46,652 nucleotides of DNA from Candidatus Sulfopaludibacter sp. SbA3 (GTDB lineage Bacteria > Acidobacteriota > Terriglobia > Bryobacterales > Bryobacteraceae). The notes beneath the pieces are model-generated. The model did no database searches, was not told where the DNA came from, and saw only the letters and a program-made list of their open reading frames with translations. The stretch is from positions 1 to 46,652 of the forward strand of contig CAMATG010000004.1 of NCBI GenBank assembly GCA_945860645.1, in the 5' to 3' direction. This document shows, piece after piece, positions 1 to 46,652 of the stretch. Position numbers and translations under genes: made by a program. The stretch's first letter is position 1, and each line of letters opens with the position of its first letter.

Positions 1-141
1 TTGCTGTTTGCGGGGGGCGACCGGGCGGGGGCGGAGCGGGCGGTGCGGGAGTGTGTGGATTTGCGGGTGCGGTTATTGGGGGATGGGCATGTGAGCGTGG
101 GGAAGGCGAGGGCGGTGTTGGCGGGGTTGGCGGTCAGGTAA
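1..141 (+). CDS. C-terminal end of a TPR protein (5' truncated)
   Basis: The frame is open from the first base and ends at TAA 139-141, giving 46 residues. The run ECVDLRVRLLGDGHVSVGKA resembles the second helix and turn of the TPR_10/TPR_12 type (LRxRLLGxxHPxVAxA) found in kinesin-light-chain-like repeats. In Acidobacteriota such repeats often form the C-terminus of Ser/Thr kinases or of large TPR regulators, but nothing upstream is visible to decide this. Plus-strand bases here are extremely G-rich, as in the genes that follow. The repeat assignment is inference from about 25 residues. Confidence 0.4.
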   Translation: MLFAGGDRAGAERAVRECVDLRVRLLGDGHVSVGKARAVLAGLAVR

Positions 142-149
142 TTCCTAAA

Positions 150-1121
150 TTACGGGATTTTCCGGTAGCACGGCTCCAGGGGAAATCTGGGGGTGGTGAG
201 GAAGTCGGCGACGCGTTCGAAGGGATCGAAACCGCCGTATTCCTGCGCGATGGGGGCGCGGAGGTTGGAGTTGGCGTTGACGTCGTAGAAGATCAGGCGG
301 CCGTCGGCGGCTTCCAGATATTCGATGCCACCGACGTCGAGCCGGCCGGCGTCGACGATTTGTTTGCCGTATGCGACAGCCTGGGCGGGGACTTCGGAGT
401 AGGCGTAGAACTCGACCGGCTTGGCTGGCTTGGCGGCGGGAATTTCGCAGTGGCCTTCGCCATCGATGGGGTTGCAGACCTCCGACGGGCAGAGGTTGAA
501 GGCGCCGTGGGAGACGACGCGCATGGCGTAGAGGAGCTGGCCGCCGAGGAACTCCATGCGGACGATGCCTTTGGCGGGGTCGACGGGGAAGTATTCCTGG
601 AGGAGGAGGAGGTTATCGGGGAGCCAGAGATCGGGGTTGTCACGGAGGAGACGGCGGGCTTCGTCGGCGTTATTGAGGAGATACATGCGGGCGCCGCTAC
701 CGCCCTGTTCGGGCTTGATGAGGGCGGGCCACTGGTCGCCCCATTGTTCGAGGGCGGCTTCGATGTCGTTGAAGGCGAGTGTGCGGGGGTGGGGGACGCC
801 CAGCTTGTGCTTCAACGCGGCCTGGGCGGACTTGCTCAATTCCAGGGCGAAGGGGACGGAGCCGTTGAGGACGCGGGCGCCGCCCAACTCCAGGGTTCGC
901 ATGTAGGAGAGGCAGAGCGGCACGGCGCGGGTGTTGCCGCGGACGTAGGCGCTGGGGCTGGCCTGGTTGAAATAGAGCGGGGCTTCGGGGGTGCTGTCCG
1001 GATTGAAGGCGGCGCGTTTCAGATCGAATTTGGCGTAGTTGACGCCGCGGCGATCGAGAACGGAGAAGAGCGGCTTTTGCCACTCGGGGTGCTCATAGAG
1101 AACAACGAGGTCGTGACCCAT
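150..1121 (-). CDS. ATP-grasp domain protein, RimK-like
   Basis: This 323-residue cytoplasmic protein has an ATP-grasp fold. The central part has the lysine-containing nucleotide-binding strand and glycine loop (ALIKPEQGGSGARM, about residues 134-147), then LLLLQEYF, and near the C-terminus the acidic metal-binding stretch GGIEYLEAADGRLIFYDVNANSNL. The length and the closing D-x-N-x-N motif match RimK-type ligases, which join a carboxylate to an amine using ATP; the substrate cannot be told. The ATG has a GGAG six bases upstream. It follows the pectinacetylesterase-like gene after 15 bases on the same strand, so the two are probably cotranscribed, which does not reveal a shared function. Confidence 0.8.
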   Translation of the reverse strand: MGHDLVVLYEHPEWQKPLFSVLDRRGVNYAKFDLKRAAFNPDSTPEAPLYFNQASPSAYVRGNTRAVPLCLSYMRTLELGGARVLNGSVPFALELSKSAQAALKHKLGVPHPRTLAFNDIEAALEQWGDQWPALIKPEQGGSGARMYLLNNADEARRLLRDNPDLWLPDNLLLLQEYFPVDPAKGIVRMEFLGGQLLYAMRVVSHGAFNLCPSEVCNPIDGEGHCEIPAAKPAKPVEFYAYSEVPAQAVAYGKQIVDAGRLDVGGIEYLEAADGRLIFYDVNANSNLRAPIAQEYGGFDPFERVADFLTTPRFPLEPCYRKIP

Positions 1122-1136
1122 TGTTCTCCACTATAG

Positions 1137-3173
1137 CTAGGGTTGGCGGAAAGTGACGGTGGTGAAATTGGAAATTTCTTCGCCCTGGCGGATGACGATC
1201 TCCTTGGTGCCGTAGCCGATGCGGAGGGGGAGGGGGCCCAAGTTGATCTGATCGAGGCCCTGATACTGGCCTTGCGCGACCGGGCCGGCGACGGGCACGG
1301 CGACATCGCCGACGGTGGCGGTGGCCGGGCCGCCGCGGAGGCCGGTGCCGTAGAGGATGAGGTAGACCTGATCGGTGGGGGCGACCGGGATGGGGGCGGC
1401 GGTGTTGGTGGTGGCATCGAAGAGAAGTCCTTCGGTACGGGCGCCGGTCCGGGAGATTTTCAGGTACGTAGCGGCGGCGACGCCTTTGCCGGTTTGATTG
1501 GCGCTGTAGATGGCCGGGGCGGTGGCAGCGATTTCCACGGTGGATTTCTGGCTGCCGATGTTAATTTGGGCCGTGCCGGTAGCGGTACCGGTGGGGATGA
1601 GGAAGCTCAACTGGGTGGGGGAGACGTAATAGAGAGGAGCGGGGCGGGTGACGTTTTTGGCATCGGTCACGCTGACCTGGAGGCCGCCGAGGGTGGTGGG
1701 CCAGGGGGTGGTGGTGGCGACGGCGGTGACGGTGGCGAGGTTGGCGCCGAAGGTGGCGACGATGGATTCGGGCGCGACGGGGCCGCCGATGGCGTAGCTG
1801 GCGCTGGAGAGGGTGACGACGCTGGGCAATGTTGTGGCGCGGTTGTTGCAGGCGGCGTCCCGGGCGGGGATGGCGGGTTCGAGTGGCGGCTTGGGGGCGA
1901 TGACGGTGGAGGGAGTGGCGCCGGTGAGCCAGTTCCAGAGCAGTTCGTAGTAGCTGTAGGCGGGGGCGTTGGGGCCGGTGCGGTACCACTTGGCGAAGAA
2001 GCGATCGTCGTCGCCCCAGGTGACGTGGATGCCGCAGTTCCGGCCGGCGACGCCGGGGACGGTGGAGATATTGGCGCGGTCGATGGCGGTATTGCGGATG
2101 TTGGGGAGGAGGTTCAACTGATCGGCGAGGAGCTCGCCGAATTGGGCGTCGGTGGCAATGGAGCCGCCCTCCTGATAGCCGTTGATGAGGAGCTGGTCCT
2201 GGATATCCATGGCCTGGAAGAAGGGCGTGGTGATGTGGTTGAGCGTGAGGTAGCCGGCCTCGGCGCAGAGGTAGGCGGCGGTGGGGTGGGCGGCGAGGCA
2301 GGAGTCATCGAGCTGGGCATTGCGGAGGCCGACGTGGACTTCGTTGTACTTTTCGGTTTTGGAGGCGTAGACGGGGTCGCGAGGGTCGCCGGCTGGGAAA
2401 CCTTGCTTGCCGTTGAGATCGGGATCGAAGGTGGCTTCGAAGTTGGCACGGACGCGGACGTTGGGGTTGGCGGCGCGGAGGCGGGCGGCGAGGCGGTCGG
2501 AGTGGGCACGGGCGCCGTTGGCGCCGGCGGAGTCGCCGCTCAAGAGGACGTCGGTGGCGTCGGTGAGTTTGGGGAGGCCGGTGACGCCGCGTTCGAGGGT
2601 GTCGAAGATGGCGCTGACGATGTTGGCGCCTTGGAAGTGAAGGGAGTAGGCTTTGGCGGGGTCGGTTTCGGAGCGGAGGACAACGTTGGACTTGCGGCCC
2701 TGCCACTGGTCGGAGCTGCAGTATTTCAGCAGGACGAGATTGCGGTCGGCGATGCGGTTGGCGCCGTTGCGGTTGAAGAGGCCGCCGGTGTTGCGGAAGT
2801 CGGCTTCGAAATTGGTGGTCATGAGGGTGCCTTCCCACTGGCCGATGCCGCACCAGCGGGTGGCGCATTCTTCGTAATCCTTGCAACTGCTGCCGCCGAG
2901 GAAGTGGATGAGCCAGCGGTTGGCGGAGGGGCCGTCGGGTTCGGTGGCGCCGGGGCGGGCGGGGCGGACGAAGATGACGGCGGGGGTGCCATCGTTGCAG
3001 ACGGCGTTGGGGGAGTTGATGGTGATTTTGCGGAGGTCGCCGGTGGTGAGGTTTTTGACGGCGTAGGGCTGGCGGCCGTCGGGAGTTTGGGGGCAGGAGA
3101 TGGCTTCTTTGATGGTGGGGACGCTTTGGGCGAAGGCGGAGAGGGCGCAGAGGGCGAACAGGGTGGGCTTCAT
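1137..3173 (-). CDS. Secreted pectinacetylesterase-family hydrolase with Solibacter C-terminal domain
   Basis: The chosen start (MKPTLFALCALSAFAQ) gives 678 residues with a typical signal peptide; the frame stays open further upstream but lacks this feature. Residues of about 25-440 resemble the pectinacetylesterase/Notum family: RWLIHFLGGSSCKDYEECATRW is the oxyanion strand and cysteine pattern, and LLSGDSAGANGA carries the likely nucleophile Ser215. A late GIHVTWGDDDRFF could hold the catalytic histidine. Residues of about 448-678 form the TIGR03437 domain (SYAIGGPVAPESIVATFG, then YLILYGTGLRGG and GLDQINLGPLP). The family removes ester-linked acetyl or acyl groups from polysaccharide or protein; the real substrate is unknown. 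It probably forms a unit with the downstream ATP-grasp gene. Confidence 0.85.
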   Translation of the reverse strand: MKPTLFALCALSAFAQSVPTIKEAISCPQTPDGRQPYAVKNLTTGDLRKITINSPNAVCNDGTPAVIFVRPARPGATEPDGPSANRWLIHFLGGSSCKDYEECATRWCGIGQWEGTLMTTNFEADFRNTGGLFNRNGANRIADRNLVLLKYCSSDQWQGRKSNVVLRSETDPAKAYSLHFQGANIVSAIFDTLERGVTGLPKLTDATDVLLSGDSAGANGARAHSDRLAARLRAANPNVRVRANFEATFDPDLNGKQGFPAGDPRDPVYASKTEKYNEVHVGLRNAQLDDSCLAAHPTAAYLCAEAGYLTLNHITTPFFQAMDIQDQLLINGYQEGGSIATDAQFGELLADQLNLLPNIRNTAIDRANISTVPGVAGRNCGIHVTWGDDDRFFAKWYRTGPNAPAYSYYELLWNWLTGATPSTVIAPKPPLEPAIPARDAACNNRATTLPSVVTLSSASYAIGGPVAPESIVATFGANLATVTAVATTTPWPTTLGGLQVSVTDAKNVTRPAPLYYVSPTQLSFLIPTGTATGTAQINIGSQKSTVEIAATAPAIYSANQTGKGVAAATYLKISRTGARTEGLLFDATTNTAAPIPVAPTDQVYLILYGTGLRGGPATATVGDVAVPVAGPVAQGQYQGLDQINLGPLPLRIGYGTKEIVIRQGEEISNFTTVTFRQP

Positions 3174-3216
3174 GGCGGTATAGTTGGTATTCGCAAAAAT
3201 GAGGTTTCCAGGATCA

Positions 3217-4953
3217 ATGACGCGGCGGAGTTTTTTGATGAGCGGGTTCGCGCTGCGACCGGACGGGGCGCGGATTGCGTTTACCGTTCGGGAGGGCGTG
3301 GGGCCGAACCTGGTGTTGATTCCGGGGAGTTGGGGGACGCGGGCGGTTTTCGACCGGTTTGTGGCGGCGCTGCCGGGGGATTTGCGGGTGGTGATTGTGG
3401 AGCTGCGCGGGCATGGCGAGAGCCGGCCGGCTGCGGCGGCGCCGGCGATGGAGAGCCTGGCGGAGGATGTGCTGGCGGCGGTGGACAAGGCCGTGCCGCG
3501 GGGGGCGCGGTTCTACGTGGGCGGGCATTCGATTGGCGGGATGCTGACGATTGAGATTGCCGGGCGGCGGCCGGGGCAGGTGGCTGGGGCGATTGCGATG
3601 GAGGGGTGGACGCACTATTCGGTGCAGGCGGCGGCGTTTCCGCCGGGGCGGCCTTCGCCGCGGCGGGCGACGGTGGCAATGACGGAGGCGGAGCGGGCGG
3701 CGTTCGGGACCGTTTGGCGGAAGTGGGATGGTTGGGGCATTTTAGAGCGGACGCCCGTGCCGGTGTTGGAAGTGTGGGGGGACCGGGGGCGGGAGCGGCC
3801 GTCGCGGGCTGTACTGCGGATTCCGGAGCGGGAATCGATTGAGTTGGAATGGATGGCGGGGGCGTCGCATTCGCTGTTGGAGGAGTGCCCGGAGGAGGTG
3901 GCGCGGGCAACGGCGGGGTTCGTGGGGCGGATGGAGGAGCGGCATATGTTTGCGGTGACCGGGGTGGGCCGGCTGCCGGTGGAGGCGTTTTCGATTTTTC
4001 GGGCGCGGGAGGGGGTGGCGGGGTTCAACATGCACCCGTATGTGACGTTTTTTGGCGGGAAGTTCTGGGCGATTTGGAGTTCAAACCGGGTGCGGGATTT
4101 GCAGTCGGGGCAGTATGTTCGCTATGCGACGAGTGGGGACGGGGTGCATTGGTCCGAGGCTGGGGTGGTGACGCCGAGCGAGGAGGCGGGGAATTTCCGG
4201 TATTTTGCGCGGGGGTTGTGGGTGCGGGATGGGGAGTTGTGGGCGCTGGCGGCGCGGGATGAGGCGGTACGGCCGTTGTTCGGACCGGGGCTGGAGTTGC
4301 GGGGGTACAAGTGGGCCGGGGGGCGGTGGGAGGAGCCGGTGTTGATTGCCCGGGACGCGATTAACAACTTTGCGCCGGAGCGGTTGGCGAGCGGGGAGTG
4401 GATGATGTCGCGGCGGGATCACAAGATGCGGATCTCGATGTTGGTTGGGGATTTAGGGAAGTGGCGGGCGGTTCCGGTGGGGGGATCGGGGTTGGATGAG
4501 CCGATTTGGTACGCGTTGCCGGACGGGGTTTTGACAGCTGTTTTCCGGGATGGGAACCGGTCGCGGCGGCTGTTCCGGGCGTTCAGCCGGGATGGCGGGA
4601 GGATGTGGACGACACCGGTGCGGACCGATTTTCCGGACGCGATGGCCAAGTGCAACGTGTTGCGTTTGCGGAGCGGGTTGTACGTGATGGCGTCGAACCC
4701 GAACCCATCGGGGGTGCGGATTCCGTTGAGTTTGTCGGTGTCGCGGGATGGGCGGATTTTCACGGGGCAGGCGGTTCTGCGGGACGCGCCGACAGTGTAT
4801 CGGTATGGGGGGAAGGACCCTGGGTATGCCGGGTATCACTATCCGCAGTTGCTGGAGCACAGTGGGTATTTGTATGTGATCCATGCGGAAAACATGGAGG
4901 ATATTGTGTTGTTGCGGGTGCCGCTGGGGGCGGTGGAGCGGTTAGCGCGGTAG
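3217..4953 (+). CDS. Alpha/beta-hydrolase fused to a sialidase-like beta-propeller
   Basis: The start MTRRSFLMSGF (578 residues) has a twin-arginine-like beginning but only a short hydrophobic stretch, so export is uncertain; an in-frame ATG at 3199 is an alternative. Residues of about 15-240 are an alpha/beta-hydrolase: VELRGHGES, the nucleophile elbow GGHSIGG with Ser105, VLEVWGDRG, and GASHSLLEE with the likely catalytic histidine. Residues of about 245-575 read as a BNR/sialidase-like propeller with three Asp-box-like strings (TSGDGVHWS, FSRDGGRMWT, VSRDGRIF). The gene diverges from the pectinacetylesterase-like gene with 43 bases between the starts. A two-step hydrolase on a decorated glycan is possible, but nothing proves it. 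Confidence 0.78.
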   Translation: MTRRSFLMSGFALRPDGARIAFTVREGVGPNLVLIPGSWGTRAVFDRFVAALPGDLRVVIVELRGHGESRPAAAAPAMESLAEDVLAAVDKAVPRGARFYVGGHSIGGMLTIEIAGRRPGQVAGAIAMEGWTHYSVQAAAFPPGRPSPRRATVAMTEAERAAFGTVWRKWDGWGILERTPVPVLEVWGDRGRERPSRAVLRIPERESIELEWMAGASHSLLEECPEEVARATAGFVGRMEERHMFAVTGVGRLPVEAFSIFRAREGVAGFNMHPYVTFFGGKFWAIWSSNRVRDLQSGQYVRYATSGDGVHWSEAGVVTPSEEAGNFRYFARGLWVRDGELWALAARDEAVRPLFGPGLELRGYKWAGGRWEEPVLIARDAINNFAPERLASGEWMMSRRDHKMRISMLVGDLGKWRAVPVGGSGLDEPIWYALPDGVLTAVFRDGNRSRRLFRAFSRDGGRMWTTPVRTDFPDAMAKCNVLRLRSGLYVMASNPNPSGVRIPLSLSVSRDGRIFTGQAVLRDAPTVYRYGGKDPGYAGYHYPQLLEHSGYLYVIHAENMEDIVLLRVPLGAVERLAR

Positions 4954-4965
4954 TACGTATTACGG

Positions 4966-4988
4966 AAAAAAATGAGGTGACTGACACC
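4966..4988 (-). terminator. Weak intrinsic terminator after the nitrilase-fold gene
   Basis: On the minus strand a short hairpin (GGTG, five-base loop, CACC) is followed by TCA and seven T residues. It lies 16 bases past the stop of the nitrilase-fold gene, in the 50-base space between convergent genes. The stem is short, so its efficiency is doubtful. Confidence 0.4.
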
Positions 4989-5003
4989 ACAATATTGCGT
5001 TTG

Positions 5004-5870
5004 TTAGCGGGCTAAGGGGCCGTAGAGCTCCGGGCGGCGGAAGCGGAAGAGGTATTCGGGCTCGGAACGGGCGGCGCGGAGATCGTCGCCGTTGAGTTCG
5101 TGGATGAGCAGGTCGCCGTCGGCCTGTTCGGCCAGGATTTCGCCGCGGGGGCCGATGATGAGGGCGCCGCCGGGGAAGGTCTGTTCGACACCGGCCGCTT
5201 TGACATGGCCGAGGTAGTTGCAGGCGACGCCGAAGACGCCGTTTTCCTGGCAGCGGGCGCGGAGGGCGGGGCCGGCCCAGGCGGCCCAGCCGGCGCGGGT
5301 GACCGGCGGCGGGTCCGCGGCGAAGGGGAATAGGACGATTTCGACGTTTTCGACGGCGAGCAGGCGGGTGGATTCCGGGAGGAGCGCGTCGAAACAGATG
5401 TTGGCACCGAGGCGGCCGAGGGGCGTTTGGACGACGGTGGGGCCGGGGCCGCCATTGTAGAACGGCATTTCGAACATCGGCACGTGCATCTTGCGCCAGG
5501 CGCCGAGGAGACCTTGGGGGCCGACCAGGATTTGGGTGTTGTAGAGCAGGTTGCCGGCATCTTCGAGGACCCCGGCGGAGATGTAGAGGCCGATCTGCTG
5601 GGCCATCATGGTGAGGGTTTTGACGGCCGAGCCGTCGAGCCGTTCGGCCGTTTGGCGGGCGAGGGCGAGGGCTTCACGGAGCCAGGCGGCGTGGTTGCCC
5701 TCCGGGTGGTTGGGCAGGAAGCCGGTGAGGGAAAGTTCCGGGAGTAAAAGCAGTTTGGCGTGGGCGTTGGCGGCGCGGTTGGCCAGGTGGAAGATCTTTT
5801 CGATGTTCTGGGAGGTGGCGCCGGGCTGGCTATCGACATTACCGGCGGCGAGGGTTAAACGGTCGAGCAC
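5004..5870 (-). CDS. Carbon-nitrogen hydrolase (nitrilase superfamily)
   Basis: The protein has 288 residues from a GTG start with GGGGAC upstream. The nitrilase catalytic triad is intact: Glu45 in LLPELSLTGF, Lys127 in WRKMHVP and Cys159 in GANICFDALLPE. The enzymes are cytoplasmic and hydrolyse amides or nitriles, or transfer acyl groups. There is no membrane domain, so it is not apolipoprotein N-acyltransferase. It is the last gene of a minus-strand series after the polysaccharide deacetylase, 49 bases apart, and a weak terminator follows. Substrate unknown; omega-amidase, carbamoylase and amidase branches all remain possible. Confidence 0.85.
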   Translation of the reverse strand: MLDRLTLAAGNVDSQPGATSQNIEKIFHLANRAANAHAKLLLLPELSLTGFLPNHPEGNHAAWLREALALARQTAERLDGSAVKTLTMMAQQIGLYISAGVLEDAGNLLYNTQILVGPQGLLGAWRKMHVPMFEMPFYNGGPGPTVVQTPLGRLGANICFDALLPESTRLLAVENVEIVLFPFAADPPPVTRAGWAAWAGPALRARCQENGVFGVACNYLGHVKAAGVEQTFPGGALIIGPRGEILAEQADGDLLIHELNGDDLRAARSEPEYLFRFRRPELYGPLAR

Positions 5871-5919
5871 GTGGGAAGTCCCCTTCTGCGGCCAGCATAG
5901 CGCGGCCGGGGAGAGAACG

Positions 5920-6870
5920 CTATCCTCGAACGGTTTGGCGGGCGGCGACGGCGGCGGGGACAGTCATTTCCGCACGCGCCAACTCCGCCATGCGGCCCAT
6001 GGTGACCCAGTCGCGATTGGCTTCGGCGATGACGGCGAGGCTTTTGCGGAGGTATTCCGTCTTCTCTTCACGGTTGCCGCCGGCCCGCTCCAGGTGCATC
6101 TTTTCGGTGCCGTCGAAGTCCTCATCGCAGGTGAGGTCCGCCGGATGAACGACGTAATAGAAGAACCGGCGCGCCTGCACGGCGGCGCGGAGCAGGGCGT
6201 AGTGGCGCTCCCAACCGAGGAGAAAACCGGTGGTGTGCCAGACGGCGAAACCGAAAGGCCCGGGCGCGGTAGGCACGGGAAGGACCGTAACCCCTTGGCT
6301 GACGTACGGTTCGCGGGAGCCGGTGAGCGGCTGCAGCCAGTCCCGCCGGTTCAGCACGCGGCGGAGTTTTTCCGAATGACCAAGGTGGTTGAGCGCGTTC
6401 TTGACGACGAACGGATAGTAGAGCAGGGAGGGGAAGAGGCTCATGTCGTAGCGATAGCCGAGCTCACCGAGCAGCCGCATGAGCCGCTCGGAATAGCACC
6501 AGGCGGGCGAGACAAAGCCGCGAGGGGTGACGCCGACGGCATCTACGAGCCGTTCGTGCGTGCGAACGATTTCATCGCGCATCTCGGCAATGGGCAATGC
6601 GCCCAGATCCGTGTAGTGGTTCCAGGTATGGTTGCCGATCTCGTGACCATCGCGGGCCAGGGCGGCCAGCCGGTCGCAGGCGTGCGTGTCTTCGAGGTCC
6701 CGGCCGATGGCGTACATCGAGTATTTGAACCGGAACTCCCGGCCCAGTTCGACAAACCGATCCATCACCTGACGGTAAGTAGGGTCGACATAGTTCGCCG
6801 GATAGCCGGCGGCCTGCGCCATTGAGTCTAAATGCAGCGCGACGGCTGCATAGCCAGTTGTTACAACCAC
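5920..6870 (-). CDS. Polysaccharide deacetylase (NodB-homology, CE4-like)
   Basis: The protein has 316 residues from a GTG start without a strong ribosome-binding site, so the exact start is uncertain. The metal-binding motif is clear in DGHEIGNHTWNH (His-x3-His pattern), preceded by a candidate catalytic aspartate in VALHLDS and followed by TPRGFVSPAW. CE4 enzymes remove N-acetyl or O-acetyl groups from glycans; the absence of a signal peptide fits the subgroup acting on cytoplasmic lipid-linked or nucleotide-linked sugars. It lies 31 bases after an FAD oxidoreductase gene and downstream of a GT2 glycosyltransferase, which supports a role in a glycan or glycolipid pathway. Confidence 0.8.
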   Translation of the reverse strand: MVVTTGYAAVALHLDSMAQAAGYPANYVDPTYRQVMDRFVELGREFRFKYSMYAIGRDLEDTHACDRLAALARDGHEIGNHTWNHYTDLGALPIAEMRDEIVRTHERLVDAVGVTPRGFVSPAWCYSERLMRLLGELGYRYDMSLFPSLLYYPFVVKNALNHLGHSEKLRRVLNRRDWLQPLTGSREPYVSQGVTVLPVPTAPGPFGFAVWHTTGFLLGWERHYALLRAAVQARRFFYYVVHPADLTCDEDFDGTEKMHLERAGGNREEKTEYLRKSLAVIAEANRDWVTMGRMAELARAEMTVPAAVAARQTVRG

Positions 6871-6901
6871 AAGGACTTATCGTCCGATTGATGAAATCTC
6901 T

Positions 6902-8254
6902 TTAGGAGACCGCGACGAGTTCTTGCGCCGCTTCGGCCGATGCGCCCTTGACGTTATCCATGTCGAACTGCATGCGCGAAGCCACATCATTGGCGATACC
7001 CACCATGGTGTTCCAGGAGTTCACCTGCGGATAGCACTGGGCGGTGGTGGCCAAGTATAGAGGGCTATCGCCGCAGCGCATGCGCGGCTTGCTGTTCTGA
7101 TAGCCAAGCGGCCATACCGGTTCCACGTAGGGAGCGCGGAAGACTCGGATGTCTTCCACCCAATCCTGGTTGAACTTCGGGTTGAACGCCTTCATCGCCT
7201 TCAGCGCCTGGAACTTAATGTCGCCGTCGACGGTACTGTACATCTCGCTGTCTTTGCCGCAGTAGTTCAACAGGTAGACCAGATGACGCCCGCCGGTCTG
7301 GCTGGCGGGGACGACATGCGTCGTTTCCACCAGGCCCTGGAACGGGAAACCTTTCTGCACGATGGCATTCCAGTAGTTCGGCTGGAGACGCTTTTTCAGA
7401 ATGGCCACCGCGTTCACGACACCCTGATAGGGGAGTTTCTGCTGCGGGACCACCGATTCGAGCCGGCCGCGGCAGAGCTGGCGGAGAATCGGGAGCGGGA
7501 GGGTGGAAACCGCGGAATCGAACGTTTCCCAGCGGCCTTCGGCACTGATCTGGATGCCTTGCGGACAATCCTGCATGGCATAGACGGCGGTCCGGAGACG
7601 GATGACGCCGCCCAGGCGGCGGATTTCGGTGCGCAGGCGGTCCGCAATGCGGCGATAACCGCCATTGACGTACCCCTTCACTTCCTTGGTGGAACCTTTC
7701 TCACGGCGCAGGCGCGTCCAGAACCAGTAAGCGGGCACGCTATCGTACATATCGCCGAACTTGGCGCGGAGCAGGGGACGCCACAGCTGGGCGAACACTT
7801 CAGCGCCGAAGATACCTTCCAGCCATTCGGAGACGCTGATTTTGTCTAACCCCTTGGGATCATTGAGGAACTTGGCGATGTAGGCACCGCCGAGCGCGGT
7901 GCGGATGCGGCCCGTCAGGCTCAGCCCGCCGAAGCAAAGCAGGTCGAGCGGGGTGTTGAACGGGAACAGCTCATGCCCGTAGAGGAAACCCATCGTGGTC
8001 TCCTTCCAGGTAGCTTCCTCGGCCAGGCCGAGTTCCGCCAGCAGGCCCAGCAGATTTTCGTCGGTGTTGATCATCACGTGGTAGAACTGCTCCATCGTGT
8101 GGCCTTCGTGCTGGAAGGTACCGCCGAGCCCGCCGAGCTCGTCCGACGCTTCGAAGAGAGTGACCCGATTACCCTTCTGCAAGAGACGATAGGCGCTCAC
8201 CAGACCGGAAATCCCTCCGCCGAGTACTGCGACATTGCCTTTGGACGCGTTCAT
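6902..8254 (-). CDS. FAD-dependent amine-oxidase/protoporphyrinogen-oxidase-like protein
   Basis: This 450-residue protein starts at an ATG with GGGGAG six to seven bases upstream. The N-terminus has the dinucleotide-binding fold (VAVLGGGISGLVSAYRL, then VTLFEASDELGGLGGTF, which fits FAD binding). The rest resembles the NAD(P)/FAD oxidoreductases that accompany glycosyltransferases in surface-glycan loci. It is not HemY by context, because no haem genes lie nearby. It is the middle gene of the series GT2, FAD oxidoreductase, deacetylase, with gaps of 43 and 31 bases. A sugar-modifying or UDP-galactopyranose-mutase-like redox role is a guess. Confidence 0.78.
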   Translation of the reverse strand: MNASKGNVAVLGGGISGLVSAYRLLQKGNRVTLFEASDELGGLGGTFQHEGHTMEQFYHVMINTDENLLGLLAELGLAEEATWKETTMGFLYGHELFPFNTPLDLLCFGGLSLTGRIRTALGGAYIAKFLNDPKGLDKISVSEWLEGIFGAEVFAQLWRPLLRAKFGDMYDSVPAYWFWTRLRREKGSTKEVKGYVNGGYRRIADRLRTEIRRLGGVIRLRTAVYAMQDCPQGIQISAEGRWETFDSAVSTLPLPILRQLCRGRLESVVPQQKLPYQGVVNAVAILKKRLQPNYWNAIVQKGFPFQGLVETTHVVPASQTGGRHLVYLLNYCGKDSEMYSTVDGDIKFQALKAMKAFNPKFNQDWVEDIRVFRAPYVEPVWPLGYQNSKPRMRCGDSPLYLATTAQCYPQVNSWNTMVGIANDVASRMQFDMDNVKGASAEAAQELVAVS

Positions 8255-8297
8255 GATGTTCTCCCCTTCTCTTCGACCGGATTTGCCGTAGCCTGAA

Positions 8298-9062
8298 CTA
8301 CTCTTCGATCACGAACCGGCCGCCGGCCAGTTTCGCGTCCGCCCACATGGTGAACGTCGTCCACCCGGCCAGGCGCATCAGCGACAGATGGGCCGTAACC
8401 GATTGAAAAATATTGATTTTCGATTCCCCGAACTGGCGCCGGTCAACCGGCATCGGCAGTTCCTTGACGCGGAAACCGTGGAACATGGCGCGCACCATGA
8501 TTTCGGCGATGGCCGCGAAGCCGTCGGAGTTGAACTTCACCTTCTTGACGACTTCTCGGCGGTAGGCCCGGTGCATCGGCGTGAAACTGTGCACTTCGTT
8601 CCCCAGGATGCCGCGGTAGACCCAGCTGGCGCCCTGGCTCAGCACCTTGCGCACCGGGTGCACCGAACCCGTGCCGCTCTCGGGGTGCCACGGCGAGGCG
8701 GTGACGATGTCGGCGCCTTCCTGCAGCATCCGCACCATCTGCGGCAACGTTTCAGGGGCAAACGTGCAATCACTGTCCATCGTGCAGACGATCGGGGCGA
8801 TGGCGTTGGCGAACCCTGTCCGAACCGACGCGCCCAAACCCTTGTTCGAGGGATGATGCACGACGCGAATCCAATCATGCCCCTTGGCGATCACGTTCAA
8901 CGCTTCGCGCGTCCCATCCTTGGACCCATCGTTGACAAAAAGAACTTCCCAGCCCGCCATCTGTCCGGCATCGTGCATCGCAGTCAGGCGACGCATCAAC
9001 TGGGGGAGGCCGTCGATTTCGTTATAGCAGGGGACAATAAGGGTGACTAAACTGCCAGGCAT
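8298..9062 (-). CDS. Family 2 glycosyltransferase, polyprenyl-phosphate type
   Basis: The start MPGSLVTLIVPCYNEID (254 residues) has GGAG eight bases upstream; a longer frame exists but lacks such a site. The GT-A fold is clear: LIVPCYNE, FVNDGSKDGT, the DXD-like string TMDSDCTFAPE, and an acceptor region with the conserved basic QFGESKIN. There are no C-terminal membrane helices, so it resembles dolichol-phosphate-mannose synthase or the catalytic part of ArnC-like enzymes that charge polyprenyl phosphate with a sugar on the inner membrane face. It is the first gene of the 9062-5004 minus-strand series. Confidence 0.85.
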   Translation of the reverse strand: MPGSLVTLIVPCYNEIDGLPQLMRRLTAMHDAGQMAGWEVLFVNDGSKDGTREALNVIAKGHDWIRVVHHPSNKGLGASVRTGFANAIAPIVCTMDSDCTFAPETLPQMVRMLQEGADIVTASPWHPESGTGSVHPVRKVLSQGASWVYRGILGNEVHSFTPMHRAYRREVVKKVKFNSDGFAAIAEIMVRAMFHGFRVKELPMPVDRRQFGESKINIFQSVTAHLSLMRLAGWTTFTMWADAKLAGGRFVIEE

Positions 9063-9222
9063 TGGTGAACTCCAGAGGTATTTGGGGGACAACCTCATTC
9101 TGCGGAGCGGGCCTGCTTCGGTCACTCAACTGGAAGTACTCAAACTTAGTTACATTTTTCAGTTGGGCGGGTAGGACTAACGGGTGGGAGACCCGTACTA
9201 GTGCGTATTTGTTTTCAAATAG
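9063..9222. other. Intergenic region with two small inverted repeats
   Basis: The region separates the pduO stop from the GT2 start; both genes lie on the minus strand, so the GT2 promoter should be here. ATTTG-TTTT-CAAAT (9207-9220) lies next to the pduO stop, and ACGGGT-GGGAG-ACCCGT (9180-9196) follows. Neither has a T-run that would make it a convincing terminator. No strong -35/-10 pair was recognised. Confidence 0.4.
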
Positions 9223-9831
9223 TTAGCCCTGGTTTGGCCGCCACAGGGTTTCTGGACGATTTAATAAACGGCTGGCTAAGCGGCTCCAAATAAACAGGGC
9301 ATCGGAGAGCCGATTGAGGTATTGTACGGCCTCTGGCGGGATACTTTCATGGGCGGCGAGGGTGACCGTATGGCGCTCCGCGCGGCGGCAAATGGTGCGG
9401 CAGAGGTGCAATTCGGCATTCAAACGGCAGCCGCCGGGCAGGACAAAGCTGTTTAACGGTTCCAAGGTGGCGTTGGCTTCGTCCATCTCCTGCTCCAGGC
9501 GCGTGACGTCGGCCGCGGTGATCACCGGCTGGCCCGGGCGCAGGTCTTCCATCTCCGTCGCCAGCAGCGACCCCAGATTGAAAAGCTCGTGCTGGACGCG
9601 TGTCAGACGCACGGTCAGCAGGTGCACGGCCGGGACGCCTTCGGGAATGGAGGTGATGGCGAGGCCGAGGGCGGCGTTCAACTCGTCGACGGTCCCGTAG
9701 GCTTCGATGCGCAAAGCGTCCTTCGATACGCGCTGGCCGCCGACCAGCGACGTGCGCCCTTCGTCGCCGGTGCGGGTGTAGATGCGCGACAGGGTGACGT
9801 GCGGATCGTGAAAAGGGGCGTCAGAACTCAT
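9223..9831 (-). CDS. pduO: Cob(I)yrinic acid a,c-diamide adenosyltransferase, PduO type
   Basis: This 202-residue enzyme transfers the adenosyl group of ATP to cob(I)alamin to make adenosylcobalamin. The ATP-binding N-terminus SRIYTRTGDEGRTSLVGG and the downstream RIEAYGTVDELNAALGLA are hallmarks of the PduO family, as are CRTICRRAER and YLNRLSDALFIWSRLASR near the C-terminus. Length is usual for the family. The ATG has GGAG nine bases upstream. It diverges from the DMT transporter with 42 bases between. No other cobalamin gene and no cobalamin riboswitch are visible, so it probably serves salvage. Confidence 0.93.
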   Translation of the reverse strand: MSSDAPFHDPHVTLSRIYTRTGDEGRTSLVGGQRVSKDALRIEAYGTVDELNAALGLAITSIPEGVPAVHLLTVRLTRVQHELFNLGSLLATEMEDLRPGQPVITAADVTRLEQEMDEANATLEPLNSFVLPGGCRLNAELHLCRTICRRAERHTVTLAAHESIPPEAVQYLNRLSDALFIWSRLASRLLNRPETLWRPNQG

Positions 9832-9873
9832 AGTTGTTATTCTCCGTCAGGCCAGTTCGGGGAAGATATAAAA

Positions 9874-11160
9874 ATGCCTCCGCACGCACTGCTGCTTGTA
9901 TTGACGGCGGCGTGTATCCATGCGACTTGGAATTTGTTGGCCAAGCGGGTGCGTGGCGGGATGGAAGTGGTGTGGCTGTACTCGTGCGTGGGCACGCTGG
10001 TGTACGGGCCGTGGGCGGTACATGAGTACGTTGGGATCTGGGAGAGGCTGGGATGGCAGGAGGTGTTGTCGGTCTCGGGCAGCTGTTTCTGGCAACTGGC
10101 GTATTTCGTCTGTCTGCAGCAAGCCTACCGGCACGGGGACCTGTCGCTGGTGTACCCGGTGGCGCGGGGATCCGGGCCATTGGTGGCGACGCTGGGCGCG
10201 CTGGCGATCTACGGGGAAAGCCCTACCGCGCTCGCCTGGATGGGGATTGGGCTGATCAGCGGCGGCGTGTTATTCTTCCTTCGCGGCGCCGCGGGAGCGG
10301 GCGTCTGGTGGGGCATGGCTACGGGATTGTTGATTGGAATCTATAGCTTGTGGGATAAATATGCCGTCAGCGGGTTGCACTTGCCGCCGGTGATGATGGA
10401 GTGGACCACGGACGTTTCGCGGGCGCTGGTACTGGCGCCGTTGGCGTTGCGGCGGGCGGGCGAGACACGGCGCGTTTGGAACGAGGAGCGGATCCGGTTG
10501 ATTCTGATTGGCGCCATGAACCCGCTGAGCTACATTCTGGTGCTGACGGCGCTGACCGTTTCCCCGCTGCACCGCGTGGCGCCGATGCGGGAGATCAGCA
10601 TCGTGCTGGGGGCCATTCTGGGGGCGAAGTTCCTGGGCGAACGGCAGAGCGGGCGGCGGCTGGTGGGGGCCATCATCATGGTGCTGGGTGTGCTGTGCCT
10701 GACCGGATGTTCCGCGGAGCGGCCGGCGTTTCAGCCGAAGTACGACCGTTTGCTGGACCTGCGCGTGGCCGTTCCGCCGCCGGTTCCCGTGCTTTCCAAC
10801 GAAGACACCACCGACGAGGCCGAGATTCAGTTCCGCGCGGCGTTCGTTTTTTACCGGCGCGGCCGTTGGGAGCACGCCATTCCCGCCTTCGCCGAGGTGG
10901 TGGACTACGACGACAACCGGCACGACGCGCGGCTCTATTGGGCGGCTTCGCTCGTTCTGGCCGATCGCGACGGCGAGGCCGTGGAGCTGCTCGACGAGTT
11001 GTTGGAGACCCCGTACGAAATGGCGGCGCGGCCGCTGCTGGCGCGCGTCCTGTTCCGGCAGGGCAAGTTCAAAGAGGCCCGGGAAGTGGCCGGCCCGGCG
11101 GCGAAGGAGAACTTCGACGCCGCCGGGTGGGTGGCACGGTACGACCTGCTGGTGCCGTAG
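9874..11160 (+). CDS. EamA/DMT transporter with in-frame C-terminal TPR extension
   Basis: Start MPPHALLLVLTAACIHATWN has GGGGAAG upstream; 428 residues. Residues 1-279 give about ten hydrophobic segments in two EamA halves typical of drug/metabolite transporters. Where family members normally stop (after GRRLVGAIIMVLGVLCLTG) the frame continues with Cys279 and about 149 soluble residues having TPR-like helices (AAFVFYRRGRWEHAIPAFAEV, LARVLFRQGKFKEAREVAGPA). LCLTGC looks like a lipobox, and an internal ATG at 10678 with GGTGGGGG upstream could start a separate lipoprotein. It abuts the convergent SPFH gene with no spacer. Substrate unknown. Confidence 0.8.
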   Translation: MPPHALLLVLTAACIHATWNLLAKRVRGGMEVVWLYSCVGTLVYGPWAVHEYVGIWERLGWQEVLSVSGSCFWQLAYFVCLQQAYRHGDLSLVYPVARGSGPLVATLGALAIYGESPTALAWMGIGLISGGVLFFLRGAAGAGVWWGMATGLLIGIYSLWDKYAVSGLHLPPVMMEWTTDVSRALVLAPLALRRAGETRRVWNEERIRLILIGAMNPLSYILVLTALTVSPLHRVAPMREISIVLGAILGAKFLGERQSGRRLVGAIIMVLGVLCLTGCSAERPAFQPKYDRLLDLRVAVPPPVPVLSNEDTTDEAEIQFRAAFVFYRRGRWEHAIPAFAEVVDYDDNRHDARLYWAASLVLADRDGEAVELLDELLETPYEMAARPLLARVLFRQGKFKEAREVAGPAAKENFDAAGWVARYDLLVP

Positions 11161-13056
11161 TTACGACAGGCTTTTCAGCAGCGTCGCCGCCAAGGCTTCG
11201 ATGGTTCCGCCGCCGCCGGTGACCAGGATGTTGGGCACGATGGGCGTACCGGATTTGGACAGCGAATCGACGGCGTTCACCAGCGCCGTGGCGTTGGCGC
11301 CCAGCGCGCGGACCTGCGCGTCGAAGGCCTCGGCCTTGGCCAGACCGACGGCGCGGACCTCGGCACCCCGGGCCTGGCCGGTCTGTTCGATGTAGAACGA
11401 CTCGCCTTCGGCTTCGGCCTTGCGGGCGTTGGCGTTATTGGTACGGATGTTCACGCCGACTTTGGACTTCGCCAGCTCCGCCTGCATATCGGCCGTTCCG
11501 CGCGCCTGTTCGGTCTCAATGCGCTGCAGTTGGGCCTGTTTCTGCTGTTCGAAGGTGGCGATCTCCTGCTTCGCAATTTCGCGTTCGGTCAGCACGCCGA
11601 CCAGATCCTGCGGCAGGATCACGTCCTGGATATAGACGCCACGGGTTTCGACGAAGTAGGCCTCCAGCTGCTCGCGGATGCGTTCGTAGGCCGAGCGTTG
11701 GACCTGTTGGCGCGTCTCGATGAACCGCACGGCGGGCATGGATTGCAGGGTGTCCCGGAAGTGGTTGCCGACGGCGGCCTGCAGCACTTCGTCGATCAGG
11801 TTGTTGATCGTGCCGACGGTGGAGATGACGCGCGGAGCGCGGGCATCGGGGATGTGAATCTGGACCTGGAGGTCCATTTTGAAGACGAAGCCCTCGTTGC
11901 TTTTGGCGATGATGGATTCGAGTTTGGCGTCCAGTTTGTGGGCGGCGCTGACGCGTTCGGCCCAGTTGAGGGTGAGAATCGCCGTCGGCACCAGTTCGGC
12001 CTTGTAGCAGTAAGGGTTGATGGGGTATTTGCCGGTGCGGAGCGGTTCCTGCCAGATGCCGCGGTGGCCGGGGCGGACGAGCGTGCCGAATTTGAAGTCG
12101 GTGCCGGAGGTGTCGGCGGTGGGGAGGCCGACGTAGGATTTGACGACGGCGACTTGGCCCTGTTCGACGACCAGCATGGGCACGCGTTCGACGCGAACGA
12201 GGAACGGGTTGAGGTTGTAGGCGCCGTAGAGCAGCGGGTCGTGCTGCAGGCCGATGCGGCCGTTTTGATCGAGGAAGGATTGGAAATCCTGGTAGCTGTT
12301 GTGGAGCTCGTTTTTGCTCGATAGGAGGCGTTCGATGATCTCGGCGTCGGTGGCGGCGCTCTGTTCGATGGTCGCGATATCGGTGTAGCCGCCGAGGCGG
12401 GAGGCGATGTCGCCGGAGGCCAGCGGGTCGCCTTCGTAGACCGTGACGATGCCGATCAGATCCTGCTGCGAGGCCGGATCCCGTTGAATCCGGACGACTT
12501 CCAGGTCCGACGGGTGCAGGCCGAAGCTGGCCGCGGTGAGCGGGCCGTCTTTGGGAATCTGCTCGGAAACGGGGGTGCCGTAGACGCGGTCGCGCGTGAT
12601 GACCAGGAAGGCCACCGGGTGCAGCGGGAGCGTCGTACCGGGCGACAGAACGGGGCGCTGGACGCCTTTCTGGCCGCCGTTTTTGACGAAGGTATCGAGG
12701 TCGGTGAACTGGCCGAACTCCTGGCGGTAGACGGCGGATTTGGCGCCGTTGGGCAGCGGATTGCCGATTTGGGCGATCACCACGCCGATCTGCCCGGCCG
12801 GGATCTGCACCCAGGGGTATTTCTGCACGGCGTAGAGAAGGCAGAATTGGAAACGGATGCCAGGCATGAGCAGTTCGGCCTGGTAGCCGGCTTCGCCTTG
12901 GAAGGCGATGGGGTTGTCGTCGGTCAAGCGCCGGTTAGAGAAGCGGCGCGTTACAAGGCCCACTTCCGTGGGGCCGATGCGATGCAGGGATAGGAGAATC
13001 AAAATCCCGGCAAGGGTAAGAAGTACAGCAAGTACAACTAGGGTTAGGGTCAACAT
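11161..13056 (-). CDS. Flotillin-like SPFH/Band-7 membrane protein
   Basis: The protein has 631 residues, starting with one membrane helix (LTLVVLAVLLTLAGILILLSL) and then an SPFH region (IGPTEVGLVTRRFSNRR, repeated VEQGQVAVVKSYVGLP). The C-terminal third is a long alanine- and glutamate-rich coiled coil (about residues 450-590: REIAKQEIATFEQQKQAQLQ, ARKAEAEGESFYIEQTGQAR), as in flotillins that assemble into membrane rings. This one is longer than FloT, and its two SPFH-like stretches suggest an internal duplication or insertion. The start lies 5 bases from an inverted repeat. No NfeD-like partner is adjacent. Confidence 0.82.
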   Translation of the reverse strand: MLTLTLVVLAVLLTLAGILILLSLHRIGPTEVGLVTRRFSNRRLTDDNPIAFQGEAGYQAELLMPGIRFQFCLLYAVQKYPWVQIPAGQIGVVIAQIGNPLPNGAKSAVYRQEFGQFTDLDTFVKNGGQKGVQRPVLSPGTTLPLHPVAFLVITRDRVYGTPVSEQIPKDGPLTAASFGLHPSDLEVVRIQRDPASQQDLIGIVTVYEGDPLASGDIASRLGGYTDIATIEQSAATDAEIIERLLSSKNELHNSYQDFQSFLDQNGRIGLQHDPLLYGAYNLNPFLVRVERVPMLVVEQGQVAVVKSYVGLPTADTSGTDFKFGTLVRPGHRGIWQEPLRTGKYPINPYCYKAELVPTAILTLNWAERVSAAHKLDAKLESIIAKSNEGFVFKMDLQVQIHIPDARAPRVISTVGTINNLIDEVLQAAVGNHFRDTLQSMPAVRFIETRQQVQRSAYERIREQLEAYFVETRGVYIQDVILPQDLVGVLTEREIAKQEIATFEQQKQAQLQRIETEQARGTADMQAELAKSKVGVNIRTNNANARKAEAEGESFYIEQTGQARGAEVRAVGLAKAEAFDAQVRALGANATALVNAVDSLSKSGTPIVPNILVTGGGGTIEALAATLLKSLS

Positions 13057-13060
13057 AGCG

Positions 13061-13091
13061 GTCTTCGCGGATTAAAAAACCGTGCGAAGAC
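13061..13091. promoter_or_regulatory. Inverted repeat in the leader between SPFH and DUF3592 genes
   Basis: GTCTTCGC (13061-13068) and GCGAAGAC (13084-13091) are perfect 8-base arms around an A/T-rich centre with six A residues. It begins 5 bases upstream of the SPFH start codon. It could be a regulator site or a leader hairpin that limits translation of the SPFH gene. No partner regulator is identified. Confidence 0.35.
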
Positions 13092-13179
13092 AATCCGTCA
13101 TACACAGATACCGTTGCAACATTCCGGCTGTTCCATGATTTGGATAAATGCGGAATGGGCCATACTGGGGGTTGGACTT

Positions 13180-13647
13180 ATGAAGCCTTCGCGACGTGTT
13201 TTGGGCAAGATGTTCACGTATTTGGGCCTGTTTTTGACGGGTATGGGGTTAATCGGCGTCCTGGGGCCGTACCTGGAACTGCAGCGTTCGAACAAGATCA
13301 CGGCGCAGGTGGTGAGCAACGATATCGCCCACCGGCAGACGGGAGCCTTCGGGTTTCGACTGCAGCTGAAGTGGGAGCGGCCGGAGGGGGAACAGCGCAC
13401 GACCATCACGACGGTGGTGCGGGCGAAGTCGGAAGCCGAGGCGCGGGAGAGCTATCGGGGCAAGCATCTGGCGGCCGGTCAGAGCTACGAGTTTTTTACC
13501 GATCCGGAGAACCCGGAACGCATTCAGCCGTTCAAGGGTTACAACCCGGGGACGTTTGGAAAGTTCATCGCCATCGCGCTGGCCGGGGTGGTGGTGTTTT
13601 TCGTGGGGATGACGATCGTGCGCGGGACGAATAAAGAGAAGCGTTAG
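13180..13647 (+). CDS. DUF3592-like membrane protein
   Basis: Start MKPSRRVLGKMFTYLGLF with GGGGG upstream gives 155 residues; an ATG 66 bases earlier lacks a good site. There are two membrane helices (residues of about 11-31 and 125-147) around an extracytoplasmic domain with the repeated strands seen in DUF3592 (TAQVVSNDIAHR, FTDPENPERIQPFKGYNPG). The function of this domain is unknown. It diverges from the SPFH gene, and its stop overlaps the convergent cbrC-like stop by 4 bases. Confidence 0.65.
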   Translation: MKPSRRVLGKMFTYLGLFLTGMGLIGVLGPYLELQRSNKITAQVVSNDIAHRQTGAFGFRLQLKWERPEGEQRTTITTVVRAKSEAEARESYRGKHLAAGQSYEFFTDPENPERIQPFKGYNPGTFGKFIAIALAGVVVFFVGMTIVRGTNKEKR

Positions 13648-14159
13648 GTTTCGTCGGCGTAGGCCAGATATTTGCCGCAGTGGAGGCAGCGGAAGACATA
13701 GGCCGTTGGCTCTTCCTCTTTCTTCAATGCGGCGATGTATTTTTTGCCCAACGGGGCGAGCGCGGGCTTGGCCGCAGCGAATTCGCCATCGAGCTCCGCC
13801 GCGCCGGCCCTGCCGAGGTAGGCCGCCGCGTCGCCACAGCAGGTCAACCACTGCTCCTGCTGCCAGGCGTTGAAGCCCGGCGTGCGATTGGCGAGTTCGT
13901 CCAGGATACGCGGGTCGTCGATGTCCTCAATGGTTCCGGTATCGGTGAACTCCGCCCGGAACTGGCGCGCCGCCGAGCCATCGGCGACGCACCACGGGCA
14001 GAGGCAGCCGGACAGATAGTGGAAGATCTCCGAGTAGGCCGGACCCATGTAGACGTAGCCCCTTTTTCGGTTGCAGCAGAGACAGGGTTTGTCGGGATTC
14101 GCCTCCACGCTACCGGTGGCGACGGGGTCGGGATGGTATTTCGTTACCGGGAGTTCCAT
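13644..14159 (-). CDS. CbrC/UPF0167 family cysteine-rich protein
   Basis: The 171-residue protein matches the CbrC (UPF0167) pattern: a start with KYHPDPVATGS, then CLCC, GYVYMGPAYSE, CLCPWCVADGSAARQF, a middle LTCCGD, and a closing CLHCGKYL. The cysteine pairs suggest zinc binding. In E. coli CbrC is linked to colicin E2 tolerance under CreBC control, but its biochemical function is not known. Here it lies 39 bases after dut on the same strand, so they may be cotranscribed. Confidence 0.85.
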   Translation of the reverse strand: MELPVTKYHPDPVATGSVEANPDKPCLCCNRKRGYVYMGPAYSEIFHYLSGCLCPWCVADGSAARQFRAEFTDTGTIEDIDDPRILDELANRTPGFNAWQQEQWLTCCGDAAAYLGRAGAAELDGEFAAAKPALAPLGKKYIAALKKEEEPTAYVFRCLHCGKYLAYADET

Positions 14160-14198
14160 TGGCAGGTAGTGCGAATTCCGGTGCGGAAAGTGATCAGA

Positions 14199-14630
14199 CT
14201 ATCTTCCCGATGAGCCAAACCCTCCCTCGCCGCGGGTGGTGTCGGACAGATCGCCTTCTTCAATCTCCACCGCTTCGTACCGCGCGATGACCATCTGGGC
14301 GATGCGGTCGCCTTTGGAGACCTGATACGCTTGCCGGCCAAGGTTGATCAGAATCACTTTCACTTCGCCGCGGTAGCCCGGGTCAATGGTGCCGGGGCTG
14401 TTGGGAACGCTGATGGCGTGTTTGAACGCCAGGCCCGAACGGGGGCGGATTTGCGCTTCAAAGCCGGGCGGCAGTTCGATGGAAAGGCCCGTCGGCACGG
14501 CTTGCGGAACGTTCGGCTCCAACAGCGCATCGGCTACGGAAAACAGGTCCATGCCGGCGTCTTCTTCGGGGCCGTGGGCGTATTGCGGGATCACGGCGTC
14601 AGGGTGGAGCTTGCGTATACGGAGTTTCAT
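14199..14630 (-). CDS. dut: Deoxyuridine 5'-triphosphate nucleotidohydrolase (dUTPase)
   Basis: This 143-residue trimeric dUTPase converts dUTP to dUMP and pyrophosphate. All five motifs are present: EDAGMDLFS, PRSGLAFKH, GTIDPGYRGEVKVILINLG (with the catalytic Asp), GDRIAQMVI, and the arm RGEGGFGSSGR. The start MKLRIRKLHPDA is the natural family start; an open frame that continues across the neighbouring gene is an antisense shadow. Its product dUMP is the substrate of the ThyX-type enzyme encoded divergently only 21 bases away, an apt pair for dTMP synthesis. Confidence 0.96.
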   Translation of the reverse strand: MKLRIRKLHPDAVIPQYAHGPEEDAGMDLFSVADALLEPNVPQAVPTGLSIELPPGFEAQIRPRSGLAFKHAISVPNSPGTIDPGYRGEVKVILINLGRQAYQVSKGDRIAQMVIARYEAVEIEEGDLSDTTRGEGGFGSSGR

Positions 14631-14651
14631 TGGGATGCTGGAGATTCCAGT

Positions 14652-16088
14652 ATGCCTGAACGCATCAGAAGGCAGATTCTCGCCATCGCGCCCATGCCGC
14701 CCGAAAAGAGCGCGTACGCCTTGGCGCGTTACAGCCGTTCGGCGGACTCCATCACCGAATCGCTCGCGTGGGTGCGTACCCACGACTCCTCCAAATTTCT
14801 GGAGAGCTTCTATTTTCAATACGGCCACGCCTCCATCGCCGACCTCGGCCACATCGTGATGTGCTTTGAAGGCATCTCCGAACTCGCCGCCGCCGAAGTG
14901 GAAGACGAGCAGCTGTGGGATGGCCAGGCGAAATCGTCCCGCTATCAGGACTTCGGCAAGTCCGGCTTCATCACCCCGCCCGAGTTCACCCCGGCCGACG
15001 CGGCCACCTACGAGGCCGCCGGCAACGCCCTGCTGGCCGCCTACCGCGAAGTGCACGACGCGTCGTTTGAATATCTCTGTGCCCAGCTCCCTCGCCCGGA
15101 GGAGATGAAGCCCGACGCCTACCAGCGCAACATCGCCGCCCGCGCCTTCGACGTCGCCCGTTATCTGCTCTTCTGGGGCGTGCCGACCAACGTGGGCCAG
15201 GTAACCTCCATCCGGACACTGGAAAAACAGATCCAGCGGCTGAAGGCTTCGCCCTACGCCGAGATGCGCGCCATCGGCGACGAAATCGCCGTCGCCTGCG
15301 CTGCCGAACCCGGTTGCAAGTGGGATCTCGAGCTCCCCGCCGAACCCCTCGCCCCGACCCTCGCCAAGTACTGCACCGCCGATGAGCATCTCCGCGAATC
15401 CCGCGACGATCTCCGTGTCTGGGCCGCCCAGAACCTCGGTTCGTTCTCCGATCCCAGTGAGGAAGCCGTCGATCTGCTGAAGCCGACCGACACCGTGGCC
15501 GACATCGTCGCCACACTGCTCTACCCGGTTTCCAATTGGTCCTTCCGCGCTTTGTACGACTGGGCCGCCGGCGTCTCCGCCGCCGTTCGCGCCGAGGTGA
15601 TCGACACCGCCGTCCGCTCCCGCACCCGCCGCGACGACCTGCTCCGCGAGTTCCGCGGCAACCTCTACTGCTACGACATGGTGATGGACATCGGCGCCTA
15701 CCGCGACTTCCACCGTCATCGCCGTTGCCAGCAGTATCGCCAGGCATACGCCGGTAATCTGGGCTACGACGTGCCCGAGGTTGTACACGCCTCTGGTATG
15801 GAGGCAACCTACCGCAACGCGATGGACAATGCCTTCAAGACCGTCCGCGCGCTCCCCGCTCCCGGTTCGGACTACCTGCTCCCGTTTGGCGCCCGCTCCC
15901 GCTTCCTGTTCAAGATGGACTTCGCCGAAGCCGAATACATCGCCCGCATTCGCAGCGGCGTGAAGGGCCACTTCAGCTACCGCAAGGTGGCCTGGGAGAT
16001 GAAGTGCGCCATGGAACGGCTGGAGCCCGAGCTCGGCCGCCTGCTGCAGGCCACGCCCCCGTGGATTGAAGATCCGCTCAAGCGCTAA
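14652..16088 (+). CDS. thyX: FAD-dependent thymidylate synthase ThyX, long (duplicated) form
   Basis: The 478-residue protein starts at MPERIRRQILAIAP with GGAG upstream. It is about twice the length of classical ThyX and looks like two diverged Thy1 halves. The N-terminal half has HDSSKFLESFYFQYGHASI and SSRYQDF (Ser96-Arg97-Tyr98). The C-terminal half has RDFHRHRRCQQYRQ with RHRR at 355-358. Classical ThyX places RHRxxSxxxxSxRY in one segment, so its elements appear divided here. ThyX methylates dUMP with methylene-tetrahydrofolate and FADH2. Its divergent neighbour is dut. Long ThyX-like proteins are known in several phyla, and activity of this subgroup is not assured. Confidence 0.82.
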   Translation: MPERIRRQILAIAPMPPEKSAYALARYSRSADSITESLAWVRTHDSSKFLESFYFQYGHASIADLGHIVMCFEGISELAAAEVEDEQLWDGQAKSSRYQDFGKSGFITPPEFTPADAATYEAAGNALLAAYREVHDASFEYLCAQLPRPEEMKPDAYQRNIAARAFDVARYLLFWGVPTNVGQVTSIRTLEKQIQRLKASPYAEMRAIGDEIAVACAAEPGCKWDLELPAEPLAPTLAKYCTADEHLRESRDDLRVWAAQNLGSFSDPSEEAVDLLKPTDTVADIVATLLYPVSNWSFRALYDWAAGVSAAVRAEVIDTAVRSRTRRDDLLREFRGNLYCYDMVMDIGAYRDFHRHRRCQQYRQAYAGNLGYDVPEVVHASGMEATYRNAMDNAFKTVRALPAPGSDYLLPFGARSRFLFKMDFAEAEYIARIRSGVKGHFSYRKVAWEMKCAMERLEPELGRLLQATPPWIEDPLKR

Positions 16089-16097
16089 TCGCATCAC

Positions 16098-17348
16098 CTA
16101 CACCGCCGCCTCCAACGCCCGCATTTTCGCGGTCAGCGTCGTTCGTTTCATGCCCAGAATATCGGCCGCCTGACTCTTGTTCCCACCCGTCCGCCGCAGC
16201 GCCTGTTCGATCAACGCCCGCTCCAGCTTCTGCACCGTCTGCTGCAGATCCATTCCCGCCTCCGGCACCGCCACGGGCGCAGGCGTCACCGTCCTGACAA
16301 TCGAGGCCCCGCCCGGCAGCGAGAAATCCGAAGGGAACAGCGTCTGGCGTTCGCCACTCAGAATCACCGCCCGCTCCACCGTATTCTCCAACTGCCGCAC
16401 GTTCCCCGGCCAGGAATACGCCTGCAGCGCTTCAATCGTCTCGGCAAACACACGCTTCGGCGCCATCCCTTCCGCCTGACAGATCTTCTCCAGGAAATGC
16501 TCCACCAGCAACGGAATATCCTGCCAACGCTCCCGCAACGGCGGTATGTGAATCGGCACCACGTTCAGCCGGTAGTACAGATCCTCCCGGAACTTCCCAT
16601 GTTCAATCCTGTGCTCCAGCTCCGCGTTCGTGGCCGCGATCACACGGACATCCAGCTTCACCGTCTCCCCTGAACCCAGCCGCTGGCACTCCCGCTCCTG
16701 CAATACCCGCAACAGTTTCGCCTGAATTTCAAACGGCAGATCCCCGATCTCATCCAGGAAGATCGTCCCCCGCTGCGCCTGCTCAAAGCGCCCAACCCGC
16801 GCCTGCATGGCCCCGGTAAACGCCCCGCGCGTATGCCCAAATAGCTCCGCTTCCAACAACGTATCGGGCAACGCCGTACAGTTCACGGTCACAATCGGCG
16901 CCGCCGCCCGGGTGCTGGCAACATGCAGCGCCCGCGCGATCATCTCTTTCCCGGTCCCGGTCTCCCCCTGGATCAACACCGTACTCCGCCGCGGCCCCAA
17001 GATGCGAATGGTATCGAACACCGGTTGCATCACCGGACTATCCCCGATCAGGAACGCGCGCCACGATTCCGTCGCGGCCTCCCGAACCACCCGGGGCGCC
17101 CAAGCCCCCGCCGAGGCAACATCGTCGAAATACTCCGCCGCGCCCAGCCGCAGCAGCCGGACAGCCTCATTCGCCGGCCCGTTTTCCCGCAGGAACGCCA
17201 CCGGCAACCCCGGATGCACCCGTTGCACCGCGTCCAGCAGCGCCGCCGGCTCCTCGCCGGCGAACGGCAACGAAATCAGCGCCCCGGCCGGCCGCGTCAT
17301 CGCCAGCAGAGCCATCGATTCCGAATCCGTAATGTGCAGTACGTCCAT
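16098..17348 (-). CDS. Sigma-54-dependent activator with degenerate receiver domain
   Basis: 416 residues, with GAGG eight bases before the ATG. Residues 1-95 resemble a response-regulator receiver, but I see no phosphorylatable aspartate at the expected strand, so it is probably a pseudo-receiver. The AAA+ domain has Walker A GETGTGKE (128-135), the sigma-54 contact loop GAFTGA (175-180), Walker B FLDEIGDLP (from 197), and the arginine-finger region FREDLYYRLNVVPIHIPPLRER. A Fis-type helix-turn-helix closes the protein (NKSQAADILGMKRTTLTAKM). No histidine kinase is nearby. rpoN and a sigma-54 promoter lie in the same window; a link to that promoter is unproven. Confidence 0.92.
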   Translation of the reverse strand: MDVLHITDSESMALLAMTRPAGALISLPFAGEEPAALLDAVQRVHPGLPVAFLRENGPANEAVRLLRLGAAEYFDDVASAGAWAPRVVREAATESWRAFLIGDSPVMQPVFDTIRILGPRRSTVLIQGETGTGKEMIARALHVASTRAAAPIVTVNCTALPDTLLEAELFGHTRGAFTGAMQARVGRFEQAQRGTIFLDEIGDLPFEIQAKLLRVLQERECQRLGSGETVKLDVRVIAATNAELEHRIEHGKFREDLYYRLNVVPIHIPPLRERWQDIPLLVEHFLEKICQAEGMAPKRVFAETIEALQAYSWPGNVRQLENTVERAVILSGERQTLFPSDFSLPGGASIVRTVTPAPVAVPEAGMDLQQTVQKLERALIEQALRRTGGNKSQAADILGMKRTTLTAKMRALEAAV

Positions 17349-17469
17349 CCGAATTTCCTCACTGGTCTATCGGCCCGCCCAAGCCCCCGCTTTATTCCAG
17401 AAAATCCCGATCCCCCTAGGGAAATGCGAAGCTCCTCCACGCGCCACCGTATACTGGTTGCAGAGCACA

Positions 17470-19098
17470 ATGGCAGGACGCCTCCTCGGTCCGACACTTC
17501 TCACCTGGGCCCTTCTCAGCACCAACCCCGCGCAGGCGCAGTCGGTCCAAAGCGCTGGCGCGAAAACAGACGCCGCCCGTGCCAGCCAGTCTCTCGCAGC
17601 CGCCAAGGCCGCCGCCCAGGCCGGCCAATGGAAAGACGCCATCGAAGGCTTCACCACGGCCATTCTCTACGGCACCGAACCTCTGGAAGCCCACCGGGAG
17701 CGCGCCAAGGCCTACACCTCCGCCGGCCGCCTCCCCGACGCCCTTGCCGACTGGTCCGCCCTCATCAAGCTGAAGCCCGACGACGGCGAAGCCCTCTCCC
17801 GCCGCGCCGCCATCCACCTGTCCGCCGGCCGCACCCGCGACGCCCAGATCGACATGGACGCCGCCCTCGCTGCCGGCTACAAAACGCCCGAACTCCTCCT
17901 TGCCCGCGCCCGCGCCCACCTCGACGCCGGCCAGCAGCGCCCCGCCATCGGCCTGCTTTCCGAAGCCATCGTCCAAACCCCCACCAACTCTCTGCTCTTC
18001 AAGGAACGCGCCACCGCCCACATGGCCCTCCGCGAGTTCAACGAAGCCATCGCCGATTTCTCCAAATTCCTCGAAGCCAACCCCAACGACGTGGAAGTCC
18101 TCGTCGAACGCGGCTTCGCCAACGGCCAGCTCGGCGACTTCGCCAAGGCCGCCACCGAGATTTCCCGCGCTCTCGCGCTGAACCCCAAACACCCCCGCGC
18201 CCTCTTTCTCCGCGGCGAAGCCTACCGCCGCCTGAACCGGAACGACGAGGCGCTCAGCGATTTCAACGCCGCCATCGGCATCTCCCCGGAAGACGCCAAC
18301 TACCACCTGGCCCGCGCCGCCACCTACACCGCCATGGGCCGCATCGAAGAGGCCTTGGCCGACCGTTCCAAGGCCATCGGCATCCAACCCGAAAACGCCC
18401 GTGCCTACATCGCCCGCGGTGGGTCCTATCACATGCTCAACCGCCACGACGAGGGCTACGCCGACCGTTCCAAGGCCATCCAAATCGCCCCCGACATGGC
18501 CGAAGCCTGGCTCGCCCGCGGCAGCGCCTATTACCTCAACGGCAATTACGAACTGGCCATCCGCGACCTCACCCGTGCCCGCGCTCTGGCCCCCAACGAT
18601 TCCGAAATCGCCGGCGTCTTCGCCAGCGCCCGCAAGAAGCTGGCCGACCAGCGCGCACCCAAGCCGGAGCCTGAGCCAGCCCCTGCGCCCGCTCCCGTCG
18701 TCATAGCCGAAGCGCCCAAGCCCCCACCGCCCCCGGCACCCAAGCCCGAACCCAAGCCCAAGCCGGTAGAAAAACCCAAGCCCCAAACCGCCGCCAACTG
18801 GCAGGACGAGGGCCGCCGTCTGGCCGCCGCCAACGATTTCAAAGGCGCCATCGCCGCCTACTCCTCCGCCATTGAAATGAACACCAAGCTCCCGCTGGCC
18901 TGGAATGGCCGCGGGTACGCCCACATGCGCCTGGCCAAGTATAAAGAGGCGGTCGACGACTTCACCGGCGCCATCAAGCTTAATCCCAACTACGCCAACG
19001 CCTACCGCAACCGCGCCGCCGCATTCAAGGCCCTCGGCAACGCCGCCATGGCCGCCGAAGACACCGACATGGCCAAAGCCCTCGGGGAACTCCGCTAA
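17470..19098 (+). CDS. Exported TPR-repeat protein with proline-rich linker
   Basis: Start MAGRLLGPTLLTWALLSTNPAQAQS predicts a cleaved signal peptide; 542 residues. At least nine TPR units fill residues of about 45-390 (for example RATAHMALREFNEAIADFSK, RGEAYRRLNRNDEALSDFN), then a Pro-Glu-Lys linker (about 395-440), then two or three more TPRs (ALNGRGYAH-type). The layout suggests a periplasmic scaffold whose repeat blocks are separated by an extended spacer. The adjacent unit repeats EALADRSKAIGIQ and GYADRSKAIQIA are near copies. It diverges from the sigma-54 activator gene and abuts the stop of the next gene exactly. Confidence 0.85.
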   Translation: MAGRLLGPTLLTWALLSTNPAQAQSVQSAGAKTDAARASQSLAAAKAAAQAGQWKDAIEGFTTAILYGTEPLEAHRERAKAYTSAGRLPDALADWSALIKLKPDDGEALSRRAAIHLSAGRTRDAQIDMDAALAAGYKTPELLLARARAHLDAGQQRPAIGLLSEAIVQTPTNSLLFKERATAHMALREFNEAIADFSKFLEANPNDVEVLVERGFANGQLGDFAKAATEISRALALNPKHPRALFLRGEAYRRLNRNDEALSDFNAAIGISPEDANYHLARAATYTAMGRIEEALADRSKAIGIQPENARAYIARGGSYHMLNRHDEGYADRSKAIQIAPDMAEAWLARGSAYYLNGNYELAIRDLTRARALAPNDSEIAGVFASARKKLADQRAPKPEPEPAPAPAPVVIAEAPKPPPPPAPKPEPKPKPVEKPKPQTAANWQDEGRRLAAANDFKGAIAAYSSAIEMNTKLPLAWNGRGYAHMRLAKYKEAVDDFTGAIKLNPNYANAYRNRAAAFKALGNAAMAAEDTDMAKALGELR

Positions 19099-21396
19099 CT
19101 AAAACTTAGCCGTCGTCAACCGCGATTCCGTCTCCCCACGCAGCCAAACCCGCAACGGCGCGTGCGGCGCGGGCGCCGGCCACGGCATCACGATCTCCAG
19201 CTTCTGCCCCGCCCCCTCCGGCGCCGGCAATCCGGCCACATCCCGCGCCGCATCCGCCGTCCACCCCGTCCGCGCAATCGCCTCCAACCCCTGCCCGCGC
19301 AACACGCCCTTAAACGTCCCCGCCTCCGCCCCCGCCTCATCAGTCAACACGAATCCCGTCAACACCGGCAGCGCCACCGTCTTCCCCAGGCTCGCCGCGT
19401 TCGACCCGCCCACCGTCGCCTCCAACGTGCAGCCCACCGGCAGCCCCGCCGGCACCGTGAAATACAACGTGTCCGCATCCAACTGCCGCCCCTCCACCGC
19501 CGCCACCGTCATCCCCGGCTCCTTGCACGCCAGCGCCACCGCCACGCCCGGCAAGTTCTGCACTTTCATCGAAAACGCTGCCGGCATGGCGACGTCAATT
19601 TCGCCCGCCAACCGCTCCACCGGCCCGGCCTGCTGCGGCGCCCGCGTCACCGCCGTAATCAACGGCTTCGGCCCCAACGCCCGCAACGCCCGTGCCAGCC
19701 GCAACGGCTGGTGCCGCCCCTCCACATGCGCTTCCATATCGATCTCCGCCGGCGCCTTCGCCGCCAGCAACACCCGCGCCTCCCGCCGACCCGCATCCCA
19801 ATCGATCCGCGCGTACTTCGACGTCAGCTTCTCAATCCGTTCCAACCCGCGCCCGGTCAGCACAATCGTCTCCGCCGCGCCCGCGTGCACCGCGATCGGC
19901 AAGCCGTCCAACGCCGGCGCCGGCGGCTGAATCGCCACCGCCAACTCCGCCTTCCCGCCCCCCTGCTGGCCGATCGTCAACGCATACGGCCCCACCGCCA
20001 TCCCAGCCGTGTTCACGGCGAATTCCAACCACTCCCCTTGCGGCCCGGCGGCAAACGGCAGCGCCACCGGCTTCGCCAGCGGATCGCCCAGGCGCAGCAG
20101 CTGCAGGCTGTTCACAAAGTACGTCGGCGCCCCCTCCAGCCGCGCCCGAACCTCGCCGCTATTGGTGGTCAAGCGGTCCGCCGAATCCGCCGTCAACCGC
20201 AGCGGCGCCAACTCTGGCACCGGGTGCACGCGCACGTCCCCGGCCACCTCCACCGTCGCCCAGTCCCACTCCGCGATTAGCTTATACATCCCCGGCTTCG
20301 CCGTCTTCGGCACCGACGCGACCCGCAGCAGCTTCTCCCCCACCGGCACGCTCACCGGCACGGTAATCACCGCGCCCTTCCCGTCCACCAGCTTCCACCG
20401 GAACGCCCGGCCCGCGCTCCCCAGGTCCAGGTCCGCGGCTTCCACCGGCGCCGTCGCCGGCAGCCCGATGGCCCAATGCGCCGTCCGCGCCAACTGCAAC
20501 TTCGGCGGCGCGCCCAGCGGCATCCGCCGCGCCCACAAATACGCAAACTTCGTACGCGACGCCGCCGTCTTCGCCGCGCACAACGCCGGCTCCGGTGCCT
20601 CCCGCAACAGCGCCGATCGCAGTTCCGTCTTCGGGAACATCAACGATCGCATGTTCAAAAACAACGCCGCCCCGCCCCCCGCCAAACCCACCGTATTCCC
20701 AAAGAACAGTCCCGCCACCGACGACGCCAACATCGCCGATTGCTGCCATCGCTGCTGCGGTTCCGGCGCCAGCGGGTCGTAGGACCCAATCGCCGGATTC
20801 AGCGTCCGGAACAACGAAAGCGTCTGCTGGTCGAGCGAAGCCGTCCGGTCCAGCTTCGCCGCTCCGCCCGTGGTCGCTAATCCCTGCAGCGCCGCGTCCA
20901 CCGCCCGGTCGTCGTTCTGCCGCCGCCCCGTCAGCGCCGAAAGGACGATCTCCGTCTGCGCCGTTTTCTCCGAATACTCGGCCAACTGCGCGATCAACTC
21001 CGGGTCTTTCGTCGCCGCGTGGCGCATCTTGTCATCGTCCAACCCGCGCGGCCCGTAGGCCACCGCGATCGCCGCCACGTCCTCCGGCAGCACCCACTCC
21101 TGCCGCGAGTTCGCCTTTTTCGTTTCCAATAGCCGCAACTCGCCCGTCGCCGGCGTCAGTAGCAACAGTGCCACCCGCGCCCCGCTCACGTCCGTCGGCA
21201 CCGGCGGATCGGAGGGGAAGAAGACCACCGTATCGCCCTTCTGTAAGCGGTTCACGCGATCTATCGGGATCGCGTAGGCGGCGTCCGGCCGTCGCGCCTC
21301 CAGGCGAAAATAAGCCACCGCGGCACCCGCCGGACAGACCGGGGCCGCGGTGGTGATCTTGGTTAGGAGCAGGAAAAGGAGGGCAGGTAGGCGCAC
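19099..21396 (-). CDS. Large exported protein of unknown function
   Basis: The protein has 765 residues from a GTG start (MRLPALLFLLLTKITTAAPV) with a signal peptide. The N-terminal 200 residues have a beta-rich part (AIPIDRVNRLQKGDTVVFFP) and a helical segment. A small hydrophobic stretch follows (ASSVAGLFFGNTVGLAGGGAALF, near 225). The rest is a chain of beta-sandwich-like modules with conserved GRGLERIEKLTSKYARIDW. I recognise no catalytic motif. Similar lineage-restricted proteins occur in Solibacter-type genomes as far as I recall. Its stop abuts that of the TPR gene. A scaffold or adhesion role is only a guess. Confidence 0.6.
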   Translation of the reverse strand: MRLPALLFLLLTKITTAAPVCPAGAAVAYFRLEARRPDAAYAIPIDRVNRLQKGDTVVFFPSDPPVPTDVSGARVALLLLTPATGELRLLETKKANSRQEWVLPEDVAAIAVAYGPRGLDDDKMRHAATKDPELIAQLAEYSEKTAQTEIVLSALTGRRQNDDRAVDAALQGLATTGGAAKLDRTASLDQQTLSLFRTLNPAIGSYDPLAPEPQQRWQQSAMLASSVAGLFFGNTVGLAGGGAALFLNMRSLMFPKTELRSALLREAPEPALCAAKTAASRTKFAYLWARRMPLGAPPKLQLARTAHWAIGLPATAPVEAADLDLGSAGRAFRWKLVDGKGAVITVPVSVPVGEKLLRVASVPKTAKPGMYKLIAEWDWATVEVAGDVRVHPVPELAPLRLTADSADRLTTNSGEVRARLEGAPTYFVNSLQLLRLGDPLAKPVALPFAAGPQGEWLEFAVNTAGMAVGPYALTIGQQGGGKAELAVAIQPPAPALDGLPIAVHAGAAETIVLTGRGLERIEKLTSKYARIDWDAGRREARVLLAAKAPAEIDMEAHVEGRHQPLRLARALRALGPKPLITAVTRAPQQAGPVERLAGEIDVAMPAAFSMKVQNLPGVAVALACKEPGMTVAAVEGRQLDADTLYFTVPAGLPVGCTLEATVGGSNAASLGKTVALPVLTGFVLTDEAGAEAGTFKGVLRGQGLEAIARTGWTADAARDVAGLPAPEGAGQKLEIVMPWPAPAPHAPLRVWLRGETESRLTTAKF

Positions 21397-21454
21397 TCGT
21401 TAATAAAGACGCAGCGGGGGCTGGAAAAGTTGTGCGGCAGGTTAGGATATGTTT

Positions 21455-22117
21455 ATGCGCGTTGCGGCCATCGCCGGAGCCACCGGGCTAACAGGCCATT
21501 ACGTCCTGAATCGCCTGCTGGACGATGGCGGCTACGACCCCGTGCTGGCCGTCCTCCGCAAGCCCATGCACCGCAACCACCCGCGCCTCCGCGAAAAGGT
21601 GGTGGAGTTCGATTCCCTCTCCGCGCTCGCCCCCACACCGGTCGACGTAGCCTTCTGCTGCCTCGGCACGACCATTCTCAAGGCCGGTTCCAAAGAGGCG
21701 TTTCGAACGGTCGACCACGACTACGTGCTGGCCTTCGCCAACTGGGCGCGCGCGAATGGCGCCCGGCATTTCCTGCTCGTGTCGTCGGTCTCCGCCTCCC
21801 CGCATTCCGGCAACTTCTACCTCCGCGTCAAGGGCGAAACGGAGCGCGACCTGGCGCAACTTGGCTTCGATTGGCTCGACATCTTCCAGCCCAGTTTTCT
21901 GCTCGGAAACCGGTCCGAATCCCGCCCCGGTGAACGCATCGGCCAAGCGGTGATCCAGGCCGTCGAGTTCGTGCTGGTAGGCCCTCTGGAGCGTTACCGG
22001 GGTATCGGCGGCGCATCCATCGCCCAAGCCATGCTCGCCCGCGCCAACACCCCCGGTGACCCCGGCATTCGCCGCCACGAATGGGCCTCCATCACCGCCC
22101 TCGCCGCCACTGCCTAG
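21455..22117 (+). CDS. NAD(P)H-binding protein, TIP30/HTATIP2-like short-chain fold
   Basis: This 220-residue atypical short-chain dehydrogenase fold has the cofactor loop IAGATGLTGHYVLNRLL and the strings VDVAFCCLGTTILKAGS, VDHDYVLAFANWA, HFLLVSSVSAS and FYLRVKGETERDL. The Y-x3-K pair of the active site is present (YLRVK). The ATG at 21455 is preferred because AGGA sits seven bases upstream; the ATG at 21449 is too close to it. The family includes human TIP30 and bacterial NAD-binding homologues of unknown substrate. The stop overlaps the convergent CPBP gene by 4 bases. Confidence 0.85.
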   Translation: MRVAAIAGATGLTGHYVLNRLLDDGGYDPVLAVLRKPMHRNHPRLREKVVEFDSLSALAPTPVDVAFCCLGTTILKAGSKEAFRTVDHDYVLAFANWARANGARHFLLVSSVSASPHSGNFYLRVKGETERDLAQLGFDWLDIFQPSFLLGNRSESRPGERIGQAVIQAVEFVLVGPLERYRGIGGASIAQAMLARANTPGDPGIRRHEWASITALAATA

Positions 22118-23100
22118 GTCGACAAGAACACCCGCGCCACGACATTCGTCAGCGCATGCGTAATCATCGCCGACCGCACCGACCCCGTCGCCTGATACGA
22201 CTTCGCATAGAAATACCCCGCAATCGCCGCCACCAACGCGAACCGCCAATTGGGGAAATGGCCAAACGGCAGATGCACCGCTCCGAACACCACCGCGCTC
22301 ACCGCCAGCCCCACTCCCGCCCCCATATATTGCTTCAGTTTCCCCAACAACATCGCCCGGAAAACAATCTCCTCCCGCAAGGCCACGAAGATAAAATGCC
22401 CCAAAAACGTCCCGATCACCGATAACGCCAGCTTCCCCATATCCGCCGGCAACGGCCGCAGTTTTGCGAACCCGATCGGCACCCCCACCGCCAGCGCCAC
22501 CGGGATGAACAGCGCCCACCACTTCACGCCCTGCTTCCACTCCTCGGCCGTCGGAATGAACCCGAATTTTTCAATGACCGGCCGCCGGAATAACAACACC
22601 GCAAACAAGAACGTCCGCAGCCAGGCGAACTCCCCAATGATCGGCGTCGGCGCCTTCGGCCACGGGACAAAATACAAAACGGCCGACGCTTTCAACAGCG
22701 CCACCGCCCCAAACACCAGTAAAACTGGCGTATCCGTCTCCGGAAACCACAGATACCAGAACGCGAAGAACGCCGTGATCGCCACCGTCCCCGCCAGTTG
22801 CCAAAGCTCCCCACCCCCCGCCAACAGCCACGTCACGGGCGTGATCAGCGTCAACGCCGCCGCCACCCGCACCGGCGCCAACGCCCCCAGCCGCTCCCGC
22901 GCGGCCGCCGACCCCGTCGCCAAAAACAGCCCCGCTTCAATTAAAAATGCGGCCAAAATACCCGCCAATTGCCCATTGGGGATATTCTGTTGATGCATGT
23001 ACATCGCCCCGCCGACGCCTGCCAGCGGCAGGATCGTCAGCAACGAAATCATCAACGCGTTCAAACGCGGCGCCGCCTGCATGGTTCTAGTATCCGCCAT
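22114..23100 (-). CDS. CPBP-family intramembrane glutamic protease
   Basis: 328 residues from MADTRTMQAAPRLNAL (an ATG at 23082 is also possible). At least eight hydrophobic helices are visible. The CPBP/Abi motifs are complete: REEIVFRAML (the catalytic double glutamate and arginine), FGAVHLPFGHFPNW, and SAMITHALTN with the third-motif histidine. Members include CAAX prenyl proteases and bacteriocin self-immunity or processing factors; the substrate here cannot be told. Its start region overlaps the divergent exported protein gene. Confidence 0.88.
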   Translation of the reverse strand: MADTRTMQAAPRLNALMISLLTILPLAGVGGAMYMHQQNIPNGQLAGILAAFLIEAGLFLATGSAAARERLGALAPVRVAAALTLITPVTWLLAGGGELWQLAGTVAITAFFAFWYLWFPETDTPVLLVFGAVALLKASAVLYFVPWPKAPTPIIGEFAWLRTFLFAVLLFRRPVIEKFGFIPTAEEWKQGVKWWALFIPVALAVGVPIGFAKLRPLPADMGKLALSVIGTFLGHFIFVALREEIVFRAMLLGKLKQYMGAGVGLAVSAVVFGAVHLPFGHFPNWRFALVAAIAGYFYAKSYQATGSVRSAMITHALTNVVARVFLST

Positions 23101-23806
23101 CGCCTTCGCCGCCGACCCTCCCCCCGGCCTCGCCCGCAAAGCCGCCGAGCGCGAAACCGCCAGCGAAGCGGTCCGCGAGAAGTACCTCTACCAGCAAAAG
23201 GTGCGGATTGAAGAGATCAGCAACCGCGGCATCAAAGCGGGCGAATACACCGAAACCCGCGAAATCCTCTTCACCGCCAATGGCGGGCGCGAAGAAAAGC
23301 TGGTCGGCAAACCCAGCTCCTCCCTCGTTCGCCTCATCCTCACCGAAGAGGACTTCCGCGATCTTCGCGAGATCCAGCCACTCCTCCTCACCAAGGAGCG
23401 CCTCTGGCTCTATTCCTCCACCTTCCGCGGCGAAGAAACGGTGCAAAGTACGGAGTGCTGGGTCCTCGAAATCAAGCCCCGCCAGCTCCTCGATGGTCAA
23501 CGCCTCTTCCAGGGCCTCCTCTGGATCGCCAAAGACGACTTCTCCGTCGTCCAAAGCGAGGGCCAGGCGGTGCCGGAGATCCTCGGCACGAAAAAGGAAA
23601 ATCTTTTCCCGCGTTTCCGCACCCTGCGGCATCGTATGCCTGACGGGTTTTGGTTTCCGGTGCTCACAGTGGCCGACGATACGCTCCCCTTTCGCAATGG
23701 GGCGCTCCGTCTCCGCATGCGTGTCGAATACGCGAACTATCAAGAGTTCGGGTCCGACACGGTGATCCGCTTCGACCAGCCCCCGCCAGAGGAAAAGAAG
23801 CCTTGA
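23081..23806 (+). CDS. Exported protein of unknown function (possible LolA-like fold)
   Basis: The likely start MVLVSAIAFAADPPPG gives 241 residues with a very short signal-like hydrophobic stretch; an ATG at 22997 would give a longer one preceded by KRGAAC, so the start is uncertain. The mature part is rich in strands and charged residues (KYLYQQKVRIEEIS, YTETREILFTANGGREEKLV, LWIAKDDFSVVQSEGQAVP, MPDGFWFPVLTVADD), which suggests an outer-membrane lipoprotein-sorting-like half barrel. This is inference from the pattern only. Four bases of its end overlap the next small gene, so the two are probably translated together. Confidence 0.6.
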   Translation: MVLVSAIAFAADPPPGLARKAAERETASEAVREKYLYQQKVRIEEISNRGIKAGEYTETREILFTANGGREEKLVGKPSSSLVRLILTEEDFRDLREIQPLLLTKERLWLYSSTFRGEETVQSTECWVLEIKPRQLLDGQRLFQGLLWIAKDDFSVVQSEGQAVPEILGTKKENLFPRFRTLRHRMPDGFWFPVLTVADDTLPFRNGALRLRMRVEYANYQEFGSDTVIRFDQPPPEEKKP

Positions 23807-23973
23807 TCCACCTGCGCGGTTTGTGTCCCGGCTGCCAACATCAACAGCAAATCCCCTCCCCGCGAGGGAGCGTCTACGTGTTGTGCCGCCTGGCTTTAAC
23901 GGATCAGAGCCTCCGCAAATACCCCACCCTCCCCGTACTCGTCTGCGCCGGCTTTGAACCCGCCCAGAATTGA
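23803..23973 (+). CDS. Small four-cysteine protein, translationally coupled
   Basis: This gene encodes 56 residues from a TTG start (23803-23805) that overlaps the previous stop in the tetranucleotide TTGA, with GAGG about ten bases upstream. The protein begins with HLRGLCPGCQHQQQ and later has SVYVLCRLAL and LPVLVCAGFEP, so its cysteines form a CxxC plus two single cysteines. This could be a structural zinc site. The spacing RKYPTLPV-LVC is typical of short Acidobacteriota proteins that I recall only as unnamed. Function unknown. It sits between an exported protein and a TetR gene; the stop lies inside a 12-base palindrome. Confidence 0.55.
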   Translation: MIHLRGLCPGCQHQQQIPSPRGSVYVLCRLALTDQSLRKYPTLPVLVCAGFEPAQN

Positions 23974-23983
23974 CATCGATGTC
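23972..23983. promoter_or_regulatory. 12-base perfect palindrome upstream of tetR-like gene
   Basis: GACATCGATGTC reads the same on both strands and lies 31 bases upstream of the regulator start codon. It differs from the operator near 24682, so self-regulation through it is speculative. Just after it, TGGGA-GAGAAG-TCCCA (24000-24016) can pair across the ribosome-binding site of the regulator gene. Confidence 0.3.
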
Positions 23984-24014
23984 CGAATCTGGGAAGACTT
24001 GGGAGAGAAGTCCC

Positions 24015-24629
24015 ATGGGTATTGCCGAACGCCGAGCACGCGAAAAGGACCAACTCCGCCACAAAATCCTCGAGGCGGCCGTCGATCTGTTCATCAAGAA
24101 CGGCTTCGAATCCGTCACCATGCGCGGCATCGCCGACCGCATCGAGTACTCCGCGTCCACCATCTACCTGTACTTCAAGAACAAGACCGAGATCGTCGGC
24201 GCCATCTGCTCGGAAACCTTCGAAACCCTCATCGAACGCCTCGACGAGATCGAAAACCGCGGCCTCGCCCCCCTCGATCAGTTCACCGCCGGCCTCCGCT
24301 GCTACATCGCCTTCGGTCTGGAACACCCCCACCAGTACCAACTGGTCTTCAACAACTCCACCCCCGAAGGCTGCGCCGACATGGAAGAGCCCAACCAGCT
24401 CGGCATGCAGGCCCTGGAATACCTCGGCCGCTGCATCGCCCGTTGCCAGGCCGCGGGCATCTTCCACCCAACCGACCCCATCAGCGACGCCATCGCCGTC
24501 TGGATGCAGCTCCACGGCGCCACCTCCGTCCTCATCAACGACCACGGAAAATACAACTTCCCCTGGCCCTCGCAAGAAGCCCTAATTGATCGTACGGTTG
24601 ACCTGATCGTCCGTGGCTTGCGCGCGTAA
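24015..24629 (+). CDS. TetR/AcrR-family transcriptional regulator
   Basis: Start MGIAERRAREKDQLRHKIL with GGGAGA upstream gives 204 residues. Residues of about 10-58 are the TetR helix-turn-helix (ILEAAVDLFIKNGFESVTMR, then IADRIEYSASTIYLYFKNKTEI). The C-terminal half is a ligand-binding and dimerisation domain related to TetR_C WHG types. It lies 91 bases upstream of an ABC efflux operon in the same orientation, and a 15-base palindrome covers the promoter of that operon. It is therefore very likely the local repressor, released by a substrate of the pump. Confidence 0.92.
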   Translation: MGIAERRAREKDQLRHKILEAAVDLFIKNGFESVTMRGIADRIEYSASTIYLYFKNKTEIVGAICSETFETLIERLDEIENRGLAPLDQFTAGLRCYIAFGLEHPHQYQLVFNNSTPEGCADMEEPNQLGMQALEYLGRCIARCQAAGIFHPTDPISDAIAVWMQLHGATSVLINDHGKYNFPWPSQEALIDRTVDLIVRGLRA

Positions 24630-24655
24630 ATAATTTCAAGGAGTCATGAACCATC

Positions 24656-24683
24656 TTGACTCCGTGATCACGCGTGTTATTCT
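24656..24683 (+). promoter_or_regulatory. Sigma-70-type promoter of the efflux operon
   Basis: TTGACT (24656-24661) and TATTCT (24678-24683) are separated by 16 bases and match the -35 and -10 hexamers well. The spacer contains the 8-base palindrome GTGATCAC (24664-24671). The permease start codon is 38 bases downstream. Confidence 0.65.
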
Positions 24684-24696
24684 GAACACTGTTCAG
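24682..24696. promoter_or_regulatory. Probable TetR-type operator
   Basis: CTGAACACTGTTCAG is a perfect inverted repeat with 7-base arms and a 1-base centre. It overlaps the end of the -10 hexamer and the expected start of transcription, the position at which a TetR repressor would block RNA polymerase. GAAC-GTTC arms are common in operators of this family. Confidence 0.7.
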
Positions 24697-24720
24697 TAAC
24701 TGATCGACGGACGCTAACCG

Positions 24721-25845
24721 ATGAACATTCTTGCCTGGAAAAACCTCCTTCACGACAGAGTCCGCCTCGTCGTCACCCTCACCGGCATCGTCTTCGCCCT
24801 GGTCCTCATCGCCGTCCAATTCGGCATGTTCCTCGGCTTCCTCGATACCTCCGCCAACATCGTCGAACACAACACGGCCGATCTCTGGATCTCCGCCCCC
24901 GGCATCCCCCACGTCAACGGCGGCTCGCCCATCGCCGAATCCAAGCGCTGGAAGGCCATGCAGGTCCCCGGCGTTGCCAACGCGGTCAGCTTCACGCTCT
25001 TCTTCCTGAACTGGAAACTCCCCAATGGCGCCTTCGAATCCTGCCAGATCGCCGGCTTCGACCTCGATTCCGGCATGGGCGCCCCCTGGGACATCGTCGC
25101 CGGCAACATCGAAGACCTCCGCGGCGAAGATACGGTGTTCGTCGACGATCTCTATAAGAAGAAGCTCGGCGTCACCAAGATCGGCGACACGCTGGAGTTG
25201 AACAGCAAGCGCGCCCGCGTCGTCGGCTTCACCCACGGCATCCGGTCGTTTACAACCGCCCCCTACGTCTTCACCAGCTTCAAGAACGCGCAGACCTACA
25301 TGCGCCTCCGCGAAAGCGAAACGGTGTTCATCCTGGTCCGGACGAAGCCCGGCGCCGACCTCCAGCAGGTCAAAGCCGGTCTGCTCGCCGCCGTCCCCGG
25401 CGTTGAAGTCTTCACCCGCCAGGAGATGCTGAGTCGCACCCAGAACTACTGGGTCTTCGGCACCGGCGCCGGCACCACCACCCTGATGGGCGCCATCCTC
25501 GGCCTCTTGGTCGGCATCGTGGTGGTGGCCCAAACCATCTACGCCGCCACCATCGATCACCTGAAAGAGTTCGGCACATTGAAAGCCATGGGCGCCACCA
25601 ACGGCCAGATCTACCAGGTCATCATCCTGCAGTCGATCCTCGCCGCCGTCATGGGCTACGCCCTCGGCATCTCCATCGCCCTGTTCGTCGTCAACTCCAC
25701 CACCAACACCGACCTCCTCATCAAGCTCCCCTGGCAAGTCGCCATCGGCATCTTTGGCCTGACGCTCTTCATGTGCATGAGCGCCTCGCTCCTCTCCATC
25801 CGCAAAGCAACCACCATCGATCCGGCGATGGTCTTCCGAGGCTAA
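24721..25845 (+). CDS. ABC transporter permease, DevC/MacB-like FtsX type
   Basis: 374 residues. One N-terminal helix (about 16-38) is followed by a large extracytoplasmic domain (about 40-245) and three C-terminal helices (near 249-274, 298-325 and 336-358). This is the MacB/FtsX topology; DHLKEFGTLKAMGATNGQIYQ is the conserved cytoplasmic coupling segment. It pairs with the ATPase and HlyD adaptor downstream, as in DevBCA exporters. The start codon follows the TetR operator by 24 bases. The substrate may be a lipid, glycolipid, drug or peptide. Confidence 0.92.
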   Translation: MNILAWKNLLHDRVRLVVTLTGIVFALVLIAVQFGMFLGFLDTSANIVEHNTADLWISAPGIPHVNGGSPIAESKRWKAMQVPGVANAVSFTLFFLNWKLPNGAFESCQIAGFDLDSGMGAPWDIVAGNIEDLRGEDTVFVDDLYKKKLGVTKIGDTLELNSKRARVVGFTHGIRSFTTAPYVFTSFKNAQTYMRLRESETVFILVRTKPGADLQQVKAGLLAAVPGVEVFTRQEMLSRTQNYWVFGTGAGTTTLMGAILGLLVGIVVVAQTIYAATIDHLKEFGTLKAMGATNGQIYQVIILQSILAAVMGYALGISIALFVVNSTTNTDLLIKLPWQVAIGIFGLTLFMCMSASLLSIRKATTIDPAMVFRG

Positions 25846-25887
25846 CGAGCATGAGCAGAAACCCCCAGCGCAGCAACGACCCCCTCC

Positions 25888-25911
25888 GGGGACATGCTTT
25901 AGCGTGTCCCC
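25888..25911. repeat. REP-like hairpin between permease and ATPase genes
   Basis: GGGGACA (25888-25894) and TGTCCCC (25905-25911) are perfect arms around a loop whose GC pairs extend the stem. It sits in the 114-base spacer between the permease and ATPase genes, an unusually long gap within this operon. There is no T-run, so it is more likely a REP-like element or an mRNA processing or stability element than a terminator. Confidence 0.5.
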
Positions 25912-25959
25912 AAAACCCGGAAAACCGACCCCAACCCAGCCCAAGAAAGGAGCCGAAGA

Positions 25960-26661
25960 ATGCAAAACCTAGTCACCGTCACTAACCTTGTCAAAACCTA
26001 CGGCACCGCCCCTAACGAGGTCCACGCCCTCTGCGGCGCGTCCCTCGAAATCCGCGCCGGCGAAGTGCTCGTTTTAATGGGCCCCAGCGGCAGCGGCAAG
26101 ACCACCCTCATCTCCATCCTCGGCGGCATTCTCACGGCGACCAGCGGCTCCGTCCAAATCGCCGGCCGCGAAATCGTCGGCCTGCCGGAAAAGGAACTCC
26201 CAAAAATCCGCAAAGACCTCTTCGGCTTCATCTTCCAGGGCTTCAACCTCTTCCCGGCCCTCACGGCCCAGGAAAACGTCGCCATCATGTGCAAGCTCAA
26301 AGGCGTGAAAAACCCCAACGCCGCAGCCAAAGAGCTGCTCGAATCCGTAGGCCTCGGCAGCAAGCTGCGGTCCTACCCGTCCGATCTCAGCGGTGGCCAG
26401 AAACAGCGCGTCGCCATCGCCCGCGCCCTGGCCGGCGATCCCCAAATCATCCTCGCCGACGAACCCACCGCCGCGCTCGACTCGGTCAGCGGCCGCAACG
26501 TCCTGGAGATCATGTCCGGCCTGGCGAGAAATAGGAATCGGGCCGTGGTCATCGTCACCCACGATCCCCGCGTATTAGAGTACTGCGACCGCATCATTCA
26601 CATCGAAGACGGCCGCGTGGGTCACGAAGAAGTTCGCAACAATCTGGAGGCAGTCGCATGA
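25960..26661 (+). CDS. ABC transporter ATP-binding protein, LolD/MacB/DevA type
   Basis: 233 residues with AAGGAG upstream. Walker A GPSGSGKT (41-48), the Q-loop in FIFQGFNLFPALTAQENV, signature LSGGQ (143-147), Walker B IILADEPTAALD (from about 163) and the H-loop in VIVTHDPRV are all present. It energises the FtsX-type permease encoded just before it. The last four bases (ATGA) overlap the adaptor start, so those two proteins are translationally coupled. Confidence 0.96.
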   Translation: MQNLVTVTNLVKTYGTAPNEVHALCGASLEIRAGEVLVLMGPSGSGKTTLISILGGILTATSGSVQIAGREIVGLPEKELPKIRKDLFGFIFQGFNLFPALTAQENVAIMCKLKGVKNPNAAAKELLESVGLGSKLRSYPSDLSGGQKQRVAIARALAGDPQIILADEPTAALDSVSGRNVLEIMSGLARNRNRAVVIVTHDPRVLEYCDRIIHIEDGRVGHEEVRNNLEAVA

Positions 26662-27692
26662 AACGCAGTGTTTGGATGACAGGAATTACCTTTTTGGCGG
26701 TGACCGCATGGGTGTTGTTTCGCGGTCCTGGCATGGATAGCCAGCCGGATCCTTCGGTGGCACAGGCAGCCGCGGCGCCATCCGCGCCTCGCGCCGTCGT
26801 GGCCCCCGGCCGCGTCGAACCCGTCAGTGAGGAGGTTGCCATTGGCACCGAACTCGATGGCAAACTAGCCACCGTCAGCGTCGAAGAAGGCCAAACCGTC
26901 CGCCGCGGCCAGGTCATCGCCTCCCTCGTCAACGGCGATTTCGTCGCCCGCGTCCGCTTGGCCGAATCCGCCGTCCACGAACGCAAGGCCGAACTGGAAC
27001 GCCTCCGCAACGGCAACCGTACCCAGGAGCGCCGCGAGTCCGACGCCTTCGTCACCGAAGCCCGCGCCGTCCTGGAACAGGCCCGCGCCGAACGCGACCG
27101 CCGCAAATATCTGCTCGATCGCGGCGCCATCTCCCGCACCGAGTTTGAAACGGCCGACCGTGAGTTCAACGTCGCCCAGGCCCGCGTCGAAGCCACCCGC
27201 CAGCGCGCGTCGCTGGTCAACGCCCCCAGCCGCGAAGAGGACATCCGCCGCGCCGAAGCCGAAGTCGCGAGCGCCGAAGCCCGCGTCGCCGAAGCCAAGG
27301 CCCACCTCGCCAAAACCGCCATCGTCAGCCCAATCAATGGCGTGGTCCTCCGCAAGCACAAGCGCACCGGCGAAAGCGTGTCCACGCAGATGAACACCCC
27401 CATCGTCGTCCTCGGCGACACCTCTCGCCTCCGCGTCCGCGTCGATATCGACGAGACCGACGTCGCCCGCGTCGCCGTCGGGCAGAAGGTAACGCTCCGC
27501 GCCGCCGCCTTCGGGGACCAGACCTTCACCGGCACCGTCTCCCGCGTCGGCAATATCCTCGGCAAGAAGAACATCCGCACGGACGAACCCAGCGAACGCG
27601 TCGACACCAAGATCCTCGAAACCCTCGTGGACCTCGATCCCGGCGCCAATCTCCCCATCGGCCTCCGCGTCGACGCCACCCTCCAGAAGTAA
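26658..27692 (+). CDS. HlyD-family periplasmic adaptor of the ABC exporter
   Basis: 344 residues. A membrane anchor (about 7-24) is followed by a proline- and alanine-rich linker, the first lipoyl half (VAPGRVEPVSEEVAIGTELDGK), a long coiled-coil hairpin (about 90-200, with ARAVLEQARAERDRRKYLLD and AEAEVASAEARVAEAKAH), the second lipoyl half (IVSPINGVVLRKHKRTGESV) and a beta-barrel domain. It links the inner-membrane pump to an outer-membrane channel, like DevB or MacA. The gene overlaps the ATPase gene by 4 bases and is followed by the TolC-type gene. Confidence 0.93.
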   Translation: MKRSVWMTGITFLAVTAWVLFRGPGMDSQPDPSVAQAAAAPSAPRAVVAPGRVEPVSEEVAIGTELDGKLATVSVEEGQTVRRGQVIASLVNGDFVARVRLAESAVHERKAELERLRNGNRTQERRESDAFVTEARAVLEQARAERDRRKYLLDRGAISRTEFETADREFNVAQARVEATRQRASLVNAPSREEDIRRAEAEVASAEARVAEAKAHLAKTAIVSPINGVVLRKHKRTGESVSTQMNTPIVVLGDTSRLRVRVDIDETDVARVAVGQKVTLRAAAFGDQTFTGTVSRVGNILGKKNIRTDEPSERVDTKILETLVDLDPGANLPIGLRVDATLQK

Positions 27693-27723
27693 CGGCCAGA
27701 AACATCGAAAGGTAACCACCAAC

Positions 27724-28968
27724 ATGCGTCCCCTCTGGATCGCCCCGCTATTCGTGTGTCTGTGCGCGGGACAGACGTTGACCCTCGAATCGGCCCTCGA
27801 CCTCGCCGCCCGCCAGAACCCCGGCGTCCAGGTCGCTCGCCTCCGCGCCCTCGAACGCGAAGCCCAGGCCGTCTCCACCAAAGCCGACTATCTCCCGCAA
27901 GCCAACATCGTCATCGGCGGCACCTATCAAACCCAGAATCTCCAGGGCATCGGTCTCGCCTTCCCCGGCCTCTCCGACCGCATCGGCCCCTACCGTACCT
28001 TCAACGCCCGCCCGGTGGTGACGCAGAAGGTGCTCGATTTCTCCCTCCTCTCCGCCATCCGCGCCAGCCGCCTCCAAACCGCCGCGGCCAAGCTCGATAT
28101 CGATCAGGCCCGCGAAGAAACCCAGGCCGCCGTCATGACGCTCTACCTCCAAACCTTCCAGGCCCAGAGCCGCGTCAAGGCCGCCCAGGCCCGCCTCCAA
28201 GTCGCCGAAGCCCTGCTCAATCAGGTCACCGAAAAGGAAAAGGCCGGCTCCGCCAGCCAGCTCGATCTCGCCCGCAACCGCCAACAGCGTGACTCCGAAC
28301 AACTCGCCGTCATCGCCGCCGAACAGGAACTGCGCCTGCTCAGCCCCGCGCTGGCCGAACTCCTCGGCGGCCCCGTCGCCGGGGAACTCGTCGAGCCCCG
28401 CCTGAAACTTGCCCCCGAAGGCATCCGCGCCGACATCCGCGCCGCCGAACAGCGCGTCAAAATCGCCGAGCAGGAAGCCGAACGCATCCGCCGCGAACGC
28501 TGGCCCCAGCTCACCGCCTCCGGGGACTACGGCCTCGCCGGCGCCGGCCCGGACCGTTCCACCTCCACCTACACCGTCGGCGCCACCCTCCACATCCCCG
28601 TTTGGACCTCCGGCCGCCTGGAAGCCGACTACCGCGCCGCCCAGCACCGGGTCGCCCAATCGAAAGAGGAAGTCCGCCGGCTCCAACTCGCCGCCACCCG
28701 CCTCAACGCCCAAGCCCAAATCGCCTACGAAAGCCAGCAAAACGCCCAAAAAGCCGCCGCCAGCTCCGCCGGCGCCGCCCGCAAAGTGTTGGAACTCGCC
28801 CGCCTGCGCTACGAAGCCGGTCTCGCCACCGCCGTCGACACGGTGACCGCCCAAGGCGCGCTGGCCGAAGCCGAAGACGCCGAGATCCGCGCCCGCTATG
28901 AAGCGTCCATCGCCCTCGCCCGCCTGGCCTACGCCCGCGGCGACATCAAAGCGGCGCTCAACAACTAA
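27724..28968 (+). CDS. TolC-family outer-membrane efflux protein
   Basis: 414 residues with a short signal peptide (MRPLWIAPLFVCLCAGQT). Two repeated halves of long helices with the OEP pattern are present (LTLESALDLAARQNPGVQVARLR, then ADIRAAEQRVKIAEQEAERI and LARLRYEAGLATAVDTVTAQGAL). Beta-barrel strands appear near PQANIVIGGTYQTQN and PQLTASGDYGLAG. It completes the tripartite pump with the permease, ATPase and HlyD genes. AAGG stands about ten bases before the ATG. The stop overlaps the rapZ stop by 4 bases. Confidence 0.93.
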   Translation: MRPLWIAPLFVCLCAGQTLTLESALDLAARQNPGVQVARLRALEREAQAVSTKADYLPQANIVIGGTYQTQNLQGIGLAFPGLSDRIGPYRTFNARPVVTQKVLDFSLLSAIRASRLQTAAAKLDIDQAREETQAAVMTLYLQTFQAQSRVKAAQARLQVAEALLNQVTEKEKAGSASQLDLARNRQQRDSEQLAVIAAEQELRLLSPALAELLGGPVAGELVEPRLKLAPEGIRADIRAAEQRVKIAEQEAERIRRERWPQLTASGDYGLAGAGPDRSTSTYTVGATLHIPVWTSGRLEADYRAAQHRVAQSKEEVRRLQLAATRLNAQAQIAYESQQNAQKAAASSAGAARKVLELARLRYEAGLATAVDTVTAQGALAEAEDAEIRARYEASIALARLAYARGDIKAALNN

Positions 28969-29849
28969 CCCTTCTGAATGTCCCTGTGTAGCCCTTTGAC
29001 GTTATAACCGGCCTTCCGCAACCGCTTCCGCATCTCCTCAGCCATCATCACGCTGCGATGATGCCCGCCCGTACATCCGAAGGAAATGGTTAAGTAACTC
29101 TTCCCCTCTTCAATGTAATGCGGCAGCAGGAACGTCAGTAAGTCCGTGATCTTCGTCATGAAGTCCTGCGTCTGCGGAAATGAGCGGATGTATTCCGCCA
29201 CTTTCGGGTTCTTGCCCGTCAGCCGCTTATACTCCGGGATGTAATTCGGATTCGGCAGAAACCGCACGTCGAAGACTAAGTCGGAATCCGTCGGCACGCC
29301 ATGCCGGAAACCGAAACTGGTGACGTAAATCAATACACCCGATTCGTCCCGCGTCGCCCCGAACCGCTCGCCAATAAACTCCCGCAACTCATGCACGTTG
29401 AACCGCGACGTGTTGATCACCAGATCAGCCAGGTGCTTGATCGGTTCAATCAGCTGCCGCTCTTCCTTCACACTCGTCGCCACGGACCGCTCCGCGCCCT
29501 TCAACGGGTGCGGCCGCCGCGTCTCGCTGAACCGCCGCACAATCGTCGCGTCATCGGCTTCCAGATAAATCAGCCGGCACCGCAACTGCTTCTGAACTTG
29601 TTTGAATATCGCGGGGAAGCGCTGCAGCGCTCCCCCTTCGCGAATATCCACAACCAGCGCCGCATTCGAAATCTGCGGACTCGAACCCGTCAATTCGGCG
29701 AACTTGGGGATCAGGTCCAACGGCAGATTGTCCACCGAGTAATAACCCAAATCCTCCAGGCTCTTGAGCACAGTCCCTTTGCCGGAACCGCTCAGGCCGG
29801 TGATGATAACGAGCTCAGCCCCCGCACTTTTCGGCCGCGCGGTCGACAT
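28965..29849 (-). CDS. rapZ: RNase adapter / nucleotide-binding protein RapZ (YvcJ family)
   Basis: 294 residues. The N-terminal P-loop is GLSGSGKGT (18-26), and YYSVDNLPLDLIPKF follows. The C-terminal part has FRHGVPTDSDLVFDVRFLPNP and the conserved SFGCTGGHHRSVMMAEEM. In enterobacteria RapZ delivers GlmZ RNA to RNase E and so controls glucosamine-6-phosphate synthase; elsewhere the family binds nucleotides with less clear roles. Its start overlaps the end of hpf by one base, and the order rpoN-hpf-rapZ is conserved across many bacteria. Confidence 0.95.
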   Translation of the reverse strand: MSTARPKSAGAELVIITGLSGSGKGTVLKSLEDLGYYSVDNLPLDLIPKFAELTGSSPQISNAALVVDIREGGALQRFPAIFKQVQKQLRCRLIYLEADDATIVRRFSETRRPHPLKGAERSVATSVKEERQLIEPIKHLADLVINTSRFNVHELREFIGERFGATRDESGVLIYVTSFGFRHGVPTDSDLVFDVRFLPNPNYIPEYKRLTGKNPKVAEYIRSFPQTQDFMTKITDLLTFLLPHYIEEGKSYLTISFGCTGGHHRSVMMAEEMRKRLRKAGYNVKGLHRDIQKG

Positions 29850-30385
29850 TAGGCACGAACCACATCATAGCTGCCGTCCGGCCGCTGAATGACAATGCTG
29901 ATACCGTTGGTGTCGGCATCGCGGAAGGCCACATAGTTCACCTTCTTGCGCTGCGAAACCGCCACCGCTTCGTCCACCGTCATCGGCTTCTTACTGACCT
30001 TGGCTTCAAACAACTTCGGCCCAGTCGCCACCGGAACTGTCTTCGCCTCCGCCGCCGCCGCAACCACGGCCGGCTTCACGCCGTTCCGCTTCCCGTCGCG
30101 TAACTTCGCGGTCACTTTAAGAATCTGCTTCTCTAACTTCGCCAGGGCGGCCGCGACCGCGGGAAGATAGGCCGGACCACCGCCCGCGCCCGCAAAGCTG
30201 TGGTGCAGGTAGTTCACCGTGATTTCCGCTTTCTTACCGCGTTTTTCCGCGGTCAGAATCACGTGCGCTTCCTTCTCCCCTTTCTTGTCGATCATCTTGC
30301 CAAGCTTGGCAAGCTTCGCCTCCAGGCGAGTCTTCTCAGCGGCGCTAAATTCGCCATTGCCGCCGGTATACGTTACTTTCATCAT
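29849..30385 (-). CDS. hpf: Ribosome hibernation promoting factor, long form
   Basis: 178 residues. The N-terminal S30AE domain (MMKVTYTGGNGEFSAAEKTRLEAK, then HVILTAEKRGKKAEITV) binds the decoding centre. After an alanine-rich linker the C-terminal dimerisation domain is seen (KKPMTVDEAVAVSQRKKVNYVAFRDADTNGISIVIQRPDGSYDVV). The long form drives 100S dimer formation on its own. Two ATGs lie in tandem after GAGGAG. The gene is 25 bases after rpoN and overlaps rapZ by one base. Confidence 0.93.
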   Translation of the reverse strand: MMKVTYTGGNGEFSAAEKTRLEAKLAKLGKMIDKKGEKEAHVILTAEKRGKKAEITVNYLHHSFAGAGGGPAYLPAVAAALAKLEKQILKVTAKLRDGKRNGVKPAVVAAAAEAKTVPVATGPKLFEAKVSKKPMTVDEAVAVSQRKKVNYVAFRDADTNGISIVIQRPDGSYDVVRA

Positions 30386-30410
30386 ATGCTCCTCGCGCGT
30401 GTCTCTTAGT

Positions 30411-31973
30411 TTAGTTTTTGACGCGCCGCTGGTGGGTCGACGGGATTTTCAGATCTTCGCGATACTTTGCGACGGTCCGTCGAGTCACCTCGAACCCCTC
30501 CTGCTGCAACCGGGCGGTAATCTGCTCATCGGTTAACGGCTTCTTGGGATCCTCTTCGTCGATGATCTTCTTCACCTTCTGCTTGAGAACCAAGAGTGGG
30601 GTGCTGCTACCCGAAGGACCCTGTACGGCCTCCGAGAAGAAGAATCGCAGTTCAAAAACGCCCTGCGGCGTATGCACGTACTTGCCGGCAACAGCCCGGC
30701 TCACAGTGGAGGCGTGCACGCCGATCTCCTCGGCCACCTCCTTGATCATCATCGGCCGCAGTTGCTGAATCCCCAGATCCAGAAACTCCTTCTGCCGATC
30801 GACGACGCACTGGCATACGCGCATGATAGTGTGCTTCCGCTGCTCGATATTCTTAATCAGCATCGCGGCCGAGCTGAATCGCTCTTTTACGTAGTTCCTA
30901 ACATCCTTATCGGGCTCTTTCTCCCGATCCAGCATTTTCAAATACTCGCGATTCAACCGCAACTGCGGCAAATCGTCGTCGTTCAACTCGATGATGTAGT
31001 TGTCGCTGTCTTTGATGATGTAGACGTCCGGCTCCACCACCCGTGCCCCCGCGCCCGAATAGCGCAGGCCCGGCTTCGGATCCAGATGCCGGATCATATC
31101 GATCGCAATCTCGATATGCTCCAACGGCCGGCCCAGCACCCGGCCCAGCTCTTTCCACTGCTTCATCTCCAGCAGCTTCATGTGCTTATCAAGAATCTGC
31201 CAAGCCACTCCGCCCACGCCGCCGCGACTCTCCACCTGCAGCATCAGGCACTCCCGCACATCCCGCGCTCCCACCCCCGCCGGCTCCAACGCCTGAATCT
31301 CCTCCAGAGCCTTCTCCGTATCGTCCAGCGAGTGCTCGCCGTACGTCGCAATCTCGTCCAGCGCCGCCACCAGATACCCGTTATCGTCCAGATTCCCGAT
31401 AATCGTGTCCGCCGCGTCGCGAACCTCTTCCGGCATCACCAGCAGGCTCAACTGCTGCCGCAACAGATCCGGCAACGTCACCGGCGAGCTGACAAACGTC
31501 TCCCAGCTCGGCTTCTCCGTCGTCTCGCCGGCCGGGCTCTTAAACCCGGGCTCCAGATACTCCTGGAAGTAATTGTCGAAGTCGATCTCGTCGAACGGAT
31601 CGGCCGTCGTCGACACCGGGTCCGCCGGCGCGCCATCGGAGACTTCCACCACCCCGGCGTTCTCCGACGCCATCTCAATCCGGTCCGCCTCCGCCTCATA
31701 CTGCGCCGGCGAAGCCGCCACATCCAGAATCCCCTGGTCCGACGGATCAGACACGCGTTCCCGTTCGAGAATGTGCTGGAGTTCTTCCGCCGTTATTTCA
31801 TCCGACGCATCGAGGCTTTCCTCTAGCACCGGATTCTCGGCAATCTCCTGGACAATTTTCTCGCGCAGCTCCAGCCGGTTGAGTTGAAGCACCGACACTA
31901 ATTGGACGAGGCCCGGTGTCAGGATCTGCTTCTGCGCGACCCCGACCTGAAGCCGCTGAGAGAGCATGCTCAT
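30411..31973 (-). CDS. rpoN: RNA polymerase sigma-54 factor RpoN
   Basis: 520 residues. Region I at the N-terminus has the glutamine- and leucine-rich string RLQVGVAQKQILTPGLVQLV. An acidic region II (about 60-130) follows, then the core-binding region. The DNA-binding end has AGKYVHTPQGVFELRFFFSE and the RpoN box (TRRTVAKYRE), one residue off the usual ARRTVAKYRE. A second in-frame ATG at 31967 has better spacing from AAAGGG. It needs AAA+ activators such as that encoded at 16098-17348. Transcription runs rpoN, hpf, rapZ. ptsN, often present in this cluster, is absent. Confidence 0.96.
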   Translation of the reverse strand: MSMLSQRLQVGVAQKQILTPGLVQLVSVLQLNRLELREKIVQEIAENPVLEESLDASDEITAEELQHILERERVSDPSDQGILDVAASPAQYEAEADRIEMASENAGVVEVSDGAPADPVSTTADPFDEIDFDNYFQEYLEPGFKSPAGETTEKPSWETFVSSPVTLPDLLRQQLSLLVMPEEVRDAADTIIGNLDDNGYLVAALDEIATYGEHSLDDTEKALEEIQALEPAGVGARDVRECLMLQVESRGGVGGVAWQILDKHMKLLEMKQWKELGRVLGRPLEHIEIAIDMIRHLDPKPGLRYSGAGARVVEPDVYIIKDSDNYIIELNDDDLPQLRLNREYLKMLDREKEPDKDVRNYVKERFSSAAMLIKNIEQRKHTIMRVCQCVVDRQKEFLDLGIQQLRPMMIKEVAEEIGVHASTVSRAVAGKYVHTPQGVFELRFFFSEAVQGPSGSSTPLLVLKQKVKKIIDEEDPKKPLTDEQITARLQQEGFEVTRRTVAKYREDLKIPSTHQRRVKN

Positions 31974-32035
31974 CGCCCTTTCATTTTAACGCTAACTGGC
32001 GTCGCTAAACGATTCGGGATTTCCCTCACTTGCAT

Positions 32036-33232
32036 TTACCGCGCATTCCCCGAGGTCGTCCGCAAGTCCGGCAGCGCCAGTAATAGCGCCAGCGCAATCA
32101 CCACCGCGCCCGTCCAATACGGCGAACTAGGCCCATATTTGTCGAATACGAAGCCCGCCCACGCCGGCCCCGCCACCCGTGTCAGGCTCAGCACACTCTG
32201 CGTTGTACCCAAAATACTTCCCTGCTCATTCGCCGCCGATCGCTGCGAAATCATCGCATTTAACGTCGGGTTCGTAAACGAACTCCCCACCGCCACCAAC
32301 GCCACCCCCGGGAACAGCCACACCGCCGCCGGCGCAAACGCCACCAGCAGGAACCCCGCGAAGAACAAGACAAACCCTTGGATCGCCATCGCCCGCTCGC
32401 CCAGCACCGGCATCAACTTCCGCACCACAACACCCTGCATCAGTGCCGCCAGCAGGCCGATAAACGCAAACACCCACGCGTTGTCATCCGGCCCGAACTG
32501 GAACCGCTCAATCGTGTAGTTCGAAAAATTCGTCTGCAACGCCGCGAACGCAAAGTTCAAAAAGAACAGCGCCAGCAAAAACATCCGGATCTCCCGCCGC
32601 CCCAGCGCCCCGGCCACCGACCGCAGCGGATTCGCCTCCGCCGCCGAAATAAGACCCGTCTTCCGCCGCTCCACCGGCAGCGTCTCCGGGAACATGAAGT
32701 ACCCAAAGGTCGCCGTCACCAACCCAATTACGCCCGCGCCATACGCCGGCGCCTGAATGCTGATCTTGCTCAACAACCCGCCCAGCGCCGGACCAATAAT
32801 GAAGCCCAGTCCGAACGCCATGCCGATCAACCCAAAGTTCTTCGCCCGGTCTTCCGGCTTGCTGGTATCGGCAATCGCCGCCATCGCGGTGGAGATATTC
32901 CCGCCCGTCGCCCCGTCCACAATCCGCGCCAGGAACATCACCCACAGCGACCCGGCCCAGCCGAACAGAAAGTACCCAAACGCCGACCCGACGATGGAAA
33001 ACAGCAGCACCGGCCGCCGCCCCACCCGGTCGCTCAGCGCCCCCAGCACCGGCGCCGCCACGAACTGTGCCAGAGAAAACGACACCGCCAGCATGCCCAC
33101 AGTAAACGCATCCGACCGGAACTGCCGCACCAGGTACGGCATGATGGGGATCAGAATCCCGGCGCCCAGCAAATCCAGGAAGACGGTAAGAAAAACGAAA
33201 GTCAGCGTACGCCGCTGTTGGGCCTCTTGCAT
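32036..33232 (-). CDS. MFS efflux transporter, TetA-like
   Basis: 398 residues with about twelve membrane helices. Motif A in the loop between helices 2 and 3 is GALSDRVGRRPVLLFS, and the helix-5 motif C-like stretch GMAFGLGFIIGPALGG is typical of 12-helix antiporters of the DHA1/TetA group. The first helix has the VFLDLLGAGILIPIMPYL pattern. Proton-driven efflux of drugs or metabolites is the likely role, without a known substrate. ATG at 33232 is preferred over the GTG three bases earlier. It is 62 bases upstream of rpoN on the same strand; that gap could contain the rpoN promoter. Confidence 0.9.
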   Translation of the reverse strand: MQEAQQRRTLTFVFLTVFLDLLGAGILIPIMPYLVRQFRSDAFTVGMLAVSFSLAQFVAAPVLGALSDRVGRRPVLLFSIVGSAFGYFLFGWAGSLWVMFLARIVDGATGGNISTAMAAIADTSKPEDRAKNFGLIGMAFGLGFIIGPALGGLLSKISIQAPAYGAGVIGLVTATFGYFMFPETLPVERRKTGLISAAEANPLRSVAGALGRREIRMFLLALFFLNFAFAALQTNFSNYTIERFQFGPDDNAWVFAFIGLLAALMQGVVVRKLMPVLGERAMAIQGFVLFFAGFLLVAFAPAAVWLFPGVALVAVGSSFTNPTLNAMISQRSAANEQGSILGTTQSVLSLTRVAGPAWAGFVFDKYGPSSPYWTGAVVIALALLLALPDLRTTSGNAR

Positions 33233-33261
33233 CACCCTCTAGTCTCTCATCCCCACCCCCC

Positions 33262-33390
33262 CAATTCGGTGCCACTCACTGTTATCCCCCGTAATTCCCG
33301 GAACAATTCGACAACTCTCGCCAAATCAATACGGTACGGCCATTTTCGGAAGCCCGAAAAATGACCCCACTCGCCCCACCCCCCAAATAA
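33262..33390. repeat. Dispersed intergenic repeat, copy 1
   Basis: The first 37 bases (33262-33298) match 39218-39253 except for one gap and three or so changes; the shared core is CGGTGCCACTCACTGTTATC followed by five C. A weaker similarity continues for about 90 bases and ends in a C-rich CCACCCCCC-AAAT stretch in both copies. Both copies face the same way and lie past the 3' end of a minus-strand gene. Confidence 0.6.
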
Positions 33391-33421
33391 AAAGGGCCGC
33401 GCAACCTCCCGATTGCGCGGC
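33385..33421 (-). terminator. Intrinsic terminator of the DUF1800-DUF1501 operon
   Basis: On the minus strand GCCGCGCAA and TTGCGCGGC form a perfect 9-base stem with an 8-base loop, followed at once by CCTTTTTATTT. It lies about 130 bases beyond the DUF1501 stop and is the best intrinsic terminator in this part of the window. Confidence 0.8.
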
Positions 33422-33553
33422 GTCATGGCTTGCCTAACCCGGAGCCCGGCCGAATCCTTCAACCAGCCCCGGTAGCAAAAAATTGTGAAGCAAGCGGAGC
33501 GTCCTTGCCCCGCCCCTGCTCCAACCACCCGCCGCAGGCGAGTGGCCCCCTCC

Positions 33554-34897
33554 CTACCGCATAAACCCGATATTCGGATTCGTGAAATTGCGCAGGTTAG
33601 GAAAAACGGTATTCAAATCCCCGGAACCCAGGCCGAACCACGCGCCCATCGTAGCCGCGTATTGGTCCAATCCCGTGCTCGGAATCCACAACCCCCGGCT
33701 CCCGGCATCATCCGGGCCGCGTAAAGCATGCGTCGGGAAAGTCCCGTACGCCTCGCCGCCCTTCACCGATCCGCCCAGGACAAAGTGATGGCTGCCCCAC
33801 GCATGGTCCGATCCATTGGAACTGGACGGATTCCCCGTGCGGCCAAACTCACTCTCCGTGAAAATCGTAGTCTCGTTCGCGAGCTGGAGGTCCGTCTCCA
33901 GCGACGTGTAAAACGCCCCAATCGCCGCATCTAACTGTCCCATCAGATTGTCGTGCGTCGGCAACTGGTCGCTATGATTGTCGAATCCGCCCATCCCGCA
34001 GAAGAAAATCTGCTTGTTCATCCCCAGGGCACCGCGTACTCGCATCACTGTCGCTACTTGTTGCAATTGACGGCCCAAACCAGTCTGCGGGAAAACCGTC
34101 GTCAACGGCGTTCCGCTCGCCAGCGCCGCATTAATCGCCTGCGCCCCCCGCACCGCCGATGTCATCACACCGCTCGCCGCCCCGATCATCTGCATCCCCG
34201 TATCAAACGTTAACAGTTGCTGCAGCCCCGCTTCCCGCGCGTTCATCGCCGTCGAATTGCCAAATCGCGACAATCCCAACGCCGTTCCCGGCGTCAAATT
34301 CAACGGCCGCGCCGTCGCCCCCTGCAACAACGCAGCCGACCCGTTCACCGACACTCCCATCGGAAACGTCGACGCATTCGCCCCAGCCAGCAAATCCGCC
34401 ATCCGGCCGCCCCACCCCGATCCCCCCGATACCGTCGGGTTCGCCGTCTGCCACTGGGAAGTTTGGTCGGAGTGCGAGTAAAGATTACGCGGTAAAGTTG
34501 CCCCGTTCAGATTCGCCTTCGTCGTCGGCTGCACCAGCGTCCCCACGTTGAAAACCATCGCCGCTTTCTGCTGGTTGTAAAGCCGTTGGACGTTCGTCAG
34601 ACGCGGGTGCAGGCCATACGGCACCTGCCCCCCGCCCGCCGCCACCGGCAGCAGCACATTCGAAGCCAGCGCGATATTCGGCCGCATCGCCTGATAAGCC
34701 GAATACCGCGCCGCGTCCAGCGGGATGATCATGTTGTTGGCATCATTCCCGCCGAAAAGAAAGACGCATACCAGCGCCTTATAATTCGGCGAGCTCTGCG
34801 CCATCGCCGAAATCTCGCCCAGCCGCAGCATGTGCGCGCCGGCCCCCGCCGCCGCCAGGGAGCCGCAGGATCGTAAAAAGTTCCGTCTCGTGTTCAT
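33554..34897 (-). CDS. DUF1501 protein with twin-arginine signal
   Basis: 447 residues. The start MNTRRNFLRSCGSLAAAGAGAH is a Tat signal, so the protein folds in the cytoplasm before export. The body has the DUF1501 pattern: LVCVFLFGGNDANNMIIPLD, then YSHSDQTSQWQTANP, FCGMGGFDNHSDQL, ETTIFTESEFGRTGNPSSSNGSDHAWGSHHFVLG. The conserved Asp/His/Glu set resembles metal sites of sulfatase or phosphatase folds. The family function is unknown. It follows the DUF1800 gene after 9 bases with GGAG upstream; the two families are commonly encoded side by side and are presumed to act together. Confidence 0.93.
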   Translation of the reverse strand: MNTRRNFLRSCGSLAAAGAGAHMLRLGEISAMAQSSPNYKALVCVFLFGGNDANNMIIPLDAARYSAYQAMRPNIALASNVLLPVAAGGGQVPYGLHPRLTNVQRLYNQQKAAMVFNVGTLVQPTTKANLNGATLPRNLYSHSDQTSQWQTANPTVSGGSGWGGRMADLLAGANASTFPMGVSVNGSAALLQGATARPLNLTPGTALGLSRFGNSTAMNAREAGLQQLLTFDTGMQMIGAASGVMTSAVRGAQAINAALASGTPLTTVFPQTGLGRQLQQVATVMRVRGALGMNKQIFFCGMGGFDNHSDQLPTHDNLMGQLDAAIGAFYTSLETDLQLANETTIFTESEFGRTGNPSSSNGSDHAWGSHHFVLGGSVKGGEAYGTFPTHALRGPDDAGSRGLWIPSTGLDQYAATMGAWFGLGSGDLNTVFPNLRNFTNPNIGFMR

Positions 34898-34906
34898 AAG
34901 GTCTCC

Positions 34907-37900
34907 TTAGTGCTCCACCTGAAATTGCGAAGAAGTAAACGCCAGATAAAACGCGGTCATGACTTTTTCCCGCGCCGTCGGCGCCGCCTGGATCGCGGTG
35001 ATCATCGCCCCCCGCGCCTCCGCCGATAACGTCCCGCCGAACGCCAGCAGGTCGATCCGGTTCACCAACGCCCCCGAATCGGCCGCCAACGCCTCCCACG
35101 GCGCGAAGTTCAGCGTTACCGCACTGCCAAACCCGCCCGAAACCAGCCGCGCCACGAAGTTCGCCCGCGTCATCCCCGTCGCCGTCGTGTACAACTGGAA
35201 TTCCGGAGCCGTCAACGTCGTCCCCGCGATCCGGAAGTTCGGCGAATAGTAGTTGAAAACGGAGGGCGAATGGAAGATCCGCTGCCCCATGTCGGTACTC
35301 AAATCGGACATGAACGGATAGTCCGCCACGTTCCCGCCAATCGCCCGCAACTGCCGCGTGATGAACAGCGAAGGCTCGGCCAGCTTGCCCGCCGTCGGCG
35401 CGGTCAGCTGCGCTTCCGGGTGCGTCAGGATCGCCTTCACCACCGCCCGCAAGTCCCCGCGAACCCCGCTGCCGTTGTTCGCAAAAACCGCGGCGACAGC
35501 CCCGATATATGCCGGACTCGGGTTCGAAGTCACCAGCCGCTGAATCAGCTGCCGCGAAATGAACGGACCCACATTCGCGTGCCGGAAAATGATCCCCAGC
35601 GCGTTGTCCAGGTCCTGCTGCGCCGTCATCGCCGGCGGCACATCGGTCCCCAGGAACCGCTTCGCCCCCGTGTCGTGGAACGCCTCAACAGCCTCCATCG
35701 GCCCGTCATACCGCGCCGGGTTCAACTTCGTCGGCTGCCCCGCCACCGCGTCCGGATACGTCCAGCCCGTAAACACCCGCGCCAGTTCCAGCACATCGTC
35801 CTGGCCATACGTCGCCGCCGCCGGCGCCTTCGCCGACCCATCCGGATTCAGCTCCGCCAGCCCGATCGTGAACAACTGCAGAACCTCTCGTGAGAAGTTC
35901 TCATTCGGCAGAATCGTCCCGTTGCTCTTCTTGTTGTTCACCATGTCCAGGTACTCCCCCATCGCCGGATGCATCGTGCCATCCCGCATCAGGTCGTAGA
36001 AGTTCCCAAACGCGTGGCCCTGCAGCATCCGGATCCACGGCACCATCGCGTCGGCCCGCACCAGCTCCACGCCGCTAACGACCCAGATCTGGCTCAACGC
36101 CCACGCCACCCGTTGCCGCAACTGGTCGTTGCCCGTCAACGCCAGCTGGAAGAAGTGCTCCTCGGTCCACTCCATGTTCTGCGTCAACAGCGTGTCCGGA
36201 TACACCGACGGCGTCGCCGCGAACTGCTCGTTAATCCAAGCATCCACGCCCATCGCCTTCAGCCGGTCAAAATCCGCCTGCGTCGGCCCCCACGTCGCCT
36301 GCCGCAACAAGCGCCATAGCGCCTGATCGGCCGCGGAAGTCACCACCGGAGGCGTTATCGGAGCCTCCGGCCTGGCCGAAACCTCAGCCGACCGCGTCCC
36401 GATCCCGCCCGTATTCACGCCCGCCACCTTGTAGTAGTACGTGGTCCCATTCACCAGTCCCGTGTTCACGAAGGTGGGCGCCGTCAACCCCGTCACCACC
36501 GGCGTCGCGGATTGCCCGCCCGCCGTCGTCCCGCGATAGACGTTGTACGTCACCGCCCCGCTCACCGCCGTCCAGCTCAGCGTCACCTGCAGGTTCCCCG
36601 GCATGGCCGACACATTCACCGGCGCCGATGGCGGCAAGACCGGAGCCTTCGGCGTCGCCGTCGCTTCGTTCGACCGCGTGCCAACTCCGCCCGCGTTCAC
36701 GCCGGCGACTTTATAGAAATACGCCGTCCCGTTCACAACCGTCGCATCCAGATACGAGGTCCCCGTCACGCCAGTCGCCACCGGCGTCGCCGCCTGCGCT
36801 CCCGTGGCCGTCCCCCGATACACGTTGTAGGATGTGGCCCCCGTCACCCCGCCCCAGTTCAGCGTGACTTTCGCGTCACCCGGAGCAGCCGTCAAATTAG
36901 CCGGCGCCCCCACCGGCAGCGGAGCCGCCGAGGCTTCATTCGAAGCACCACTCGTCCCGCCGAGATTCACGGAAACGACTTTGTAGAAATACGTGACCCC
37001 GTTCAGCCCCGTCATATCGGCGTAGTTCGTCGCCGTCACGCCCGTCGCCAACGGCGCCGTCGCTTGCGCGCCAGACGCTGTTCCGCGATACACGCTATAG
37101 GAAGCCGCGCCACTCCCGCCGCTCCACTGCAGCGTAATCTTCCCAACAGCGCCCGTCGCCGTCAGGTTCCCCGGCACCCCGGGCGGCTGCACCGCCGCGG
37201 GCTTCGCGCTGGCCTCATTGCTCCGCGCACCAATCCCGCCCGTGTTCACACCCGAGACTTTGTAGAAGTACGTAGTGCCATTCGCCACCCCCGTATCGGT
37301 GTACCCCGTCCCGCCAATCCCCATCGCCACCGGCGTGGCAGCCTGTGCCCCCGCCGCCGTCCCGCGATAGACGTTGTAGGAGGTGGCGCCAGTCGCCGCG
37401 CGCCACGCCAGCGTCACCTTCGCATTCCCCGCCGCCGCCGTCAGCGTCCCCGGCGCACCCGGTACAGTCACCTCCGGAGGCGGCGTCCCGTCCAGAATCC
37501 GATATAGCCGCGCACCGGCCCAATCGGCATGGTCAGAGCCAATGCCGTCTCCGGCATCGCCCACCACCAGCTTCAGCATCGTCACGCCCGTAATGTTCAG
37601 GTCAACCCGCCGCGCGGACATCCCCTGCGTCATCCGCACCGTCTCAAACAGCTTCGTGCCGTCGCCAAACACCTGAAATACGACGGACCCGCGCCCGCCG
37701 CCCACCTCGTCATCCACCCCCACATCGGCCACAAACCGCTGGAACGCCTTGTTCACGTTGAAGGCCACTTCAGACGCCGAGTGCACCCCCAGCCCGTACG
37801 TGAACTTCCGCCCGGCGATCGAAATCTGCTTCCCATCGGCCGCCATCTGCTCCCCGTTGCTCATATCCCGCTCCACCGGCCCCCAGCCGGATCGCGCGCT

Positions 37901-38890
37901 CTGCCACGCCAGTTCGCTCAGGTACGGGTCCGGATCCGGCGTCGGTGTCGGCTTCGGTCCCCCGCTCTGCACAATCACATGCGCATCCGCCCAATTGGCC
38001 CGGTCCATGGTGTTCCCATCCCCACCATTCCGCACCACCAGCCGCAGCTCGTTGCGCCCCGTCACATCCACCCGCGCAAACTGCCCCGCCGTGCTTCCCC
38101 GCTGCAACGCGCTATCCCACGCCAGCGTGCCATCCACCCAAATCTCAAACACAACCGATCCTTGCGACCCGGCCGAATCATCAATCCCCACCGTCGCCCG
38201 GAAGTCGTCGTATAGCCGGTTCAGCTTGTAGACAACCTCGTTGTCCCCGGTAACCGCCAGCCCCTTGGCAAAGGAAACCCCCGCCACCGACAACGGCTGC
38301 CCGCTCCGCGCGTCCAGCTCCACCGGCGTCGTCTTCCGCGCCATCGCCATATCGCTCAGGTAGTCCACCCGGTCCGGCACAAACAGCCGCGCCTGCGGAA
38401 TCGTCTGCTCCGGCTGCCCCGGATACGCCCACAGCAGCCGTACCGACGCCGATCCCAAGCCCTCGAAATACTCCAACTTCACCGAGTACCGCACCCCCGC
38501 CGTCAGCTTGATCGGCGTCCCGCGCCGTAGCGTCGGCGGATGGTCCTGCCAATCGTCCACCAGCAACCGCCCATTCACCCACAAGCGAACCCCGTCATCG
38601 GCGTTGGTGGCAAAGGTGTAGTCCCCGGTAACGGGCGCCTCCACCTCCCCGGTCCACCGGACCGAGAACCCGTCGGCGGGGACCTCGGCAAACGGGGACT
38701 TCATGCCCCAATCGAACTGGATCGTCCGATCCGTCCGGCGCAGTTTCACACTGCCAGAAAGGTCTTTCGTGGCGTAATAGTCGCCATAAAGGCCAGTGCC
38801 TTTGGCGGTCGCGGGCGTAACAGCCCAGGTGGGAATGGGTGCCAGGGAGAGCACAGCCATCCCGATCAGCAGCGTCCGTGCAGCTATCAA
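34907..38890 (-). CDS. Large exported PA14-NPCBM-FN3-DUF1800 protein
   Basis: 1327 residues from a TTG start with GGAGGA six bases upstream; signal peptide MIAARTLLIGMAVLSLAPIPTWA. Domains in order: PA14 (about 33-170, GDYTFATNADDGVRLWVNG); NPCBM-like (about 178-310, ARSGQPLSVAGVSFAKGL); a second NPCBM-like (about 323-465, FTYGLGVHSASEVAFNV); four fibronectin type III repeats (about 473-847); DUF1800 (about 850-1327, LLRQATWGPTQADFDRL, GYLD-type MGEYLDMVNNKK and FNYYSPNFRIAGT). PA14 and NPCBM bind carbohydrates, so a surface glycan is a likely target. It heads an operon with DUF1501 behind a sigma-54-type promoter. Confidence 0.9.
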   Translation of the reverse strand: MIAARTLLIGMAVLSLAPIPTWAVTPATAKGTGLYGDYYATKDLSGSVKLRRTDRTIQFDWGMKSPFAEVPADGFSVRWTGEVEAPVTGDYTFATNADDGVRLWVNGRLLVDDWQDHPPTLRRGTPIKLTAGVRYSVKLEYFEGLGSASVRLLWAYPGQPEQTIPQARLFVPDRVDYLSDMAMARKTTPVELDARSGQPLSVAGVSFAKGLAVTGDNEVVYKLNRLYDDFRATVGIDDSAGSQGSVVFEIWVDGTLAWDSALQRGSTAGQFARVDVTGRNELRLVVRNGGDGNTMDRANWADAHVIVQSGGPKPTPTPDPDPYLSELAWQSARSGWGPVERDMSNGEQMAADGKQISIAGRKFTYGLGVHSASEVAFNVNKAFQRFVADVGVDDEVGGGRGSVVFQVFGDGTKLFETVRMTQGMSARRVDLNITGVTMLKLVVGDAGDGIGSDHADWAGARLYRILDGTPPPEVTVPGAPGTLTAAAGNAKVTLAWRAATGATSYNVYRGTAAGAQAATPVAMGIGGTGYTDTGVANGTTYFYKVSGVNTGGIGARSNEASAKPAAVQPPGVPGNLTATGAVGKITLQWSGGSGAASYSVYRGTASGAQATAPLATGVTATNYADMTGLNGVTYFYKVVSVNLGGTSGASNEASAAPLPVGAPANLTAAPGDAKVTLNWGGVTGATSYNVYRGTATGAQAATPVATGVTGTSYLDATVVNGTAYFYKVAGVNAGGVGTRSNEATATPKAPVLPPSAPVNVSAMPGNLQVTLSWTAVSGAVTYNVYRGTTAGGQSATPVVTGLTAPTFVNTGLVNGTTYYYKVAGVNTGGIGTRSAEVSARPEAPITPPVVTSAADQALWRLLRQATWGPTQADFDRLKAMGVDAWINEQFAATPSVYPDTLLTQNMEWTEEHFFQLALTGNDQLRQRVAWALSQIWVVSGVELVRADAMVPWIRMLQGHAFGNFYDLMRDGTMHPAMGEYLDMVNNKKSNGTILPNENFSREVLQLFTIGLAELNPDGSAKAPAAATYGQDDVLELARVFTGWTYPDAVAGQPTKLNPARYDGPMEAVEAFHDTGAKRFLGTDVPPAMTAQQDLDNALGIIFRHANVGPFISRQLIQRLVTSNPSPAYIGAVAAVFANNGSGVRGDLRAVVKAILTHPEAQLTAPTAGKLAEPSLFITRQLRAIGGNVADYPFMSDLSTDMGQRIFHSPSVFNYYSPNFRIAGTTLTAPEFQLYTTATGMTRANFVARLVSGGFGSAVTLNFAPWEALAADSGALVNRIDLLAFGGTLSAEARGAMITAIQAAPTAREKVMTAFYLAFTSSQFQVEH
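36350..37470 (-). repeat. Four tandem FN3-coding repeats
   Basis: Four units of roughly 275-285 bases encode fibronectin type III domains. Strings such as GATSYNVYRGTA-GAQAATPVA and YFYKV-GVNTGGIG-RSNEASA recur with few changes, showing recent duplication. The unit number may vary between strains by recombination. Confidence 0.75.
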
Positions 38891-38930
38891 TCGGTCCTCC
38901 AGGTCAATTCATTGACTCTGGCCCTTCTAG

Positions 38931-38945
38931 GCAATCCATGTGCCG
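38931..38945 (-). promoter_or_regulatory. Sigma-54 (-24/-12) promoter of the DUF1800-DUF1501 operon
   Basis: The minus strand reads CGGCACATGGATTGC. Against TGGCAC-N5-TTGC only the first base differs, and the GG-to-GC spacing is exact. Transcription would start near 38919, about 29 bases before the TTG start codon. A perfect inverted repeat GTCAAT-GA-ATTGAC (38903-38916) lies in the leader just before the ribosome-binding site. Confidence 0.6.
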
Positions 38946-39003
38946 TTTTACAGCCGTGTGACAGAATGTCCCATCGGGCCTTAGAGGCCTATTCAGCAAC
39001 ACA

Positions 39004-39023
39004 TGTAATGTCAACACGTTACA
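39004..39023. promoter_or_regulatory. Candidate upstream activator site for the sigma-54 promoter
   Basis: TGTAATGTCAACACGTTACA has 8-base arms, seven of which pair exactly, around a 4-base centre. It lies at about -85 to -104 relative to the predicted start near 38919, the usual place for a dimeric enhancer-binding protein. A second palindrome, GGCCT-TAG-AGGCC (38977-38989), lies nearer the promoter. Confidence 0.45.
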
Positions 39024-39217
39024 AACATCAAGAACACTTTAGCTCTCCGCCCCTCGAAGTACTGTGTGACAAAATTACCCAATCGCTCCGGCCAATGAAG
39101 GTAAATCCTTCTCGGTACCCGGACCCTACACCACCAAATTAGGGACAGTCACCGCAATTACCGAATTTATCCTACCCCCATTCCCCTCCCGCCCAATCGG
39201 TGCCCCCAATCGGCCCC

Positions 39218-39343
39218 CAATCGGTGCCACTCACTGTTATCCCCCACAATTCCGCACGAAAACCAATAACCATCGATCTTGCAATCACTTGCAGGCCATT
39301 TCGACGCCCCCAAAAACCACCCCACCCCCGCCACCCCCCTAAA
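39218..39343. repeat. Dispersed intergenic repeat, copy 2
   Basis: This is the partner of 33262-33390 in the same orientation, sharing the core CGGTGCCACTCACTGTTATC followed by five C and a similar C-rich end. Here the end of the repeat runs into the fdhD stop codon. It is preceded by three short tandem CCCAATCGG units. Confidence 0.6.
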
Positions 39344-40130
39344 TCTCCCGCACCCTCCACGTCCCCGCATACACATTCGCCCGATCCCCCCGCAAGAAAC
39401 CTACCAACGTCACATTCGCATGCCGCGCCAGTTCCACCGACAGCGTTGTCGGCGCCCCCATCGCCGCCACCAACGGCACCCCCGCCCGCGCCGCCTTATG
39501 CACCAACTCAAACCCCGCCCGCCCGCTCAACAACAACCCCATCCCCTCCAACGGCAACCGCCCCTCCTGCATCGCCCACCCCACCAACTTATCCACCGCG
39601 TTATGCCGCCCCACATCCTCCCGCACCGCAATCAAAGCCCCGGAAGAATCAAACAACGCCGCCGCATGCACCCCGCCAGTCTCCCGGAACTGCCCCTGCC
39701 GCGCCTCTAAAGCCGCAGGCAACCCCGCCAACACCCCCCAACTCACCCGAAACCCCGCATCCCCCAACGCCTCCGTCACCGGCAAATCCGGCGACCCGCA
39801 AAACCCACAAGCCGCCGTCGCCGCCCGCGCCCGCCCCAGGTCCAAATCCACATGCGAAGCCAGCGATAGCCGCACCCGCCCGGCATCCAAACAAGTCACA
39901 TCCAAAACGTCCGAAGCCCCCGCAATCCGCCCCTCGGAATACAACAACCCCAGCGCCAGCTCCTCATCCTGCCCCGGCGTCCGCAGCGTAATTCCCCACG
40001 CCGCCACCCGCCGCTGGTCTTTAAACGAGTGCTCAATCAGCACCTCCAGCGGCGCCTCGTCGGCCAGCCAATCATCCTCCGCGCGCGGCCCGCCGGCACC
40101 CCAGCGCTCGACGGGCACACGCCGCGGCAT
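39339..40130 (-). CDS. fdhD: Formate dehydrogenase accessory sulfurtransferase FdhD
   Basis: 263 residues. FdhD passes sulfur from IscS to the molybdenum or tungsten cofactor of formate dehydrogenase. The sulfur-carrying motif CGFCG is present (AACGFCGSPDL), along with FRETGGVHAAALF, REDVGRHNAVDKLVGW and LLLSGRAGFELVHKAARAGVP. The gene starts 3 bases after the isomerase stop, so cotranscription is likely. No formate dehydrogenase or cofactor gene lies in the window. Confidence 0.95.
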   Translation of the reverse strand: MPRRVPVERWGAGGPRAEDDWLADEAPLEVLIEHSFKDQRRVAAWGITLRTPGQDEELALGLLYSEGRIAGASDVLDVTCLDAGRVRLSLASHVDLDLGRARAATAACGFCGSPDLPVTEALGDAGFRVSWGVLAGLPAALEARQGQFRETGGVHAAALFDSSGALIAVREDVGRHNAVDKLVGWAMQEGRLPLEGMGLLLSGRAGFELVHKAARAGVPLVAAMGAPTTLSVELARHANVTLVGFLRGDRANVYAGTWRVREI

Positions 40131-40133
40131 CGC

Positions 40134-41003
40134 CTAACCCCGCAGGGTCTCCAGCAGTTGCACAGCCTTCATAATGTCGTCCACGTGCGACAACTTCGCC
40201 TGGTGCCGGTCGTCCATGTCCTGATCCAGCGACACTTCCCGCTCAATCGTCAACGCGCCCGTATACCCGATTTCCTTCAGCGTATTGACGAAATTCGCCA
40301 TCCCCACCGAACCCTCGCCCAGCGGCATCTCCGTGCCCAACGACCCGGCCACGCTCTTATCCGGCCAGTTCCCGTCCTTACAATGCACGCTCACGACATG
40401 CTTGCCCACCAGTTTCAACGCCGCGATCGGCTCGCTGGTCCCGTACAGAATCAAATTCGCCGGATCAAAATTCAGCTTCAAATTCGGCCGCGCCACGTCT
40501 TCCAGGAAGTGCAACAGCGTCTCCGCCGGCTCCTGCCCCGTCTCGAGCGCGAAAGTGATCCCGCGCACCGCTGCGTAGTCACAAATCCGCCGCACCATAT
40601 CGCGCACCGGCGCGTAAACCGGATCGGTGTGATCCTCCGGCACGAAGCCAATGTGGCACGCAAAAATGTCGACGCCAATCGCCGCCGTCATGTCGATGAC
40701 CTCATAGGTCCGCAGCTCGCGCGCCGTCCGCGTCGCCTCCGGAATGAAGCCCACCGTCTGCAACACCGTCGGAATATCGGCGTAGCTCTCGCCATCGTAG
40801 GCCGCGAAAACCGCGGTGACGGCGAAGTCCTCATCCTCCAACGCCTTGGAGTAAACCTCCGCCAATCCGGTAAAATCCACGGCCCCGGTGAAGCCCAGGT
40901 GCCCGCAACGGAGCCCCAGTGACTTCACAGCCTGGATCATCTTGAGGGGTTCTTGATCGCCCCAGAACATCAAACCGACTTCGAGTGGACGCAGTGTGGC
41001 CAT
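40134..41003 (-). CDS. Sugar phosphate isomerase/epimerase, TIM-barrel
   Basis: 289 residues of the AP-endonuclease-2/xylose-isomerase-like fold. Metal ligands are suggested by the glutamate in ITFALETGQEPAETL, the aspartate and asparagine in LKLNFDPANLILYG, HVVSVHCKDGNW, and the late glutamate in GALTIEREVS. Such proteins isomerise or epimerise sugars or inositol derivatives; there are many subgroups and the substrate is open. It lies between ogt and fdhD on the minus strand with gaps of 23 and 3 bases. Confidence 0.85.
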   Translation of the reverse strand: MATLRPLEVGLMFWGDQEPLKMIQAVKSLGLRCGHLGFTGAVDFTGLAEVYSKALEDEDFAVTAVFAAYDGESYADIPTVLQTVGFIPEATRTARELRTYEVIDMTAAIGVDIFACHIGFVPEDHTDPVYAPVRDMVRRICDYAAVRGITFALETGQEPAETLLHFLEDVARPNLKLNFDPANLILYGTSEPIAALKLVGKHVVSVHCKDGNWPDKSVAGSLGTEMPLGEGSVGMANFVNTLKEIGYTGALTIEREVSLDQDMDDRHQAKLSHVDDIMKAVQLLETLRG

Positions 41004-41026
41004 GACCCAACCAGTCTCGCAACGAC

Positions 41027-41515
41027 CTAGAGAATGTGCAACTGCCGGCTCTCCAACTTCAGCAGTTTCTCCTTCACCGGCAGCCCCCCACCGAACCCCG
41101 TCAGCTTCCCGTTACTCCCAATCACCCGGTGGCACGGAATGATAATCGGGATCGGATTCGCCCCATTCGCCGCTCCCACCGCGCGGATCGCCGTCGGCCG
41201 CCCCACCGTTTTCGCAACAGCCCCATACGTCGTCGTCTCCCCGTACGGAATGTCCTGCAACGCCCGCCAGACGCTGACCTGAAACGGCGTCCCCTCCGGC
41301 GCCAGGACAAGGTCAAACTCCGTCAATTTCCCCGCAAAATAGGCCTTCAACTGGTCAATCGCCCCGCGAAACGGTGCGCGATCCACCACCCAGGCTTCAT
41401 CCTGATGCCCGTGGAAGCGGACGATCCGCAACGCATCCCGATCCCCGGCCAGCACCAGCGGCCCGATCGGCGTTTCCATGCGCCAGCAAGCGAGTTGTCC
41501 CGATTTCGCACTCAC
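41027..41515 (-). CDS. ogt: Methylated-DNA--protein-cysteine methyltransferase
   Basis: The GTG start at 41515 (MSAKSGQLACWRMETPIGPL) gives 162 residues, the usual Ogt length; starting at METPIGPL would cut the first strand. The active-site motif IIIPCHRVIGSNGKLTGFGGG is intact, and the helix-turn-helix (PYGETTTYGAVAKTVGRPTAIRAVGAANGANP) is conserved. The enzyme removes O6-alkyl groups from guanine by irreversible transfer to its cysteine. It is first in the series ogt, isomerase, fdhD. No Ada-type regulator is attached. Confidence 0.94.
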   Translation of the reverse strand: MSAKSGQLACWRMETPIGPLVLAGDRDALRIVRFHGHQDEAWVVDRAPFRGAIDQLKAYFAGKLTEFDLVLAPEGTPFQVSVWRALQDIPYGETTTYGAVAKTVGRPTAIRAVGAANGANPIPIIIPCHRVIGSNGKLTGFGGGLPVKEKLLKLESRQLHIL

Positions 41516-41642
41516 TTCCCCATTATCCCGCACCCCCCGGGGGACATTGCGGGCAGACCACCAACGCAGTTCGGCCCGTAACCCCAACAATAGCGGCTCC
41601 CCCAAGACCCGACACCACCCGCCGAAGAGACCCACCAAAACA

Positions 41643-41677
41643 GCAACGCCCGCCGCTCAATGAGCGGCGGGCGTTGC
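41643..41677 (-). terminator. Strong hairpin terminator after the cytochrome c gene
   Basis: A perfect 17-base inverted repeat (arms 41643-41659 and 41661-41677, GCAACGCCCGCCGCTCA and its complement) follows the cytochrome stop by 19 bases. On the minus strand TGTTTT follows the stem, giving an intrinsic terminator with a modest T-run. It separates the cytochrome/peroxidase unit from ogt. Confidence 0.75.
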
Positions 41678-41696
41678 AAACCACAAATCAACCAAT

Positions 41697-42581
41697 CTAC
41701 CGGCCGACGTATTTAACGCTAACCGTGTCGGTCGCCGTCGTACCCTTGGCGTCCGTCACCGCCAGCTCGATCACATAATCGATCGGGCCGCGCGTGTTGA
41801 ACTGCACCACCGGCTTGTCCGAGTCGGCGAACATGATCGTCGCCACCGGGCTGCCCTTGGCGCTCGACCACTTGTACGTCAATTTCCCGCCGTCAGAAGC
41901 CACCGAACCCGACCCGTCCAGACCAATCTGGAACGCTTCCGTCGTGATGTTCTTCGGCTTGGCAGAGGCCGAGGTCGGCGTCGCCGGCGCGCAGCGGTTC
42001 GGCTTCTCTCCGGGCCCGCCTTCCAGGCACGGAATCGCGGTCAAATACGCAAAGATCGCTTCGATTTCCACGTCGTTCATGTCCTGATACACGGTCCACG
42101 GCATCACCTGCAACAGCGGCGAAATCTGCGGATGCAGCTTGGCCAAATCGACGCCCGTGCGGAATACCTGCTTGAAGTTCGCCAGGCTACCCGTCACCGG
42201 ACCCTGCGCGCTCGGCGTCAGGTTGCGCGACGTAAACGGCCCAAACACATTGCCGCCGGCCATATAAGTGGCCTTGTCGATCACCTTCGTCTGCCCGCGG
42301 AACGGATCGCCGCCGGCCTTGTACGCCGGGTTCGTGTGGCAGTCGTTACAGCCGCCGATCGCGTTCACAAGATAGCTCCCGTAGCCCACCTGGTTTCTGT
42401 CTTTCCCCGTCAAATCCAGCGCGACCGGGGCGATGTCCAGGCCCTTCTTCACCGCTGCGGCGTCATAGACCACAGCCGTCTGCGCCTGCACCGCCGGCGC
42501 GTTCACCAGATTCCAGGTACCAGCTGCCACTACGGCCCCGGCCACCAACGCCGCGAAAGTGCGGACGTGATTCGTGTTCAT
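41697..42581 (-). CDS. Exported monohaem cytochrome c with PKD-like tail
   Basis: ATG 42581 (MNTNHVRTFAALVAGAVVAAGT) is preferred because AGGAG lies eight bases before it; 294 residues with a signal peptide. A single haem site CNDCH is near residues 78-82 (INAIGGCNDCHTNP-type string), and VMPWTVYQDM provides a likely distal Met. Residues of about 205-294 form a PKD/cadherin-like sandwich (GLDGSGSVASDGGKLTYKWS, YVIELAVTDAKGTTATDTV). It is probably a periplasmic electron carrier tethered by the sandwich domain. It follows the peroxidase gene after 45 bases and is a plausible partner. Confidence 0.85.
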   Translation of the reverse strand: MNTNHVRTFAALVAGAVVAAGTWNLVNAPAVQAQTAVVYDAAAVKKGLDIAPVALDLTGKDRNQVGYGSYLVNAIGGCNDCHTNPAYKAGGDPFRGQTKVIDKATYMAGGNVFGPFTSRNLTPSAQGPVTGSLANFKQVFRTGVDLAKLHPQISPLLQVMPWTVYQDMNDVEIEAIFAYLTAIPCLEGGPGEKPNRCAPATPTSASAKPKNITTEAFQIGLDGSGSVASDGGKLTYKWSSAKGSPVATIMFADSDKPVVQFNTRGPIDYVIELAVTDAKGTTATDTVSVKYVGR

Positions 42582-42626
42582 TCTCAATGCTCCTATTGTG
42601 TTTGGGTTAACAGCTAATCCAGGGGT

Positions 42627-45134
42627 CTACTGGATGTGTATCTTCACCACATTGGTGACTTGTCCGTCGACATTCAGCACGACGTCGACGATTCCTGCTC
42701 CACGTAAACTACGCGGAATTTCAATGTTGATCTGGTCCTGCCCAGCAAAGGTGCCCTGCGCGCCCGCATAGGCCGCCGTCACCGTCGTGTTGCCAATCCG
42801 CGCCGTGACATCGGCGGCGTGCGCCCGAATGCCCGTCCCATAAAGGATCAAAAACACCTGCCGCCCATCGGGGCCTAGGTCGATCGGGTTCAATTCCACG
42901 GCGCCAGCCGCGGTCACGCGAACCGCGTTCGCCACCGTCTGCCCGCCGTCCTGATAACTGATCACATTCGCCGCCGCAAAACCGTTGACGCTAAACAATC
43001 CCGGCGCCACACCGCGCACCAGAATCTCCGAGCGCTGCGCCGCCGTGCCAGCCGCGCCCGATACCGCGACGCTCGCCGGCCCGGCCGCCACGCCCGCCGG
43101 TACCTGGAAGTTCACCTGCCCCGGCGAAGCGAAAAACAGCGGCGCCTGCCGCGCCACCCCAGCCGAGTCTTCAATCGTCAGCGTCAACCCCGCCAGCGTC
43201 GTCGGTGCCGGATTGGTCTCCGCCGCCGCCGTCGCATTCGTGAAGCCCGTGCCAAACGCGCTCCCAATCGAATCCGCCGCAAAAATGCTGCGCTGGAAAC
43301 TGGCCGCGTTCGCCGGCACGAAACCGGTCGCCGTCACAGCCTCAATCGCGCAGGCGTCGTTCATGTTGTGAGCCCGGCTGCCATCGTTACCCACGCCAGC
43401 CAGCAACTCTTCAAAGGTCTGCAGCGGCACGCTGCTGCCATTCCGGCCCACGGCCGCCAGGCCTACCCAACGGTCCGCCGCGCTCAACGGCGTCGCCGGG
43501 TCGCCGGTGGCGCGCAACGTGTGGCCATCGGGGACGCACAGCTCGGGGTGGTCAAACGGAGCCCGTTCAAACTTCACCCGGTCGTCCGTCAGCGCCTTCA
43601 AAAACTCCACCATGTCGGCCTGGTCCTGCGCGCTCAGGTTCAGCGGCTTGATGTCGGGGCCATTCACCGGATTCGGCGCATAATCCCCGCCGCGGTTGTA
43701 AAACTCCATCACCTGCTTCAGCGTCGCCTGCCCGCCGTTGTGGAAATACGGACCGGTGAACTCCACGTTCCGCAGCCCCGGCGTCTTGAACCGCCCCCGC
43801 GCCGAAGCGGGGGAGTTGTCGGTCGGCAACACGCTCGCCAGCGGCTTTCCAAAGCCATCGTTACCGCCCAGGCCCACGTCTTCCCCGATCGGCCGCACGC
43901 CGATGTGGAAGAAGCCCGTATCACGCCCCTGCTTCAACGGATCGTTGCTGTTAAAGCCGCTATGCGTCGCCAACGTCGTCTCCGCGCCCGCGTGGCAGTT
44001 GCTGCATCCCGTGCGGCCAATAAACAGCCGCAATCCGGCGATCGCCGAATTGCTCAGAGCATTCAAATTCCCCTCGGCAAACCGGTCCACCGGGCTGTCG
44101 TTCGATATCAACGTGGCCTCATACGCCTGCACCGCCATGCCGAAAAACACCGAGAAATTCGCCTCGGCCTGCGTATACCGGTCGCCCTCGGCCTCCACCG
44201 TCTGCGTCGATTCCCAATACGCCGGCTGGAACGCCGCCTTCACTAAATCCAAATACGTGGTGCCCCGCGCGAACCCGCGCCCTTGTGCATTGGCATACCG
44301 CGCCAGAACACTGTCATCCGCCGCCACCCGCTGGTTCGCCAACGGACGCGCTGGCAACAGCTTCCGGCCCACTTTGCCCCAGCTCCGGTCGTAGGACATC
44401 TCCGACAGGTTCAACACCGGGCCCACCGCCTGCGATGCCAGGCTCGACTTCTCCAGCCGCAGCGCCTCCGCCTTCAGCGTCCCGCCGGCGGACGTGTAAA
44501 CCGTTGCCCCCGTGTCCGATACGCCAAACGGCGACTGGCCCGAAAACGTCTCGCTCGCCCGTCCATCCCAGAAGTTTCGGAAGTTGAACACGGCGTTAAT
44601 CACCGACGGCGCGTTCCGATCCGTCACCCGGCGCACGTTCAGCGAACTGGCCTGGAACACCGGATCCCGCACGTCACTGGCGAGCTCGCCAGCCACACCC
44701 GGCAGCACCTCTTGCAGCTTCCGGTTGAACATCCCGGCAGACCCGGCCCGGTACGTCACATCCCGCAACACCTGCGAGTTCTGTTGGTCCGGATTCGCCA
44801 GCCGGTGAAACGGAAAGTCGGCCGCCGTCAGCTTATAGTTCGGGGTAAAGGAGCCCGCCGGATTCGCCAGCTGGTTCGTCAGCCGGTGATCGGCGCCCGC
44901 GTGGAAGTGGCACGTGGCGCAGGCGGTCTTCCCGTCGCTGCCCACCTGCATATCCCAAAACAGGGCTTTCCCCAACGCCAGCAGCGCCGCGTTGTCGCGG
45001 ACGTAAGTCGACAGGTTCCCCGGGCCCGGCACCGTCACCGTTTTCAACGACGGGACATTCGTCGGCGCGCGCTGCGCCATCCCAACGAACCCAGCCAGGC
45101 TCAGAAGGCCAATACCAAACGTGATTCTAGACAA
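42627..45134 (-). CDS. Di-haem cytochrome c peroxidase (MauG/CcpA-like) with Solibacter C-terminal domain
   Basis: TTG 45134 (MSRITFGIGLLSLAGFVGMAQ) with GGAG seven bases upstream gives 835 residues and a clean signal peptide; a longer frame crosses the divergent gene. Two haem sites are seen, CATCH near 70 and CSNCH near 377. Residues of about 40-590 have the peroxidase pattern (LGKALFWDMQVGSDGKTACATC, then RFKTPGLRNVEFTGPYFHNGG with an axial-ligand region). Residues of about 600-835 are a TIGR03437 domain (NAASFQRSIFAADSIGSAFG, FLILYGTGIRAHAADV, GQDQINIEIPRSL). It may reduce peroxide or oxidise protein side chains. Confidence 0.88.
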   Translation of the reverse strand: MSRITFGIGLLSLAGFVGMAQRAPTNVPSLKTVTVPGPGNLSTYVRDNAALLALGKALFWDMQVGSDGKTACATCHFHAGADHRLTNQLANPAGSFTPNYKLTAADFPFHRLANPDQQNSQVLRDVTYRAGSAGMFNRKLQEVLPGVAGELASDVRDPVFQASSLNVRRVTDRNAPSVINAVFNFRNFWDGRASETFSGQSPFGVSDTGATVYTSAGGTLKAEALRLEKSSLASQAVGPVLNLSEMSYDRSWGKVGRKLLPARPLANQRVAADDSVLARYANAQGRGFARGTTYLDLVKAAFQPAYWESTQTVEAEGDRYTQAEANFSVFFGMAVQAYEATLISNDSPVDRFAEGNLNALSNSAIAGLRLFIGRTGCSNCHAGAETTLATHSGFNSNDPLKQGRDTGFFHIGVRPIGEDVGLGGNDGFGKPLASVLPTDNSPASARGRFKTPGLRNVEFTGPYFHNGGQATLKQVMEFYNRGGDYAPNPVNGPDIKPLNLSAQDQADMVEFLKALTDDRVKFERAPFDHPELCVPDGHTLRATGDPATPLSAADRWVGLAAVGRNGSSVPLQTFEELLAGVGNDGSRAHNMNDACAIEAVTATGFVPANAASFQRSIFAADSIGSAFGTGFTNATAAAETNPAPTTLAGLTLTIEDSAGVARQAPLFFASPGQVNFQVPAGVAAGPASVAVSGAAGTAAQRSEILVRGVAPGLFSVNGFAAANVISYQDGGQTVANAVRVTAAGAVELNPIDLGPDGRQVFLILYGTGIRAHAADVTARIGNTTVTAAYAGAQGTFAGQDQINIEIPRSLRGAGIVDVVLNVDGQVTNVVKIHIQ

Positions 45135-45240
45135 CCAGTGTCTCCGGCATGCAAATTTACGCGCGATCCAGCGGGCAAAACGGTCTATCGGCTGCGAAAG
45201 CCAAAAATGTGAGGCGTATTTGTAATTATAGTGGATTCCT
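45135..45240. promoter_or_regulatory. Divergent promoter region of peroxidase and propeller genes
   Basis: The 106 bases between two divergent starts contain TATAAT on the minus strand (45225-45230), a perfect -10 hexamer for the peroxidase gene but without a good -35. On the plus strand TATAGT (45227-45232) is a weak -10 that would give a very short leader for the propeller gene. Confidence 0.35.
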
Positions 45241-46428
45241 ATGCCGCTCCTCTCCCGCCGGGCCCTGCTCGCCTCCCTCGCCGCCGGCTCCCCCATCCGC
45301 CAGATCACCAAAGGCCCCCATTTCCACTGGTTCGGCTACTACGACAAGCTCCAATTCGACCCCACCGGCCGCTACATTCTCTCCAATGAAGTGACCTTCG
45401 AAGGACGCTCCCCACTGGCCACCGACTCCATTCGCGTCGGCCTCATCGATACCGGGGACAAGGACCGCTGGACCGACCTCGGCGCCTCCTTCGCCTGGAA
45501 CTGGCAACAGGGCTGCATGCTCCAGTGGATCCCCGGCTCGAAGACCGACGTCATCTGGAACGACCGCCTCGACGGCCAGTTCGTCAGCCACATCATGAAC
45601 GTGAAGACCGGGAAGAAGCGCACCATCCCCAGCCCCGTCTACACCTTGAGCCCCGACGGCAAGTGGGGCATCACCTGCGACTTCCGCCGCCTCAACGACG
45701 TTCGCCCCGGCTACGGCTACGCCGGCGTCCCCGATCCCAACTTCGACAAGCGCATCCCCGACGACGTCGGCATCTGGCGTGTCGACCTCGCCACCGGAAA
45801 ACGATCCCTACTCATCAGCGTCGCCGACGCCGCCGCCATTCCCTATCCCGGCGGCTATTCCAACAACGCCAAGCACTGGTTCAACCACCTGCTCATCAGC
45901 CCCGATGGCGCCCGCTTCATCTTCCTCCACCGCTGGCGTGGGGATAAGGAGGGGAAGAGCTTCTCCACCCGTCTGTTCACCGCCAACGCCCAAGGCAAGG
46001 AGCTCTATGTCACCGACCCCCACGGCAAGACCTCCCACTTCATCTGGCGCGATCCGAGCCATATCCTCGCCTGGGCCTGGCACCCGTCGAAAGGCGACAA
46101 GTTCTACCTGTACAAGGACCGGACAGACCAGGTGGAAGCCATCGGCCCGGACGTCATGACCGTAAACGGGCACTGCACGTACCTGAACCGGGACAACAAC
46201 CGCTGGATTCTGAACGACACCTACCCGGACAAAGAGCGGAACCAGAACGTCTACCTGTACGACGTCCAAACCGGCGTCCGCCGTCCGCTGGGCAGCTTCT
46301 ACGCCCCGCCGGAATACACCGGCGAATGGCGTTGCGACACTCATCCCCGCTCCAGCCCCGACGGCCGCAAGGTGGTCATCGACTCGGCCCACAACGGCGG
46401 CCGCCAGATGTACCTGATCGAACTTTAG
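45241..46428 (+). CDS. TolB-like beta-propeller protein
   Basis: 395 residues. A short N-terminal segment (MPLLSRRALLASLAAGSP) with paired arginines could be a truncated Tat-like signal. The body has repeated PD40-like strands (FDPTGRYILSNEV, LSPDGKWGITCDF, ISPDGARFIFLHRW, SSPDGRKVVIDS) suggesting six or seven blades, and HFHWFGYYDK near the start is distinctive. It recalls exported propeller proteins of Acidobacteriota and oligogalacturonate-lyase-like folds, but no catalytic set is evident. The stop overlaps that of the next gene by 4 bases. Confidence 0.75.
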   Translation: MPLLSRRALLASLAAGSPIRQITKGPHFHWFGYYDKLQFDPTGRYILSNEVTFEGRSPLATDSIRVGLIDTGDKDRWTDLGASFAWNWQQGCMLQWIPGSKTDVIWNDRLDGQFVSHIMNVKTGKKRTIPSPVYTLSPDGKWGITCDFRRLNDVRPGYGYAGVPDPNFDKRIPDDVGIWRVDLATGKRSLLISVADAAAIPYPGGYSNNAKHWFNHLLISPDGARFIFLHRWRGDKEGKSFSTRLFTANAQGKELYVTDPHGKTSHFIWRDPSHILAWAWHPSKGDKFYLYKDRTDQVEAIGPDVMTVNGHCTYLNRDNNRWILNDTYPDKERNQNVYLYDVQTGVRRPLGSFYAPPEYTGEWRCDTHPRSSPDGRKVVIDSAHNGGRQMYLIEL

Positions 46429-46607
46429 AGCTTATTCTTCAGCGCGGCCTCAGCCTTGTCGGCGAGTTCGCGGATCTTGGCGATGGCCTCGTCGAGGAAC
46501 GGCTCGGCCTGCGTCGCGGCGATTTTGGCGAGTGCTTCGACCTTGTCGGCCAACAGCTTCGTGGCTTCGCCCACCTCGTGGGCCGCGGCTTTGACTTCGG
46601 GATTCAT
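46425..46607 (-). CDS. Small amphipathic helical protein
   Basis: From MNPEVKAAAHEVGEATKLL the gene encodes 60 residues; a start near the window edge (46646, MYSSIKEGY) would add 13. The sequence is almost all helix, with alternating alanine, lysine and glutamate (KVEALAKIAATQAEPFLDEA, IRELADKAEAALKNKL). It resembles small histone-H1-like or late-embryogenesis-like helical proteins, and could be a DNA- or lipid-associated accessory. It has no recognised domain. AGGG close upstream is a weak ribosome-binding site. Confidence 0.5.
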   Translation of the reverse strand: MNPEVKAAAHEVGEATKLLADKVEALAKIAATQAEPFLDEAIAKIRELADKAEAALKNKL

Positions 46608-46652
46608 GGCACCCTGAGTGTACCCCTCTTTTATGGACGAGTACATACGCTC

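Follow-up and report, generated by a model that had tools for sequence, protein, structure and literature searches.

On the minus strand of the window (the whole stretch of DNA that was analysed, 46,652 nucleotides long, which is contig C4 of its own genome, G000; 6.5 Mb, 75.6% complete), the gene order is fdhD, a gap of 448 bases, a DUF1800 gene, a DUF1501 gene and a terminator (Table 1). The last two genes are adjacent, with 9 bases between them and with Pfam DUF1800 and DUF1501 domains, and make up a DUF1800-DUF1501 operon; its products are predicted from their sequences to be exported proteins of a sugar-binding type. The GGAGGA motif and the TTG start that the preliminary description placed before the long gene are present and common to six genus orthologues, and the strong terminator reported at the end of the operon is likewise there, as an 11-pair stem with a T run.

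The PDB relatives of the long protein (18 sequences, PA14, fn3 and carbohydrate-binding chains among them) match only stretches that precede the DUF1800 domain, and the DUF1501 protein has no sequence relative in the PDB at E 0.01. Among named records, the long protein has its closest relatives in MAGs whose titles read Acidobacteria, Bryobacteraceae or Candidatus Solibacter; several bear lake-like isolate names, and the family name used here rests on these titles. A Bryobacteraceae-type orthologue was also found in a record titled Bordetella parapertussis (L057, CALQCC020000027.1), a title that looks wrong.

Annotation assigns no known function to DUF1800-DUF1501 pairs, and learning what switches them on would provide a first handle on them. 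The available part of one paper describes such pairs as adjoining chitin synthase genes, their function being unknown (PMC5122149), and the main text of another, as far as it was available, contains no word beginning with acidobacteri (PMC12316311). Among the matches listed by the literature search, DUF1501, DUF1800, PF07394 and PF08811 occur in no title or abstract, and no title deals with the control of these genes.

Table 1. Features of the DUF1800-DUF1501 locus (positions in the window).
Feature	Position	Strand	Remarks
fdhD, upstream neighbour of the DUF1800 gene	39339..40130	-	also in G161, G154, G113, G153 and G158
Degenerate second copy of the proximal palindrome, TGGGTAATTTTGTCACAC	39064..39081	-	108 bases upstream of the first
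Distal bipartite element, CACAGTACT-N12-GAGCTA	39040..39066	-	exact spacing in six genomes; includes AGTACT
20-base inverted repeat, TGTAACGTGTTGACATTACA	39004..39023	-	7/8 arm pairs, counted by eye
Palindrome, GGCCTCTAAGGCC	38977..38989	-	counterpart in G161; GCCTTATAAGGC in G152 and G154
Proximal palindrome, GGGACATTCTGTCAC	38958..38972	-	GACA-N3-TGTC present in 6/7 genus orthologues, window included
-24/-12-like box, CGGCACATGGATTGC	38931..38945	-	GG-N10-GC; core extends to the dyad GGCA-N7-TGCC (38944-38930)
Ribosome-binding site, GGAGGA	38895..38900	-	precedes TTG at 38890
PA14 - NPCBM - fn3 - DUF1800 protein gene	34907..38890	-	1327 aa; TTG start; signal-peptide-like N-terminus by eye
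DUF1501 protein gene	33554..34897	-	447 aa; twin-arginine-type N-terminus by eye
Intrinsic terminator of the operon	33396..33421	-	11-pair stem and T run

Upstream elements and their conservation in the genus

The genus sample comprised 19 genomes, the window's own included and some of them incomplete. Seven contain the long orthologue (G000, G161, G154, G152, G113, G153 and G158), with proteins 61-92% identical to that of the window, the highest value belonging to the closest sister, G161. In two MAGs the gene is divided between contigs (C282 and C183 in G113, C55 and C252 in G153), probably by an assembly break at the repeated domains. The order OGT, TIM-barrel gene, fdhD and DUF1800 gene is the same in G161, G154, G113, G153 and G158, and no regulator gene occurs among the scanned neighbours OGT, TIM barrel and FdhD.

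The upstream regions of six of these orthologues were aligned, G158 being omitted as too different; six sequences are few, and those of G113 and G153 are nearly identical in the region. Three blocks are invariant in this alignment, namely CAC-GTACT-N12-GAGCTA (consensus CACRGTACT-N12-GAGCTA), GACA-N3-TGTC and A-GGC-N6-ATTGCCTA. The distance from GTACT to GGC amounts to 118 bases in G000 and G161, 117 in G113, G154 and G153 and 107 in G152, where the shortening is about one helical turn and lies wholly between the palindrome and GGC (16 versus 27 bases, start to start), while the interval between GGC and the ribosome-binding site is variable, at 44 to 73 bases. The search for the -24/-12 element upstream of DUF1800 orthologues, which the preliminary description had proposed as a check, recovered GG-N10-GC with GGC and TTGC in six of the seven genus members, window included; the seventh orthologue, in G158, is devoid of the blocks and carries AAGGCACTAAAAGTGCT, a GGCAC-N6-TGC sequence, at a similar place.

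Genome-wide, the composite GACA-N3-TGTC...GGC-N7-TTGC was detected in 6 of the 19 genomes, five times at the DUF1800 gene and once elsewhere (C66 of G152), as against two matches of the reversed-pattern control; the pattern required at least five bases from TGTC to GGC, so the G152 copy at the DUF1800 gene, which has four, was missed. The distal block is found without mismatch at the DUF1800 gene of six genomes and at a second place in G152, at a contig end (C175), and with one mismatch it gave 7 matches elsewhere versus 16 for the control. Since the box and two other elements are kept in a fixed geometry, the control region is regarded as real, and it is this conservation and not the consensus match that makes the place real. 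Judged by these alignments, the DNA upstream of the operon is a conserved genus-level control region with several dyads.

In a scan for dyads, GACA-N3-TGTC was the best of 1075 centre/loop settings (27/30 pairs), and GGCA-N7-TGCC, the most palindromic point nearby, the best of 705 (26/30 pairs); both exceed their surroundings in symmetry, as is expected of dimeric operators. The latter dyad is followed by T and A, invariant in six orthologues. No counterpart of the palindrome GGCCTCTAAGGCC is present in G113 and G153. The 20-base inverted repeat, to which an enhancer-like role had been attributed, does exist, but it is recognisable, in altered form, only in the sister G161, and that role is unsupported.

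For the proximal palindrome, a candidate role as a site of the BlaI/MecI type or the NorR type was considered. A regulon with GGGACA-N3-TGTCNC as its mark was tried and rejected, with three matches each in G000 and G161 versus one each in the control; one of the matches in these genomes lies at the DUF1800 gene, another pair looks coding and the third pair may not be orthologous. Rfam gave no match in 38800-39400 up to E 5, by which a known RNA leader family was rejected, and 33200-39400 yielded no sigma-70 consensus pair.

The -24/-12-like box and the reading of the region

Sigma-54 promoters follow the consensus YTGGCACG-N4-TTGCW, in which T is favoured at -26 and A/T at -11; what they require are the GG, GC, GGC and TTGC cores in exact spacing, and a C at -11 is not required. 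The box CGGCACATGGATTGC had been described as one base away from this consensus. Its GG-N10-GC spacing is indeed exact, but it has two mismatches to TGGCACG-N4-TTGC, and the base just downstream is also off consensus, C and not A/T. Taken alone, the match is at chance level: sites with at most two mismatches to TGGCACG-N4-TTGC number 12 in the window versus 21.2 expected from shuffles, 278 of 1000 shuffles of the intergenic DNA contain a match as good as the box (9/13, with GG and GC kept fixed), and the consensus with W added and at most one mismatch occurs at 48 sites genome-wide versus 45 for the reversed pattern.

The box and its orthologues fit YTGGCACG-N4-TTGCW at only 8-10 of 13 positions, and the agreement does not extend beyond the core. 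In the six aligned orthologues C occupies -11 (6/6) and -26 (5/6), A occupies -27 (6/6), and -21/-20 drift; the invariant C at -11 is accounted for by the outer G1-C15 pair of the dyad. GG-N10-GC is by necessity present in any GGC...GCC dyad, and the box may exemplify a dyad operator that is easy to mistake for a -24/-12 promoter. The sigma-54 consensus is partly dyadic itself (3/5 pairs, hand count), so the dyad symmetry lowers the likelihood of sigma-54 and does not exclude it.

For comparison within the genome, 21 of the 48 consensus-like places were viewed, and eight that looked promoter-like, some of them overlapping open frames, were picked by eye. These likely sites reach 12-13/13, with A/T at -11 in all eight and T at -26 in seven, values that are partly circular given that the sites were chosen by consensus search. 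A pyrimidine is found at -27 in 8/8, but also in 10 of the 13 unpicked consensus-like sites, which makes the argument from -27 weak. An activator-domain gene lies within about 0.6 to 2.4 kb of three likely sites. The consensus-fitting TTTGGCACAGCGTTTGCA (G000:C3:15544), located between an rtcB-like gene and an activator-domain gene on the opposite strand (G000:C3:14424-16806; L184, L215), is likely, from its sequence and setting, to be a true sigma-54 promoter. As a yardstick of conservation, rtcB was of little use: the gene was found in 3/19 genus genomes, and its site is common to G000 and G161 (proteins 98% identical), while 260 bases of upstream sequence in G152 did not reveal it. Other consensus-like sites (L182, L186, L187) precede small genes whose starts are signal-peptide-like by about 47-65 bases, and two of these sites have activator genes nearby.

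The window does contain rpoN (31973-30411) and one activator gene (17348-16098), as had been noted, and the genome encodes AAA+ activators besides rpoN, with 20 activator-domain stretches, two of them weak. The linkage to rpoN is not supported across the genus: genes for MFS, RpoN, HPF and RapZ follow the operon in G161 only, and none appears within about 4.6 kb past DUF1501 in G154, G158 and G153; in G152 and G113 the loci are too short to reach. As rpoN is near only in the closest sister, to the extent that the loci reach, its proximity seems to be a coincidence confined to the two nearest relatives. The window's activator gene was rejected as a linked partner; it lies at a distance of about 21.6 kb, and what is probably its G161 counterpart, guessed from score and length and not from an alignment, is on another contig.

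The explanation preferred here, to which about an even chance is given, is a genus-specific control region with dimeric proteins on its dyads, a start of the sigma-70 family and an incidental sigma-54 look. The gap between fdhD and the operon would constitute this region, and one or more dimeric DNA-binding proteins would occupy the two like palindromes, about 108 bases apart, as well as the dyad GGCA-N7-TGCC. The distances among the dyads and to the bipartite, promoter-like distal element would be fixed, and the constant spacing from GTACT to GGC (117-118 bases, with G152 shorter by one turn) suggests that the proteins contact each other along a single face of the DNA. Transcription would probably proceed from a sigma-70-family promoter inside the block, the -24/-12-like look of the dyad being incidental. 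From the observed sequence, conservation, spacing and symmetry we infer the use of the dyads as operators, the sigma factor and the direction of control.

Sigma-54 control of the operon is possible but doubtful. In its specific form, which can be put forward only tentatively, RpoN polymerase would bind the box and be opened by an AAA+ activator located at the proximal palindrome and its second copy (centred near -46 and -154) rather than at the 20-base repeat. The cores shared by six of the seven genus orthologues, the similarly placed GGCAC-N6-TGC of the seventh, and rpoN with its many activator-domain stretches are consistent with this proposal; so are the distance from box to start codon, which resembles that of the likely local sites, and the precedent of a paired activator motif and -24/-12 element in the PEP-CTERM/PrsR case, as the available part of the source describes it (PMC1569441). 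It is opposed by the bases kept at -11, -26 and -27 and the drift at -21/-20, by a fit that falls short of the likely local sites (a partly circular comparison), by a match that alone is at chance level, by the strong dyad symmetry and by the lack of any site of at least 10/13 in 11 non-genus orthologues.

A start at the distal element, with the proximal palindromes as hairpins in an RNA leader of about 140 bases, is improbable: the distal element is -35/-10-like, bipartite and exactly spaced in six genomes, and the palindromes could fold, but Rfam returned no match and, by eye, the stems vary in the six-way alignment without clear compensating changes. That the box is a chance look-alike in ordinary intergenic DNA without function would agree with the chance-level match and with the 11 orthologues of other genera that have no good box, and is nevertheless very hard to believe given the invariant blocks and fixed spacing, although the proteins have diverged to the extent given above.

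The RGTACT element outside the genus

Eleven DUF1800 orthologues from outside the genus were compared over 350 bases upstream, with start codons chosen by the analyst. No GG-N10-GC occurs in 6 of the 11 and none of them reaches 10/13; together with G158, 4/12 reach 9/13 (shuffle mean 1.5, with 4 reached in 16/200 shuffles). RGTACT, on either strand, is found upstream of 17 of 18 orthologues, 10/11 non-genus and 7/7 genus (shuffle means 2.0 and 1.0), at about 50-340 bases from the gene (L032-L037, L040, L157, L167, L168 and the genus loci). The palindrome TAGTACTA is present in five of the 11 non-genus regions, in four of them at -96 to -103 (shuffle mean 0.06). Across 40 non-coding stretches of the window and 14 loci, used as a control, 16 contain RGTACT, of which 13 are DUF1800 upstream regions (two being second copies of the same contig) and three lie elsewhere. 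Within the window, RGTACT is present at 9135 and 24334, in non-coding DNA away from the DUF1800 upstream region.

The longer pattern CTAGTACTAR is rare, with 22 rows representing 18 places in six genomes (G000, G161, G125, G024, G198 and G199; L218-L235), three of them at the DUF1800 gene, versus 307 rows for a reversed-pattern control that does not include the often-avoided CTAG. Judged by eye, many of the remaining 15 places seem intergenic, some precede genes with signal-peptide-like or PilZ-like starts, and several have a second GTACTA/TAGTAC some 25-55 bases away.

RGTACT is possibly a family-wide regulatory site, to go by its recurrence upstream of these genes, and is a better lead than the sigma-54 box, being a short element that can be tested throughout a bacterial family. 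A more speculative suggestion is that an undescribed Bryobacteraceae regulon with an RGTACT/TAGTACTA palindrome might control the DUF1800-DUF1501 operon across genera together with other genes, some with signal-peptide-like N-termini, and that in the window's genus it might be overlaid by the separate multi-palindrome region mimicking a sigma-54 promoter.

Comparison with known systems

The region resembles sigma-54 -24/-12 promoters in its GG-N10-GC, GGC and TTGC cores, its upstream palindromes and the rpoN gene in the genome, and differs from them by the A at -27, the C at -26 and the C at -11, by its rigid spacing and dyad symmetry, and by having one palindrome as close as about 46 bases to the presumed start. 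The RtcR-rtcB promoter of the same genome (names given by eye from sequence likeness) shares the GG-N10-GC spacing; unlike the box, its TTTGGCACAGCGTTTGCA fits the consensus and has an activator-domain gene about 0.6 kb away. Dimeric repressors or activators whose operators consist of two in-phase palindromes form a general class, and the locus resembles it in having like palindromes about 108 bases apart in fixed helical phase.

The closest precedent, as given in the available part of its source, is that of proteobacterial PEP-CTERM genes, which are associated with an activator motif (motif 1), a sigma-54 motif (motif 2) and PrsR (PMC1569441). Common to both is an upstream motif, sometimes repeated, that together with a -24/-12-like motif precedes genes for exported proteins. 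Motif 1 of the PEP-CTERM regions, according to the same part, ends in TTTACA and is followed by a spacer of 32-92 bases, whereas here GACA-N3-TGTC and GGC begin 27 (or 16) bases apart; and, unlike the PEP-CTERM arrangement described there, the composite was found at one gene per genome, bar one stray match.
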